This document shows, piece by piece, positions 1 to 64,000 of a stretch of DNA of 64,000 nucleotides. Position numbers and translations under genes: made by a program. The stretch is from the NCBI RefSeq assembly GCF_017308075.1, contig NZ_JAFKFX010000027.1, positions 186,001-250,000 on the forward strand, read 5' to 3'. This DNA comes from Allobosea sp. (GTDB lineage: Bacteria > Pseudomonadota > Alphaproteobacteria > Rhizobiales > Beijerinckiaceae). Positions within the stretch are counted from its first letter, which is position 1; every line of letters starts with the position of its first letter. Below the pieces are notes generated by a model that did no database searches, had not been told where the DNA came from, and was given only the letters and a program-made list of their open reading frames with translations.

Positions 1-1610
<1,610 letters not shown>

Positions 1611-1623
1611 CTGGAGCATGACG

Positions 1624-2517
1624 ATGGACGATCTCGAACCCTGGCAGTGGCCCGAAGAGACCTGGCGCGGCAAGGTCGAGCGCGTGCGCGCCGGCCGTAA
1701 TCTGAAACCTAAGAGCTGGCCGGGCGGGGCGCGCTGCGCGGTCGCGCTCTCCTTCGACGTCGACCATGAGACCAATGAGTTGCGCGACGGCGGCAAATCG
1801 GTCGGACGGCTGTCCTGGGGGCAATACGGCAACCGCGCCGGCATGCCGCGCATCCTGTCCATGCTGGCGAGGGAAGAGATCAAGGCGAGCTTCTTCGTGC
1901 CGGCCGTCACCGCCCTGCTCTATCCCGACGAGCAGCGCCGGGTCGTCGCGGAAGGCCATGAGATCGGCCTGCATGGCTGGATCCACGAGGTCAACACGGC
2001 AGTGCCGCCCGACAAGGAGCGCGAGCTGCATCTGCGTTCGGCCGATACGCTGGAGAGGATCACCGGCGTCAGGCCGGTCGGCATGCGCACCCCGTCCTGG
2101 GATTTTTCCGAGGTGACGCTCGCGGTCGAGCGCGAGCTCGGCCTGCTCTACGATTCCTCGCTCTTCGCCGATGACGACCCCTATGAGCTGATCGAGAACG
2201 GCGAGCCGACCGGGATGGTCGAGCTGCCGGTCGAGTGGATCCGCGACGACGCGGTCTATTTCAACATGAACCGCTTCCAGGCGCTGCGGCCCTATACGCC
2301 GCCGGAAGCCGTGTTCGACATCTTCCGCCGCGAATTCGACGGCGCCTACCAGGATGGCGGGCTGTTCCTGCTGACGATGCACCCGCATGTCATCACCTAT
2401 CGCTCGCGCTTCTGGATCCTCGAGGAGCTGGTGCGGCACGCCAAGGGCAAGGGCGATGTCTGGTTCGCGACCCATGCCGAGATCGCGGCCTATGTGAAGG
2501 CGCAGGCGGGCCTCTGA
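1624..2517 (+). CDS. Polysaccharide deacetylase family protein (NodB homology domain)
   Basis: A metal-dependent carbohydrate esterase 4-type deacetylase of about 297 residues. The N-terminal metal/base motif reads SFDVDHE, the His-His metal motif is in GLHGWIHE, and a late conserved MHPHV stretch closes the barrel. This arrangement resembles the cytoplasmic PgdA/PuuE-like subgroup more than secreted chitin deacetylases, and no signal peptide is visible. ATG at 1624 is chosen because GGAG at 1613-1616 is seven bases away; the in-frame ATG at 1618 is too close to it. The gene follows the peptide transporter ATPase by 13 bases, so it is probably in the same operon and may act on an imported N-acylated or amide substrate. 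The true substrate is unknown. Confidence 0.85.
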   Translation: MDDLEPWQWPEETWRGKVERVRAGRNLKPKSWPGGARCAVALSFDVDHETNELRDGGKSVGRLSWGQYGNRAGMPRILSMLAREEIKASFFVPAVTALLYPDEQRRVVAEGHEIGLHGWIHEVNTAVPPDKERELHLRSADTLERITGVRPVGMRTPSWDFSEVTLAVERELGLLYDSSLFADDDPYELIENGEPTGMVELPVEWIRDDAVYFNMNRFQALRPYTPPEAVFDIFRREFDGAYQDGGLFLLTMHPHVITYRSRFWILEELVRHAKGKGDVWFATHAEIAAYVKAQAGL

Positions 2518-2650
2518 AACCCGCAAAAACGGGCGTAGCCTGACCTTTGGGCAGCGGAACCGTGCCCGATTTCAGCCGTTTTCGGTTCATCCGGAATTCA
2601 GGGCACGGCAGCGCTGATGTCCGGAAGAACAACTGGAAACGGACGTCACC

Positions 2651-4699
2651 ATGCGCCTCAAGAACCTGCTCCTGCTCGGCACCCTGATCCCCGCCATCGC
2701 TCTATCGCAGGGCAGTTTCGCCGCGCCATCGCTCCAGCTCGCCCAGGCCCAGCCGGGCGATGACGACCGTCCCGATCCGCGGCGCCAGCGGCCGAGCGGG
2801 CAGGAACGTCCTCCACAAGGCGGGCAGGAACGCCCCGGTGCCCGCCCGGCGCCGGGTCAGCCGCCGGCGGCCGGTCCCGCCCAGCCCGAGCGCCCGGCCG
2901 GGGTGAACCCGAACGTGCCGCGCCCGCCTTCCGCCCCGCAGGCGGTGCCTCCGGCCGGCCGGGCCATGCCGAGCGAACCCGAGCAGCCGCGTCGCCCCGT
3001 GCCGCCTGCCGGCGCAGCCCCAGGCCAGATCGCACCGTCCGCCCCACAGGGGGCTCCGCGTACTCCCTCGGCCGTACCCGGCGCGCCGCAACGTCCGGCT
3101 CCCGGCCAGATCGCGCCGCAGCCTTCGCCGGGGCGGCCAGGCGCACCGGCTGCCCAGCCCGGCAGCCCGGTTGCACCATCGGGCGAGGGCGGCCAGCGCC
3201 GGCCCGCTCCGGCGCAGACCGCGCCAGGCCAGCCCCCCGTGGCACCGGCAGCACCCAATCGCCCCGCACCGGGTCAGGTGGCTCCGGGCGGCGGCCAGCC
3301 GACCGCCGTGCCGCCGGCCGGACGGGCGCCCGCGGCCCCGCCGCAACCGGGCGCGGCTCCGTCACAGCAAGCGCCGGGCTTGAACCGCCAGCCCGGCTCC
3401 GGACAGGCGGCTCCCGCACCGGGCACGCTGCCACGGGCCATCCAATCGCAACCCGGCACGGCGCCTGCCCCGACGGCGCCGGCCCAGCCGCCCTCCGGGC
3501 TCAACCGCCAGCCTGCGCCCATACCGGCGCCCGTTGCCCCCGCGCAGCCCGGAACCGGCCAGGGCGCAGCCGGCGGCACCGCCCAGCCCAGCCCGGCTCA
3601 GCCCGCGCCCGCTCCGAACGCCGGCCGCGCGCCAGGCGCCCCGCCGCAGCCGGGAGCCGCGCCTTCGCAAGCTGCACCTGCCCCCGGCCAGCTGCCGCCG
3701 CCCGAGCGTCAGGGCCGGCGCGGCGGCATCGGCCTCGGCGGGGCGGCCGCGATCGGGCTCGGCGCGGCCGCGATCGGCGGCATCATGGCGACGCAGGGTG
3801 CCGACCGGATCGACGATGTCCGCAGCCGGCGGCAGGAGACGCGCGAGGGTGACGTCACCATCATCCGCGAACCCGGCCGGACGCTCATCCGCGGCGATGA
3901 CGATCGCGTCATCATCCGGCGAGACGAGAACCAGCGCTTCCGCGATCTCGGCCTCGACACCCGCAGCGAGCGCCGTGGCGAAGAGACGGTCACGGTCTAT
4001 GAGCGCCGGGACGGCACGCAGATCGTGACGGTGACGGATGGCGACGGCCGGCTGCTGCGGCGCTCGCGGCGCGAGCGTGACGGCACCGAGATCATCATCA
4101 TCGACAATATGCGCCGCGACGGGCCGCGCCCGCGCTTCGCCGAGGAGATCGTCGAATTGCCGCCGCCGCCGCTGCGCATCCCGCGCGAGCGCTATGTCGT
4201 CGATGCCGGCCACGCCGATGAACGGCTGATCTACGAAACGATCACCGCCCCGCCGGTCGCCCCAGTGCCGCGCCGCTACACACTAGACGAGGTACGCTAC
4301 TCGCCGGATCTGCGCGCCCATATGCGCAGCGTCGACGTCGACACGATCAACTTCGATTCCGGTTCCTGGACGGTCGGCACCGATCAGGCCCAGCGCCTGC
4401 GGGTGCTGGCGCAGGCGGTGATGCAGGCGGTCGAGCGCATGCCGAACGAGGTCTTCCTGGTCGAGGGCCATACCGACGCCGTCGGCTCCGATATCGACAA
4501 CCTCTCGCTCTCGGACCGCAGGGCCCAGTCGGTCGCCGAGATCCTGACGCGCGATTTCGGCGTGCCGGCCGAGAACCTGACGACCCAGGGCTATGGCGAG
4601 CAATATCTCAAGGTCCAGACGCAAGGCGACTCGCGCGAGAACCGGCGCGTGACGCTGCGCCGGATCACGCCGCTGCTCACCGGCCAGAACGCGCGGTGA
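2651..4699 (+). CDS. OmpA-family outer membrane/peptidoglycan-anchoring protein with Pro/Ala-rich linker
   Basis: A 682-residue envelope protein. It has an N-terminal signal peptide (charged start, LLLLGTLIPAIA core), then about 320 residues dominated by Pro, Ala, Gln and Gly (roughly residues 34-356). A Gly/Ala hydrophobic segment follows near 358-384, then a charged region rich in Arg and Asp, and a C-terminal OmpA domain from about residue 560. The OmpA domain shows the peptidoglycan-binding pattern GHTDAVGS followed by LSDRRAQSV. The linker holds near-duplicates of GRAP(A/G)APPQPGAAPSQ about 100 residues apart, a sign of internal expansion. The Pro-rich part probably spans the periplasm while the OmpA domain holds the cell wall. 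No beta-barrel is evident. It stands alone on this strand with a weak ribosome site upstream. Confidence 0.85.
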   Translation: MRLKNLLLLGTLIPAIALSQGSFAAPSLQLAQAQPGDDDRPDPRRQRPSGQERPPQGGQERPGARPAPGQPPAAGPAQPERPAGVNPNVPRPPSAPQAVPPAGRAMPSEPEQPRRPVPPAGAAPGQIAPSAPQGAPRTPSAVPGAPQRPAPGQIAPQPSPGRPGAPAAQPGSPVAPSGEGGQRRPAPAQTAPGQPPVAPAAPNRPAPGQVAPGGGQPTAVPPAGRAPAAPPQPGAAPSQQAPGLNRQPGSGQAAPAPGTLPRAIQSQPGTAPAPTAPAQPPSGLNRQPAPIPAPVAPAQPGTGQGAAGGTAQPSPAQPAPAPNAGRAPGAPPQPGAAPSQAAPAPGQLPPPERQGRRGGIGLGGAAAIGLGAAAIGGIMATQGADRIDDVRSRRQETREGDVTIIREPGRTLIRGDDDRVIIRRDENQRFRDLGLDTRSERRGEETVTVYERRDGTQIVTVTDGDGRLLRRSRRERDGTEIIIIDNMRRDGPRPRFAEEIVELPPPPLRIPRERYVVDAGHADERLIYETITAPPVAPVPRRYTLDEVRYSPDLRAHMRSVDVDTINFDSGSWTVGTDQAQRLRVLAQAVMQAVERMPNEVFLVEGHTDAVGSDIDNLSLSDRRAQSVAEILTRDFGVPAENLTTQGYGEQYLKVQTQGDSRENRRVTLRRITPLLTGQNAR

Positions 4700-4834
4700 G
4701 GGCACGGCCCGGGCGCTTCCCTCGCGGACGCCCGGGCCTTCGCCTGAAATTGGTATGGAACCTTCGCCGCCGCTGCGCGTTCGATCGTCGGGCCGGATTC
4801 CGCAGACGACCGGCCAAGCGCGCAGGAGGGCTCC

Positions 4835-5128
4835 ATGCGCAGATCATTCTGGTTCCTGACGGGTCTCGTGCTCATCGGGCTGATCGCCGCCGAAGCGGCA
4901 GCCGGACAAGAACAATCCAGCCCCCGGACGCCGACGGCACAGCGCGAGCGTGCGCCCGGCGTGCCGATGGCGCCTAATGCCGAGGAAGTCCAGCAGCGCG
5001 AGCCCGCGCCGGAACGCGCCGAGGTCCAGCGGGAGCGCGAGCAGATGTCACGCGACCGCCAAGGCGCGCCTGCGCCAAACCGCAATCTGCCGATGCCCCG
5101 GGGCGTGCCGTCAATCATCGCACCCTGA
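4835..5128 (+). CDS. Small secreted hydrophilic protein, unknown function
   Basis: A 97-residue protein whose first 25 or so residues form a signal peptide (MRRSFWFLTG then a hydrophobic core ending near AAAG). The mature part is very polar, rich in Glu, Arg, Pro and Gln (for example EEVQQREPAPERAEVQRERE), and likely disordered. The start has an excellent ribosome site, CAGGAGGG, four bases before the ATG, which supports a real gene. It follows the OmpA-family gene by 135 bases on the same strand and may be an envelope partner, but nothing in the sequence names a function. Confidence 0.6.
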   Translation: MRRSFWFLTGLVLIGLIAAEAAAGQEQSSPRTPTAQRERAPGVPMAPNAEEVQQREPAPERAEVQREREQMSRDRQGAPAPNRNLPMPRGVPSIIAP

Positions 5129-5203
5129 TCGCTCGCGAGCGCCGCCGAGGATTCAGATTTGCGTAAGGGCTCGCCGCCTATGGTCGCGGCGAGGAGTTTT
5201 CCC

Positions 5204-5404
5204 ATGAGCGAAATGTCGGCCGCGATCGCCCAGAGTCTGGTCAGCATGCGCTCGGCCGCGACGCAGCAGACCATGCAGCTCGAAATGCTCAAGCAGAACG
5301 CAAAGGCCGATCAGGCTGTGGTCGCGATGCTGCAGCAGGCGGCCGAGCAGCAGCAGGCCACGCTGCCGACCGGGCAGGGCGGCAATCTCGACGTCACCGT
5401 CTGA
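5204..5404 (+). CDS. YjfB-like small protein (putative motility family)
   Basis: A 66-residue protein beginning MSEMSAAIAQSLVSMRSAAT and ending TGQGGNLDVTV. A helical N-terminal part rich in Ser, Ala, Met and Gln followed by LEMLKQNAKADQAVV and a short G-x-N-(I/L)-D-V tail is the pattern of the YjfB/putative motility protein family. Assignment is by remembered pattern, not a search. The ATG at 5204 is preferred over the longer frame starting at 5159 because GAGGAG at 5191-5196 lies seven bases before it. A hairpin followed by a pyrimidine-rich run begins 57 bases after the stop. No flagellar genes are in the window. Confidence 0.6.
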   Translation: MSEMSAAIAQSLVSMRSAATQQTMQLEMLKQNAKADQAVVAMLQQAAEQQQATLPTGQGGNLDVTV

Positions 5405-5461
5405 GCCGAGCCGATCGCAAGCGGCAGCACCGGTCTTCGCCCATGCCGCCATCACATGGCC

Positions 5462-5490
5462 GCCGGCCCAAGGCCGGCTTGCTTCCTCTC
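5462..5490 (+). terminator. Probable terminator after the YjfB-like gene
   Basis: A perfect 7-bp stem (GCCGGCC at 5462-5468, GGCCGGC at 5472-5478) with a three-base loop is followed by a pyrimidine-rich run (5479-5490) rather than a pure T tract. It separates the small genes upstream from the thiamine riboswitch. Confidence 0.4.
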
Positions 5491-5513
5491 TCGAGCGCCT
5501 CTAACCTCCGTCT

Positions 5514-5605
<92 letters not shown>

Positions 5606-5661
5606 CGGCCTACGCCCTATTTCCGTAGCCGCTTAACAGCGACTGGACCGTCCAGACACCC

Positions 5662-8320
<2,659 letters not shown>

Positions 8321-8409
8321 TACCCGCCGCGGGCGCCGGACGCGCAGGGAGGCAAGCTTGTTTCCCAGCGCCGCACGGCGCCCGGCATCACCAGGACAGG
8401 AAGACCGCC

Positions 8410-9078
8410 ATGACCGTCGACATCAGCCTCTACGGCATCGTCGACCCGCAGATCGCCCGCGGCCGCTCGCTGGCCGACATGGCGCGCGAGGCCGTCGAGG
8501 GCGGCGCGACGTTGATTCAGCTGCGCGCCAAGAACGAGACGACGCGCGAGATGGTGCGCGAGGCCCGCGCCATCCGCTCGGCCCTGCACGGCACGCTGGT
8601 GCCGCTGCTGATCAACGACCGGGTCGATGTCGCGCTCGCCGCGGGCGCCGACGGCGTCCATCTCGGCGCCGACGACATGAAGCTCAGCGACGCCCGCCGC
8701 CTGCTCGGCCCGCGCGCCATCATCGGGGCGACGCTGAACAAGGTCGAGGACCTGCCGGAACTGGCGACGGCGAAGATCGACTATGCCTGCGCCGGGGCCG
8801 TGTTCTCCACGCAGCACAAGGACGATGCCAAGGTGCCGCTCGGCATCGAGGGCTATTCTGCGCTACGGCGCGCTGCGGCGCAGGCACTCGGCGATCTCCC
8901 GGTCGGCGCCATCGCCGGGATCGATGCCGGCAATGCCGGCTCGGTCATCGCTGCCGGCGCCGATGGCGTCGCGGTGATCGGCGCGCTGTTCGCAGCCGAG
9001 GACATCACGGCGGCCGCCCGCGCCCTCCGGGCCGCGATTGACGCGGCGCTGACGCGGCGGCTGGCGGCGCCGGTCTGA
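8410..9078 (+). CDS. thiE: Thiamine-phosphate synthase ThiE
   Basis: Joins hydroxymethylpyrimidine diphosphate and thiazole phosphate to give thiamine phosphate. The 222-residue TIM barrel shows LIQLRAKNET (substrate pyrophosphate contact), LINDRVDVALAAGADGVHLG, and the late AGIDAGNAGSVIAAGADGVAVI phosphate-binding loop in shortened form. The loop that usually reads G-P-V/I-F-x-T-x-T-K here reads AGAVFSTQHK, a mild departure from consensus. ATG at 8410 follows AGGAAG with six bases between; the frame is open further upstream but without a ribosome site. It is 89 bases after thiM and ends the thiamine operon. Confidence 0.93.
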   Translation: MTVDISLYGIVDPQIARGRSLADMAREAVEGGATLIQLRAKNETTREMVREARAIRSALHGTLVPLLINDRVDVALAAGADGVHLGADDMKLSDARRLLGPRAIIGATLNKVEDLPELATAKIDYACAGAVFSTQHKDDAKVPLGIEGYSALRRAAAQALGDLPVGAIAGIDAGNAGSVIAAGADGVAVIGALFAAEDITAAARALRAAIDAALTRRLAAPV

Positions 9079-9096
9079 CCGGCAGGGGCTCGCCCC

Positions 9097-10806
9097 TCAG
9101 CCCCTCAGATACATGTCCCAGCAGGGCGAGAGCGCGATCCTGGCCCGCCCTTCCAACGCCCTCGCGAAGTGCGCGAGGATCATGCCGCGCGCCGTGGTCT
9201 GCGGGCATTTCGGTGCCATGATCGCATCGATCTCGCGCAGATCCTCCAGCGCCTGGGCCGCGACCTTCGGATTGCTGCGGAACGGATCGATGCCGATCGG
9301 GACATGGCGCGGCGGCCTGCGGTCCAGCCCGCGATTGAACAGATCGACGAAATCGAGCGTGAAGAAGCCGTTGAGCTGACGCCTGTTGGTGCTCTCCCAG
9401 GCGCGGATCGCCTCGACGCCCTGCTCGGCCTCAAGCAGCCAGGTCGCCTGATAGTCGATGGCGGAATAGAGGATGAAGGAGGGGAGCTGGCCCTTGGCAG
9501 CGAGGTCGGCATAGGCCGGCTGGTTCCGCGCGTAGTGCTCCAGCATCAGCGGCGCGCGCTCGGCGATCTCGCGCTTGACGCTGACCCGGCCGATCCGGCC
9601 GAGATCGTCGACGCGCAGCGCCTGATAGCTCGGTGCGCCGAGCATGGCGCGGGCGCCGCGCTCGATGAAGATCAGCGCCGAGGGCAGGGACGCGGCCAGG
9701 AGCAGCACCAGCACCAGCGGGCGAAGCCGGTCCGCCCGCCCCCGCCACTCCAGCAGGATCGCCAGCAGCAATGGCCAGAGCGCGATGAATTCGAGACTGC
9801 CGGTGTTCTGCGTCTCGAAGAAGACGAGCGCGAACAGGGTGACCGCGAGCCAGCCGGTGGTCGAGACTGCAAGCCTGCGCAGGAACGAGCCCAACGCCGC
9901 CGGCCGGTCGCGCCAGGCCGCCCAGACCAGCACGCCGAGCAGGACGAGCACCGAGCTGACGACGTTGAACTTGACCGAGGCCACGGTCAGGAAGCGCGGC
10001 AGCAGCGCCCCGGTGTTGAGCGAGAGCAGGATCAGGATGTCCTCGACATAGGCCCTGACCAGCCCGGTGCCGAGGTCGACCAGGGCGAGGATGGCGATGA
10101 CGGCGGCGGCGGCGAGCGCCGCATCCCTGAAGCGCATCCGGCCGGTCAGCACGGCATAGCCGACCAGAATGGCGCCGCTGACGGCACCGGTGACCTTGAC
10201 CAGGAACAGCGCCAGCATCAGCGCCGCGACCAGCACGGTCAGCAGCAGCGGGCCGCGCACGAAGAACAGCGCCGCCACCAGCAGATAGAGCAGCAGGCAG
10301 ATATGGCGGTTGTAATGACCGAAGCCGTCGAGGCCCGGCAGCGGATAGAGTTCGTGCAGATTGATCGGCAGCGAGCCGAAGAGCAGGAAGGGCAGCAGCA
10401 GGGCGAGCGCCTGTCCGCGCGAGCGCTGCGCGACATGGAAGGCCACGATGGCGAGCAGCGGCAGGGCAACCGGCAGCACGCCCCAGTTGGCGAGCAGGAT
10501 CGGGTGGGCCTTCGGAAAGGCGAGATCGAGACCTGCGACGAGATAATAGCCGAGCGGGCCGACCGGCGCGAAGAAGTCGATGCTCGGGATCTGGCCCTCA
10601 TGGATGCGCTGGGCGGCGTCGAAATAGACGGCGGTGTCCCAGTAGTTGGAGCCGAGCGGCAGGCGCAGCGGCAGGAGCAGCCCGGCGAGGACGAAGGCGA
10701 GGAAGAGTGCGAGCCAGAAGAGAGGGCTGAGGGCGAGGCGGCGCAGGCTCCAGCCTTCGGTACCGCCGGCGCATCCTTGCTGCGCGTTCGCCGTTCCCAT
10801 CACCAT
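9097..10806 (-). CDS. Polytopic membrane protein, possible GT-C-fold glycosyltransferase
   Basis: A 569-residue integral membrane protein with a short basic N terminus, then about a dozen hydrophobic segments and a soluble C-terminal region of about 170 residues. After the first membrane segment comes WDTAVYFDAAQRIHEGQIP and then DFFAPVGPLGYYL, the spacing seen in GT-C-type lipid-linked sugar transferases (GT39/ArnT-like). That link is inferred from the pattern only. ATG at 10806 is chosen because AGGAGG lies five bases before it; the frame runs on upstream into the next gene but without support. It converges on thiE with an 18-base gap. No partner gene shows its substrate. Confidence 0.6.
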   Translation of the reverse strand: MVMGTANAQQGCAGGTEGWSLRRLALSPLFWLALFLAFVLAGLLLPLRLPLGSNYWDTAVYFDAAQRIHEGQIPSIDFFAPVGPLGYYLVAGLDLAFPKAHPILLANWGVLPVALPLLAIVAFHVAQRSRGQALALLLPFLLFGSLPINLHELYPLPGLDGFGHYNRHICLLLYLLVAALFFVRGPLLLTVLVAALMLALFLVKVTGAVSGAILVGYAVLTGRMRFRDAALAAAAVIAILALVDLGTGLVRAYVEDILILLSLNTGALLPRFLTVASVKFNVVSSVLVLLGVLVWAAWRDRPAALGSFLRRLAVSTTGWLAVTLFALVFFETQNTGSLEFIALWPLLLAILLEWRGRADRLRPLVLVLLLAASLPSALIFIERGARAMLGAPSYQALRVDDLGRIGRVSVKREIAERAPLMLEHYARNQPAYADLAAKGQLPSFILYSAIDYQATWLLEAEQGVEAIRAWESTNRRQLNGFFTLDFVDLFNRGLDRRPPRHVPIGIDPFRSNPKVAAQALEDLREIDAIMAPKCPQTTARGMILAHFARALEGRARIALSPCWDMYLRG

Positions 10807-10889
10807 GCCACCCTCCTGGTCGCGCGGAGACTGGCAGAAAAACCTTACCGGGAGCCTGCGGGAACCGGCGAATGACGGCGAAAGCCGTC

Positions 10890-11933
10890 CTAGCCCCGCG
10901 CCGGAGCGCCTGGAATCTCGGCGAAGCGCCGCGGCAGGGCAAAGCCATGACGCAGCGGATCGTCGGCCTCGATGACGAAGCTGCCTTCGCCGGCAAGATG
11001 GCTCGTGCCCGCGACCGCGACGGTGACGGCACCGGCCGCGGGAAATTCGGCCGGGCCGACCACCGTGCCGGTAAAGGCTCCGCCGGTGATGCTGAGGAAG
11101 CTGCGGCTCCTTCCGGCCGGGATCAGGCCCTTGGCATGGTCGAGCGCCATGCGCGCGGTCACGCCGGAACCGGTCGGCGAGCGGTCGATCTGGCGTTCGG
11201 CGAAGACGCAGAGATTGAAGCTCTCGGCCTCCGGCCCGGCCTCGTCCGTGACGATGGTGCCATAGAGGAAGCCGAGATCGGGCTCGGTCGGATGGGTGAT
11301 CGCCCGTGCCGTCCGCACGGTGTCGGTCAGCAGCCCCGCCGCCGCGACGATTTCCGCGACGGGACTCGCGAACAGGTCGAGCCCGAAATGCGAGGCCGGC
11401 AAAATGCAGTAATAGGCGCCGCCATAGGCGATGTCGGTGACGACCGTTCCGAAGCCGGGCAGCGCGACCGGAAGAGCGCGCGCTTCCACGAAGGCCGGAA
11501 CGCTCTCGAAACTCACCTTGCCGACCTTGCAGCCACCTTGGCCGCCCTCGACCTCGCAGGCGAGGCGTAAAAGGCCGCAGGGCGCCTCGATCGAAAAGCG
11601 CGTCACCGGCTCGACCGCCGGCACCAGCCCATGCTCGATCGCATAGCGGCCGAGCGCGATGGTGGCGTGGCCGCACATCGTCGAATAGCCCTCATTATGG
11701 GTGAAGAGCACGCCGAAAGCCGCCTCGGGATGGCTCGCCGCCACAGGGATGACGCCGTACATGCCGTCATGGCCGCGCGGCTCCAGCATCATCGCCCGGC
11801 GCAGATGGTCGTGGCGCTCACGGGCCTGGCGGCGCTTCTCCAGAAGGCTCGCGCCGGTCAGCTCGGGATAACCCGAGGTGACGATCCGGACCGGCTCGCC
11901 GCAGGTATGGTAGTCGACATAGGCGAGGCGCAT
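10890..11933 (-). CDS. Proline racemase family enzyme, probably trans-3-hydroxy-L-proline dehydratase
   Basis: A 347-residue member of the proline racemase superfamily. The first catalytic residue is Cys87 in STMCGHAT. At the second catalytic position, where racemases and epimerases have Cys, this protein has Thr254 in DRSPTGSG. The Cys/Thr pair is the established signature of trans-3-hydroxy-L-proline dehydratase, which forms delta1-pyrroline-2-carboxylate, rather than of proline racemase or 4-hydroxyproline epimerase (Cys/Cys). Conserved MLEPRGHDGMYG and DIAYGGAYY are also present. It sits 83 bases upstream of the membrane protein on the same strand. No hydroxyproline catabolic cluster is visible. 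Confidence 0.85.
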   Translation of the reverse strand: MRLAYVDYHTCGEPVRIVTSGYPELTGASLLEKRRQARERHDHLRRAMMLEPRGHDGMYGVIPVAASHPEAAFGVLFTHNEGYSTMCGHATIALGRYAIEHGLVPAVEPVTRFSIEAPCGLLRLACEVEGGQGGCKVGKVSFESVPAFVEARALPVALPGFGTVVTDIAYGGAYYCILPASHFGLDLFASPVAEIVAAAGLLTDTVRTARAITHPTEPDLGFLYGTIVTDEAGPEAESFNLCVFAERQIDRSPTGSGVTARMALDHAKGLIPAGRSRSFLSITGGAFTGTVVGPAEFPAAGAVTVAVAGTSHLAGEGSFVIEADDPLRHGFALPRRFAEIPGAPARG

Positions 11934-12024
11934 GGCTGGTCTCCCGATGGCGGCCCACCGCCATCACCGCCCAGCCTAGCCGGATCGCGCGCCGCCGCCA
12001 GAGGCGCAGCGGCGCTTCAGCGCC

Positions 12025-13002
12025 TCAGAGATTGAAGACCCGGTGCGGCACGAACTCGCCCTGCTCGATCGCGCCGGTGGCGATCAGCACGCCGCCACAG
12101 GTGGTGTAGACCGCCTGTGCCTCGATCGGGGCGTCGCGCCCGCGCAGCAGGATGCTCTGACCGCGCTTCAGCCTGAGCGCCGCATCGCGATGGATGACGA
12201 TCTCCGGGATCAGCGACAGGGCGGTCGCGACCGGCCGCAGGGCACTCGCCGCCGCTTCCGGCCCCTCGCGCAGGGTTTCGACGGAGACCGCATCCTCGAC
12301 CGCGAACGGCCCGACGCGGGTGCGCCTGAGATGGGCGACATGGCCGAGGCAGCCGAGCGCCAGCCCGAGGTCGCGCGCAATGGCGCGGACATAGGTGCCC
12401 TTGCCGCATTCGGCCTCGAATGTCGTCGTCTCCGGCGAATGCGAGACGATGCGCAGCGCGGTGATCTCGACCGGGCGCGCCTCAAGCGTCACCTCCTCGC
12501 CGTCGCGGGCGAGGTCATAGGCACGCTCGCCGGCGATCTTGATCGCCGAGAATTTCGGCGGCACCTGCTGGATCGTGCCGGTGAAGCGGGGCAACAGCGC
12601 CAGGATCGCGTCTTCCTGCGGCCGTGCCTCGGAGGTCGCGACGACCTTGCCCTCGGTGTCGTCGGTATCGGTCTGCGAGCCCCAGGCAACGGTGAACTGA
12701 TAGGCCTTGCGGCCGTCCATCACGAAGGGGACGGTCTTGGTCGCCTCGCCGAGCGCGATCGGCAAAAGGCCGGAGGCGAGCGGGTCGAGCGTGCCGGCAT
12801 GGCCGGCCTTCTTGGCCGAGAAGGCACGCTTGACCACGCTGACCGCATGGGTCGAGGTCATGCCGACCGGCTTGTCGAGCACGACCCAGCCATGGACGTC
12901 GCGGCGTTTCGGACGCGGCGCGAATTCCCTGCCGCCGGTTTCCTTGCCACCCGTTTCCTTGCCGGCCTCGGGGGCAGCGCCGTTCTCGTCACTCATCATC
13001 AT
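12025..13002 (-). CDS. truB: tRNA pseudouridine(55) synthase TruB
   Basis: Makes pseudouridine 55 in the T loop of tRNAs. The catalytic segment [18 protein letters not shown] contains the conserved Asp (GTLDP), and KPxGxTS appears as [11 protein letters not shown]. The C terminus carries a PUA-like part. The N-terminal 30 residues are a polar extension ([13 protein letters not shown] repeat). Three consecutive ATGs (13002, 12999, 12996) overlap the end of rbfA (stop at 12989-12991); the first is given, and any of them may be used. It is the last gene of the rimP-nusA-ylxR-infB-rbfA-truB operon. Confidence 0.95.
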
Positions 13003-13435
13003 GGGGCTTGTCTTGATCGGTCTCGTCGCGGCCGATCCGGAGCGGCTTGCGATCGGTGTCGCGGCGGACGGCATCGGAATCGAGCAGCGCATCGATCCGT
13101 GCCGCCTCGTCGAAGCTCTCATCCTGGCGGAAGCGGACGTCCGGGGCGTATTTCAGGTTCACCCGATGGGCGATCTCGCCGCGGATATAGCGCTTATGGG
13201 CGTCGAGCGCCTTCAGCACGGGCCCGACATCCTCGCCGCCGAGCGGCATGATGTAGCAGGTCGCGAGCTTGAGATCGGGCGAGAGCCGGACCTCGGGCAC
13301 GGTGATGACATGCTTGGCCAGCACATCGTCATGAATGTCGCCGCGCGCCAGCATCTCGGCGAGCGCGTGGCGGATCAGCTCGCCGACACGGAGTTGGCGC
13401 TGCGAGGGACCGGAGATTTTTACAGGTTTTGCCAT
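12989..13435 (-). CDS. rbfA: 30S ribosome-binding factor RbfA
   Basis: Binds the 30S subunit and helps 16S rRNA 5'-end maturation. The 148-residue chain shows the KH-like fold motifs [19 protein letters not shown] and [19 protein letters not shown]; the last stretch (LRF..D.S...) is the family hallmark. ATG at 13435 (MAKPVKISG) is chosen over a longer frame to 13468 because homologues begin there and GAG lies a few bases upstream. It overlaps truB at its 3' end. It is separated from infB by 147 bases that hold a palindromic repeat. Confidence 0.94.
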
Positions 13436-13470
13436 GGTTTCTCGTTCTCCGGGATCGGACCGGATCAAAA

Positions 13471-13564
13471 GTCATGGCCGGGCTTGACCCGGCCATCTCT
13501 TGAAAGACGGGCGCCAGGCGGCGCGCTTTCGTCACGAGATGGCCGGGTCGAGCCCGGCCATGAC
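13471..13564. repeat. Intergenic palindromic repeat A (pair of inverted 29-base units)
   Basis: Unit 1 (13471-13499) and unit 2 (13536-13564) are reverse complements of each other with one mismatch. Each unit is itself a palindrome with arms ATGGCCGGG and CCCGGCCAT. The spacer also has partly complementary edges (TGAAAG and CTTTCGTCA). The element lies inside the infB-rbfA intergenic space, so it should be transcribed with the operon and can fold into very stable hairpins. It resembles the REP/BIME-like elements of Hyphomicrobiales genomes. Confidence 0.85.
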
Positions 13565-13582
13565 GCGGCGGCAAACGAACGC

Positions 13583-16416
<2,834 letters not shown>

Positions 16417-16420
<4 letters not shown>

Positions 16421-17145
16421 TCCGCTTTCGGTCCTGCCGGTTCGGTCTTCGTTTGATCTGCAGCGTCGGATTCCGCCGGGTCGATAATCGGCGTCCCGCC
16501 AGCATCGTCCGTCCGAAAGCGGACGAGCCGACGCCAGCGCGAGAGGAAGCCCTCGGTCGCCGGTCCCGGAACAAGGGCTGCATGTATCACATGCTCACGC
16601 CCTAACGCCAGTTCCAGTTCTGCCGCCGCGAAAATCGCGACGACCGGGATGTTGCGCGGCTTCAGCCCGGCCTCGGCGCGGATCGCGGCGGCCCGCCGCA
16701 GCGCCTGGCCGATCTTGCGCTTGCCGTCCTCAGCACCATCGCTCGCGGCGATGATCGCCGCTGCCTGGCCCGAACCGGCGAGCGCCTCGACCTTGCCGAA
16801 GCCGCTCGAAACCAGGCCGGCCTTGTTGGCCATGGCCAGGGCCTGGATCGCATCGCGCACCATCAGCGCGTCGACCTCGTCGGCCAGCGTCGCCGAAACC
16901 GCGACCTTCTGCTTCAACGAGCGCTCGAAGGCCTTGCGCTTCACCGCCTGGCCGACCGCAGCGGCGCTCAGCCCGACCCAGACGCCACGCCCCGGCAACT
17001 TACGCCGGAGATCGGGCACCAATATGTCGCCGGGGCCGACGACGAAACGGATCAGGTCCTCGGGAGCGCGCGCCTGGCGCGTCACCACGCAGGTCCGTTC
17101 CTGGGCCTTGTCCGCTCGGGCTTCGCGCTCGACCCGCGGCGCCAT
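16417..17145 (-). CDS. YlxR-family RNA-binding protein fused to an L7Ae-like domain
   Basis: A 242-residue protein. The first 90 or so residues match the YlxR (DUF448) fold: [20 protein letters not shown], then [14 protein letters not shown]. From about residue 95 to 190 there is an L7Ae/L30e-like part ([21 protein letters not shown]), and the last 50 residues are polar. This two-domain form is usual in alphaproteobacteria, where it is annotated simply as RNA-binding protein. It lies between nusA and infB as in nearly all bacteria. Its role is uncertain; YlxR has been linked to RNase P and transcription of translation genes in other phyla. Confidence 0.9.
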
Positions 17146-17182
17146 GGCGCGGTCTCCGGCTTTCGTCCTCAGGCTCTTGTCC

Positions 17183-18775
17183 TCAGGCCTGCGCCTCTTC
17201 CTCGGCGTCGGTTTCGGCAGCCGGCTCCGGCGCCTCGACCCAGCCCGCCTTGATGCGGGCGGCCATCACCATCGCCTCGGCGTCCTGACGCGACAGATCG
17301 AAACCGTCGAGATAGCCGGAATGGCGGGTGGTCTCGCCATCCTTGCGCTCGGTCCAGCCGACGAGGTCGTCAGTGGCGCAGCCGGCAAGGTCCTCGACGC
17401 TCTTCACGTCGTTCTCGCCGAGCGCGACCATCATCGCGGTGGTGACGCCCTCGACCTCGCGCAGCTCGTCCTCGACGCCGAGCGCCCGACGCTTCTCGTC
17501 GAACTCGGCCTCGATGGCGGCGAGATAGTCCTGGGCGCGCGTCTGGATCTCGGCGGCGGTATCCTCGTCGAAGCCCTCGATGGAAGAGAGCTCGGACGGC
17601 TCGACATAAGCGACCTCCTCGACCGAGCGGAAGCCTTCCGAGGCGAGCAGCTGGCCGACCGTCTCGTCGACATTGAGCGCGTTCATGAAGATCTCCGTGC
17701 GCTGCACGAACTCCTTCTGGCGGCGCTCGGATTCCTCGGCCTCGGTCAGGATGTCGATATCCCAGCCGGTGAGCTGCGAGGCGAGACGGACGTTCTGGCC
17801 ACGGCGGCCGATGGCGAGCGAGAGCTGCTCGTCAGGCACCACGACCTCGATCTTGTCGGCCTCCTCGTCGAGCACGACCTTGGCGACTTCCGCCGGCTGC
17901 AGCGCGTTGACGACGAAGGTCGCGACATCGGGCGACCACGGGATGATGTCGATCTTCTCGCCCTGCAGCTCGCCGACCACGGCCTGCACGCGCGAGCCGC
18001 GCATGCCGACGCAGGCACCGACCGGGTCGATCGAGGAATCGCGCGAGATCACGGCGATCTTGGCGCGCGAACCTGGGTCGCGGGCGACGGCTTTGACTTC
18101 GACAATCCCGTCATAGATCTCCGGCACTTCCTGGCCGAAGAGCTTGGCCATGAACTGCGGATGGGTGCGCGACAGGAAGATCTGCGGGCCGCGCGGCTCG
18201 CGGCGCACATCGTAGACATAGGCGCGGGCGCGGTCGCCGACCTTGAAGGTCTCGCGCGGGATCATCTCGTCGCGGCGGATGATCGCCTCGCCGCGGCCGA
18301 GATCGACGAAGACATTGCCGTATTCAACGCGCTTGACGGCGCCGTTGACGATCTCGCCGATGCGATCCTTGTATTCGTCATACTGACGATCGCGCTCGGC
18401 CTCGCGCACCTTCTGCACGATGACCTGCTTGGCCGACTGGGCGGCGATGCGGCCAAAATCGAAGGGCGGCAGCGGATCGGCGATGACGTCGCCGACCTGG
18501 GCGGCCGGGTTGTGACGCTTGGCCTCGTCGACGGTGATCTCGGTGGCGCCGTTCTCGACGAGGTCGACGACCTGGAGATGACGCGCCAGGCGCAGCTCGC
18601 CGGACTTGGTGTTGATCTCGGCATGGACATCGGTCTCGGCGCCGTAGCGCGAGCGCGCCGCCTTGGCGATAGCGTCCTGCATCGCGTCGATCACGATCTG
18701 ACGGTCGATCGACTTCTCGCGGGCGACGGCGTCTGCGATCTGCAGCAGTTCGAGCCTGTTGGCGCTGACAGCCAT
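17183..18775 (-). CDS. nusA: Transcription termination/antitermination factor NusA
   Basis: Binds RNA polymerase and nascent RNA, modulating pausing, termination and antitermination. The 530-residue protein has the NusA N-terminal domain (ELLQIADAVAREKSIDRQIV), an S1 domain, two KH domains with DPVGACVGMRGSRVQAV and SLAIGRRGQNVRLA, and two C-terminal helix-hairpin acidic repeats ending in EEEAQA. ATG at 18775 (MAVSANRLEL) is chosen because GAGGAG is eight bases upstream and homologues start here; the frame is open much further. It begins five bases after rimP, so the two are tightly coupled. Confidence 0.97.
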   Translation of the reverse strand: MAVSANRLELLQIADAVAREKSIDRQIVIDAMQDAIAKAARSRYGAETDVHAEINTKSGELRLARHLQVVDLVENGATEITVDEAKRHNPAAQVGDVIADPLPPFDFGRIAAQSAKQVIVQKVREAERDRQYDEYKDRIGEIVNGAVKRVEYGNVFVDLGRGEAIIRRDEMIPRETFKVGDRARAYVYDVRREPRGPQIFLSRTHPQFMAKLFGQEVPEIYDGIVEVKAVARDPGSRAKIAVISRDSSIDPVGACVGMRGSRVQAVVGELQGEKIDIIPWSPDVATFVVNALQPAEVAKVVLDEEADKIEVVVPDEQLSLAIGRRGQNVRLASQLTGWDIDILTEAEESERRQKEFVQRTEIFMNALNVDETVGQLLASEGFRSVEEVAYVEPSELSSIEGFDEDTAAEIQTRAQDYLAAIEAEFDEKRRALGVEDELREVEGVTTAMMVALGENDVKSVEDLAGCATDDLVGWTERKDGETTRHSGYLDGFDLSRQDAEAMVMAARIKAGWVEAPEPAAETDAEEEAQA

Positions 18776-18780
18776 TGCAC

Positions 18781-19497
18781 TCACTCCTCTTCTTCTCGGT
18801 TCTGCTCGGAAGACGGCTTCTTGCCCTTGGCCGGCTTGCGGGCCTTGGGGTCGCGCGGCCCCAGCGACTTGCCGCGCCCGGGCACGGGCATCGCGATCTC
18901 GTCGGCCGGAGGCATTTCCGGCGGCAGGCCGGATTTGCCGCGCCGGAGCGATTCGGTGACCAGCGCATCGGTCAGCACCAGCCGCGCCTCGTCGATCATC
19001 CGCATGGGGATCGCGACGTCGCGCTCCTCCTCGGATTTCGCATCGTCGCGGCTGAGCAGGACCTCGGCACCGGCGACACCGCGCAGGATGCCGCGGAAGC
19101 GCTTGCGTCCGGCGACGGGCTCGACGGTCTCGATCTTGGCGAGATGGCCGGCCCAACGCTCGAAATCAGCCGGGCGGACCAGCGGCCTGTCGATGCCGGG
19201 CGACGAAACCTCGAGATGATACGCCGCCTGAATGGGGTCGTCGACATCGAGAGCCGGCGAAACCGCCTGGCTGACAGCTTCGCAGCCCTCGACGGTCATG
19301 GTGCCGTCCGGCTTTTCGGCCATGATCTGCAAGGTGCAGCCGTTCTGGGCGGTGATGCGGACACGCACCAGCCGATAGCCGATATCGGCTATCGCCGGCT
19401 CCACGATCGCGGCGACACGCGCCGCGACGCCGGTCTCGACGACGATCCGCTGTTCCTGATCCTGCATGTCCTGCTCGCCCATTGCCCGGCTCGCCAT
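18781..19497 (-). CDS. rimP: Ribosome maturation factor RimP
   Basis: Needed for 30S subunit maturation. The N-terminal alpha/beta domain ([24 protein letters not shown]) with the family motif [14 protein letters not shown] is present. The C-terminal Sm-like domain has an extended basic, lysine-rich tail ([21 protein letters not shown]) that is longer than in E. coli. Several starts are possible: GTG 19500, ATG 19497 and ATG 19482. 19497 is given; 19482 has GAG at a slightly better distance. It is the first gene of the operon. Its leader contains a terminator-like hairpin and a likely promoter. Confidence 0.93.
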
Positions 19498-19551
19498 CAC
19501 CTCGCCTGCGGCGCCGATGGCGGCCGCTGCGCCCGGACGGCTTCGGCCAAC

Positions 19552-19581
19552 AAAAAAGAGCGGGCCGGTGGGCCCGCTCTT
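19552..19581 (-). terminator. Terminator-like hairpin in the rimP operon leader (possible attenuator)
   Basis: A perfect 11-bp stem (19556-19566 with 19571-19581, four-base loop) is followed on the minus strand by six Ts (complement of the A run at 19552-19557). It has every mark of an intrinsic terminator. It lies about 55 bases before the rimP start and downstream of a plausible promoter at 19621-19649, with no minus-strand gene upstream to terminate. Confidence 0.8.
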
Positions 19582-19620
19582 GATCGCCGGCTTACACCGA
19601 AACCAGAGCTGTTGGCGCCC

Positions 19621-19649
19621 TATCTAGTCCTGTTCGGCGCATCTTGCAA
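19621..19649 (-). promoter_or_regulatory. Candidate promoter of the rimP-nusA-infB operon
   Basis: Read on the minus strand, TTGCAA (19644-19649) and TAGATA (19621-19626) are separated by exactly 17 bases. Transcription would start near 19614, giving a leader of about 115 bases that contains the terminator-like hairpin. This is a visual match only. Confidence 0.4.
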
Positions 19650-19747
19650 GTTGCATGGCGGCACGGCGCGGTTTCGATCGTTCCGCTAACCGGCTGGTCA
19701 TTCTTGTCTGCTAGCCTTTCGCCCGTCCTGGTGAAGAGGTTGCGTTG

Positions 19748-20836
19748 ATGAGTCCCGTCGGAGCGCTGCTGCGCGACCTCGAAACAACGATGGCGCGCGG
19801 GTCCAGCGAGGAGCGCGCCGCCATCCTGGCAAAGCTGACCGAGCTGTTCCTGAGCACGGCCGCCGGCATGGCCGAGGACCAGATCAGCGTCTTCGATGTT
19901 GTCATCGGCCGTCTCGCGCGCGCAATCGAGCTGCGCGCGCGCATCGAATTGTCGGAGCGCCTTTCGGAGGTGCCGAACGCGCCGAGCGGCGTCGTGCGCC
20001 AGCTCGCCCTCGACGAGATCGCGGTCGCCCGGCCGGTGCTGGTCGCCTCGCCGCGCCTCAGCGACAACGACCTCGTCGCGATCTCGGCCGCCAAGGGCCG
20101 CGACCACATGCTCGCCATCACCGAGCGGCCGGATCTCGGCGAACCGGTGACCGATTTCCTGATCCTGCGCGGCGGCCGCGTCGTCACCCATGCGGTCGCG
20201 GCGAACCCGAGCGCGCGCTTCTCACGCCATGGCATGGGCGTGCTGGTGATGCGCGCCGCCCAGGACGACGCCCTGCAGGCGACGCTGGGCACCCGCGCCG
20301 ACGTGCCGGCCGACCTCACCGATCAGCTCCTGACCGCGGCCAAGAACTCCGCCCGGCGGCGGCTCGAAGCCTCGCTGGAACCCGCCATGGCCGGCGTCGT
20401 CGCCGGCGCCGTCGAGCGCAGCGCCGAAACCGTGTCGTCGGAAAGCGAGATCGGCGACGATCTCGGCAAGTTCGGCGCGGCACTCGCCGACATCAAGGCC
20501 CTCAACGAGACCGGCAAGCTCGACGAAGCCATGGTCGCGCACTATGCCGCGTCCGGCGCCGCGGAACATGCGATCTGCGGCGTCGCGGTGCTCGCCGGGC
20601 TCTCCCTGCCCGCGACCGAGCAGATCGTCTTCGGGCCGGATCGCGACGCCGTGCTGCTGGTGGCGCGCGGCATGGGCTGGTCCTGGGAGACCACCAAGAC
20701 GCTGATCCAACTGCGCAAGGGCGACGGCAAGTCAGCGCCGGTCCTCGAGCGGGCGCAGATCAGCTTCCGCAACCTGACCCCGACGACGGCCCAGCGCGTG
20801 CTCGGCTTCCTCAGGATGCGCGACGGAACGCCGTGA
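19748..20836 (+). CDS. DUF2336 domain-containing protein
   Basis: A 362-residue, mostly helical soluble protein without a signal peptide or membrane segments. The N-terminal two thirds (LLRDLETTMARGSSEERAAIL and LARAIELRARIELSERLSE, then VARPVLVASPRLSDNDLVAI) follows the alphaproteobacterial DUF2336 pattern, probably a helical-repeat fold. The C-terminal third (HAICGVAVLAGLSLPATEQIVF then GDGKSAPVLERAQISFR) belongs to the same family. No catalytic motif is seen. ATG at 19748 is preferred to the TTG just before it; GAAGAGG lies eight bases upstream. It is divergent from rimP and its last 26 bases overlap the end of trmB on the other strand. Confidence 0.85.
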   Translation: MSPVGALLRDLETTMARGSSEERAAILAKLTELFLSTAAGMAEDQISVFDVVIGRLARAIELRARIELSERLSEVPNAPSGVVRQLALDEIAVARPVLVASPRLSDNDLVAISAAKGRDHMLAITERPDLGEPVTDFLILRGGRVVTHAVAANPSARFSRHGMGVLVMRAAQDDALQATLGTRADVPADLTDQLLTAAKNSARRRLEASLEPAMAGVVAGAVERSAETVSSESEIGDDLGKFGAALADIKALNETGKLDEAMVAHYAASGAAEHAICGVAVLAGLSLPATEQIVFGPDRDAVLLVARGMGWSWETTKTLIQLRKGDGKSAPVLERAQISFRNLTPTTAQRVLGFLRMRDGTP

Positions 20837-21503
20837 GATAGCTGGGCACCCGCCCCTCCCTCACCGCCTTGGCCTCGTAGCGGGTGCGGATCCAGCCCGG
20901 ATAGGGTCGGCGCCAGTCGTCGGCGCTCTCGTCGGCCCAGTCGAAATCGGGCGAGGCGAGCAGCCGGGCCAGCGTCCAGCCGACATAGTCGTCGATATCG
21001 CTGGCGAAGCGGAAGCGGCCGCCCGGCCGCAAGGCGCGCGCCAGCAGGCCAAGCGTGCGCTCCGAGACGAAGCGACGCTTGCGCTGGCGCCGCTTCGGCC
21101 AGGGATCGGGATAGAGCAGGTCGACCGCGTCCAGGCTGCCGGCCGGCAGGCGCGGCAGCATCAGGGCGGCATCGCCATCCCAGAGCCTGACATTGCGCAG
21201 CCCCTCGCGCTCGATCACCGCCAGGAACTTCGCCATGCCGTTGATGAAGGGCTCGCAGCCGATGAAGCCGATCTGCGGGTTCTCGCGCATGCGGTGCAGC
21301 AGATGCTCGCCGCCGCCGAAGCCGATCTCGAGGCGAACGGCCTCGACGGGAACCGGAAACAGGCTGGCAAGGTCAACGATCTCGCCCTCCGGCAGGCGCA
21401 GGCGCGGCAGCACGTCGGCGATCCGGCCGGCCTGGCCCTCGCGCAGGCCCTTGCCCTTGCGCCGGCCGAAAAAGGCCCGGTCTGGATCGTGCTGATCTGT
21501 CAT
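20811..21503 (-). CDS. trmB: tRNA (guanosine(46)-N7)-methyltransferase TrmB
   Basis: Methylates N7 of G46 in tRNA variable loops using SAM. The 230-residue protein has the SAM-binding motif LEIGFGGGEHLLH, the later GCEPFINGMAKFL, and the family-specific LYPDPWPKRRQRKRRFV. ATG at 21503 (MTDQHDPDR) is chosen over an extension to 21539. It lies downstream of metK on the same strand, but a strong intrinsic terminator (21521-21553) separates them, so it either depends on readthrough or has its own promoter. Its 3' end overlaps DUF2336 tail-to-tail. Confidence 0.96.
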   Translation of the reverse strand: MTDQHDPDRAFFGRRKGKGLREGQAGRIADVLPRLRLPEGEIVDLASLFPVPVEAVRLEIGFGGGEHLLHRMRENPQIGFIGCEPFINGMAKFLAVIEREGLRNVRLWDGDAALMLPRLPAGSLDAVDLLYPDPWPKRRQRKRRFVSERTLGLLARALRPGGRFRFASDIDDYVGWTLARLLASPDFDWADESADDWRRPYPGWIRTRYEAKAVREGRVPSYLTAFRRAS

Positions 21504-21520
21504 CGCCGCCGTCCTGACGA

Positions 21521-21553
21521 AAGAAAATGGCCGGGGCACCCTGCCCCGGCCAT
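21521..21553 (-). terminator. Intrinsic terminator of metK
   Basis: A 12-bp perfect stem (21527-21538 with 21542-21553, loop of three) is followed on the minus strand by TTTTCTTTC. It lies 27 bases after the metK stop and 18 bases before the trmB start. Confidence 0.8.
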
Positions 21554-21579
21554 GGTGATCGAGAATGCCGAAGCGCAGA

Positions 21580-22785
<1,206 letters not shown>

Positions 22786-22822
22786 AGGCGGTATCCTCGT
22801 TGGCGGAATCGTCCAGGCAGCC

Positions 22823-22865
22823 GCAGGCGCGCCTGCAGGATTGCAAAAACGCGCAGCGTCTTTGC
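22823..22865 (-). promoter_or_regulatory. Two tandem hairpins in the metK leader
   Basis: On the minus strand a 10-bp stem with one G-T pair and a three-base loop (22843-22865) is followed by a short GC palindrome (22823-22836), all between the HTH gene and metK. I could not match it to SAM-I, SAM-II, SAM-V or SAH riboswitch consensus, so it is listed only as possible leader structure. Confidence 0.35.
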
Positions 22866-22944
22866 AGCGGAAACGTTCGCCGTCAAGGCCGGATAGTGAT
22901 TTGAGAAATGATTCGTTCGACAAGGCGAACGAAGCGAGCCCGAT

Positions 22945-23358
22945 TCAGGCGTTTTCCTCGCCTTCTTCGGCCAGGGCCTCGACGAGATCGACGATGCGCC
23001 GGCGAACCCGGCTGCTCTTGATCTTGATGAAGGCCTTGGTCAGCTGGACGCCCTCGCTGGTGGCGAGGAAGTCCGAGACATAGGTCGTCGCGGACATGTC
23101 CGCGAAGCCGCCTTCGGGCATGTCGCCGCTCGGCGCCCCCTCGAAGAAGAAGGACACCGGCACATCGAGCATCTTGGCGATCTGCTGCAGGCGGCTGGCG
23201 CTGATCCGGTTGGCGCCCTTCTCATATTTCTGCACCTGCTGGAAAGTCAGTCCGAGGGCCTCGCCGAGCTTCTCCTGGCTGACGCCGGCAAGCATGCGGC
23301 GCATGCGCACGCGGCTGCCGACATGGCGATCGATCGGGTTGGGGACTTTCTTCAACAT
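22945..23358 (-). CDS. XRE-family helix-turn-helix regulator (PraR-like)
   Basis: A 137-residue regulator. Residues 10-70 form the Cro/C1-type HTH, RMRRMLAGVSQEKLGEAL then TFQQVQKYEKGANRISASRL. A linker (VSFFFEGAP) and a helical C-terminal part (AFIKIKSSRVRRRIVDLVEAL) follow. The sequence closely resembles the rhizobial PraR/phage-repressor-like regulators, which control quorum sensing and attachment there; that role is not shown here. The lnt-HTH-metK order is, from memory, conserved in Hyphomicrobiales. It is separated from lnt by 116 bases and from metK by 159 bases, so it may share a transcript with metK. Confidence 0.85.
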   Translation of the reverse strand: MLKKVPNPIDRHVGSRVRMRRMLAGVSQEKLGEALGLTFQQVQKYEKGANRISASRLQQIAKMLDVPVSFFFEGAPSGDMPEGGFADMSATTYVSDFLATSEGVQLTKAFIKIKSSRVRRRIVDLVEALAEEGEENA

Positions 23359-23474
23359 CGGTGCTGCCGGCCTCGCGTTCCGTCATTCCTCGTACCGCCC
23401 GGTGTGAGCGGCACGTAGCGACCACGACCGTACCTCATAGCAGGTGTCGATCGACGGGAAGGTTCCAAACGGGA

Positions 23475-25073
23475 TCACTTGCGCCGTGGCCATAGCCCAA
23501 ACAGCAGGGAGGTTACAATCAGGCATGCAAAAAAAACATCCCCGAAGCGCGAATAGGGTGTCGGCGGCCCGGCCCGCGGCAGACTCGCATCGAGCACACC
23601 GGACTCGCCCAGCGCCAAGGCGGCGCGAACCCGGCCATGGCCGTCGAGCACGGCCGATATCCCGGTATTGGCGACGCGGACCAGCGGCAGCCCTTCCTCG
23701 ATCGCCCGCAGCCGCGCCTGCGCCAGGTGCTGATAGGGACCACTGGTCCGGCCGAACCAACCGTCATTGGTCAGATTGAGGATATAGCCCGGCCTCGGCC
23801 CGCTCGGCATCGCGGCGCCCGGAAAGACGACCTCGTAGCAGATCAGGGCGGCCGCCGGCGGCAGCCCGCGCACCTGGAGTGGCGTGCGCCGCGTGCCGGA
23901 GGCGAAGCCGCCGGGCACCGAGACGAACTCGGACAGGCCGACGGCCCGGATCAGGCGCTCGAGAAAGGGCGGCAGATATTCGCCGAAGGGCACGAGGTGC
24001 ACCTTGTCGTAGCTGCCGGCGATCACACCTTCGTCATCGACGACCTGGATCGAATTGTAGATCGGCGGCCGGCTCTCGCCGGGCAGCACCTCGCCGGCGC
24101 GCGCCGCGCCAGTAATCAGGGTCGCACCGGGCGGCAGCAGGGCCGCTATCCGCGCCAGCGCCTGCGGCGTCCGCCCCAGCAGAAAGGGAAAAGCCGATTC
24201 CGGCCAGATCAGATGGGTGACGTCCTGCACGCCCAGCGTCTTCGGTCCGGTCGCCCGATCGCTCAGCGCGAGATAGCGCGCCAGGATCATCTCGCTGTTG
24301 CTCGGGCTGAACTTGGCGTCCTGCGGCAGGTTCGGCTGCATCAGGCGCAGCTTCACGCCCGCAACCGCGGCCGTCGGCCCGGCAGGCACGCGCCAGGCGC
24401 CGAAAGCGGCCATGGCGGCGAGCGCGACGACGGCGAGCCCGGTCGGCTGCCAGCGCGCCCTTGCGGTCTCGCCCGTTCCGAGCGCCGCCGGCGCGGCCCC
24501 GATCGCCACCGCGAGAAGCGTCAGCCCGTAGAGCCCGACCAGCGAGGCGCTCTGCGCCAGCCATTCCGGCCCCGCCAGCATCATGCCGTAGACGTTCCAG
24601 GGAAAGCCGGTGAGCACATGGCCGCGCAGCCACTCGCTCAGCGCCAACATCGCCGCGAGCACGAGGATGCGCCCTGCTCCCGACGGCCAGAACAGCCGGG
24701 CGAAACCGAAGCCGAGCGCCGGGAAAAGCGCCAGGAAGGCCGGCAGCGCCACGACGCCGAGCGGCATCGCCCAGGCGAATTTGTCGGCTTCGACCAGAAA
24801 GGCGGCGCCGAGCCACCAGAGCCCGGCGAGATGGTAGCCGAAGCCCCACCACCAGCCGGCGAGCGCGGCGGCACGGAAGCGGCCAGCCCGGCTGTCGGCG
24901 ACCGCACCATCGATCAGCCAGACCGCCACGGTCATCGGCACGACGAGAAGCGGCCAGAGATCGAGCGGCGCCAGGGCGAGAGCGCCGCTCGCGCCTGCCG
25001 CGAGGGCGATCAGGCGCTTCGGCCAGCCCCAGGCGAGGATGACGCGATCGGCCAGAGCCGCCAGTGCCGTCAT
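23475..25073 (-). CDS. lnt: Apolipoprotein N-acyltransferase Lnt
   Basis: Adds the third acyl chain to the N-terminal cysteine of outer-membrane lipoproteins. The 532-residue protein has about six N-terminal membrane segments (through roughly residue 215), then the periplasmic nitrilase-like domain with catalytic Glu in WPESAFPF, Lys in YDKVHLVPFGEY and Cys in LICYEVVFP, and one C-terminal membrane segment. All three catalytic residues are present. Its start overlaps the corC stop by four bases (ATGA), completing the phoH-ybeY-corC-lnt overlapping operon. Confidence 0.97.
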   Translation of the reverse strand: MTALAALADRVILAWGWPKRLIALAAGASGALALAPLDLWPLLVVPMTVAVWLIDGAVADSRAGRFRAAALAGWWWGFGYHLAGLWWLGAAFLVEADKFAWAMPLGVVALPAFLALFPALGFGFARLFWPSGAGRILVLAAMLALSEWLRGHVLTGFPWNVYGMMLAGPEWLAQSASLVGLYGLTLLAVAIGAAPAALGTGETARARWQPTGLAVVALAAMAAFGAWRVPAGPTAAVAGVKLRLMQPNLPQDAKFSPSNSEMILARYLALSDRATGPKTLGVQDVTHLIWPESAFPFLLGRTPQALARIAALLPPGATLITGAARAGEVLPGESRPPIYNSIQVVDDEGVIAGSYDKVHLVPFGEYLPPFLERLIRAVGLSEFVSVPGGFASGTRRTPLQVRGLPPAAALICYEVVFPGAAMPSGPRPGYILNLTNDGWFGRTSGPYQHLAQARLRAIEEGLPLVRVANTGISAVLDGHGRVRAALALGESGVLDASLPRAGPPTPYSRFGDVFFACLIVTSLLFGLWPRRK

Positions 25074-26050
25074 GACGCGTCCGGTGCGGCGGCCTCGCCG
25101 GCCGCGACCTCGCTACGGCGATGGATGCGCAGGCGCTTGACGCGGCGGGGATCGGCGTCGAGCACCTCGAATTCGAGGCCTTCCGGCCCCTTGATCAGTT
25201 CGCCGCGTGCCGGCACGCGCCCGGCCAGGGTCACGATCAGCCCGCCGAGCGTATCGACCTCCTCAGCGACCTCTGCCCGCGAGAGATCGATGCCGGTGGC
25301 TTCGTTCAACTCCTCCAGCGTCGCGCGCGCATCGGCGATGAAGCGGTTCTCGCCGGCCGGCGCGATGGTCGGCGCCTCGTCATGATCGTGCTCGTCCTCG
25401 ATGTCGCCGACGACGATCTCGATCAGGTCCTCGATCGAGACCAGCCCGTCGGTGCCGCCGTACTCGTCGATCACCAGCGCGATATGGGTCCGCGTCGCCT
25501 GCATCCGGACGAGGAGGTCGACCGCCGGCATCGAGGGTGGGACGTAGAGCACCGGGCGCAGGATGTTCGCCTGCGCCAGCGTCGCCGAGAGATCGACGGC
25601 ACCGAGATCGGGAACCGCCTCGCCCTCGCCACCCCGGCCGGGCTTCGCGCACGCCGCGAGAAAGTCGAGGAAATCGCGGATATGGATCATGCCGCGCGGA
25701 TCGTCGAGTGTCTCGCCATAGACCGGAAGGCGGGAATGACCGGCGCTGCGGAACAGGGCGAGCAGCCCCGCCAGCGTGGCATCGAGGGAAACCGCGATGA
25801 TGTCGGCGCGCGGCACCATGACATCGTCGACCCGGCGCTCGCGCAAGCTGAGCACATTGGAGAGCATCGCCCGTTCCTGCGGGCTGATGTCGGCGATCCC
25901 GCCGCTTCCCTGCGCCAGGGCCTCGGTGATCTCCTCGCGGACGGAGCCGCCATGGCGCAGGCCGAGCCGATCGAGGAACTGGCCGAGCCAATGGGTCAGG
26001 CCGCGGCCGGCGGGCTCGGAGGTGGTGCTAGGTCGAGGGTCGTCGCTCAT
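25070..26050 (-). CDS. CorC/HlyC-type CBS-domain protein
   Basis: A 326-residue cytosolic protein with a CBS-domain pair ([17 protein letters not shown] and the second repeat around [20 protein letters not shown]) and a C-terminal transporter-associated (CorC_HlyC) domain ([26 protein letters not shown]). It lacks the N-terminal DUF21 membrane domain, as in E. coli YbeX. YbeX/CorC has been linked to magnesium or cobalt efflux and to ribosome metabolism; which role applies here is unknown. It overlaps ybeY upstream and lnt downstream by four bases each. Confidence 0.9.
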
Positions 26051-26643
26051 GGCGCGGGTGAAGACTGCTTCTTGGAGGCGGCCGCTCCGGGAGGCGGCCT
26101 GGTGGGTTCCGGATCGCTTCCGGCATAGGGGTCAGCGATGCCGAGCCGGGCGAGCGCCGCGGTCTCCATCGCCTCCATCCGCTGCGCCTCGGCCTCGGTC
26201 TCGTGGTCCTCGCCGAGCAGATGCAACAGGCCATGGATGACGAGATGGCTGAGATGATCGCCGAGGCTCTTGCCCTCGGCCTGCGCCTCGCGCGTCAGCG
26301 TCTCGAGGGCGAGCACGATATCGCCGAGCACCGGGCTCGCGGCGACACGCTCCGGCGGCACGGCCGGGAAGGAGAGGACATTGGTCGGCTTGTCGAAGCC
26401 GCGCCATTCGCGATTGACGGCGCGGATGCGCTTGTCGTCGGTCAGGAGCAGGCTGAGCTCGGCGCCTGCGAGCGGCGTCAGGCGCGCTTCCGCGAGACCG
26501 GCGGCGATCGCCGCCTCGATGCGCGGCCGCAGGTCGCCGAGCTCACGCCAGCGCCGCGATTGCAGGCGCAGTTCGAGCGTCAGCCCACCGGCCGGCAACT
26601 CGGATCGCGGCGCGGCGCGCCGCGATCGAGGTCGATCGTTCAT
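26047..26643 (-). CDS. ybeY: Endoribonuclease YbeY (16S rRNA maturation)
   Basis: A zinc-dependent endoribonuclease acting in 16S rRNA 3'-end maturation and ribosome quality control. The signature zinc motif reads HGLLHLLGEDHE, with three histidines as ligands, and the preceding TNVLSFP is also typical. The 198-residue length includes about 30 extra N-terminal residues relative to E. coli and a Pro/Lys-rich tail. The start overlaps the phoH stop by four bases and the stop overlaps corC, as expected for this conserved operon. Confidence 0.96.
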   Translation of the reverse strand: MNDRPRSRRAAPRSELPAGGLTLELRLQSRRWRELGDLRPRIEAAIAAGLAEARLTPLAGAELSLLLTDDKRIRAVNREWRGFDKPTNVLSFPAVPPERVAASPVLGDIVLALETLTREAQAEGKSLGDHLSHLVIHGLLHLLGEDHETEAEAQRMEAMETAALARLGIADPYAGSDPEPTRPPPGAAASKKQSSPAP

Positions 26644-27812
26644 CGCGGTCTCTCCCGCGACAGCATGCGCTTCAACCCGTCGGCATCGCCCTCCACCGGG
26701 CCGGCATCGGCCGGCTGGAGATTGGCGAGCCGGGCCTCACGCTCGTCGCGTTCCTTCCTGGCGGCATCCTCATAGGCCATGACGATGCGGCGCACGAGTT
26801 CGTGGCGGACGACGTCGCCCTCCTCGAAGCGGGCATGGCCGACGCCCTCGACGCCCGAGAGCAGCCTGACCGCCTCGACCAGGCCGGAGCGCTGGCCCGG
26901 CGGCAGGTCGATCTGCGAGGGGTCGCCGGTGATGATCATGCGCGAGCCCTCGCCGAGGCGGGTCAGGAACATCTTCATCTGCACGGAGGTCGCGTTCTGG
27001 GCCTCGTCGAGCAGCACGACCGCATTGGTCAGGGTGCGGCCGCGCATGAAGGCAAGCGGCGCGATCTCGATCATGCCGGTCTGCAAAGCGCGTTCGACAT
27101 GGCGCGCCTCCATGAAATCGTTGAGTGCGTCGTAGATCGGCCTGAGGTACGGGTCGACCTTCTCGCGCATGTCGCCCGGCAGGAAGCCGAGGCGCTCGCC
27201 GGCCTCGACCGCCGGCCGCGACAGCACCATGCGCTCGACGACGCCCTGCTCGATCAGCGAGACCGCATGGCCGACCGCGAGCCAGGTCTTGCCGGTGCCG
27301 GCCGGCCCCTCGGCGAGGACGAGCTCATGGCGCTTGAGCTGGCGCAGATAGGCGTCCTGCGCCGCATTGCGGGCGCGCACAGGGCCGCGCTTGCGGGTGA
27401 CGATGGCGTCGAAGGCCGATTTTCCGGCATTGTCCGCCGGGAAGAGCGAGCGCTGCACATTGCTCTCCTCGATCGCGCCGTCGACCTCGCCGAGATTGAC
27501 CGCGGCGCCGATCTTGGCGCGGGCATAGAGGGTGCGCAGCACGCGGCTGGCCTGCTCGGCGGTGTCCGGCGGCCCCTTGATGGTGATGTGGTTGCCATTG
27601 GGGCTGACGACGACGCCCAGCCGGCGCTCGAGATGTGCCAGGTTCTGGTCGTATTGCCCGAAGACCAGGCTGGCGACCTGGTTGTCGTCGAAGGACAGCA
27701 CCACTTCCGTGCCGGACAGGCCGGCGCGCGCCGGCACCTCCTCGCGGAGCGCCAGCGGGTCGCGGCGAAGGCCGCGTTCGGGTCTCGGGTTCATCGGATC
27801 GGCCTGGGCCAA
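26640..27812 (-). CDS. PhoH-family ATPase (PhoL/YbeZ-like)
   Basis: A cytosolic P-loop ATPase associated with YbeY and RNA metabolism. The 390-residue chain has an N-terminal KH-like domain (to about residue 120), the Walker A segment GPAGTGKTWLA near residue 165, Walker B VVLLDEAQN, and the motif GDPSQIDLP. Two starts compete: a TTG at 27812 with AGGAG nine bases upstream, and an ATG at 27794 with a poor site. The TTG is given on ribosome-site grounds. The stop overlaps the ybeY start, a very conserved pairing. Confidence 0.93.
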   Translation of the reverse strand: MAQADPMNPRPERGLRRDPLALREEVPARAGLSGTEVVLSFDDNQVASLVFGQYDQNLAHLERRLGVVVSPNGNHITIKGPPDTAEQASRVLRTLYARAKIGAAVNLGEVDGAIEESNVQRSLFPADNAGKSAFDAIVTRKRGPVRARNAAQDAYLRQLKRHELVLAEGPAGTGKTWLAVGHAVSLIEQGVVERMVLSRPAVEAGERLGFLPGDMREKVDPYLRPIYDALNDFMEARHVERALQTGMIEIAPLAFMRGRTLTNAVVLLDEAQNATSVQMKMFLTRLGEGSRMIITGDPSQIDLPPGQRSGLVEAVRLLSGVEGVGHARFEEGDVVRHELVRRIVMAYEDAARKERDEREARLANLQPADAGPVEGDADGLKRMLSRERPR

Positions 27813-27892
27813 AGGTGTCTTCTCCTGGAGCGGGGGTCGTGGGCAGGCAGAGGCACGCGACGAGACCCGACTCGACTTCTAGGCATACGCAC

Positions 27893-29245
27893 TCAGGCAG
27901 CGAGCTCCCGTGAGACGGCCCGGCCGAACAGCGAGTTCGAGCCGGCCCGCTCGATCGTCACCATGACGCGCTCGCCGATGCGATGCGTCGCGGTTTCGAT
28001 CTGGACCGCCTGGAGATAGGGGGTCTTGCCGGCAAGCTGGCCGGGATGGCGCCCGACCCGCTCGAGCAGCACCTCGACGGTGCGCCCGACCATGGCGTGG
28101 TTGAACTCCTGGCGATGGCGCTCGACCAGGGCCTGCAGGCGCTGCAGGCGCTCGTCCATCACCGCCGGCTCGACCTGTGTCTCCAGTTCCGCGGCCGGGG
28201 TGCCGGGGCGCGGCGAATACTTGAAGGTATAGGCCGAGGCGAAGCGGATATCCTCGACGAGCTTCAGCGTCGCCTCGAAATCGGCATCGCTCTCGCCGGG
28301 GAAGCCGACGATGAAGTCCGAGGACAGGGCGATGTCGGGCCGGGCCGCGCGCACCTTGTCGATCAGCCGGCGATATTCGTCGGCGGTGTGCTTGCGGTTC
28401 ATCGCGGCGAGGATGCGGTCGGAGCCGGCCTGCACCGGCAGATGCAGGAAGGGCATCACCTGCGGCAGGTCGCGATGGGCGGCGATCAGCTCATCGTCCA
28501 TGTCGCGCGGATGGCTCGTGGTGTAGCGGATGCGGGCGATGCCGGGGACCTCGGCGAGGCGGCGCATCAGCCGCGCCAGCCCCCAGATTTGCCCGTCCTG
28601 CGCTTCGCCATGATAGGCGTTGACGTTCTGGCCGAGCAGGGTGACGTCCTGCACCCCGGCACCAGCCAGCCGCTCGACCTCGGCGACCACCTGCGCGACC
28701 GGGCGCGAGAACTCGGCGCCGCGCGTATAGGGCACGACGCAGAAGGCGCAGAACTTGTCGCAGCCTTCCTGCACGGTGACGAAGGCCGAGATGCCGCGCG
28801 CCAGGATCGCCGCGGGCTTGGGCGCCGGCAGATGGCCGAACTTGTCGTCCGGCGGCAGGTCGGTGTCGACGACGCGGCCGGCGCGCGCCTGGCGCAGCAA
28901 TTCGGGCAGGCGATGATAGGCCTGCGGGCCGACGACAAGGTCGACCGCGGGCTGCCGGCGCTGGATCTCGGCCCCCTCGGCCTGGGCGACGCAGCCGGCG
29001 ACGACCAGCGTGGTCTCGCGGCCATCGGCCTTGCGGTCCTGCTTCAACTCGCGCAGCTTGCCGAGCTCGGTATAGACCTTGTGCGCCGCGCGCTCGCGGA
29101 TATGGCAGGTGTTGAGCAGGATCAGATCGGCGTCGTCGGGCGTCGCGGTCTCCTCGTAGCCCTCGCCGCCCAGGACATCCGCCATGCGCTGCCCGTCATA
29201 GACGTTCATCTGGCAGCCATAGGACTTGATGTGGACTTTCTTCAT
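27893..29245 (-). CDS. miaB: tRNA-2-methylthio-N6-dimethylallyladenosine synthase MiaB
   Basis: A radical-SAM methylthiotransferase that modifies A37 of tRNAs. The N-terminal domain holds the three auxiliary-cluster cysteines in SYGCQMN, NTCHIRE and VAGCVAQ. The radical-SAM C-x3-C-x2-C is in [14 protein letters not shown]. The C-terminal TRAM domain ([13 protein letters not shown], then TPYLQAVQI) binds tRNA. ATG at 29245 ([10 protein letters not shown]) follows a TTG in frame; the ATG is preferred from homology. The 450-residue length is normal. It is between plsC (124 bases) and phoH (80 bases) on the same strand. Confidence 0.97.
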
Positions 29246-29369
29246 CAATGCCGATCCGACCTCAATCCCGTCTCCTTAACCCAGCCGGCCGCGATTTGGG
29301 AATCATACTGCCGCGGGAGGCGGGCACGCAATATCCGGGCCGCTCCCGACGAATCGCCTGGAGGCTTGC

Positions 29370-30179
29370 TCAAGCGCGTGACCGGCCGGTGACGGCCTCC
29401 TGCCGGGCCCGGCGGATGGCGACCTCGGCGAGCCGCGTCGCCTCCTTGCGCGAGAGCTTGCGGCCCATCCGGATCGGCTCGCCCCAGGCGAGCTCGACAT
29501 CGACCGCCCCGGCCGCCAGGATCGACTTCAGATGCGGCGCGAGCTCGGTGTCGCCATGCCAGGCTAGGGCCGAGCGTATCGCCCGCCCGCCGGGCAGGCC
29601 GTGATAGCCGAGATAGGTGATGCAGAGCGGGTAGATCGTCACCTCGCCCTCCGCCTCGCTCTCGCCGCGCACCGCCTCATGGGCAGCGCCGAGCAGCGAG
29701 GAACGCAAGGGCAGGACGCGGGTACCGTCGCCGGTCGTGCCCTCGGCGAAGAGCACCACAGCCTGCCCGTCCGAGAGCCTCTGCCCCATCTCCACGGCGA
29801 CGCCGGCGGTAGCACCGCGGCGCTTCCGGTCGATGAAGACGGTGCGCTGCAGGGTCGAGAGCCAGCCGATCACCGGCCAGGTCGCGACCTCGGCCTTGGC
29901 GACGAAGGAGAGCGGACGCGCCGCGCCGAGCACGGGGATGTCGAGCCATGAGACATGGTTGGCGACGATCAGCCCGCCCTCACCGGGGCCAGGAGGCGTG
30001 CCGCGAATCACCGCGCGGACGCCGAGCCCCCGACAGACCAGCCGATGGAACAGGCGCGTGAACAGGAAGCCATGGCCAGCCCCCAGCCGCATCGAGACCA
30101 GTTGCGGCGGGATCAGGACGAGCGTTCCGAGGCTGATCAGCGCCATGCGCAGCATCGCACCGGGACCCAGGCCGTTCAT
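29370..30179 (-). CDS. 1-acyl-sn-glycerol-3-phosphate acyltransferase family protein (PlsC/OlsA type)
   Basis: A membrane-anchored lysophospholipid acyltransferase. The catalytic H-x4-D is in NHVSWLD and the substrate-binding motif in FAEGTTGDG. One N-terminal hydrophobic segment anchors the 269-residue protein. Rhizobial homologues at this locus include OlsA, which makes ornithine lipids, as well as PlsC-like enzymes, so the acceptor lipid is uncertain. ATG at 30179 is given; a GTG at 30188 has GGAG four bases upstream and is a fair alternative. The gene lies 99 bases after rimI. Confidence 0.88.
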   Translation of the reverse strand: MNGLGPGAMLRMALISLGTLVLIPPQLVSMRLGAGHGFLFTRLFHRLVCRGLGVRAVIRGTPPGPGEGGLIVANHVSWLDIPVLGAARPLSFVAKAEVATWPVIGWLSTLQRTVFIDRKRRGATAGVAVEMGQRLSDGQAVVLFAEGTTGDGTRVLPLRSSLLGAAHEAVRGESEAEGEVTIYPLCITYLGYHGLPGGRAIRSALAWHGDTELAPHLKSILAAGAVDVELAWGEPIRMGRKLSRKEATRLAEVAIRRARQEAVTGRSRA

Positions 30180-30278
30180 TCTCTGCACCAAGCTCCGCTC
30201 ACAGGGTTCCGGCTATAATCGCCGCCCGCCCGCCCGTCCATGGCGTGCAATCGCGCAGGACAGGTCGGCCAGAGCAGC

Positions 30279-30776
30279 TCAGCCAAGATCGAGCCGCATC
30301 ACCAGCGCGGCCGCGCGGCTGCCGTCGAGCTTCGGGTAATAGCCCTCGCGCCGGCCAACCTCGGCGAAGCCGAACTGGCGGTATAGGCCGACCGCGGCCG
30401 CATTGGTCTCCTCGACTTCGAGGAAGAGCCGGGCGACGCCCCGCGCCGCGAGCCTTGCGAGATGCCCCGCCAGCAGCGCCTGGGCGAGACCGCCACGCCG
30501 GCTTCCCTTGGCGACGACGATGCTGAGGATCTCGGCCTCGTCGGCGGCGATCCGCGACATCACGAAGCCCGAGGGATCGACGGCGCTGCCGGAGAAGACG
30601 CCATCGGCGAGAACCGAGGGATCGGCCAGAAGCGCCGCGCATTCGCCGGGATCCCAGAGCCGGGCGAAGCCGCCCTGATGATGCAAGGCGGCGACCTGGC
30701 GCGCCTGGGCCGTATCGAGCCGGCCCGTCCGGGCCGGGGCCGCACGGCGGTGGCGGAGGCGGTCGAGCCAGTCCAT
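30279..30776 (-). CDS. rimI: GNAT N-acetyltransferase, RimI-like
   Basis: A GNAT-fold acetyltransferase of 165 residues placed directly after tsaB, the standard position of rimI, which acetylates ribosomal protein S18. The acetyl-CoA segment is AKGSRRGGLAQALLAGHL (a variant of R/Q-x-x-G-x-G/A), and the C-terminal motif is ETNAAAVGLYRQFGFAEVG. The N-terminal 35 residues are longer than in E. coli RimI. It begins two bases before the tsaB stop codon region ends, so the two are co-translated or nearly so. Substrate specificity is inferred from context. Confidence 0.88.
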   Translation of the reverse strand: MDWLDRLRHRRAAPARTGRLDTAQARQVAALHHQGGFARLWDPGECAALLADPSVLADGVFSGSAVDPSGFVMSRIAADEAEILSIVVAKGSRRGGLAQALLAGHLARLAARGVARLFLEVEETNAAAVGLYRQFGFAEVGRREGYYPKLDGSRAAALVMRLDLG

Positions 30777-30778
30777 GC

Positions 30779-31462
30779 TCAGCGCCGCGGCAGGCGGGCG
30801 CGATCCTGCGGCGTCGTCTCCGGCTCTTTGAGGTAGAGCGGGCGCGGCGGGGCGCTCTGCGGATCGGCGATCAGGCCGAGCCGCGCGACCCAGATCACGT
30901 CGGGCGCCCTGGCGTCGTCGACGACGACGGCATCGAGCCCGATCGCCCAGGCCTCGTTGGCGACGGCCAGCGCCGCCGAGCCGACGAGCGAGACCGGGCC
31001 TGCGCCGATGGCGCGGGCTGCATCGCGATGGTTGACCTGGCGGATCGAGACCAGCTGCTTGCCCTGCGCGTTCAGCGCCTGGAACCAGACCTGGCCGTGC
31101 CTGGCATCGAGCGCGGCGGCGATCACCCGGCCGCCCTCGCGCCCGATCAGCGGAGCGGCGGTCGCCGCCAGGGTCGAGACACCGACTGCCGGAATGCCGG
31201 CGGCGAAGGCGATGGCGCGGGCCGCGCTGATGCCGACCCGCAAGCCGGTATAGCTGCCGGGGCCGATGGTCACGGCGACGCGATCGAGCGAGGAGAAGCC
31301 TCCCTCGACCTTGCCCATCACGCGCTCGATCATCGGCATGAGCGCTTCGGCATGGCCGCGCTCCATCGCCACCTGCTCGATGGCGACGGGCTGGGTGGCA
31401 CCGGCCTCGAGCACGCAGGCGGAGCAGGCGCCGAGCGCGGTGTCGATGGCGAGGACGCGCAT
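30779..31462 (-). CDS. tsaB: tRNA N6-threonylcarbamoyladenosine synthesis protein TsaB
   Basis: Partner of TsaD in making t6A37 of tRNAs. The ASKHA-fold signature MRVLAIDTALGACS and the later VTIGPGSYTGLRVGISAARAI are diagnostic. The length (227 residues) is normal. ATG at 31462 is chosen from homology; a longer frame starts at 31480. It heads the run tsaB-rimI-plsC-miaB. An intergenic palindromic repeat lies upstream, between it and the Nfu gene. Confidence 0.95.
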   Translation of the reverse strand: MRVLAIDTALGACSACVLEAGATQPVAIEQVAMERGHAEALMPMIERVMGKVEGGFSSLDRVAVTIGPGSYTGLRVGISAARAIAFAAGIPAVGVSTLAATAAPLIGREGGRVIAAALDARHGQVWFQALNAQGKQLVSIRQVNHRDAARAIGAGPVSLVGSAALAVANEAWAIGLDAVVVDDARAPDVIWVARLGLIADPQSAPPRPLYLKEPETTPQDRARLPRR

Positions 31463-31482
31463 TAGTTGCCTACCCGGCATGA

Positions 31483-31600
31483 AAAATGGCCGGTCGTCCC
31501 GGGCGACCGAAGGAAGACCCGGGACCCATGCCGGAACATCACCGATGAAGGCTCAGGCATGGATCCCGGCTCTGCGTTGCGCTCCGGCCGGGATGACCGC
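31483..31600. repeat. Intergenic palindromic repeat B
   Basis: Inverted arms at 31521-31532 and 31556-31567 match in 11 of 12 bases (GGGACCCATGCC against GGCATGGATCCC). A smaller hairpin, GGTCG/CGACC, lies just before. The segment from GGATCCCGG (31561) to GGGATGAC (about 31596) aligns with the reverse complement of repeat C (39733-39773), so B and C are one family. It separates nfu from tsaB. Confidence 0.8.
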
Positions 31601-31635
31601 CGGAGAATGTTGAATGAACCGAGGCGGGGCGGCGC

Positions 31636-32202
31636 TCAGACCGCCTCGACCTCGCGAACCTGCGGCAGGAAGTGCCGCAGCAGGTTCTGGATGCCGTGCT
31701 TCAGCGTCGCGGTCGAGGAGGGACAGCCCGAGCAGGAGCCCTTCATCGCCAGATAGACCGTGCCGTCCTTGAAGCCGCGGAAGGTGATGTCGCCGCCATC
31801 GCCGGCCACGGCCGGGCGGATGCGGGTCTCGAGCAGCTCCTTGATCGTCTCGACGGTCTGCGCGTCCTCGTCGGCGAAGAACTCCTCCTCGCTCTCCTCC
31901 GGACCGGCATCCGCAGCGCCGTCCGCCATCAGCGGGGCGCCCGACATGTAGTGCTCCATGATCGCGCCGAGGATGGCGGGCTTGAGATGCGGCCATTCGC
32001 CCTCCGCCTTGGTCACGGTGATGAAGTCGGAGCCGAAGAACACCGCCGAGACGCCCTTGACGCCGAACAGGCGCGCGGCGAGCGGCGAGCGATCGGCCTG
32101 TGCCGGGTCGCGCAATTCGACCGGCCCTCCGGGCGAGACGCTGCGGCCGGGCAGGAATTTCAGGGTCGCGGGATTGGGCGTGGCTTCGGTCTGGATAAAC
32201 AT
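31636..32202 (-). CDS. NifU family iron-sulfur cluster scaffold (Nfu)
   Basis: A 188-residue iron-sulfur carrier. It has an N-terminal Nfu_N domain (MFIQTEATPNPATLKFLPG, with LFGVKGVSAVFFGSDFITV) and a C-terminal NifU-like domain. That domain holds the cluster-binding C-x2-C in MKGSCSGCPSSTATLKHGIQ. An acidic linker (EESEEEFFADED) joins them. ATG at 32202 has GGAGGT eight bases upstream, so the longer frame to 32220 is ignored. This is the mitochondrial Nfu1-like arrangement typical of alphaproteobacteria. It lies 96 bases downstream of the universal stress gene. Confidence 0.94.
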   Translation of the reverse strand: MFIQTEATPNPATLKFLPGRSVSPGGPVELRDPAQADRSPLAARLFGVKGVSAVFFGSDFITVTKAEGEWPHLKPAILGAIMEHYMSGAPLMADGAADAGPEESEEEFFADEDAQTVETIKELLETRIRPAVAGDGGDITFRGFKDGTVYLAMKGSCSGCPSSTATLKHGIQNLLRHFLPQVREVEAV

Positions 32203-32298
32203 GGATCTTACCTCCGGCACCGACGGGTCAAGGCCGCCGTTCCTGTTCCCGATATAGGCCCATTGCTGGAATCATTCCAGCCGCGCCGGCCTGCCGGA

Positions 32299-32793
32299 TC
32301 AGGCGAGTGCGTCGATTTCCTCGTCGGCGAGATGGCCGGGAACGATGGCCACCGGAATCGGGAAGGTCCCGGCGCTCTTGCCGGCGAGCGCGCTGACCAG
32401 CGGCCCCGGCCCGTTGCTGCCTGTGCCTGCAGCCAGCACCAGCAGCGAGATGTCCTCGTCGGCCTCGATCAGCTTGACCACCTCGTCGGCCTTGATGCCG
32501 GTACGCACCACCTTCTCGGGCTCGAGCCCGGCGAGCGAGCGCACCGTGGCGGCCGCAGCGGCGATCAGCGCCTCGGCTTCCGCCTCGGCCTCGGCCCGCA
32601 TCACCTCGCCGACGCCGAGCCAGTTCTCCTCGGCCGGAGGCGTGACCACGCCGAGCAGCACGATCGTCGCACCGACGCGGGCGCAGCGCCTGGCCGCGAA
32701 GCGCACCGCCTTGGCGCATTCCGGGCTGTCGTCCACCACCGCCAGGAATTTCGGGCGATGGCCCGTCTCATAGGACCGCCGTCTCTTGACCAT
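32299..32793 (-). CDS. Universal stress protein (UspA family)
   Basis: A 164-residue single-domain UspA-fold protein: KFLAVVDDSPECAKAVRFAARRC at the start, GIKADEVVKLIEADEDISLLVLAA in the middle, and a C-terminal IPVAIVPGHL. The ATP-binding G-x2-G-x9-G-(S/T) motif is only partly matched (AGTGSNGPGPLVSALAGKSAG), so nucleotide binding is unclear. It lies between trpS and nfu on the same strand, with 144 bases to trpS that contain a hairpin. Confidence 0.9.
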   Translation of the reverse strand: MVKRRRSYETGHRPKFLAVVDDSPECAKAVRFAARRCARVGATIVLLGVVTPPAEENWLGVGEVMRAEAEAEAEALIAAAAATVRSLAGLEPEKVVRTGIKADEVVKLIEADEDISLLVLAAGTGSNGPGPLVSALAGKSAGTFPIPVAIVPGHLADEEIDALA

Positions 32794-32890
32794 TGCCGCC
32801 GCCTGTCGCCGCTTCCCGAGCCTGATATCGTGGCAGGCGCCGCAAGGTCAGCGCAAGCCCCGGCCCGCGCTGACCGCCCGGACCGCACTT

Positions 32891-32914
32891 TGCCCGGCCG
32901 CCTATGGCCGGGCA
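32891..32914 (-). terminator. Hairpin after trpS, possible terminator
   Basis: A perfect 9-bp stem (TGCCCGGCC 32891-32899, GGCCGGGCA 32906-32914) with a six-base loop lies 23 bases past the trpS stop. It has no T run on either strand, so it may stabilise or help terminate the trpS message rather than act as a classic terminator. Confidence 0.35.
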
Positions 32915-32937
32915 GGATAATCGTCTGATCTCAAAGA

Positions 32938-34008
32938 CTAAGACGCCTGGCGCCGGCGCACGAAGCCAACGATGTCCTTGACGTCGCGCATGATCGGCGC
33001 GGCGATCGCATCGGCACGGTCGGCGCCATCGCTGAGGATGGCGTCGACATGGCCGGGATCGGCGAGCAGCCGGCGCATCTCGGCGGCGATCGGGCCAAGC
33101 TTGGCCACGGAAAGATCGACCAGGGCGCCCTTGAAGCCCGAGAATTGGCCACCGCCGAACTGGCTGAGGACCTGCGCGCGGGTGGCGCCGGAGAGGCCGG
33201 CATAGATGCCGACGAGGTTCTCGGCCTCGGGCCGGCCCTCGAGTCCCTTCTCCTCGGAAGGCAGGGCCTCGGGATCGGTCTTCGCCTTGCGGATCTTCTG
33301 GGCGATGGTGTCGGCATCGTCGGTCAGGTTGATGCGCGAGAAATCCGAGGCGTCGGATTTCGACATCTTCTTGGTGCCGTCGCGCAGGCTCATCACCCGG
33401 GTCGCCGGACCCTGGATCATCGGCTCGGGCAGCGGGAAGAAGCCGAGATCGCCGGTCCCGGTGCCGAGCTTCTCGATCTGCTCGGCGAAGTCGTTGTTGA
33501 ACTTCTGGGCGATGTCGCGGGTCAGCTCGAGATGCTGCTTCTGGTCCTCGCCGACCGGGACATGGGTCGCCTTGTAGAGCAGGATGTCGGCGGCCATCAG
33601 CACGGGATAGTCGTAGAGCCCGACCGAGACGTTCTCGCGGTCCTTGCCGGCCTTCTCCTTGAACTGGGTCATGCGGTTGAGCCAGCCGAGCCGGGCGACC
33701 GTGTTGAAGACCCAGGCGAGCTCGGCATGGCCGGTGACCTGGCTCTGGTTGAAGATGATGCTGCGCTTGGGGTCGACGCCGGCGGCGATATAGGCGGCGG
33801 CGACCTCGCGGGTGGCGCGGGTCAGCTCGACCGGGCCGCCCCAGACCTCCATGGACGGCGTGATCGCGTGCATGTCGACGACGCAATAGATGCAGTCATG
33901 CGTTTCCTGCATCGCCACCCAGTTCACGAGGGCGCCGAGATAATTGCCGAGATGGAGCGTCGAGGTCGGCTGCATGCCGGAGAAGACGCGGGGAAGGAAA
34001 GCAGCCAT
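32938..34008 (-). CDS. trpS: Tryptophanyl-tRNA synthetase
   Basis: A class I aminoacyl-tRNA synthetase charging tRNA-Trp. The HIGH-like motif is in [11 protein letters not shown] and the KMSKS loop is intact in [13 protein letters not shown]. The 356-residue length is typical, slightly longer than E. coli (334) through insertions. ATG at 34008 ([11 protein letters not shown]) has GGAG six bases upstream, so it is preferred to an ATG at 34026. It follows murJ by 52 bases on the same strand. Confidence 0.97.
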
Positions 34009-34060
34009 CGGGCGCTCCGTCGTCATTGGCGTTATCGGGCCCGGGCCGAAGGTTTTCGGC

Positions 34061-35656
34061 TCAGGAACGCGGCGTTCTGACGGAAGCGCCGCGAAGGCGC
34101 AAGAGCAGCGGCCCGAAAGCCCCGAGCATCCAGCCCGCGAGGCCATAGACCAGGGCCCCGCCGAGACAAAGCACAGCCAGCGCCGCGGCGCGCGACAAGG
34201 CCGGCTGGCCATGGGCGAGCCAGGGCTGCAGAGGCGGCAACAGGACCGCGAGCGCCGCCGCCATCAGCGCCGCCGCGAGCAGAATGGCGAGGATGGCGCG
34301 AATCGTCGCAGCATCGGGCCGCCACAGCCGCTCCCGCAGCAGGCAGCCCGTCAGCAGCAGCGCCTGGACGAGGAAGGCGAGGCTCGCGGCCAGCGCGCCG
34401 ATCATCGCGGCGTCGCGCCAGCCGAGCAGGGCATAGCCGGCGCCGGCCGCGACGAGTACGGCGGCGAACCCCGCGAGCAGTGGCAGGCGCGGCCGGCGCC
34501 GGACGAAATAGGCCTGGCCGAAGACCTTGGCGACGAGCGCGAAGGGCAGGCCTAAGGCGAAGGCTGAAAGCGCGGCGGCGGTGCGCGCCCGGTCGGCGGC
34601 GCCGAAGCGGCCCTGCTCGAACAGCACCGAGACGATCGGCTCCGCCAGCAGGAACAGGGCGGTCGCGGCAGGGATGGCGAGGGCGAGGCCGAGCGCCAAA
34701 GCGCGGCCGAGCAGCGCATCATGCGCCGCCTGTGCCTGCTCGCCCGCCATGGCCGAGAGCACGACCGTGCCCATCGCCACGCCGAAGAAGGAGAGCGGCA
34801 GCTGGAAGATGCGATCGGCATAATAGAGCGCGGCGACCGAGCCCGCTTCCGTGGAGGCGATCTGGGTCGAGACCAGCAGGATGAGCTGCGCCGCCGATGC
34901 CGCGAGCAGGGTCGCGCCGCCGGTCCTGACCAGGCGCGTCATGTCGCGCGACCAGCGCAGGCTTGGGCGCGGCAAGCCGATCCGACGCAGAGGAGCGAGG
35001 ATCAGAGCGAGGTGCGCCAGCCCGGTCAGGCTGAGGCCGGCGGCGAGCAGGGTCGCGCTCTCAGCACTCGACCCGCCGCGGAAGAGCTCGACGAACAGGG
35101 CGACAAGCAGGATCGCGTTCATCAGCGCCGGCGCCAGCGCCGCGACCGTGAAGCGGCCCTCGGCATTGAGCAGCGCCGCGAGCAGAGCCGCGAGCGTCGT
35201 CAGCAGCACGAAGGGCAGCATCAGGCGAGTGTAGAAGGCGGCGAGCGCCAGCGTGTCGGGCTCCCCGGCAAAGCCGCCGGCGAGGCCGAGGACCACCCAG
35301 GGCGCGAACAGCTCGGCCAGGGCGACGAAGAGTAGCAGCAGCAGGCAAAGATGGCTCGCCGCCTCGCCGGCGAAGCGCCGCGCCGCCGCCTCGCCGTGCT
35401 CGGCCTTGATCGCAAGATAGAGCGGCACGAAGGGCGCGTTCAGCCCGCCCTCGCCGAGCACGCGGCGGACCAGATTGGGCAGGCGCAGCGCCGCGAGAAA
35501 GGCATCCGCCACCGGCCCGGTGCCGAGCAGGCGGGCGATCAGCACGTCGCGGGCGAAACCGAGCAGGCGCGACAGGATCGTCGCCGCGCCGACGACGAGG
35601 GAATCGCGGGCGAGACGGGGGGAGCTTGGCTCGGGCGGCGCGGAAGCGGACGTCAC
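34061..35656 (-). CDS. murJ: Lipid II flippase MurJ
   Basis: Flips lipid II across the inner membrane for peptidoglycan synthesis. The 531-residue protein has about 14 membrane segments. N-terminal family motifs are [39 protein letters not shown] and FVPLY, matching MurJ/MviN rather than other MOP exporters. The start is a GTG at 35656 with a weak ribosome site. It is divergent from the Panacea-domain gene, with 60 bases between. Confidence 0.95.
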
Positions 35657-35716
35657 AACTTAGCCGTTGCCCTTTTGTTCAGTTGCTGATTCACTTCAAC
35701 TAGACCGGAGGGTGCC

Positions 35717-36253
35717 ATGAAGCCAGAATTCGATCGGGAGAAATTCAAGGCTGTCGTCCACTACCTCTGCCGGCATGCAGGCGATGATTTCGGCAAGATA
35801 AAGCTCCACAAGGCGCTATACTTCGCGGATATGCTGCACTTTATCGACAAGGGGCAGCCGTTGACCGGCGTCGACTATATCAAGCAAAAATTCGGACCGA
35901 CCGCTCGGCACCTGACCTGGGGGCTCGACGAGCTCGCCAGCGATGGAGCGATCCGCGTGTCGCAGGAAAACTACTTCGGCTTGCCCAAATACGCGTTTCA
36001 CACGCTACGCGAACCATCGACGAACCGTTTGTCGGACGAAGACCGCGCCCTGCTGGATGAAGTCCTGAGGTTCGTCGGCGACTACAGCGCCACGGCAATT
36101 TCTGAGCTGAGCCACAATGAGGCATGGCACGCCTTCGAGATCGGTGCCGTCATCCCCTATGAGACGGCCTATTGGCTCGTGCCGACCGAGATTACCGATG
36201 ATGATATGGCCTGGGCCGCAGCGCAGATGCGAGAGCACGCGCACGCTGGCTGA
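35717..36253 (+). CDS. Panacea (SocA-like, DUF4065) domain protein, candidate antitoxin
   Basis: A 178-residue protein. Residues 5-110 fit the Panacea/DUF4065 pattern: FKAVVHYLCRHAGDDFGKIKLHKALYFAD, then YIKQKFGPTARHLTWGLDEL. The KxxLxKxLYFAD segment is the family hallmark, as in SocA and the PanA antitoxins. These antitoxins neutralise many unrelated toxins encoded beside them. The start has GGAGGG four bases upstream. Its stop is five bases from the next gene, so they form an operon. Base composition differs from its neighbours: the line 35761-35820 is 53 percent GC by count, against 72 percent for 36661-36720 in hslU. This suggests acquisition by transfer. Confidence 0.85.
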   Translation: MKPEFDREKFKAVVHYLCRHAGDDFGKIKLHKALYFADMLHFIDKGQPLTGVDYIKQKFGPTARHLTWGLDELASDGAIRVSQENYFGLPKYAFHTLREPSTNRLSDEDRALLDEVLRFVGDYSATAISELSHNEAWHAFEIGAVIPYETAYWLVPTEITDDDMAWAAAQMREHAHAG

Positions 36254-36258
36254 GCGAT

Positions 36259-36534
36259 ATGCGGCAAGTCATCTGGTCCGACCTAGCCGAGCAGGGGCTG
36301 GCGCGCTGCATACCGGCAGATAGGCTCGATGGCGTTCGCACCGCTATTGAATTACGGCTTGCGCACGACGGTGCAATGCCACTCAGGCGCCATCCTGCCT
36401 TCCCTACGCGCCAAATCTACGTCTTCGCCTTGTTCATCGGCGTCGGTGATCTGCGTGGCGTCGTCGAATTCAACGGCGACGCCACGATCTGGCATATCGG
36501 CATCAGGCCACCAAACTCTCGCGCTACAGAATGA
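36259..36534 (+). CDS. Small protein, candidate toxin with RelE/ParE-like features
   Basis: A 91-residue protein in an operon with the Panacea gene. The pattern is [15 protein letters not shown], a helical [14 protein letters not shown], then a basic [12 protein letters not shown] and strands [16 protein letters not shown]. An N-terminal strand, two helices and a C-terminal sheet ending in a hydrophobic strand is the order of the RelE/ParE toxin fold, but no catalytic residue set is convincing. Function is inferred from fold pattern and neighbour only. Its last 11 bases overlap the end of hslU on the other strand. Confidence 0.6.
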
Positions 36535-37831
36535 ACCGGCTGAGATCGGCATTCCTGGCGAGGTCGCCGATCCTCGCCTCGACATAGGCGGCGTCGATCT
36601 CGACCTTCTCGCCGCCGCGATCGGTGGCGGTGAAGGAGATCTCGTCGAGGATGCGTTCGATCACGGTCTGGAGCCGGCGCGCGCCGATGTTCTCGACCGA
36701 GGCGTTCACCGCGACCGCGATCCGGGCAATCGCGTCGATCGCATCGGGCGAGAAGGAAATCTCGACCTGCTCGGTCGCCAGCATCGCCACCGACTGCTTG
36801 ATCAGGCTGGCCTCGGTCTCGGTCAGGATGCGCTTGAAGTCCTCGACGTCGAGCGGCGAGAGCTCGACGCGGATCGGCAGGCGGCCCTGCAGCTCCGGCA
36901 GCAGGTCGGAGGGCTTCGAGACGTGGAAGGCGCCCGAGGCGATAAACAGGATATGGTCGCTCTTCACCGGCCCGTGCTTGGTCGCGACGGTGGTGCCCTC
37001 GATCAGCGGCAGCAGGTCGCGCTGCACGCCCTCGCGCGAGACATCGGCGCCGGAGCGACCCTCCCGGGCGCAGATCTTGTCGATCTCGTCGAGGAAGACG
37101 ATGCCGTTGTTCTCGACCTCGCGGATCGCCTGCTGAACGATCGCGTCCTGATCGATCAGCTTGTCGCTCTCCTCGGCGAGCAGCGGTCCATAGGCGTCCT
37201 TGACCTGGACACGGCGGGGCTTGCCCTTCTGGCCGAAGGCCTTGCCGAACATGTCCGAAAGGTTGATCGCACCGATCGAGGCGCCGGGCATGCCGGGGAC
37301 CTCGAACATGGGCTGGCCGGAACCGCCCGAGGCGACCTCGATCTCGATCTCCTTGTCGTCGAGCTCGTTGGCGCGCAGTTTGCGGCGGAAGGCGTCGCGC
37401 GTCGTCGTGCTCGCCGTCGCCCCGACGAGCGCATCGAGCACGCGCTCCTCGGCGGCGACATGCGCCTTGGCCTGGACGTCCTTGCGCCTGAGGTCGCGGA
37501 CCAGCCCGATCGCGACCTCGACGAGGTCGCGCACTATCGATTCGACGTCGCGGCCGACATAGCCAACCTCGGTGAACTTGGTCGCCTCGACCTTGAGGAA
37601 GGGCGCGTTGGCCAGCTTGGCGAGGCGTCTTGCGATCTCGGTCTTGCCGCAGCCGGTCGGTCCGATCATCAGGATGTTCTTGGGCGCGACTTCCTCGCGC
37701 AGCGGGCCTTCGAGCTGCTGCCGGCGCCAGCGATTGCGCAGCGCGATGGCGACGGCGCGCTTGGCGTCGTTCTGGCCGACGATGTAGCGATCGAGCTCGG
37801 AGACGATCTCGCGGGGGGAAAACGACGTCAT
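36524..37831 (-). CDS. hslU: ATP-dependent protease ATPase subunit HslU
   Basis: Unfolds substrates for the HslV peptidase. The 435-residue AAA+ protein has [20 protein letters not shown] at the start, Walker A in [12 protein letters not shown], Walker B in [10 protein letters not shown], the I-domain insert, the sensor region [15 protein letters not shown], and the HslV-docking C terminus ending SRFIL. ATG at 37831 shares its A with the stop codon of the GNAT remnant (TGATG), implying translational coupling. AGGA is nine bases upstream. It is downstream of hslV but separated from it by a membrane-protein gene. Confidence 0.97.
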
Positions 37832-37950
37832 CAAACAGGTTCCTGGACCATGATCAGCGCGCGACCGTCGCCGGTATCGCGTTCTTGGAGAGCGGTGAAG
37901 CCGGCCTTCTCATAGGCACGGATCGCGGCGAGATTATCCGACCTGCTCAT
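37831..37950 (-). pseudogene. C-terminal remnant of a GNAT acetyltransferase gene
   Basis: An uninterrupted 39-codon frame encodes [18 protein letters not shown] followed by about 20 more residues ending MVQEPV. The DN[12 protein letters not shown] segment is the conserved C-terminal motif of AAC(6')-like GNAT acetyltransferases, but the acetyl-CoA-binding core is absent. Its ATG overlaps the stop of the upstream membrane-protein gene (ATGA) and its stop overlaps the hslU start (TGATG). Rhizobial genomes, from memory, carry a full GNAT gene between hslV and hslU, so this is most likely the surviving end of that gene. It could still be translated as a coupling peptide. Confidence 0.75.
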
Positions 37951-39044
37951 GGCGAGCTCTGCAGGAAGACCGGCGGCAAGCGATCTGCCAGCGCGCCGAG
38001 TGGAAGCCGCGGGACGATCAGCGTTCTCAGGGAGCGCCAGCCGGCGGAAAGCCCGAGCACCACGACCGCCAGGCCGAGAAGGGTCAGCGGTAGGCCGAGC
38101 CCACCCTCGACGCGCTGGGCCAGCAGATAGGCGATGGCGATGCCGGCATAGCTCAGCCCGGAGACGATCAGGGCTCGGCGGTCGATCACCAGCGCGACCA
38201 GCCCGAGCAGGACGAACAGCGCGAGCACGACCAGCGCCTTGCCGGTGCCGATGTCACCGATGCCACCGGTCGCGAGCTGGATCGTCGGGTGAACGATCAG
38301 CGGCGCGGCGAGCAGATGCAGCCAGAAGGCGCCGTCGGAGCGACGCGTCAGCCGACGCGGATCGCTCATATCGGCGCGCATGGCGAAGAGGAAGATGCCG
38401 ACGCCGACCACGAAGGCCAAGGCGGTCAGATGATTCTCGATCAACCGGGGATCGACGAGGGTCAGCAGCCCGGCGAGCACGACGACGCAGCCGGCCGCGG
38501 TGATCGCGGCATCGATCGGCACGCGAAACCGCCAATGGTGCAGGCCCGCCGCGAGCGCACCGGCGAGACCACCGCCGATCAGCAGCCAGCCTTGCCGTGC
38601 CTCGCCGCGGATCGCCGCCTGCTGGACCAGCAGGTCGGCGGCAAGCAAGGCCAGGAAACCGGCGGCGGCCGCGAACATCAGGGCGAGCGCAATCGACGGC
38701 AAAGCGAGCCGCATGCGGCGCGAGAACCATTCCGCCAGCCCCCAGGCGACGACGAGGCCGGTCAGGGCGAAAGCCTCGCCGAGGCCGAGCAGTTGCGTCA
38801 GCCCGAGCAGCGCCGAGGCGAGGAGTCCGACCCCGATGGTGACGAAGACGTCGTTGAAGCCGCCGATCAGCCGGAAGCGCTCGTCATCGGGATCGACCGG
38901 GCGAACCTCCTCTGCCGAGGCATCGCCGGCAGGGGCAGGCGCGGCCTCGCGGCGCAGGCGCGCCAGATGCGCGATGCGCACCACCTGGGCCTGGTCGATG
39001 ATGCCCTCTGCGACCGCGGCCTGCAGATCCTCCTCGCGGATCAT
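37947..39044 (-). CDS. Polytopic integral membrane protein of unknown function
   Basis: A 365-residue protein with a soluble N-terminal 55 residues ([20 protein letters not shown]) and then about ten hydrophobic segments, rich in Leu, Ala and Gly. The N-terminal helix-rich start resembles DUF2157-type membrane proteins, but I cannot confirm a family. It overlaps hslV at its start (four bases, ATGA) and the GNAT remnant at its end, so it is embedded in the hslVU operon. Its insertion probably removed most of the GNAT gene. Confidence 0.75.
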
Positions 39045-39610
39045 GCCAATTCCAGGCTCTCGATGACGAGGGAATGGTTGGTGTAGACGCAGATGTCGCC
39101 AGCGATCTTCATCGCCTTGCGGACGATCATCTCGGCATCGGGCTCGACATCGACTAAGGCACGGGCGGCGGCCAGCGCGTAATTGCCGCCGGAGCCGATC
39201 GCCATCACCGAACCGTGCTCGCTCGCCTCGGGTTCCAGCACGTCGCCGGTGCCGGAGATCAGTAGCGAAACCTCCTTGTCGGCGACGAGCAGCATTGCCT
39301 CCAGCCGGCGCAGATAACGGTCGGTGCGCCAGTCCTTGGCGAGCTCGACGCAGGCGCGCAGCAGCTGCGTCGGATATTGCTCGAGCTTGGCCTCGAGCCG
39401 TTCGAACAGGGTGAAGGCGTCGGCGGTAGCGCCGGCGAAACCGGCGATCACCGCGCCCTTGGCGAGGCGACGCACCTTCCTGGCATTGCCCTTCATGATC
39501 GTCGGGCCGAGCGAGACCTGGCCGTCGCCGCCGATCACGACGCGGCCGCCCTTGCGCACCATCAGGATGGTGGTGGCGTGCATGCTGGGAATGCTGGAGG
39601 TCTCTGACAT
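39041..39610 (-). CDS. hslV: ATP-dependent protease peptidase subunit HslV
   Basis: Threonine peptidase of the HslUV protease. The catalytic N-terminal threonine follows a 12-residue propeptide: [12 protein letters not shown], with Thr13 as the likely nucleophile after cleavage. [20 protein letters not shown] and the later [16 protein letters not shown] are conserved. The alphaproteobacterial propeptide is longer than the single Met of E. coli. The ribosome site before ATG 39610 is weak. The 308-base space to hisB upstream contains repeat C. Confidence 0.97.
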
Positions 39611-39732
39611 CGCGATTCAGTCTCGGTCGGAACGGGTGCCGCCAACATGTTCAGGCGAAGGCCCCGTATCAAGGGCAAGGGCAGGAATCGAGGTCGGGGC
39701 GGCTATACCGGCCAAGCCGCGCCAACCTCCGC

Positions 39733-39829
39733 GTCATCCTGGTCGTAGCGAAGCGGAGCGCCGGGATCCATCGGCGAACACCGAGCTTTACGATGGATCC
39801 GAGGACGGCCTACGGCCGCCCAGGATGAC
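39733..39829. repeat. Intergenic palindromic repeat C within the 308-base hslV-hisB space
   Basis: Two nested perfect 10-bp inverted repeats are present: outer GTCATCCTGG (39733-39742) with CCAGGATGAC (39820-39829), and inner GGATCCATCG (39764-39773) with CGATGGATCC (39791-39800). It is related to repeat B. The rest of the 39611-39918 divergent region must hold the promoters of hslV and hisB, but I see no clear -35/-10 pair. AGAGG five bases before the hisB ATG is its ribosome site. Confidence 0.85.
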
Positions 39830-39918
39830 ACAGGGGGCCGGCATCGAGCGCAGGGCATTGGCCATGGCGCTCCGCGCCTGCTAAAGCGACGCCAAATCCG
39901 CAAGAGACAGAGGTCAGC

Positions 39919-40506
39919 ATGCGTTCGGGCGAGGTCAAGCGCCGTACCAACGAAACCGACATCGCGGTGAAGCTCGTGCTCGACGGCACCGGCAAGGCCG
40001 AGATTTCAAGCGGCGTCGGCTTCTTCGACCATATGCTCGACCTGTTCGCGCGGCATTCGCTGATCGACACCACGGTCACGGTGAAGGGCGACACCCATAT
40101 CGACGACCACCACTCGGTCGAGGATGCCGGCATCGCGCTCGGCGAGGCCCTGAAACAGGCGCTCGGCGACAAGAAGGGCATCCGTCGCTATGCCGACGTG
40201 CATCTGCCGATGGACGAGACGCTGACCCGCGTCGCGGTCGACGTCTCGGGCCGGCCCTTCCTGGTCTTCCGCACCGAGTTCAAGGCGCAGAAGATCGGCA
40301 GCTTCGACACCGAGCTGGTGCGCGAGTTCTTCCAGGCCTTCGCCATGAATGCCGGCATCACCCTGCATGTCGAGACGCTCTATGGCGACAACGCCCACCA
40401 TATCGCCGAGAGCTGCTTCAAGGGGCTAGCGCGGGCGCTGCGCCAGGCGCTGGAAGTCGACCCGCGCGAGGGCGGCCGCGTGCCCTCGACCAAGGGTGCG
40501 CTGTAA
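39919..40506 (+). CDS. hisB: Imidazoleglycerol-phosphate dehydratase HisB
   Basis: Sixth step of histidine synthesis: dehydrates imidazole glycerol phosphate. The 195-residue monofunctional enzyme shows the metal-binding histidine clusters [24 protein letters not shown] and [13 protein letters not shown]. There is no phosphatase domain, as usual in alphaproteobacteria. It starts the block hisB-DUF2628-hisH-hisA and is divergent from hslV, a linkage typical of the order. Confidence 0.97.
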
Positions 40507-40517
40507 GGGGCGATGCC

Positions 40518-41003
40518 ATGGCGTTCTATCAGGTCCTGATTCCGCCGCCCGGTGCCGGCGGGTTGCGCGAGGAAATCGAGCAGGCACGCGTCCTGCCCGA
40601 GAGCTTCACCTGGTCTGCCTTCCTGTTCGGCGGGTTCTGGCTCTTGCTGAAGCGGCTCTGGCTCGCCTTCCTGCTCTACGGCCTGGCTTGGGGCGGCATC
40701 ATCTATCTCCAGCGCCAGTTCGGCTTCTCCTTCGCCGCGGTCTCGCTGTCGCATCTGGCACTCGGCATCTTCCTCGGCCTCGAAGGCCAGAATCTGATCG
40801 CGCGCAAGCTGACGCGCAAAGGCTGGCGGCTGGTCGACATCGTCGAGGCGCCGGACCTTTCCAGCGCCGAGCGCCGCTATTTCGAGCGTGCCCTGCCGGA
40901 AGGCGCAGCCCCGCGCGCCATGGCCCCGACGAGCGCGCCGGCCCGCTTCGCCAGCGGACCGACGCCGGTGATCGGCCTCTTCCCGGAAGCGAGCGGACGA
41001 TGA
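40518..41003 (+). CDS. DUF2628 domain-containing membrane protein
   Basis: A 161-residue protein with a cluster of hydrophobic segments between about residues 30 and 95 ([21 protein letters not shown] then [16 protein letters not shown]) and a Pro/Ala-rich tail. This is the DUF2628 pattern, found inside alphaproteobacterial his operons. It lies 11 bases after hisB and its stop overlaps the hisH start (ATGA). Its role is unknown; the position suggests co-regulation rather than a known catalytic step. Confidence 0.88.
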
Positions 41004-41656
41004 GCCAGACCGTCACGATCGTCGATTACGGCTCGGGCAATCTGCACTCGGCCGCAAAAGCCTTCGAGCGCGCCGCGGCGGAGGCCGGCCTCGCCGCCAG
41101 CATCCGCGTCACCAGCGATCCCGATGCGGTGCGCGCCGCCGACCGCATCGTGCTGCCGGGCGTCGGTGCCTTCGCCGATTGCCGGGCCGGGCTCGATGCC
41201 GTCGCCGGCATGGTCGAGGCGCTCGAGGAAACCGTGCGCGGCAAGGGCAGGCCCTTCCTCGGCATCTGCGTCGGCATGCAGCTGATGGCGAGCCGCGGGC
41301 TGGAATACGTCACCACGCAAGGGCTCGGCTGGATTCCCGGCGATGTCAGCCTGATCCGCCCGCAGGATGAGAGCCTGAAGATCCCGCATATGGGCTGGAA
41401 CACCCTGCACAAGCAGGACGAGCACGCTTTGCTCGACGGGATCGAGACCGGCCCCTCCGGCTGGCACGCCTATTTCGTGCATTCCTACGCGCTCGTCGCC
41501 GAGCGGGCACAGGACGTGCTCGCTTTGACCGATTATGGCGGCCCCGTCACCGCCATGGTCGCGCAGGGCAACATGGCGGGCACGCAGTTCCATCCCGAGA
41601 AGAGCCAGAGGCTCGGCCTCAAGCTGATCGCCAATTTCCTGAGGTGGAAGCCTTGA
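41000..41656 (+). CDS. hisH: Imidazole glycerol phosphate synthase glutaminase subunit HisH
   Basis: Supplies ammonia from glutamine to HisF. The 218-residue class I glutamine amidotransferase has [14 protein letters not shown] at the N terminus, the nucleophile Cys in GICVGMQLM, and the His-Glu pair in [13 protein letters not shown] at 41000 overlaps the DUF2628 stop by four bases; the longer frame from 40496 is a shadow. The stop overlaps the TTG start of hisA. Confidence 0.97.
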
Positions 41657-42387
41657 TCCTTTTCCCAGCCATCGACCTCAAGGAAGGCCGCTGCGTTCGC
41701 CTGAAACAGGGCGACATGGAGCAGGCGACGATCTTCAACGACGATCCCGCCGCCCAGGCCGCCACCTTCGAGGCCCAGGGCTTCCAATGGCTGCATGTCG
41801 TCGATCTCGACGGCGCCTTCGCCGGCAAGCCGATGAATGCCGGCGCGGTCGAGGCGATTTTGAAGAAGGTCGCCTTCCCGGTGCAGCTCGGCGGCGGCAT
41901 CCGCGACATGAAGACGGTCGAGGGCTGGCTCGAGAAGGGCATCGCCCGCGTCATCATCGGCACGGCGGCGGTGCGCGACCCCGGCTTCGTGCGCGAGGCG
42001 GCCAAGGCCTTCCCGGGCAAGGTCGCGGTCGGCATCGACGCGCGCGACGGCTATGTGGCCGTGGAAGGTTGGGCCGAGACCTCGGCGCTCGCCGCCGACG
42101 ATCTCGGCCGGCGCTTCGAGGATGCCGGCGTTTCCGCGATCATCTACACCGACATCGCCCGCGACGGCATGCTCAAGGGCATCAACTGGGACGGGACGAT
42201 CGGCCTCGCCCAGGCGCTCTCGATCCCGGTGATCGCCTCGGGCGGCCTCGCCTCGATGGCCGATATCGAGCGACTCTGCGCGCCCGACGCGGCGATCCTC
42301 GAAGGCGCCATCACCGGCCGGGCGCTCTATGACGGGCGGATCGACCCCGCCGCCGCGCTGGCGCGGCTCGCCCTTACCTCGGCCTGA
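41653..42387 (+). CDS. hisA: ProFAR isomerase HisA
   Basis: Isomerises the aminoaldose ProFAR to the aminoketose PRFAR. The 244-residue TIM barrel has catalytic Asp in [16 protein letters not shown], and [12 protein letters not shown] and VIASGGLAS for the phosphate. The start is a TTG at 41653 overlapping the hisH stop (TTGA), with GAGG eight bases upstream. It matches the family N terminus (MILFPAIDL) better than the GTG at 41644. hisF does not follow directly: two minus-strand genes intervene. Confidence 0.95.
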
Positions 42388-42474
42388 CCGCGCCGTACGG
42401 GACAGTCTGCTCCGGCACGACCGATCGCTTCGAAAGCCCCGAGGTGAAGCGGCGGGCGCAAAGCCCGCCGCCGC

Positions 42475-43194
42475 TCAGACGAGGTTCACCTTGCCGGTGG
42501 CGAGATCGTAGACGCCGCCGACGACGACGAGCTTCTTCTCGGCGACGCGCTGCGAGAGGATCGGCCCCGCCTGCTTCAGCTTCTCGACGTTGAGCCTGAC
42601 ATTGGCGATGGTCGCGGCCGCCAGCATGTCCTCCGGCTTCTCCTTCTGCGCGACGAGCACTGCGGGGCGGATCGCCTCGATCAGCGCGGGGAGATGGCCG
42701 GGTAGCTGGGTCTGGTTCTTGACCACGTCGATCGTCGCCGAGATCGCGCCGCAGCTGGTATGGCCGAGCACCAGGATGAGCTGCGAGCCCAGCACCTGCG
42801 CCCCGAATTCGAGGCTGGCCAGCGAATCCTCGTTGACGAAATTGCCGGCGACGCGGGTAACGAAGAGCTGGCCCGGCCCCTGGTCGAAGGCGAGCTCGGG
42901 GGCGATGCGGGAATCGGCGCAGCTGACGATCGAGGCGAAGGGCGATTGCGAGGCGGCGCGCGCCGCACGCCCGGCCGAGAAATCGCGCTCGTTGAGCTGG
43001 CCGGCGACATAGCGGGCATTGCCCTCGACCAGACGCTTCAGCGCCTCGTCGCCGGCGACACCCTGGGCCCGCGCCGGCGCAGGCAAAGCGAGCGCAGCGG
43101 GGAGGCCGGCGCCGAGCGCCAGGAGCCCGCCGGCCCTGAGAAAGCCGCGGCGCGAGCCGGAGATCGACAAGCCGTCAGCGCATTGGTCACACAT
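42475..43194 (-). CDS. Beta-carbonic anhydrase with Tat signal peptide
   Basis: A zinc enzyme interconverting carbon dioxide and bicarbonate. The ligand set is complete: Cys92, Asp94 and Arg96 in SCADSRIAPE, and His145 and Cys148 in LGHTSCGA. The N terminus has a twin-arginine signal (SRRGFLRAGG, then a hydrophobic stretch ending APARAQG), so it is probably exported folded to the periplasm by the Tat system. ATG at 43194 is preferred because a purine run GGGGGGA is about six bases upstream. The 239-residue length is normal. It sits between hisA and hisF in the opposite direction, downstream of the PheC-like gene. Confidence 0.93.
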   Translation of the reverse strand: MCDQCADGLSISGSRRGFLRAGGLLALGAGLPAALALPAPARAQGVAGDEALKRLVEGNARYVAGQLNERDFSAGRAARAASQSPFASIVSCADSRIAPELAFDQGPGQLFVTRVAGNFVNEDSLASLEFGAQVLGSQLILVLGHTSCGAISATIDVVKNQTQLPGHLPALIEAIRPAVLVAQKEKPEDMLAAATIANVRLNVEKLKQAGPILSQRVAEKKLVVVGGVYDLATGKVNLV

Positions 43195-43339
43195 GATCTT
43201 CCCCCCGATGCGACCCAGGCGGAGCGCCGGGCCAAATTCCCACGCTGCCCTTGCGGCAGGCAGCGCAGAGTGCACGAGGGAGCGTTGGGCTCCGGTTAAG
43301 GCGCTCCGGCAAATCCGAGCGGAATTGCCGATACTCGCC

Positions 43340-44149
43340 TCAGCGGAAATGCTTGTCGAAGATGCGCTGGTACTCGCCGGTCGATTTGGCGATGTGCAGC
43401 CACTGGTCGACGAAGGCCTTGAAGACGACGTCGCCGCGCGGCAGCAGATAACCGATCTCCGAGAAAGTCAGCGGTTTGTCGGTGTTGACCGCGCAGAGGC
43501 CGGGCTTGAGCCTCTCCTGGATCGTCGCCTCGCGGGCCTCGGTGATCATCACGTCGGCGCGGCCGGCGAGGATCTCGTCGAAGATCGAGACATTGTCGGT
43601 GTGCAGCTGCAGCTTGGCCTGCTTGAAATTGGTGCGGGCGAAGCGCTCATTGGTGCCGCCGGGATTGAAGATCACGGTGGTGCCGGGCTTGTCGATGTCA
43701 GCCACCGTCTGGAGCCTCCCCTTGTCGGCGCAGCGCACCAGCGGGACCTTGCCGGTGGCGAGCGTCGGCGCCGAATAGAAGGCGCGCTTCTGGCGCTCCA
43801 GCGTGACGCCGATGCCGCCCATGGCGATGTCGCATTTGCCGGCGAGGAAATCCGGCATCAGATCGGCCCATTTGGTGCGCACGAAGCGCGGCTCGACGCC
43901 GAGCGCCTTGGCCAGCGACTGCGCCATCTCGATGTCGACGCCCTCATAGCCCTCGCCCACCGCGACGGTGAACGGCTTGTAGTCGCCGGCCGTGCAGATG
44001 CGCAGCACGCCGGCGCCAAGAACGGCATCGAGCTGGCTGGCGGGAGCCTGCGCCCGCGCCGGGCCGGCGAAGGCTGCGCCGATGGCGGTGCAGAGCGCCG
44101 CGCTCCGGAGCGCGCGGACAATGATTGCAGAGATCCTCACGAAGACCAT
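43340..44149 (-). CDS. Periplasmic cyclohexadienyl dehydratase (PheC)-like protein or amino-acid binding protein
   Basis: A 269-residue periplasmic-binding-protein-fold protein with a signal peptide ending near GPARAQA. The mature part reads GVLRICTAGDYKPFTVAV, FLAGKCDIAMGGIGVTLERQ, NPGGTNERFARTNFKQA and ADVMITEAREATIQERL. These segments closely follow Pseudomonas PheC, as I recall it, and less closely typical ABC solute-binding proteins. PheC makes phenylpyruvate or phenylalanine from prephenate or arogenate in the periplasm. No ABC permease or ATPase gene is adjacent, which fits a stand-alone enzyme. ATG 44149 has AGGAGG only one base upstream; a GTG at 44140 is better spaced and may be the real start. 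Confidence 0.75.
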   Translation of the reverse strand: MVFVRISAIIVRALRSAALCTAIGAAFAGPARAQAPASQLDAVLGAGVLRICTAGDYKPFTVAVGEGYEGVDIEMAQSLAKALGVEPRFVRTKWADLMPDFLAGKCDIAMGGIGVTLERQKRAFYSAPTLATGKVPLVRCADKGRLQTVADIDKPGTTVIFNPGGTNERFARTNFKQAKLQLHTDNVSIFDEILAGRADVMITEAREATIQERLKPGLCAVNTDKPLTFSEIGYLLPRGDVVFKAFVDQWLHIAKSTGEYQRIFDKHFR

Positions 44150-44310
44150 TCCTCCTGTTCCGGGCTCGACCGGCCCGCGTGTCCCAACAGAGCAGGCGAG
44201 CGAAATAGGTTCAATCCGCGCCCGCACGGCGCTAGAGGGCATTCCAACCCGCCGGCCCATGCTCTAGGGTCCCGCTCCGTCACCTTCCGTCTTTTCGCCA
44301 GCAGGCAGAC

Positions 44311-45075
44311 ATGACCCTGAAAACCCGGATTATCCCCTGCCTCGACGTCAAGGACGGCCGCGTCGTCAAGGGCGTGCAGTTCCTCGACCTCGTCGATGCC
44401 GGCGATCCGGTCGAGGCCGCCAAGGCCTATGATGCGGCGGGCGCAGACGAACTCTGCTTCCTCGACATAACGGCGAGCAGCGAGGATCGCGGCATCCTGT
44501 TCGACGTCGTGACGCGCACGGCCGAGGCCTGCTTCATGCCGCTGACCGTCGGCGGCGGCGTGCGCTCGCTCGAGGATATCAGGCAATTGCTGCTGGCCGG
44601 GGCCGACAAGGTCTCGATCATGACGGAAGCGGTGAAGCGGCGCGAATTCGTGCGCGAGGCCGCGAAGAAATACGGCGCGCAATGCATCGTCGTCGCGATC
44701 GACGCCAAGCAGGTCTCCCCCGATCGCTGGGAGATCTTCACCCATGGCGGGCGCAACCCGACCGGGCTCGACGCGGTCGCCTATGCCCGCGAGGTCGCCT
44801 CGCTGGGCGCCGGCGAGATCCTTTTGACCTCGATGGACCGCGACGGCGCCAAGACCGGCTTCGACATCGAGTTGACGCGGCGGGTCGCCGATGCGGTCGC
44901 CGTGCCGGTGATCGCGTCGGGCGGCGTCGGCACGCTCGACCATCTCGTCGAGGGCGTGCGCGACGGCCATGCCTCGGCCGTGCTCGCCGCCTCGATCTTC
45001 CATTTCGGCACCTTCACCATCCCGCAGGCCAAGGCCCATATGGCGGCGGCCGGCCTCGCCATGCGGCTGGATTGA
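44311..45075 (+). CDS. hisF: Imidazole glycerol phosphate synthase cyclase subunit HisF
   Basis: Forms imidazole glycerol phosphate and AICAR from PRFAR with ammonia from HisH. The 254-residue barrel has catalytic Asp in [16 protein letters not shown] and in [14 protein letters not shown], and phosphate loops VGGGVRS and ASGGVGT. AGGCAGAC before the ATG is its ribosome site. It restarts the his block after two inverted genes, and is followed five bases later by hisE. Confidence 0.98.
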
Positions 45076-45079
45076 GACG

Positions 45080-45400
45080 ATGACGAACTTCACCCTCGCC
45101 GATCTCGAACGCATCGTCGCCGAACGCGGCGCTGCCTCTCCGGAGGAATCCTGGACCGCCAAGCTTCTGGCCGCCGGCCCGGAGCGGGCCGCGAAAAAGC
45201 TCGGCGAGGAAGCGGTCGAGGCCGTGATCGCCGCCGTGAAGGGCGATCGCGAGGAGCTGATCGCCGAAAGCGCCGACCTCATCTATCATCTTTTGGTTGT
45301 GCTCAGGGCTCGGAATGTTGCATTGCGGGACGTGTTGAGCCAGCTTGAGGCTCGAACGGGGCGTTCCGGCCTGGCAGAAAAGGCCGCGCGCCCGCGTTGA
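45080..45400 (+). CDS. hisE: Phosphoribosyl-ATP diphosphatase HisE
   Basis: Second step of histidine synthesis: removes pyrophosphate from phosphoribosyl-ATP. The 106-residue all-helical protein has the MazG-like motif [20 protein letters not shown] and [17 protein letters not shown] at 45080 is four bases after the hisF stop; a longer frame from 44969 is ignored. The gene is a separate HisE, not fused to HisI, as usual in alphaproteobacteria. Confidence 0.96.
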
Positions 45401-45455
45401 ACACGAGGCGAGTCACGCGTTGAACCTCGAAGCCTGGAATGCGGGTCGCTTCACC

Positions 45456-46430
45456 ATGGACCAGCGTCTCGCCCTCTCGTCCAAGGACCCCGAGCTGGTC
45501 TCGCCCTACCGTGCCTTCACGCGCGACGAATGGGCCCATCTGCGCGCCGACACGCCGCTGACCCTCTCGGTCGACGACCTGACCAAGCTGCAATCGATCA
45601 ACGACCCGATCTCGCTCGACGAGATCGTGGCGATCTATCTGCCGCTGTCGCGCCTGCTCTCGCTCTACGTCGCGGCGACGCAAGGGCTGTTCAAGGCGAC
45701 CCAGCGCTTCCTGATGGCCGAGGCCGAGGTCAAGGTCCCCTATATCATCGGCGTCGCCGGCTCGGTCGCGGTCGGAAAATCGACCACGGCGCGCGTGCTC
45801 CAGGCCCTGCTCTCGCGCTGGCCGAACACGCCGAAGGTCGAGCTCGTCACCACCGACGGCTTCCTGCTGCCCAATGCCGAGCTGGAACGGCGCGGGCTGA
45901 TGCAGCGCAAGGGCTTCCCGGAGAGCTATGACGGGGCGGCGCTGCTGCGCTTCGTCTCGGATGTGAAAGCCGGCAAGCGCGCCGTCGCCGCGCCGGTCTA
46001 TTCGCATCTCGTCTACGACGTCGTGCCCGGCGAGCAGGTCACGGTCGAGCGGCCGGACATCCTGATCCTCGAAGGGCTCAACGTGCTGCAGGCGAGCCGT
46101 CTACCGAAGGACGGCTCGGTGATCCCCTTCGTCTCGGACTTCTTCGACTTCTCGGTCTATCTCGACGCCGACGAGAACGATCTGCACCGCTGGTACGTCA
46201 ACCGCTTCATGACCCTGCGCCAGACCGCCTTCCGCGACCCGCGCTCCTTCTTCCGCAAATATGCCGAGATCGGCGAGGAGGAGGCGCTCGCGATCGCCGA
46301 GAATCTCTGGACCGGCATCAACCTGCCGAATCTGCGCGAGAACATCCTGCCGACGCGGCAGCGCGCCAGCCTGATCCTGACCAAGGGCGCCAGCCACCGC
46401 ATCCAGCAGGTTGCGCTGCGACGGCTTTGA
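45456..46430 (+). CDS. coaA: Type I pantothenate kinase CoaA
   Basis: Phosphorylates pantothenate, the first step of coenzyme A synthesis. The 324-residue length matches CoaA. Walker A is [18 protein letters not shown], followed by TTDGFLLPN and [13 protein letters not shown] at 45456 is given; a TTG at 45420 is also in frame and neither ribosome site is strong. It follows hisE by 55 bases on the same strand, an arrangement I recall from Hyphomicrobiales. A palindromic repeat lies just after its stop. Confidence 0.96.
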
Positions 46431-46455
46431 GTCCGGAACCACCCGAGTTTCCGAT

Positions 46456-46560
46456 CCCTCATCCTGAGGAGCAAGGCGCGAGCCTTGCGTCTCGAAGGAT
46501 GCTCCAGTGCGCTCTTAAACATCCTTCGAGATGCTGCTGCGCAGCGCCTCAGGATGAGGG
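46456..46560. repeat. Intergenic palindromic repeat D
   Basis: Perfect 14-bp outer arms CCCTCATCCTGAGG (46456-46469) and CCTCAGGATGAGGG (46547-46560) enclose perfect 10-bp inner arms CTCGAAGGAT (46491-46500) and ATCCTTCGAG (46521-46530), and a side hairpin GCAAGG/CCTTGC (46471-46488). It lies between coaA and the YqaA-type gene. This composition, with CTCATCCTGAGG ends, is a common intergenic element of Hyphomicrobiales. Confidence 0.88.
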
Positions 46561-46591
46561 CTCAGCTTCCGGCCTGCCTTCGGACCGTTGA

Positions 46592-47038
46592 ATGGAAACC
46601 CTCTCCTCCCTAGGCCTCATGGCAGGCGCAGCCTTCGTCGCCGCGACGCTGCTGCCGGCCCAGTCCGAGGCCGTGTTCGTCGGCCTGCTCGTCGCGAAGA
46701 CCGTCGATCCGCTGCTGCTCTTTGCCGTCGCCAGCATCGCCAACACCGCCGGCTCGGTGATCAACTGGTGGCTCGGCCGGCTGATCGCCAAAGGCGGAAT
46801 CGAGCGCCTGCCGGCGCGGCTGCGGCCGGACCCGGTGCGCTTCGCCAAGGCCCAGAGCTGGTTCGCCCGCTTCGGCTGGCCGTCCCTGCTCTTCGCCTGG
46901 CTGCCGATCGGCGGCGATCCGCTGACCTTCGTCGCGGGATCGCTGAACTATCCGCTCGGCCGCTTCGTCCTGCTGGTGTTCATCGGCAAGGCGGCGCGCT
47001 ATGCCCTGCTCTGGGCCGGCTGGGTCGCCGCCTCCTAG
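46592..47038 (+). CDS. YqaA family membrane protein
   Basis: A 148-residue integral membrane protein with about four hydrophobic segments, beginning METLSSLGLMAGAAFVAATLLPAQSE. Features such as LLPAQSEAVFVGLLV, NTAGSVINWWLGR, FARFGWPSLLFAWLPIGGDPLTFVAG and YPLGRFVLLVFIGKAARY match YqaA, a small relative of DedA/SNARE-associated proteins. DedA proteins act in lipid-carrier flipping; YqaA's role is unknown. The ribosome site is not strong. Confidence 0.88.
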   Translation: METLSSLGLMAGAAFVAATLLPAQSEAVFVGLLVAKTVDPLLLFAVASIANTAGSVINWWLGRLIAKGGIERLPARLRPDPVRFAKAQSWFARFGWPSLLFAWLPIGGDPLTFVAGSLNYPLGRFVLLVFIGKAARYALLWAGWVAAS

Positions 47039-47199
47039 ATCAAGGGCATCGCCTGACGCGAAGCTGCCGCCTATCCCTTTGCGAAAGCGTCGTAATAGCC
47101 GGAAAAACAGCGTCCGCTTGCCGGCCCGGCGCTCGCAGCGATTGCACAGCCGGAGGTCTCGGGCTACCAGCAAACCCCATCCTAGTGGAGAGATAGGTC

Positions 47200-47550
47200 A
47201 TGAGCATCAAGCGCATCGCCCCCGGCCCCCGTATGTCCAAGGCCGTCGTGCACGGCGACACCGTCTATCTGGCCGGCCAGGTCGCCGACAAGGCGGCGGG
47301 CAAGAGCGTCGCCGAGCAGACCAAGGAAATCCTCGGGATCATCGACGGTCTCCTGGCCGAGGCCGGTTCGGACAAGAGCAAGCTGCTGATGGTCAACATC
47401 TGGCTTTCCGACATGTCGACCTTCGCCGAGATGAACGCCGTCTGGGACGCCTGGGTCTCGCAGGGCAACGCGCCCGGACGCGCCACGGTCGAGGCCAAGC
47501 TCGCCGGCCCGCAGTTCACGGTCGAGATCGCGGTCATCGCCGCGCGCTGA
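47200..47550 (+). CDS. RidA family protein
   Basis: A 116-residue YjgF/YER057c/UK114-type protein. Typical members hydrolyse reactive enamine/imine intermediates. The conserved Arg appears in NAPGRATVEAKLAGP, and GDTVYLAGQVAD and VNIWLSDMSTFAEMNAVWDAW fit the family. It resembles the Rid2-type subgroup more than archetypal RidA, so deaminase activity is not certain. GGAGAG precedes the start. The next gene begins 27 bases later. Confidence 0.92.
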   Translation: MSIKRIAPGPRMSKAVVHGDTVYLAGQVADKAAGKSVAEQTKEILGIIDGLLAEAGSDKSKLLMVNIWLSDMSTFAEMNAVWDAWVSQGNAPGRATVEAKLAGPQFTVEIAVIAAR

Positions 47551-47577
47551 GATCAGCACATATAAGGCCCGCGACGC

Positions 47578-48966
47578 ATGAACCAGGAAATCAGCAACAT
47601 CCTGGCGCGGGTCTCGCAGCGCGAGGGCGTGCCCCCCGCGCTGCTACTGGCCGTGCTTGCGGCGATGGGACAAGCCTCCGGCAAGCCGGATTTCAGCCGC
47701 ATCGAGCATGACCTGCGGCGCAAGGCCGGCGAATTCCGGAGCCTGCGCGAGCGCCTGCTGAAATCCTCCGTCGCCGACACCGAACTCGACCGGCTGCGCG
47801 CCGAGGCTGCACGCTCGCTGACGGAAGGCCGTTTCGCCGAGGCAGACCGGGCGCTCGCCCAGGCCGAGCTGCGCAATCTCGACGGCACCGTCGCGCTCGA
47901 CAAAATGTCGAAGGAGAAGCTGCTCGCCGCCGCCTCCGGCCGGGCCGATCGCGGCGCGGTCGCGATGCTGCGCCTGAATGCGCAGGCCTATCACGATGCC
48001 GCCCAACGCTTCGCGGAGGCCGCGCTGATCGCCGCTTCCGCCGATCAGGAACGGTCCCGTGTTTATGCCTGGCTCCAGGGCGACGCGCTCGCCCGGCTCG
48101 GCGCCGATTTCCGCGACAAGGATGGCTTCAACGCCTCGATCGCGCATTTCCGGGCGATGCTGGCCAAGCTCGACAATTTCGACCAGACCGTGGCCTGGGC
48201 GGCGACGCAGCAGCGCCTGGCGCGCGCGATCAACGGACTGGCGCGCCTGCAGGGCGACCGAAGGCTGACCCGCCAGGCGATCGATATCTATCGCACCGTC
48301 CTCGACGATCTCACCCAGAAGCAGGCACCCGCGCTCTGGGCCGCGATCCAGAGCCGTTTCGGCGAAGCGCTGACCTCGCTCGGCGACGCAGAGGATGATG
48401 CCTCCATGCTCGAGGAAGGCATCGCGGCCTTGCGCGCCTCGCTGGCCGCGCTCGACCGCGGCACGATGCCGGCGGAGTGGACGCGGCTGAATTTCGAGCT
48501 CGGCAAGGCCTATGTCGCGCTCGGCCTGCGCGCCAGCGGCGCGGCAGCGCTGGAAGCGGCGATCAACGCCTTCAAGCGCGTCCTGGACGACTGGCAGCAG
48601 AGCACCCGCCCGCTCGAATGGGCCGAGGTGCAAGACCGGATCGGCGCCGCGCTTTGCGGGCTTTCCGCCTATTACCGCGAGCCCGTGGTGCTGGAGGAGG
48701 CGATCGCCGCCTTCGACGCGGCCCTGCTGGAGCGGCGGCGCGAGATCGTTCCCGCGCTCTGGGCCGAGAGCGCCGGCAACCGCGCCGATGCGCGGCTGCG
48801 GCTCGCGGAGCAGCTCGGCGAGCGCCCGATGGCCGAAACCGCCGCCGCCGAACTGATGGGCGCGATCGAAACCCTGCGTGGCCTCGGCCTCGCGACCGAA
48901 GCCAAGCGCTTCGAGCCGGCACTGATCCGCGCCGGCACATTGGTCAGCAAGCTGCGCCAGCCTTGA
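47578..48966 (+). CDS. TPR-like helical repeat protein
   Basis: A 462-residue soluble protein without a signal peptide. From about residue 60 to 440 it is built of amphipathic helix pairs with TPR-like spacing, for example EEGIAALRASLAALDRGTMP, EAAINAFKRVLDDWQQST and EEAIAAFDAALLERRREIVP. Each unit is followed by a P-x-x-WA-x-x-Q-x-R-x-G-x-A pattern (PALWAAIQSRFGEAL, PLEWAEVQDRIGAAL). The repeats suggest a protein-binding scaffold. No enzymatic domain or partner is visible. It may share an operon with ridA upstream. Confidence 0.7.
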   Translation: MNQEISNILARVSQREGVPPALLLAVLAAMGQASGKPDFSRIEHDLRRKAGEFRSLRERLLKSSVADTELDRLRAEAARSLTEGRFAEADRALAQAELRNLDGTVALDKMSKEKLLAAASGRADRGAVAMLRLNAQAYHDAAQRFAEAALIAASADQERSRVYAWLQGDALARLGADFRDKDGFNASIAHFRAMLAKLDNFDQTVAWAATQQRLARAINGLARLQGDRRLTRQAIDIYRTVLDDLTQKQAPALWAAIQSRFGEALTSLGDAEDDASMLEEGIAALRASLAALDRGTMPAEWTRLNFELGKAYVALGLRASGAAALEAAINAFKRVLDDWQQSTRPLEWAEVQDRIGAALCGLSAYYREPVVLEEAIAAFDAALLERRREIVPALWAESAGNRADARLRLAEQLGERPMAETAAAELMGAIETLRGLGLATEAKRFEPALIRAGTLVSKLRQP

Positions 48967-48970
48967 CCGG

Positions 48971-50119
48971 TCAGCCCTTGCGGGCAGCTTCCAGCCGCTC
49001 CAGCGCCGAATCGAGCGTGGGGTCGTGCTTGGCGAAGCAGAAACGCACGACATTGCGCACCGCTCCTTCCGCATAGAAGGCGCTGACCGGGATCGCCGCG
49101 ACGCCGTTCTGCATCACGAGGCGCTGGCACCAGGCAACGTCGTCGCTCTCGCCGAGCGGGGCGATGTCGACATTGAGGAAATAGGTGCCCTTGCTCGGCA
49201 GCACGCTGTAGCCGAGTTCGGTCAATCCCTTGGCGAAACGGTTGCGCGAGCGCTGGAAATCGGCGCGCATGCCCTCGAAATAGCCGTCCTCCTTGCCGAG
49301 TCCGTAGGCGACGGCGGCCTGCAGGTTCGGCGGGGTGGTGAAGGTGATGTACTGGTGCGCCTTGGCGAGCACGCGCATCAGTTCCGGCGCCGCCATGACC
49401 ATGCCGACCTTCCAGCCGGTCAGCGAGAAGATCTTGCCGGCCGAGGAGATCTTGACGGTGCGCTCGCGCATGCCGGGACGGCTCATCAGCGGCCTATGGC
49501 GGTGGCCATCGAAGACGACATGCTCCCAGACCTCGTCGCAGATCGCGACCGCGTCATGGCGCCGGCAGAAATCGGCGAGCAGGTCGAGATCGGCGTCGCT
49601 GAAGATCGTCGCGGTCGGGTTCAGCGGATTGTTGAACAGCACGACCCTGGTCTTCGGCGAGAAGGCCTGCGCCAGCGCCTCCTCGGAGAGGCCGAAATGC
49701 GGCGGCTTCAGCGTCACGAATTTCGGGATGCCGCCGGCACGGCGCACCAGCGGCACATAGGCGTCGTACATCGGCTCGAACAGCACGACCTCGTCGCCCG
49801 GCGAGACCAGCGCCATCAGCGCGCCGGCGATCGCCTCGGTCGCGCCCGAGGTCACCATCACCTCGGTGTCGGGATCGAGATCGAGCCCCTGCCAATGCTT
49901 GAAATGCGTCGCCGTCGCCTGGCGCAGTTCGGGCAGACCCATCATCGGCGGATACTGGTTCCAGCCGTCCATCACCGCATCGGCCGCCTTGCGCCGGACA
50001 TCCTGCGGGCCGGGATCGTCGGGAAAGCCCTGCCCGAGATTGACGGCCCGGTGCTCGCGCGCGAGCCGCGACATCACCTCGAAGACGCTGGTCTGGAGAG
50101 CGGAAAAGATCGGATTCAT
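48971..50119 (-). CDS. Class I/II pyridoxal-phosphate aminotransferase
   Basis: A 382-residue fold-type I aminotransferase. The PLP-Schiff-base lysine is in KISSAGKIFSLTGWKVG. NNPLNPTATIF, AICDEVWEHVVFDG and a late NVVRFCFAKHD (phosphate Arg) are conserved. The sequence resembles the methionine/kynurenine aminotransferase subgroup (YbdL-like, NLGQGFPDDPGP at the start) more than aspartate aminotransferase, so an alpha-keto acid/amino acid role is likely but the substrate is not fixed. It converges on the TPR gene with four bases between. Confidence 0.9.
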   Translation of the reverse strand: MNPIFSALQTSVFEVMSRLAREHRAVNLGQGFPDDPGPQDVRRKAADAVMDGWNQYPPMMGLPELRQATATHFKHWQGLDLDPDTEVMVTSGATEAIAGALMALVSPGDEVVLFEPMYDAYVPLVRRAGGIPKFVTLKPPHFGLSEEALAQAFSPKTRVVLFNNPLNPTATIFSDADLDLLADFCRRHDAVAICDEVWEHVVFDGHRHRPLMSRPGMRERTVKISSAGKIFSLTGWKVGMVMAAPELMRVLAKAHQYITFTTPPNLQAAVAYGLGKEDGYFEGMRADFQRSRNRFAKGLTELGYSVLPSKGTYFLNVDIAPLGESDDVAWCQRLVMQNGVAAIPVSAFYAEGAVRNVVRFCFAKHDPTLDSALERLEAARKG

Positions 50120-50511
50120 CGCGGCGTCATGCAGTCGGCTGGCGAGCCGGATGCCTCGGAACGAAAGCGCCAGGCGCTGCGATCCCGCGGCGAAATCCGT
50201 CTCTCATCGGAGAAAGGGAAGCTCGATGCGGCCAGAACCACGTCTCGCCTCAGTCCGCTCCCAGCGGCAGGCCGGCAATAGCATGCGGCGCCGCGGTTCG
50301 CACGCCTCCAGACATCGCTTCGACGACTATGAAATGAAGAATGTTGACATTCATCAGCGGTCAGTGTCTTTTCGGGCTCAGCCGATTCACGACAGCGGCC
50401 TGCGGTTTCTTCGCCCCTTTGAGGCCGCAGGATGCTGACGTGGGTCGGTGAGCCTTTTTCAGGGGCCCGCCACCTGCTTGCCGGCCCGGTGGCCGCGGCC
50501 TATCAGGCGCC
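50120..50511. other. 392-base intergenic region between aminotransferase and cobQ
   Basis: No convincing gene is present. A perfect -35-like TTGACA lies at 50344-50349, with a poor -10 (TCTTTT) 17 bases on, and could start the cobQ message. A 7-bp inverted repeat, CCTGCGG/CCGCAGG, lies near 50400-50433. I looked for a cobalamin riboswitch before cobQ (GCCACTG and the B12 box) and did not find it. A 70-codon frame at 50226-50438 has no recognisable features. Confidence 0.5.
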
Positions 50512-52002
50512 ATGGCCCCGAAACGCTCCACTCCCGCGCTGATGGTGCTCGGCACCGGTTCGAATGTCGGCAAATCGCTGCTGGTCGCCGGCTTGTGCCG
50601 GCTCTTCGCCGATCGCGGGCTGAAGGTGCGCCCGTTCAAGCCGCAGAACATGTCGAACAATGCCGCGGCGACACCGCAGGGCGAGATCGGCCGGGCCCAG
50701 GCGCTGCAGGCGCGCGCCGCGCGCATCGCCGCCCATGTCGACATGAACCCGGTGCTGCTCAAGCCGGAGAGCAATACCGGCAGCCAGATCGTGCTGCAGG
50801 GCCGCGTCACCGGCCGGCTCAGCTCGGGCGATTTCGCGCGCCGCGGCGACTTCCTGCCCAAGGTGCTGGAGAGCTTCGGCCGACTCTGCGACGGCGCCGA
50901 TCTCGTCATCGTCGAGGGCGCGGGCTCGCCGGCCGAGACCAATCTGCGTGCCCGCGACATCGCCAATCTCGGTTTCGCCCGGGCCGCCGGGGTACCGGCG
51001 ATGCTGGTCGGCGACATCGACCGCGGCGGCGTGATCGCGAGCCTGGTCGGCACCCATGCGGTGCTGGACGAAGCCGACCGGGCCATGATCCGCGCCTTCG
51101 CGATCAACCGCTTCCGTGGCGATGTCGGCCTGTTCCGCGAGGGCATCGCGACGATCGAGGCTGCGACCGGCTGGCCCTCGCTCGGCGTCGTGCCATGGTT
51201 CCCGCAGGCGGCGCGCCTGCCGGCCGAGGACGGGCTTGACCTCGAGCGTGACGCCCGCCGCCCGGGCGCGATGCTCAAGGTCATCGTGCCGGTGCTGCCG
51301 GGCATCGCCAATTTCGACGATCTCGACCCGCTGAAACAGGAGCCCGAGGTCGATCTCGTGCTGATCGGCCCCGGCCAGCCGCTACCGGGCGATGCCGGCC
51401 TCGTCATCCTGCCGGGATCGAAGACGACGCTGCGCGACCTCGCCCGGCTGCGCAGCGAGGGCTGGGACATCGACATCCTCGCCCATCACCGGCGCGGCGG
51501 GCATGTGCTCGGCCTGTGCGGCGGCTACCAGATGCTCGGCCGCGTGGTGCGCGATCCGCTCGGCCTCGAAGGCCCGCAGGGCGAAGCGCCCGGGCTCGGC
51601 CTGCTCGACGTCGAAACCGAGCTCACGCCCGACAAGACGGTGCGCGAGGTTTCGGCTGTGCATGCGGACAGCGGCGCGACCGGGCAGGCCTATGAGATCC
51701 ATCTCGGCGCCAGTTCCGGGCCGGACACGGCGCGCGCGCCCTTCCGCGTCGCGGGCGTGAATGAAGGCGCGCAGAGCCCGGATGGACGCGTCAGCGGCAG
51801 CTATCTGCACGGCGTGCTCGCCTCGGACCCGCTGCGCGCCGCCTGGCTCGGCGGCATCGCGGGACGCGGCCTCGCGGCCGGGCCGGGCTACGAAGCCGGC
51901 GTCGAGGCGGCGCTCGACGCCCTGGCGGCGCATCTCGCCGCACATCTCGACATCGAAGCGTTGCTCGCCCTGGCGCGTTCGCGCACCGGCTTGATCTCGT
52001 GA
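50512..52002 (+). CDS. cobQ: Cobyric acid synthase CobQ
   Basis: Amidates side chains of adenosylcobyrinic diamide in cobalamin synthesis. The 496-residue protein has an N-terminal dethiobiotin-synthetase-like ATPase with P-loop GTGSNVGKS and [12 protein letters not shown], and a C-terminal glutaminase domain with Cys in [11 protein letters not shown] and His in [11 protein letters not shown]. It stands alone: no other cobalamin genes are in the window. The start ([10 protein letters not shown]) has AGG four bases upstream. Confidence 0.97.
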
Positions 52003-52048
52003 CCTTCCGTCAAGAAATTGTCAGGAGCGGCTGAATAAAGTCAGCCAA

Positions 52049-52086
52049 GTCAAATTGTTGACGATTGACGAAAAACGTCATATTGA
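52049..52086 (+). promoter_or_regulatory. TetR gene promoter with overlapping dyads
   Basis: TTGACG (52058-52063) and TATTGA (52081-52086) are spaced 17 bases. Two inverted repeats overlap them: GTCAA-attg-TTGAC (52049-52062) and TGACG-aaaaa-CGTCA (52066-52080), the second filling the spacer. This is an ideal place for a self-repressing TetR operator. The sequence is seen directly; autoregulation is inferred. Confidence 0.6.
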
Positions 52087-52137
52087 TCGATGGCGTCCTT
52101 TCGACACGCAAGCAACCGGAGCGGGAAGCCGCTTGGC

Positions 52138-52734
52138 ATGACCAGTTTAGAGCGCGACACCAGGCAGGACATCGTCGATGTCGCCGAGCGGTTCTTCCGC
52201 CAGATCGGCTACCAGAAGACCACCGTCGCCGACATCGCCAAGTCGCTGCGGATGAGCCCCGCCAACGTCTACCGCTTCTTCGATTCCAAGAAAGCGATCA
52301 ACGAGGCCGTCGCAGAGCGCGCCATGGGCGAGCTCGAAGCGCTGGTGACGGCGATCGCGGCCGAGAAGCGACCTGCGGCCGAGAGGCTGCGCGAGATCCT
52401 CGCGACGACCTGCCGGCTCAACTCGGCCCGCTATCTCGACAATCAGCGGCTCCACGAAATGGTCGCCTGCGCGATGGAGGAGAGCTGGGACGTCATCCGC
52501 GCCCATGTCGAGCGCTATGACGCGATTCTGCGCGGCGTCGTCGCCGACGGCATGGAAAAGGGCGAGTTCACCGCCGGTGATGCGCGCACCGCCACCTATT
52601 GCGTACGCGCCGCGATGATCCGCTTCTGCAATCCGTTGTTGCTCACCCAATGCGGCGCCCTACCCGGGCCCGGCGTCGACGAGATGATCGACTTCGTCCT
52701 TGCCGGTCTCGGTCACCGCGCTGCCGGCGGCTGA
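52138..52734 (+). CDS. TetR/AcrR family transcriptional regulator
   Basis: A 198-residue repressor. The N-terminal HTH is typical: TRQDIVDVAERFFRQIGYQKT then VADIAKSLRMSPANVYRFF. The rest is a helical ligand-binding domain of the TetR_C-like type. ATG at 52138 is preferred to the in-frame ATG at 52090, since the promoter -10 ends at 52086 and would put the upstream ATG at the transcript edge. GGGAAG is upstream of 52138. The neighbouring genes (cobQ and a polysaccharide gene) do not reveal its targets. Confidence 0.9.
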   Translation: MTSLERDTRQDIVDVAERFFRQIGYQKTTVADIAKSLRMSPANVYRFFDSKKAINEAVAERAMGELEALVTAIAAEKRPAAERLREILATTCRLNSARYLDNQRLHEMVACAMEESWDVIRAHVERYDAILRGVVADGMEKGEFTAGDARTATYCVRAAMIRFCNPLLLTQCGALPGPGVDEMIDFVLAGLGHRAAGG

Positions 52735-52780
52735 ACGGCCGGCTTATCGACCGGAAAACGTGCCGGTCGTCCGCCTTGCG

Positions 52781-52809
52781 TTGACAAGGCCTCACGGGAG
52801 CGGGATACC
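52781..52809 (+). promoter_or_regulatory. Candidate promoter of the FlaA1-type gene, possibly leaderless
   Basis: A perfect TTGACA (52781-52786) is 17 bases from GATACC (52804-52809), which ends nine bases before the ATG at 52819. No Shine-Dalgarno sequence is visible before that ATG, so transcription may begin at or very near the start codon. The -10 is only a partial match. Confidence 0.4.
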
Positions 52810-52818
52810 CCGCCGCGC

Positions 52819-54786
52819 ATGCTGAACCTCACCAAACCGGGCGCCAAGAAGCTCGCCGTGATCGTCCATGACCTGGCGATGACGGCATTGGCGATTCTGT
52901 TCGTCTTCGCGGTCCGCTTCGACGGCGCGCAGTTCGACGAGCGCATGCGCGACCTGCCAAGCTTCCTGCCGTTCTTCGTGGCCTATTCCGGCGTCGTCTA
53001 CTGGTTCTTCCAGCTCTACCGCTCGAAATGGCGCTTCGCCTCTCTGCCGGACCTGTCCAACATCGTGCGGGCGGTCAGCATCCTGGCGCTGACTCTGCTG
53101 GTCGTCGACTATGTCCTCGTCGCGCCCAATCTTTACGGCTATTTCTACTTCGGCAAGATCGCCATCGCCCTCTACTGGCTGGTCCAGGCCGCGCTGCTCG
53201 GCGGCCCGCGCCTGGCCTATCGCTACTTCAAATACTCACGCTCCAAGCACCACGCCGCCCGCGAGGCGACGTTGCCGGCGCTGCTGCTCGGCCGCAGCGC
53301 CGATGTCGAGGTGGTGATTCGCGCCATGGAAACCGGCACGATGGGCAGGATGCGCCCGGTCGGCATCCTGACGCCGCGCAAGGACGATCTCGGCCAGTCG
53401 ATCCGCGGCGTGCCGGTGCTCGGCCTGGTCTCGCAGATCGAGACGATCGCCACCGATGCGGCCGAGCGCGGCGAACCCTTCCGGCGCATCGTCGCCGCCC
53501 CGAGCGCGCTCCTGCCCGAGGCCGAGCCCGATCAGTGGCTGGCCCGGACCCGCAAGCTCGCCATCCCGATCTCGCGGCTCGACACGCTCGGCGAGGGCAT
53601 GCGCGGCAGCGAGCTCGCGCCGCTCGAGATCGAGGACCTGCTGGTGCGCCCCTCGGTCACGATCGACCGTGCGCGCCTGGAAGGCTTTCTGAAGGGCAAG
53701 CGGGTCATCGTCACCGGCGGCGGCGGCTCGATCGGCTCCGAAATCTGCCTGCGCTGCGCCGCCTTCGGTGCCGCCGAGCTCCTGGTGGTCGAGAGCTCGG
53801 AGCCGGCATTGTTCCATGTCACCGAGGCGCTGGCCGCGCAGGAGCTGCCGATGCGCGTCACCGGCGCGCTCGCCGATGTCCGCGACGAGGCCCGCATCGG
53901 CCCGTTGTTCAAGGCCTTCGCCCCCGACATCGTCATCCACGCCGCAGCGCTCAAGCACGTGCCCTATCTCGAGGCGGACTGGGGCGAGGGCATCAAGACC
54001 AATATCTTCGGCTCGGTCGCCGTGACCGAGGCGGCGATCGCCGCCGGCGCCGGCATCTTCGTGATGATCTCGACCGACAAGGCGATCGAGCCGGTCTCGA
54101 TGCTCGGCGCGACCAAGCGCTTCGCCGAAATGTACGCCCAGGCCCGCGACGCCGAATTCGCCGCCGGCAACCGCGGCATGCGCCTGGTCGCCGTACGCTT
54201 CGGCAATGTGCTCGGCTCGGTCGGCTCGGTGGTGCCGAAATTCAAGGCGCAGATCGAGCGCGGCGGGCCGGTCACCGTGACCAGCCCGGACATGATCCGC
54301 TATTTCATGACGATCCGCGAAGCCTGCGACCTCGTGCTGAGCGCCGCCTCGCATGCCCCCGAGCATGACGCCGCCGGCGACCGCGCCGCGGTCTACGTGC
54401 TGAAGATGGGTCAGCCGCTGAAGATCATCGACCTCGCCGAGCGCATGATCCGCCTCGCCGGCTACGAGCCCGGCAGCGATATCGAGATCGCGATCACCGG
54501 CGTGCGGCCGGGCGAGCGCCTGAACGAGATCCTGTTCGCCAAGGACGAGCCGATGGCCGAGACCGGGCTCGACGGGGTGATGGCGGCCAAGCCGATCTTC
54601 GCCGGGCGCGAGCGCATGCTGGCCTGGCTCGAGGAGCTGGAGCGGGCCGTCGCCGCCCATGACCGGCGCGGGGCCGAGGCGGTGCTCGACCAAGCGATCC
54701 CGGACTTCAGACTTCGCCAGCCGGCAACACCGCTAGCCGCGCCAGCGCAGCCTCACTCCCAATCCGCGGCTGCCAGCCAGCGCTGA
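52819..54786 (+). CDS. FlaA1/CapD-type nucleotide-sugar epimerase/dehydratase
   Basis: A 655-residue membrane-bound enzyme of envelope polysaccharide synthesis. It has about four N-terminal membrane segments (through about residue 125), a CoA-binding-like domain (about 140-270) and a C-terminal SDR domain beginning KGKRVIVTGGGGSIGSEICL. ISTDKAIEPVSMLGATKR matches the FlaA1/PglF UDP-sugar 4,6-dehydratase active-site region, which has Met in place of the usual SYK tyrosine. TGVRPGERLNEIL near the end is conserved. The product is probably a 4-keto-6-deoxy sugar nucleotide. Its last 80 bases overlap the epimerase gene tail-to-tail. Confidence 0.9.
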   Translation: MLNLTKPGAKKLAVIVHDLAMTALAILFVFAVRFDGAQFDERMRDLPSFLPFFVAYSGVVYWFFQLYRSKWRFASLPDLSNIVRAVSILALTLLVVDYVLVAPNLYGYFYFGKIAIALYWLVQAALLGGPRLAYRYFKYSRSKHHAAREATLPALLLGRSADVEVVIRAMETGTMGRMRPVGILTPRKDDLGQSIRGVPVLGLVSQIETIATDAAERGEPFRRIVAAPSALLPEAEPDQWLARTRKLAIPISRLDTLGEGMRGSELAPLEIEDLLVRPSVTIDRARLEGFLKGKRVIVTGGGGSIGSEICLRCAAFGAAELLVVESSEPALFHVTEALAAQELPMRVTGALADVRDEARIGPLFKAFAPDIVIHAAALKHVPYLEADWGEGIKTNIFGSVAVTEAAIAAGAGIFVMISTDKAIEPVSMLGATKRFAEMYAQARDAEFAAGNRGMRLVAVRFGNVLGSVGSVVPKFKAQIERGGPVTVTSPDMIRYFMTIREACDLVLSAASHAPEHDAAGDRAAVYVLKMGQPLKIIDLAERMIRLAGYEPGSDIEIAITGVRPGERLNEILFAKDEPMAETGLDGVMAAKPIFAGRERMLAWLEELERAVAAHDRRGAEAVLDQAIPDFRLRQPATPLAAPAQPHSQSAAASQR

Positions 54787-55639
54787 GCAGGGCATCGGGC
54801 GGCGCCACCAGCCCGTTGGCCAGCCGCTCATAGACCCCCGGACGCCCGATGAGGCGCGCCGCGAGCCCGAGCAGGGCCGGCGGCACCGCGATCAGCCCCG
54901 GACGGCGCCCGAGCCCGGCACGCATCGCCGCGAGCATGTCCGCCACGCCGAGCGCTCCGGGATCGGAGACGATGAAGCTGCGGCGCGCCGGGCAGGCCTC
55001 GCCGAGCGCGAAGATCACGGCCTCGCAGAGATTCTCGACCGCCAGCAGCGAGCGTGGCGCCTTGAGCCCGCCCAGCGGCAGCGGCAAAGGCAGCCGCGCC
55101 AGCCTGACCAGCCCGGCCATGTTGGCCTTGACCCCCGGCCCGTAGACCAGGACCGGGCGCAGTGCGACCCAGGCGAGATCGCGCTCTGCCAGCCCCCGCT
55201 CGGCTGCGAGCTTGGAGCGACCATAGGCATCTGTCGGCGCCGGCGGATCGCGCTCGCTCAGGGGCAGATCATTGGCCGGGCCGCTCTGCGCCCGGATCGA
55301 GGAGAGGAAGACGAAACGGGCGACACCGGCCGCCCGCGCGGCATCGGCGAGCGCCAGGGTCGCGTCCGTGTTGACGCGCCGATAGGCTTCCTCCGGCAGC
55401 GCGGTATCGGCATGAGCGAGGCCGGCGCCATGCACGACATGGCGCACACCGGCCAGTGCCGCGCTCCAGTCGACGAAGCCGGAGAGATCGCCGACGATAA
55501 CCTGCTCGAACCCGGCGATCTCCGGCAGCGGGCGCCGGAGCGCCGCCCGCACCAGGTAGCCCGCAGCGGAAAGCTCGCGCAGGAGATGGCGGCCGACGAA
55601 GCCGCTCGCCCCGGTGACGAGAACGCGCTCGCCGCTCAT
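54707..55639 (-). CDS. NAD-dependent epimerase/dehydratase family protein
   Basis: An extended SDR of 310 residues. It has the NAD motif VLVTGASGFVGRHL at the N terminus, the catalytic tyrosine and lysine in DAYGRSKLAAER, and LRPVLVYGPGV typical of UDP-glucose 4-epimerase-like proteins. ATG at 55639 (MSGERVLVTG) is chosen over an extension to 55699. It overlaps the WecA-type gene upstream by four bases (ATGA). Genes of this pair often modify the sugar on a lipid carrier, but the substrate is not known. Confidence 0.88.
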   Translation of the reverse strand: MSGERVLVTGASGFVGRHLLRELSAAGYLVRAALRRPLPEIAGFEQVIVGDLSGFVDWSAALAGVRHVVHGAGLAHADTALPEEAYRRVNTDATLALADAARAAGVARFVFLSSIRAQSGPANDLPLSERDPPAPTDAYGRSKLAAERGLAERDLAWVALRPVLVYGPGVKANMAGLVRLARLPLPLPLGGLKAPRSLLAVENLCEAVIFALGEACPARRSFIVSDPGALGVADMLAAMRAGLGRRPGLIAVPPALLGLAARLIGRPGVYERLANGLVAPPDALLSAGWQPRIGSEAALARLAVLPAGEV

Positions 55640-56667
55640 CTTGCCGCTCTTGCGGGGCGCCGGCGGGCGAAGCGGCGCAGCAACAGCCCGACGAGGCAAA
55701 GCGCGGCAGCGAGCCCGGCCAGCTGCACCCAGAACGCGGGGAACGCGATGGTGAATCCGGCAAGGACGACGAGAGCGAGATTGAGCAGCGCCACCTGCGC
55801 CACGATCTCGCTGACCGAGAAGCCGTTATCAGTGGCCTGCTGGTAGAAGTGGCTGCGATGCGCCTGCCAAACCTTCTCGCCGCGCGCGAGGCGGCGGAAC
55901 AGGGTGATGGTCGAATCCATCACATGGTAGAGCGGCAGGATCAGCGCCGCCGCCAGCGCGCCGGTGCCGGCGAGCCGGTAGAGCAGATAGGCGGTGAGCA
56001 GGCCGAGCGGCAACGAGCCGACATCGCCGAGGAAGATTTGCGCCACCGGGCGGTTGAACGGAGCGAAGCCGAGGAGCCCGCCGAGCAGCGCGGCGGCGAG
56101 CAGGCCGGCAGCAGGGTTGAGCCCGCCATACAGGCTCGCTAGCACCAGCGCGGCGCAGAGCGGCACGATGCCGGCCACCGTGATCCAGTCGATGCCGTCC
56201 ATGAAGTTGACGAGATTGACGAACCAGACGCCGGCCAGGATGGCGAGGCCGCGCTCGGCCCAGAGCGGCAGCAGCTCCGGCAGCAGGCGGATGTCCGGCG
56301 CGCCCTGGAGGACGACCAGCGTGACGCAGACGAGCTGCAGGACGAGACGCAGGCCCGCCGGCAGCGGGCGGATATCGTCCCAGGCCCCGACGAAGGCGAC
56401 GAGAACCGCGGCTCCGATCACCACGAGCAGGCCGGAGCCGGCTCCCGCCGGCAGCGGCCACAGCAAGGGCACCAGCCCGAGCGCCAGGAAGGCGCCGGCG
56501 AGGACAGCGATGCCGCCGCCCTGCGGCGTCGGGACGCGATGACTCGAGCGGGCATTCGGCCGCGCCAGGGCGTAGCGCAGCATCAGCGGGCGCAGCAGAC
56601 GGCAGAACCACCAGGCGAGGCCTGCGGCAACGAGCGTGATCGACAGGGCTGGGACGAAGGTTTCCAA
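55636..56667 (-). CDS. WecA/MraY-family undecaprenyl-phosphate glycosylphosphotransferase
   Basis: Starts lipid-linked glycan synthesis by moving a sugar-phosphate to undecaprenyl phosphate. The protein has about ten membrane segments and the family motifs FVNLVNFMDGIDWIT (catalytic Asp region), FLGDVGSLPLGLL, and a His-rich cytoplasmic loop WQAHRSHFYQQATDNG. The start is uncertain: the frame runs to 56763, but homologues begin at the first membrane segment, so the TTG at 56667 is given (343 residues, family-like length). It is followed by the epimerase with a four-base overlap. Confidence 0.88.
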   Translation of the reverse strand: METFVPALSITLVAAGLAWWFCRLLRPLMLRYALARPNARSSHRVPTPQGGGIAVLAGAFLALGLVPLLWPLPAGAGSGLLVVIGAAVLVAFVGAWDDIRPLPAGLRLVLQLVCVTLVVLQGAPDIRLLPELLPLWAERGLAILAGVWFVNLVNFMDGIDWITVAGIVPLCAALVLASLYGGLNPAAGLLAAALLGGLLGFAPFNRPVAQIFLGDVGSLPLGLLTAYLLYRLAGTGALAAALILPLYHVMDSTITLFRRLARGEKVWQAHRSHFYQQATDNGFSVSEIVAQVALLNLALVVLAGFTIAFPAFWVQLAGLAAALCLVGLLLRRFARRRPARAAR

Positions 56668-56780
56668 GGCCGGCGGACCATAGCCAGCCTTCCGCCGGCC
56701 GCAAGGGCTTGTTGCGAGGGCATCGTCGCAAAGCGGCATTCCAGCTTGCGCCAACAGGCACAAAAGCAGAACATGCAGGC

Positions 56781-57245
56781 ATGAGCACGACCGAATCCAC
56801 CCTCAACCCGGCTCCCAGCCGGCCGGAGGTCACCCGCGCCGTCTGCCGCGGCGCCGCCCGGCATCTGCGCGAGCGCGGCTACGCCATCGTCAAGGAGATG
56901 ACCTTCGCCAATGGCCGGCGCGGCGACATCGTGGCGCTGTCGTCGAGCGGCGAATTGCTGGTCGTCGAGGTCAAGTCGAGCCTGGAGGACTACCGCGTCG
57001 ACGGAAAATGGCCGGATTACCGCGACTATTGCGACGCCTTCCTGTTCGCCGTCGCACCGGAATTCCCGCACGAAATCATTCCGGACGATGTCGGGCTGAT
57101 CATCGCCGATGCCTGGGGCGGCGAGATGCTGCGCGACGCACCGCGCCATCCGCTCGCCCCGGCCCGACGCAAGATGCTGACCATCGCCTTCGCCAAGCTC
57201 GCGGCAGGGCGGCTGGCGGCGCTGGAGGATCCTGATCCGCGCTGA
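56781..57245 (+). CDS. mmcB: MmcB family DNA repair protein
   Basis: A 154-residue PD-(D/E)xK nuclease-fold protein. The active-site pattern is GRRGDIVALSSSGELLVVEVKSS, where D...E-x-K gives the metal ligands. DYCDAFLFAVAPEFPHEIIP is also typical of MmcB, an alphaproteobacterial protein first noted as SOS-linked in Caulobacter and thought to help repair crosslinks. I looked for a LexA box of the GTTC/GAAC type just upstream and saw none. The start has only AGG close by. It is divergent from the WecA-type gene. Confidence 0.85.
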   Translation: MSTTESTLNPAPSRPEVTRAVCRGAARHLRERGYAIVKEMTFANGRRGDIVALSSSGELLVVEVKSSLEDYRVDGKWPDYRDYCDAFLFAVAPEFPHEIIPDDVGLIIADAWGGEMLRDAPRHPLAPARRKMLTIAFAKLAAGRLAALEDPDPR

Positions 57246-57346
57246 CGCCCCGGCGGGCCTGATCGGATTACCGCCTTAGAGTGCATGACCCCCGGCAGCA
57301 CCTGCGCTAAGCGGTTGGGCTCGACCGGCCTTGAGGGGGTGTCGGG

Positions 57347-58192
57347 ATGAAGCTCTTGAACTGGCTCGCGGCCGCCATGCTCGGCCTCCTTGCGGCCGTG
57401 GGCAGCGCCCTGGCGCAGGCGCCCGAGGAGATCGTCCGCGGGATCTATGAGGGCGGTGGAGCACGCAGCTCGATCGACCGCCTGCGCGCACCCGGAGCGC
57501 GCAATCGCTATTTCCAGCCGGCGCTGGTGCGTCTGCTCGACGCCAATGACCGCGAGGAATGCATCGACTTCGGTCTGCATATCAATGGCCAGGATTTCGA
57601 CGAGGCGGAGATCGCGCGCAGCCTGCGGCTGGAAGCCCGGCAGGAGGGCGAGCGCGCCGTCGTCGAGGCCCGTTTCCGCAGCTTCGGCAAGCCGAACCAT
57701 TTCCGCTTCGAATTCCTGCGCTCGGGCGAGAGCTGGAAGATCGCCGACATTGCCTCGCTGGCGCCGGACGAGCGCTGGCGGCTATCGACCACGCCGTGCC
57801 GCGGCGTGCGAGCCGTCGCGGCCGCCGAGAACGGCGCTACCGGGCCGGAGGAATTGCGTAGGCCTGGCCGCTATTGCTTCGCCAGCCGCTCGTCGCAGTT
57901 GAAGATCGATGTGGCCTCCTCGGGCCGCGCCCAGATCAGCCTCGATCATCTCGGCCAGAACGGACATACCTGCGGGGTCGAAGGCATCGGCCGGCCGATC
58001 GGCTCCGGCTGGCAGCTCGAACTCGAAGGGGTCAAGGGCCCGTGCCGGCTCACGCTCGTCGTCTCGCCGGCCGGCAGACTGACGACGCGCGATCCCGGCG
58101 GTTCCTGCCGGGCGACCTATTGCGGGATGCGCGCCGAACTCGCCGACGTCGCCATCGATCTCAGGCGCGGCAAGCGCCCCTGCCGCAACTGA
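57347..58192 (+). CDS. Secreted protein with DUF3828-like N-terminal part
   Basis: A 281-residue protein with a clear signal peptide (MKLLNWLAAAMLGLLAAVGS ending near ALAQ). The first half of the mature protein (IVRGIYEGG, YFQPALVRLLD, CIDFGLHINGQDFD, GESWKIADI) fits the DUF3828 pattern of NTF2-like periplasmic proteins. The second half has several cysteines (CRGV, YCFA, HTCGVEG, GPCRLTL, SCRATYCGM), which suggests disulfide bonds. No enzyme motif is seen. GAGGGGG precedes the start. It converges on actR with eight bases between. Confidence 0.65.
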   Translation: MKLLNWLAAAMLGLLAAVGSALAQAPEEIVRGIYEGGGARSSIDRLRAPGARNRYFQPALVRLLDANDREECIDFGLHINGQDFDEAEIARSLRLEARQEGERAVVEARFRSFGKPNHFRFEFLRSGESWKIADIASLAPDERWRLSTTPCRGVRAVAAAENGATGPEELRRPGRYCFASRSSQLKIDVASSGRAQISLDHLGQNGHTCGVEGIGRPIGSGWQLELEGVKGPCRLTLVVSPAGRLTTRDPGGSCRATYCGMRAELADVAIDLRRGKRPCRN

Positions 58193-58200
58193 AGGGCGGC

Positions 58201-58770
58201 TCAGCGCGGGGCGCGCTTGGCGAGGATACGCTGCAAGGTGCGCCGATGCATGCCGAGACGGCGCGCCGTCTCGGAGACATTGCGGCTGCAGAGTTCGTAG
58301 ACGCGCTGGATGTGCTCCCAACGCACCCGATCGGCCGACATCGGGTTCTCCGGCGGCACCGGGCGCGAATCCGGCGAGGCGGCGAGCGCGGAATGGATCT
58401 CGTCGGCATCGGCGGGCTTGGCCAGGAAATCATAGGCACCGAGCTTCACCGCGCTGACCGCAGTCGCGATGTTGCCATAGCCGGTGAGCACGACGCCCCG
58501 CGCATCCGGCCGCTTCTCCTTCAGCCTGGCGATGACGTCGAGCCCGTTGCCGTCGCCGAGGCGCAGATCGACCACCGCAAAGGCCGGAGCGGCCTCTTCG
58601 ACGGCGGCAATCCCGGCCTGAACCGAATCGGCGAGGCGAACCAGATAGCCACGGCCCTCCATGGCGCGGGCGAGGCGGTTGAGGAACGGCTTGTCGTCGT
58701 CGACGATCAGCAGGGACATGTCCCTGGCCGCGCCATCCTGGGCCTGGCCTGCGTTGAGAGCCATTTCCAT
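58201..58770 (-). CDS. actR: ActR/RegA/PrrA-family redox response regulator
   Basis: Response regulator of the RegB/RegA (ActS/ActR) redox system controlling carbon fixation, respiration and acid tolerance genes in alphaproteobacteria. The receiver domain has acidic VDDDKPF, phosphoacceptor Asp68 in VVDLRLG, and LTGYGN and AKPAD. The C-terminal Fis-like HTH reads RNVSETARRLGMHRRTLQRI, almost invariant in this family. Three near-start ATGs exist; 58770 is nine bases from GGAGGAG and is given, while 58779 directly abuts it. actS lies 139 bases upstream on the same strand. Confidence 0.95.
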   Translation of the reverse strand: MEMALNAGQAQDGAARDMSLLIVDDDKPFLNRLARAMEGRGYLVRLADSVQAGIAAVEEAAPAFAVVDLRLGDGNGLDVIARLKEKRPDARGVVLTGYGNIATAVSAVKLGAYDFLAKPADADEIHSALAASPDSRPVPPENPMSADRVRWEHIQRVYELCSRNVSETARRLGMHRRTLQRILAKRAPR

Positions 58771-58909
58771 CGCCTTCATCTCCTCCGGGCCCTGGCCCGG
58801 CTCCCTACTCTAAAGCCGGAACGCCGCCGATGCGAAGCGCGGTTTCGCATGTTCCACATCGACACCGCTCCGGCATCGATTGGCCGCCGCGGCGAGGCGC
58901 CGCAAGGCT

Positions 58910-60259
58910 TCATGCTGTCGCATGTAGGGCCGAAAGCTCGGAATTTGAAGGTCCGAGCAGCCGATCATCCCGCTCGAACACCTCGCGCAGCCAGGTCATG
59001 CGAATGGAAGCGCCCGTCGCCGGCAGGGGCAGATTCGAAAATTCCAGCACCGCGCCGCTGCGCTCGAGCAGCGTCTTGGCGATGAACAGGCCGAGGCCGA
59101 GGCCGCCGCCGGCACGCGATTCCTTGTCGCGCGAGCGCGACAGATAGGGCTCGCCGGCACGCATCAGCACCTCGGAAGCGAACCCCGGACCATCATCGGC
59201 GATGGTCAGGACCACGGCGCCCTGCGTCCACTGGGCGGTTATGGTCACCTTGGAACGGGCGAAGTCGACGGCATTGTCGACGATGTTGCCGAGCCCGTAG
59301 ATCATGCCGGGATTGCGGCGGCAGACCGGCTCCGGCTTGTCGCCGACCAGCGTGATCTCGAAGGGCACGCCGAAGGGGCGCTGCGGACCCGCCGCCTCCT
59401 CGATCAGCAGACTGAGCGAGAGCTGGTCGAGCGGGCCGGCATCGTCGTCCTGAAGCGAGGCGAGCTTGCCGAGGATGCCGCGGCAGCGCTCGACCTGCTC
59501 GCGCAGCAGGTTGATGTCGTCGGCCATCTCGCCTTCCGGCGGCGCGAGCCGGGACAGTTCGCGCGCGACCAGCGTAATCGTCGCCAGCGGCGTGCCGAGC
59601 TCATGGGCGGCGGCGGCGGCAAGACCATCGAGCTGCGAGAGATGCTGCTCGCGCGCCAGCACCAGTTCTGTCGCCGCCAGCGCCGCCGACAGATCATGCG
59701 CCTCCTTGCTGACCCGCCAGGCATAGATGCCGGTGAAGCCGAGGCCGAGCAGCAGGGCGATCCAGCTTCCGGCCTGATAATAGGGCGGCAGAACCGGGCG
59801 GTCGCCGCCGGACCAGGGCAGCGGCCAATGCGCTATGGTGAGGAGACTGGCGAGAGCGGCGGCCAGCAGGCCCAGCGCCAATGTATGCCGTGGCGGCAGA
59901 GCCGTGGCCGAGATCATCACCGGCGCCAGGAACAGGATCGAGAACGGATTCTGCAGGCCGCCGGTGAGATAGAGCAGCGCCGCGAGTTGCAGAATGTCGA
60001 AGGCGAGCAGCGCCGTCGCCGCGCCTTCGCGCAGGCGGTGGCTGAGCGGAAAGCGAATGCGCAGCGCGATGTTCAGCCAGGCGGATACCGCGATCACCAC
60101 GAAGCACCAGCCGAACGGCAAGCTGAAGCCGAGGCCAAAATGTACGCCGGCCACTGCGAGACTCTGGCCTGCGATGGCGAGCCAGCGCAGGCGCACCAAT
60201 GTGTCGAGGCGCAGATGGCGAAGCGCGCGAACCGGCGCTTCCGGGAAGATGTCGGGCAT
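58910..60259 (-). CDS. actS: ActS/RegB/PrrB-family redox sensor histidine kinase
   Basis: Membrane sensor partner of ActR. The 449-residue kinase has about six membrane segments with the ubiquinone-binding heptapeptide GGLQNPF (around residues 100-106). The H-box His219 is in AAAHELGTPLAT. The redox-active Cys259 is in QVERCRGILGKL, and the ATP domain has GNIVDNAVDFA, DDGPGF and GGGLGLGLFIAKTLL. The quinone motif and the cysteine are the two known redox inputs, so both are intact. ATG at 60259 is given; a TTG at 60274 is also in frame. Confidence 0.95.
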   Translation of the reverse strand: MPDIFPEAPVRALRHLRLDTLVRLRWLAIAGQSLAVAGVHFGLGFSLPFGWCFVVIAVSAWLNIALRIRFPLSHRLREGAATALLAFDILQLAALLYLTGGLQNPFSILFLAPVMISATALPPRHTLALGLLAAALASLLTIAHWPLPWSGGDRPVLPPYYQAGSWIALLLGLGFTGIYAWRVSKEAHDLSAALAATELVLAREQHLSQLDGLAAAAAHELGTPLATITLVARELSRLAPPEGEMADDINLLREQVERCRGILGKLASLQDDDAGPLDQLSLSLLIEEAAGPQRPFGVPFEITLVGDKPEPVCRRNPGMIYGLGNIVDNAVDFARSKVTITAQWTQGAVVLTIADDGPGFASEVLMRAGEPYLSRSRDKESRAGGGLGLGLFIAKTLLERSGAVLEFSNLPLPATGASIRMTWLREVFERDDRLLGPSNSELSALHATA

Positions 60260-60347
60260 GGTCAGGACGCGCAATCTCTGGAACGGGCGAGGCCTTCTGG
60301 CGGTGCAAACCTGTGTCTAAACGGCATCACAAGGAAATCTTAGCCCT

Positions 60348-60376
60348 TTGAACGATTGAATGAGAACAAATTCTAT
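60348..60376 (+). promoter_or_regulatory. Candidate promoter of the PHB depolymerase gene
   Basis: TTGAAC (60348-60353) and TTCTAT (60371-60376) are 17 bases apart in a locally AT-rich stretch between the divergent actS and phaZ genes. The leader before the ATG at 60455 would be about 70 bases. Visual match only. Confidence 0.35.
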
Positions 60377-60454
60377 CTACGCTGCGTTCCCCTGTTGCAG
60401 TGCATTCAGAATTCGGCACTGCGAAACGGAAGCTGCCGGGACGAGAGGACTGCC

Positions 60455-61756
60455 ATGTCGTTCGCCTATCATGCCTATGAAGCGGTTCATATGATGGTCA
60501 GCCCGGCGCGGGCGATGTCCGATGCAATGCATCTCGCCTTCAAGAATCCGGCGAATCCGCTGACCTACACCCCGTTCGGGCGCTCGGTCGCCGCTTCCTG
60601 CGAATTGTTCGAGCGGACGACGCGCCGCTACGGCAAGCCGGCCTTCGGCCTCGCCGAGACCACCGTCGGCGGCGTCAAGGTCGCGGTCGAGGAACGCGTC
60701 GTCTGGCAGCGCCCCTTCTGCAACCTGGTCTATTTCGACCGCCAGATCGGCCAGCGCCGCAAGCCGCAGCCCAAGGTGCTGATGGTCGCGCCGATGTCGG
60801 GCCATTACGCCACGCTGCTGCGCGGTACCGTCGAGGCCTTCCTGCCCGATCACGAGGTCTACATCACCGACTGGATCGACGCCCGGCTGGTGCCGATGGC
60901 GGCCGGCCGCTTCGACCTCGACGACTATATCGACTACGTCATCGCCATGCTGCAGAAGCTCGGCCCCGACACCCATGTCATGGCCGTCTGCCAGCCCTCC
61001 GTGCCGGTGCTCGCGGCGATCGCCCGGATGGAGGCCGAGGGCGACCCGAACGCGCCGCGCTCGATGACGCTGATGGGCGGGCCGATCGACACCAGGCGCT
61101 CGCCGACCGCGGTCAACGATCTCGCCATGGAACGCGGCACCGACTGGTTCCGCCGCAACTGCATCACAAGGGTGCCGTTCCCGCATCTCGGCGCCTTCCG
61201 CGAGGTCTATCCCGGCTTCCTGCAGCTTTCGGGCTTCATGGCGATGAATTTCGACCGCCACCTGACCGCGCATTACGACATGTACAAGCACCTCGTCGCC
61301 GGCGACGGCGATTCGGCCGAGAAGCACCGCGATTTCTACGACGAATATCTCGCCGTGATGGATCTGACCGCCGAATTCTATCTCGAGACGGTCGACAAGG
61401 TCTTCGTCCAGCACGCGCTGCCGAAGGGCGAGCTGATGCACCGCGACAAGCCGGTCGATCTGACGGCGGTGCGCCGCGTCGCGCTGATGACGGTCGAGGG
61501 CGAGAAGGACGACATTTCCGGCGTCGGACAGACCAAGGCGGCGCATGATCTGTGCGTCAACATCCCCGACGATCTGCGGGCCGAATATCTGCAGATGGGC
61601 GTCGGCCATTACGGCGTCTTCAACGGCTCGCGCTTCCGCTCCGAGATCGCACCGCGGATCTCCGACTTCATGCTGACGCTCGACATGAAGGCCGCCAGCG
61701 AGCGCCGCAACGAAAGCGCCGCGACCGCCCGCAAGGCGCTGAAGGTCGCAGGCTGA
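60455..61756 (+). CDS. phaZ: Intracellular polyhydroxybutyrate depolymerase PhaZ
   Basis: Degrades stored PHB granules to 3-hydroxybutyrate units in the cytoplasm. The 433-residue protein has an alpha/beta-hydrolase core with the cysteine nucleophile Cys179 in HVMAVCQPSVPVLA, where i-PHB depolymerases have Cys instead of Ser. Typical segments are VLMVAPMSGHYATLLRGTV, YITDWIDARLVP and the final His in GVGHYGVFNG. There is no signal peptide. GAGAGG lies six bases before the ATG at 60455; an upstream extension to 60356 is ignored. It is divergent from actS and converges on rhuM with ten bases between. Confidence 0.94.
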   Translation: MSFAYHAYEAVHMMVSPARAMSDAMHLAFKNPANPLTYTPFGRSVAASCELFERTTRRYGKPAFGLAETTVGGVKVAVEERVVWQRPFCNLVYFDRQIGQRRKPQPKVLMVAPMSGHYATLLRGTVEAFLPDHEVYITDWIDARLVPMAAGRFDLDDYIDYVIAMLQKLGPDTHVMAVCQPSVPVLAAIARMEAEGDPNAPRSMTLMGGPIDTRRSPTAVNDLAMERGTDWFRRNCITRVPFPHLGAFREVYPGFLQLSGFMAMNFDRHLTAHYDMYKHLVAGDGDSAEKHRDFYDEYLAVMDLTAEFYLETVDKVFVQHALPKGELMHRDKPVDLTAVRRVALMTVEGEKDDISGVGQTKAAHDLCVNIPDDLRAEYLQMGVGHYGVFNGSRFRSEIAPRISDFMLTLDMKAASERRNESAATARKALKVAG

Positions 61757-61766
61757 AGCAGGTGAG

Positions 61767-62798
61767 TTAACGCCGGGGCGGCTTCGGCAGGCGCTTCGCC
61801 TCGGCGGCGAGTTCCGCGATATGGGCGTCGGCCTCGCGCCGGCGCTCCAGCTTCCGGCGGCGATCGAATTCCTCGTACTGCGCCTCGGCGCGCGCCTTGG
61901 CCTGGTCCGCGCTGACCGAGCCGCCGCCGCGGAGCACGGCGCGCCCGAGATTCTGCAATTGCCGGTCGAGAAGCTGGCGAGCCTCCTCCATCAGGACCAA
62001 CCTGCCAATATCGAGCTGGTCTTCAAAGATGTCGAGCAGGATCGAAGTCAGGCGGTTCAGCTCCTTGATCTCTGCTTCGGTCAGGTAGTTCTTGGAGACC
62101 GTGGCGTCCTGCTTGCGGATATTCTCGGCCGGCCAGCTTTGCAGCCCCATGTCCGGTGCTTCGCAATCGACTCGGTGGCTGACGATTTCCGCGGGCGTAT
62201 GCGAGGTCACCGCGTAGACCAATTTGGCTTGCGTGCGCTGGAAAAATTCGCGCGCGACGGCGGCCGAGCCATCATAGTCCTGACACATCGAGCAGATTTG
62301 GCGCAGCTCCTGGTAGAGATTCGCCTCTTCGGAGCGAAGGTCGCGGATGACCTCGCGCAGTTCGGCGATGCGGCCGGCATTGCCGGGCTCCTTGAGCCGC
62401 CTCGTATCGACGACGAAGCCTTTCCTGGCGAACTGGACCAGAATACCGGTCGCCCAGCGGCGGAAAAGGGTCGCGTGCGCGGACGAGACGCGGTAGCCGA
62501 TCGAGATCACCATATCGAGGCTGTAGAGGGTCGTCGGGCGTCCCATACTTGTTTGCATTTTTTGCAAAGAAGTCGCTTCGTCCAGCTCGCCCTCTTCGTG
62601 CACATTGGCGATGTGACGAGAGATGGTCGAGATATCGCGGCCAAACAGTTGAGCGATCTGCGCCTGCGTCATCCAGAGCGTTTCACCTTCATAGCGAATG
62701 TCGATGCGAAGGCCCTGTTCGGTCCCGTAGACGAGGAACAGATCGCCCGTCTCGGAATCCTCCTCCAGTCGAACCGGCTCCGCCTGATCCCCAGCCAT
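61767..62798 (-). CDS. RhuM family protein (virulence_RhuM), accessory gene
   Basis: A 343-residue protein matching the RhuM family: IRYEGETLWMTQAQIAQLF, SLQKMQTSMGRPTTLYSLDM, VISIGYRVSSAHATLFRRWA, and a Glu-rich helical C terminus. The N-terminal wTQaqiaeLFg is a winged-helix-like DNA-binding part. RhuM was named in a Salmonella pathogenicity island; its function is unknown and homologues travel with restriction and other mobile islands. ATG at 62798 has AGGGG five bases upstream. A sampled line (62521-62580) is 50 percent GC by count, lower than its neighbours, suggesting transfer. It is inserted between phaZ and the metallopeptidase gene. Confidence 0.88.
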   Translation of the reverse strand: MAGDQAEPVRLEEDSETGDLFLVYGTEQGLRIDIRYEGETLWMTQAQIAQLFGRDISTISRHIANVHEEGELDEATSLQKMQTSMGRPTTLYSLDMVISIGYRVSSAHATLFRRWATGILVQFARKGFVVDTRRLKEPGNAGRIAELREVIRDLRSEEANLYQELRQICSMCQDYDGSAAVAREFFQRTQAKLVYAVTSHTPAEIVSHRVDCEAPDMGLQSWPAENIRKQDATVSKNYLTEAEIKELNRLTSILLDIFEDQLDIGRLVLMEEARQLLDRQLQNLGRAVLRGGGSVSADQAKARAEAQYEEFDRRRKLERRREADAHIAELAAEAKRLPKPPRR

Positions 62799-62974
62799 AC
62801 GCGCCCCTGCCTCCGCATGAGAACAAAGAGAATACAAATCTTCCGAAAGAAGCAAGCGGAGGGCGCAGGGCCGTGCACAAGCGAAGCGTGTACTCTGCCG
62901 AGCCAGGATGCGCTGTTCGGTCAGCGTCTGCCCGCCCCTTCCTCTCCCGTCGCGAATCCCGCACAATCGCGGCG

Positions 62975-63715
62975 ATGCGATTTTCCCTGTTCAAGCGGCA
63001 GCCCGATCCGGACCGGATCGAGGTCGCGCATGCCGGCGCCATCTATCCGGTCGCCGTGAAGCGACGCGCCGCGGCGCGGCGCATGACGCTGCGGGTTTCG
63101 CAGGCGACCGGCGAGGTCACGCTGACCCTGCCGGAGCGCGCCGATTTCGCCCTGGGCCGCAGCTTTGCGCAGAACCATGGCGGCTGGATCGCGGCAAGGC
63201 TGGCCAAGCGCCCGGCCGGCGTGCCGTTCGAGCCCGGCGCGTTGGTGCCGCTGCGCGGCACGCCCCACCGCATCATGCACTGGACCAAGCTGCGGGGTGT
63301 CACCCGCGCCGCGCTTTCAAGCGATGGCGAGCCGATCATCACGGTCTGCGGCGAGGCAGCCCATGTCGCAAGAAGGGTCAAGGACTTCCTGCGCCGCGAG
63401 GCGCTCGCCGATCTCGAGCGGGCCGTGCGGGTCCATACGGCGACGCTCGGCATCCCCGCCCGCAAGATCACCATCCGCGACACCACCAGCCGCTGGGGCT
63501 CGTGCTCGTCGAAGGGCCATCTCAATTTCTCCTGGCGGCTGATCCTGGCGCCGCCTTTGGTGCTCGACTACCTCGCCGCCCATGAGGTCGCGCATCTCAA
63601 GGAGATGAACCATTCGCACCGCTTCTGGGCACTGACCCACAAGCTCTGCCCACGCACCGAGGAGGCCGAAGCCTGGCTAAAGCGCCATGGCGCCTCGCTG
63701 CACGGCTATGGCTGA
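62975..63715 (+). CDS. YgjP-type zinc metallopeptidase (M48-related, DUF45)
   Basis: A 246-residue cytosolic protein. The zinc motif is HEVAHLKEMNHSHRFW (HExxH plus a later His), preceded by the hallmark RDTTSRWGSCSSKGHLNFSWRL. The N-terminal 160 residues include RRMTLRVSQATGEVTLTLP. This is the YgjP/SprT-like domain family; YgjP is linked to DNA-repair-type proteolysis in some reports. ATG at 62975 is given without a strong ribosome site. A longer frame from 62549 overlaps rhuM and is not supported. Confidence 0.9.
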   Translation: MRFSLFKRQPDPDRIEVAHAGAIYPVAVKRRAAARRMTLRVSQATGEVTLTLPERADFALGRSFAQNHGGWIAARLAKRPAGVPFEPGALVPLRGTPHRIMHWTKLRGVTRAALSSDGEPIITVCGEAAHVARRVKDFLRREALADLERAVRVHTATLGIPARKITIRDTTSRWGSCSSKGHLNFSWRLILAPPLVLDYLAAHEVAHLKEMNHSHRFWALTHKLCPRTEEAEAWLKRHGASLHGYG

Positions 63716-63724
63716 GCGCCGGTC

Positions 63725-64000
63725 TCAAGGCTTGGGCACGCCCTCGCGGATCAGCCGCGAGAAATCCGGGTCGTCGAGCGAGATCGTCTTCGCCCGCTCG
63801 CTGATCCGGCCGAGCCGGACCAACTCCGCCAGCGGCAGATCCTGCCGGACCGCGCCGATATCCTTGAGATAACCCGGCAGATAGCCGGAGAGCAGGACGC
63901 GCGGGTCGAGCGGCAGCGTGAAGCTCCAGCCCGGCGAGACCGAGGCGACGAGCCGGTAGACCACCGTGGTGCAGTTCGTGGCGATGGTGTTGTACCAGCG
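63725..64000 (-). CDS. DUF4105 domain-containing protein (5' partial)
   Basis: The last 91 residues of a larger protein entering from the right edge. The frame continues through the window end, where it reads RWYNTIATNCTTVVYRLVAS, the Cys-containing core of DUF4105 (Lnb N-terminal-like, periplasmic). It is followed by LLSGYLPGYLKDIGAVRQDL and IREGVPKP at the C terminus. The GTG at 63964 is not a believable start. It converges on the metallopeptidase gene with nine bases between. Its start and signal or membrane segments lie outside. Confidence 0.8.
   Translation of the reverse strand, partial: RWYNTIATNCTTVVYRLVASVSPGWSFTLPLDPRVLLSGYLPGYLKDIGAVRQDLPLAELVRLGRISERAKTISLDDPDFSRLIREGVPKP

Follow-up and report, generated by a model that had tools for sequence, protein, structure and literature searches.

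A Panacea-domain gene pair, very probably a toxin-antitoxin module, at the variable hslU-murJ junction of an alphaproteobacterial genus

Two small genes lying between murJ and hslU in the window, the 64,000-nucleotide stretch of DNA analysed here, very probably form a toxin-antitoxin (TA) module, judging from their sequences, with a standalone Panacea-domain protein (PanA) as the proposed antitoxin and a 91-residue partner as the proposed toxin. We regard it as fairly likely that they make up a two-gene, type II-like cassette whose toxin belongs to the RelE/ParE superfamily, an accessory element exchanged at the hslU-murJ junction (Table 1). This junction is a TA insertion hot spot, because among 41 genomes of the genus the same slot holds a Panacea pair (PanAT), a ParDE module, a remnant, or no TA genes.

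Table 1. The gene pair and its surroundings, in window coordinates
Feature	Position	Strand	Basis
panA, standalone Panacea (SocA_Panacea) protein, 178 aa, proposed antitoxin	35717..36253	+	PF13274 match
Small partner, 91 aa, proposed RelE/ParE-superfamily toxin	36259..36534	+	22-partner family, PDB profile matches
Region upstream of panA, common to start of murJ	35657..35716	+	three-genome alignment
murJ, slot flank	34061..35656	-	ORF; murJ name by eye
hslU, slot flank	36524..37834	-	ORF; present in 41/41 sampled same-genus genomes

The open reading frames confirm the arrangement described in the first-pass annotation, two genes five bases apart between murJ and hslU; both run opposite to their flanking genes, and the last 11 bases of the partner overlap the end of hslU. 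That annotation had also placed the genes in a patch of about 53% GC, a figure that is wrong, while the patch itself is real: the pair has 58.9% GC, compared with a window mean of 68.6%, 73.1% for murJ and 66.7% for hslU, and it is the GC low point of the window, with a single lower stretch among 1264 sampled 818-bp stretches, itself overlapping the pair. Third-position GC follows the same pattern (0.74 and 0.66 for the pair vs 0.89 for murJ and 0.92 for hslU).

The first gene had been assigned to the Panacea family, and its product matches Pfam PF13274 with an E-value of 1.1e-18 and 68.6 bits, well above the curated cut-off of 25.7, whereas against the NCBIfam SocA model it reaches 20 bits of a required 190 and so does not qualify as a SocA equivalog. 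The GPV motif named for this domain in the available part of PMC8832971 appears here as a variant, in a protein that passes the Pfam cut-off: the GP is kept in all seven PanA sequences aligned, followed by T in six and by A in one (L008). Upstream of panA, the block GTTGCCCTTTTGTTC...CTGATTCA is conserved among all three carriers of the pair in the alignment, which makes it a candidate promoter. A 5-bp dyad in this region (AGTTG/CAACT), proposed earlier as an operator, is indeed present, but we reject it: such a dyad, with 5-bp arms and a 3- to 15-base loop, occurs in 79% of 1000 90-bp stretches drawn at random from the window, and this one is kept in neither of the other two carriers.

The partner by itself matches nothing in Pfam or NCBIfam at an E-value of 10, nor in PADLOC at an E-value of 1. 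Three of the 61 genomes searched (the window's own included) carry the pair, the same three holding both genes and all belonging to one genus; in the other two carriers (L012, L013) it occupies the same hslU-murJ junction, with PanA 71% and 80% and the partner 50% and 34% identical to the window copies. Within the genus, partner identity is 34-50% and the frame is open in all three. A wider search with a profile of seven PanA sequences yielded 25 genome loci and one viral locus, and in 21 of these 26 a partner frame of 82-106 residues lies directly downstream of panA, its start falling anywhere from about 125 bases ahead of the panA stop to 10 bases past it. The expectation that the two families would co-occur elsewhere is thereby borne out, and the reading as a Panacea-based, TA-like module is supported; the architecture is that of PanAT systems, with an adjacent partner within 100 nt, kept in two or more species.

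The partners share a C-terminal pattern resembling R-[VI]-L-Y-E-I ... W and, in window numbering, keep E70 in 19 and W78 in 18 of 22 members. The 21 were accepted as members on their position and alignment, with start codons picked by the analyst (some TTG or GTG, and the L026 row without a usual start codon), the genus trio alone being given an independent profile test. Against a profile of the 19 non-genus partners, the window protein scored 15.8 bits and that of L012 18.6, where the best of 3000 shuffled sequences reached 8.2; the L013 partner, at 5.7 bits, fell under the best shuffles. A window ORF scoring 15.6 bits in this profile search is the same frame as the window partner. Aligned by hhalign, the genus trio and three distant partners gave an E-value of 5e-5 and a probability of 68%. 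Searches beyond these loci were negative: the small protein had no tblastn match in plasmids or phages, PanA found nothing in plasmids and four weak phage records, the partner and PanA of L027 found nothing in plasmids, and a scan of genome contigs with the small protein alone gave 97 pattern matches, none confirmed. A partner profile (A4) matched nothing in 385 genomes of the class, a null that says little because that set included no genome with a known match.

Five of the 26 PanA loci are without such a partner (L014, L030, L033, L034 and L036). In L014, a Hyphomicrobium MAG, panA is intact and the partner frame broken, so that this may be a solitary antitoxin; in L030 (3001-4074) a panA frame without a stop runs into sequence that by eye resembles peptide deformylase, with no small partner; in L033 the locus is interrupted close to the end of its contig; L036 is from Gracilibacteria; and in L034, from an archaeon, the panA relative stands beside a 132-residue protein whose five PDB matches at a threshold of E 1 are all of HigB type (E 0.004-0.005). 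Nine other loci (L025-L029, L031, L032, L035 and L037) have a PanA of 196-212 residues with a C-terminal extension and a partner frame overlapping the end of panA by about 70-125 bases, an overprinted stretch absent from the genus copies.

PanA and its partner are co-inherited. Over 22 loci their pairwise distances are correlated (Spearman 0.449, equalled in 0 of 5000 permutations), and without the genus trio the correlation is 0.507, again with 0 of 5000. They change at different rates: mean identity over these loci is 43% for PanA and 23% for the partner, which is the less similar of the two in 231 of 231 pairs, and within the genus panA has a dN/dS of about 0.06-0.08 and the partner one of about 0.33-0.56, figures that are rough because synonymous sites are near saturation. 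The quickly changing part is thus the proposed toxin and the slower one the proposed antitoxin, a pattern that relaxed constraint on the toxin would resemble. Synonymous distance in panA (pS 0.70-0.74) exceeds that in the flanks (0.29-0.43), and we tried it as a measure of the age of the PanAT; we claim no date, because the codon bias of the GC-rich flanks and saturation both confound pS.

The state of the slot was surveyed in 41 sampled genomes of the same (larger) genus, all of which contain hslU, with the side beyond the hslU end read in 30 loci, ten further stretches and L005. PanAT occupies it in three genomes, so that most of the sampled relatives are without the pair at this site; ParDE occupies it in eight, a parD remnant in two, and 26 have no TA genes there (the murJ match starts 3-146 bases past hslU, and none of the TA queries matches), while in the last two murJ is not adjacent, meaning that none lies within 1.5 kb of hslU. 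PanAT and ParDE occur together at the slot in no genome of the 41. The eight ParDE modules (L040, L042, L044, L053, L056, L065, L067 and L069) lie on the hslU strand; an example ParE matches PF05016 with an E-value of 1.2e-13, and its ParD, which has no Pfam match at 0.01, takes its name from position and likeness. In five of the seven ParDE loci viewed, parD is preceded by an operator-like dyad, TGTCTTCA...TGAAGACA, with one mismatch in L053, the stretch from L044 being too short. Two loci (L041 and L062) retain parD remnants without parE, which amounts to decay of a module in place. One of the 26 loci without TA genes, L045, has a palindromic repeat in the slot instead: a repeat-like GTCATTGCGAG... 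and its inverse stand just after hslU in L045 and L041, and by eye only in L044, similar in kind to the repeats between folA and apaH in E. coli. Among 16 genomes of other genera of the family, murJ lies within 1.5 kb of hslU in three, and the four TA queries had no match; one hslU-murJ insert in another genus is a 249-aa ORF that looks metallophosphoesterase-like by eye.

On a tree of the flanking DNA, which may differ from the species tree and in which ten rows have under half of the columns, PanAT requires three changes and ParDE with its remnants nine. A single seven-row clade with 100/100 support contains two PanAT, two ParDE, two empty slots and one remnant, and slot states overall are no more clustered than when shuffled (14 changes vs a shuffled mean of 14.2). 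In one of the 28 ParDE pairs, G007 and G014, parD and parE (pS 0.18 and 0.20) have diverged less than either flank (0.34 and 0.38), suggesting a single recent exchange.

Elsewhere the pair keeps other company. In L025 and L032 it adjoins an ISXO2-like (IS1595) transposase, and the elements so formed (L025:2400-6235 and L032:2216-6096) are bounded by inverted repeats, identical at 28 of 28 and 28 of 29 positions, and by end duplications that agree at 8 of 8 bases, GATAGTTC (in the symmetrical register) and CATTTCCG; 8 bp is the usual target duplication for IS1595. Both elements also contain a membrane-like ORF and a small ORF that is DUF6471-like by eye. Near L021 there is a related transposase, with no inverted ends seen around the pair, and a transposase fragment is present in L010; the end motif of L025 and L032 was found in neither the window nor L002-L013. 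The only copy on a viral contig (L037:3771-4964) immediately precedes a phage portal gene (Pfam Phage_portal, 2.7e-71). Among the ten neighbours chosen for a survey of PanA loci are ahcY, rph, pyrF, groEL and priA, with a short-chain dehydrogenase in L035 and a gene without a match at 1e-10 in L019. Since these loci adjoin such genes or the phage portal gene, hslU is not a neighbour of the family as such.

If the partner is the toxin, the question becomes which fold it adopts, and here we consider RelE/ParE probable rather than proven. The catalytic residue set of RelE-like toxins is not conserved in the family, since the position of partner R66 holds R in only 12 of 22 members. With an alignment of all 22 partners (A6) as a profile query against the PDB, at E-values up to 10, seven chains were matched, of which the leading five are RelE/ParE-type, aligned over most of their length at E 0.07-1.1 (labelled toxin-like protein, toxin RelE, YoeB, YoeB and Rv2866; the first and last we take to be RelE-type toxins), and the other two are unrelated. 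A 16-member profile (A7) that leaves out the genus trio, L015, L016 and L023 is led by four of the same chains at 0.15-0.63, followed by six unrelated ones at 1-1.5. Reversed sequences gave nine PDB matches with none in this superfamily, although the E-values of the real profile overlap the best reversed one, 0.3. Pfam ParE_toxin is matched by two of the 22 partners at 0.068-0.076, alongside other weak one-member matches to DUF5508 (0.036) and Rx_N (0.12) and four NCBIfam models matched by one partner each, the best, at 0.02, an acylphosphatase model. A length of 82-106 residues and the top profile matches thus liken the partner to RelE, YoeB, HigB and ParE, while the lack of any significant single-sequence match and the unconserved R66 set it apart from them. 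The first-pass reading of the small protein as a RelE/ParE-like toxin therefore stands in its first half, a likely toxin on sequence grounds, and for the fold is weakly supported, by profile E-values of 0.07-1.1.

The pair could instead be a genuine Panacea TA system whose toxin has another fold or target, the RelE/ParE likeness being a coincidence of weak profiles. Panacea does pair with many unrelated toxin folds (PMC8832971, as far as its text was available), no partner has a significant match as a single sequence, an eight-partner profile that includes the window protein (A8) matches nothing in the PDB, and hhalign of the partner family against the eight ParE of the same slot returns a probability of 0.4 (0.1 each for the ParD and PanA controls). 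We nevertheless think this unlikely, as all five leading PDB matches fall in one superfamily over most of the length, and in none of the reversed controls, the ParE_toxin matches point the same way, and the archaeal relative in L034 is paired with a HigB-type protein. Rather improbable, too, is a decaying or non-toxic module in which the small gene evolves under relaxed constraint and PanA is kept for another reason: the dN/dS of the partner, its low identity within the genus, the broken partner frame beside an intact panA in L014 and the parD remnants in the same slot would all fit, but the three genus carriers and 21 of 26 loci have an open frame, E70 and W78 are widely kept, and the partner is co-inherited with PanA. 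A SocAB-like (type VI) arrangement, with PanA as the adaptor that delivers the partner to an AAA+ protease such as ClpXP or the neighbouring HslUV, would fit with hslU adjoining the pair and has a precedent in SocA, which contains Panacea and brings SocB to ClpXP (PMC8832971, available part). We think it very improbable, as the SocA model is missed by so wide a score, an unrelated ParDE uses the same slot, and PanA loci elsewhere stand beside other genes.

The RelE/ParE-type cassette that we favour is a known kind of system, because both Panacea-ParE pairings and TA slots are already in print. The suggestion that the pairing might be undescribed does not hold, as the accessible text of PMC8832971 already names ParE among predicted Panacea partners; it also reports that 938 of 1268 putative toxins had no domain match and notes PanATs near transposases. 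In the portion of PMC10440598 available to us, standalone Panacea proteins neutralise directly, a sensor role for Panacea is proposed, and RelE/ParE is listed as one of the folds common in the TA network. The pair resembles the PanAT systems of both papers in joining a Panacea protein to a small adjacent partner and differs in that its partner family is without a library match and its toxin changes faster than its antitoxin. That family is unnamed by Pfam, NCBIfam and PADLOC, and may correspond to one of the 88 toxin clusters of PMC8832971. The SocAB system of Caulobacter shares the Panacea domain, but PanA falls far below the SocA cut-off and the partner is unrelated in size and, according to the libraries, in sequence. 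Closest to the slot are the relA-mazG site (mazEF or parDE) and the folA-apaH site, intergenic positions described in the consulted part of PMC7167474 as holding alternative TAs, repeats or nothing; the present slot differs in that it lies between hslU and murJ, belongs to an alphaproteobacterial genus and, inside one close clade, occurs in four states (PanAT, ParDE, remnant and empty). TA genes also travel as passengers inside Tn3-family transposons (PMC7157771, in part), whereas L025 and L032 lie in IS1595-type elements and the window copy is without such ends. A search of titles and abstract starts, with few subscription journals, returned no description of the hslU-murJ slot or of IS1595 PanAT elements. 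The partner family is thus unnamed and the locus instructive within a known class.

How the cassette might work follows from this comparison. PanA would be made first and bind the co-expressed 91-residue partner, presumably neutralising it directly, and the partner would arrest growth, either by cleaving mRNA or by inhibiting gyrase, once PanA disappears or detects a trigger. As an accessory element, the cassette would have entered the short hslU-murJ junction and then, in close relatives, been exchanged for ParDE or dropped; after the first insertion, homologous recombination within the conserved genes on either side would be the probable route of exchange. More tentatively, and with no great confidence, we suggest that the slot could be a docking site for allele-like replacement of TA modules and the PanA-toxin cassette a mobile one that IS1595-type transposons and phages have spread elsewhere; in this cassette Panacea would be the constant sensor and a RelE-like toxin the variable part, diverging several times faster.

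The movement and integration of TA systems are called unelucidated in the part of PMC7167474 that we cite. In this genus a single junction with 26 slots free of TA genes, eight ParDE, three PanAT and two remnants among 41 genomes makes insertion, exchange and decay directly traceable, and the distant PanA-toxin copies in transposons with matching ends and target duplications help to trace how such modules move. The pairing of a fast toxin with a slow antitoxin, in turn, bears on what the Panacea domain does.
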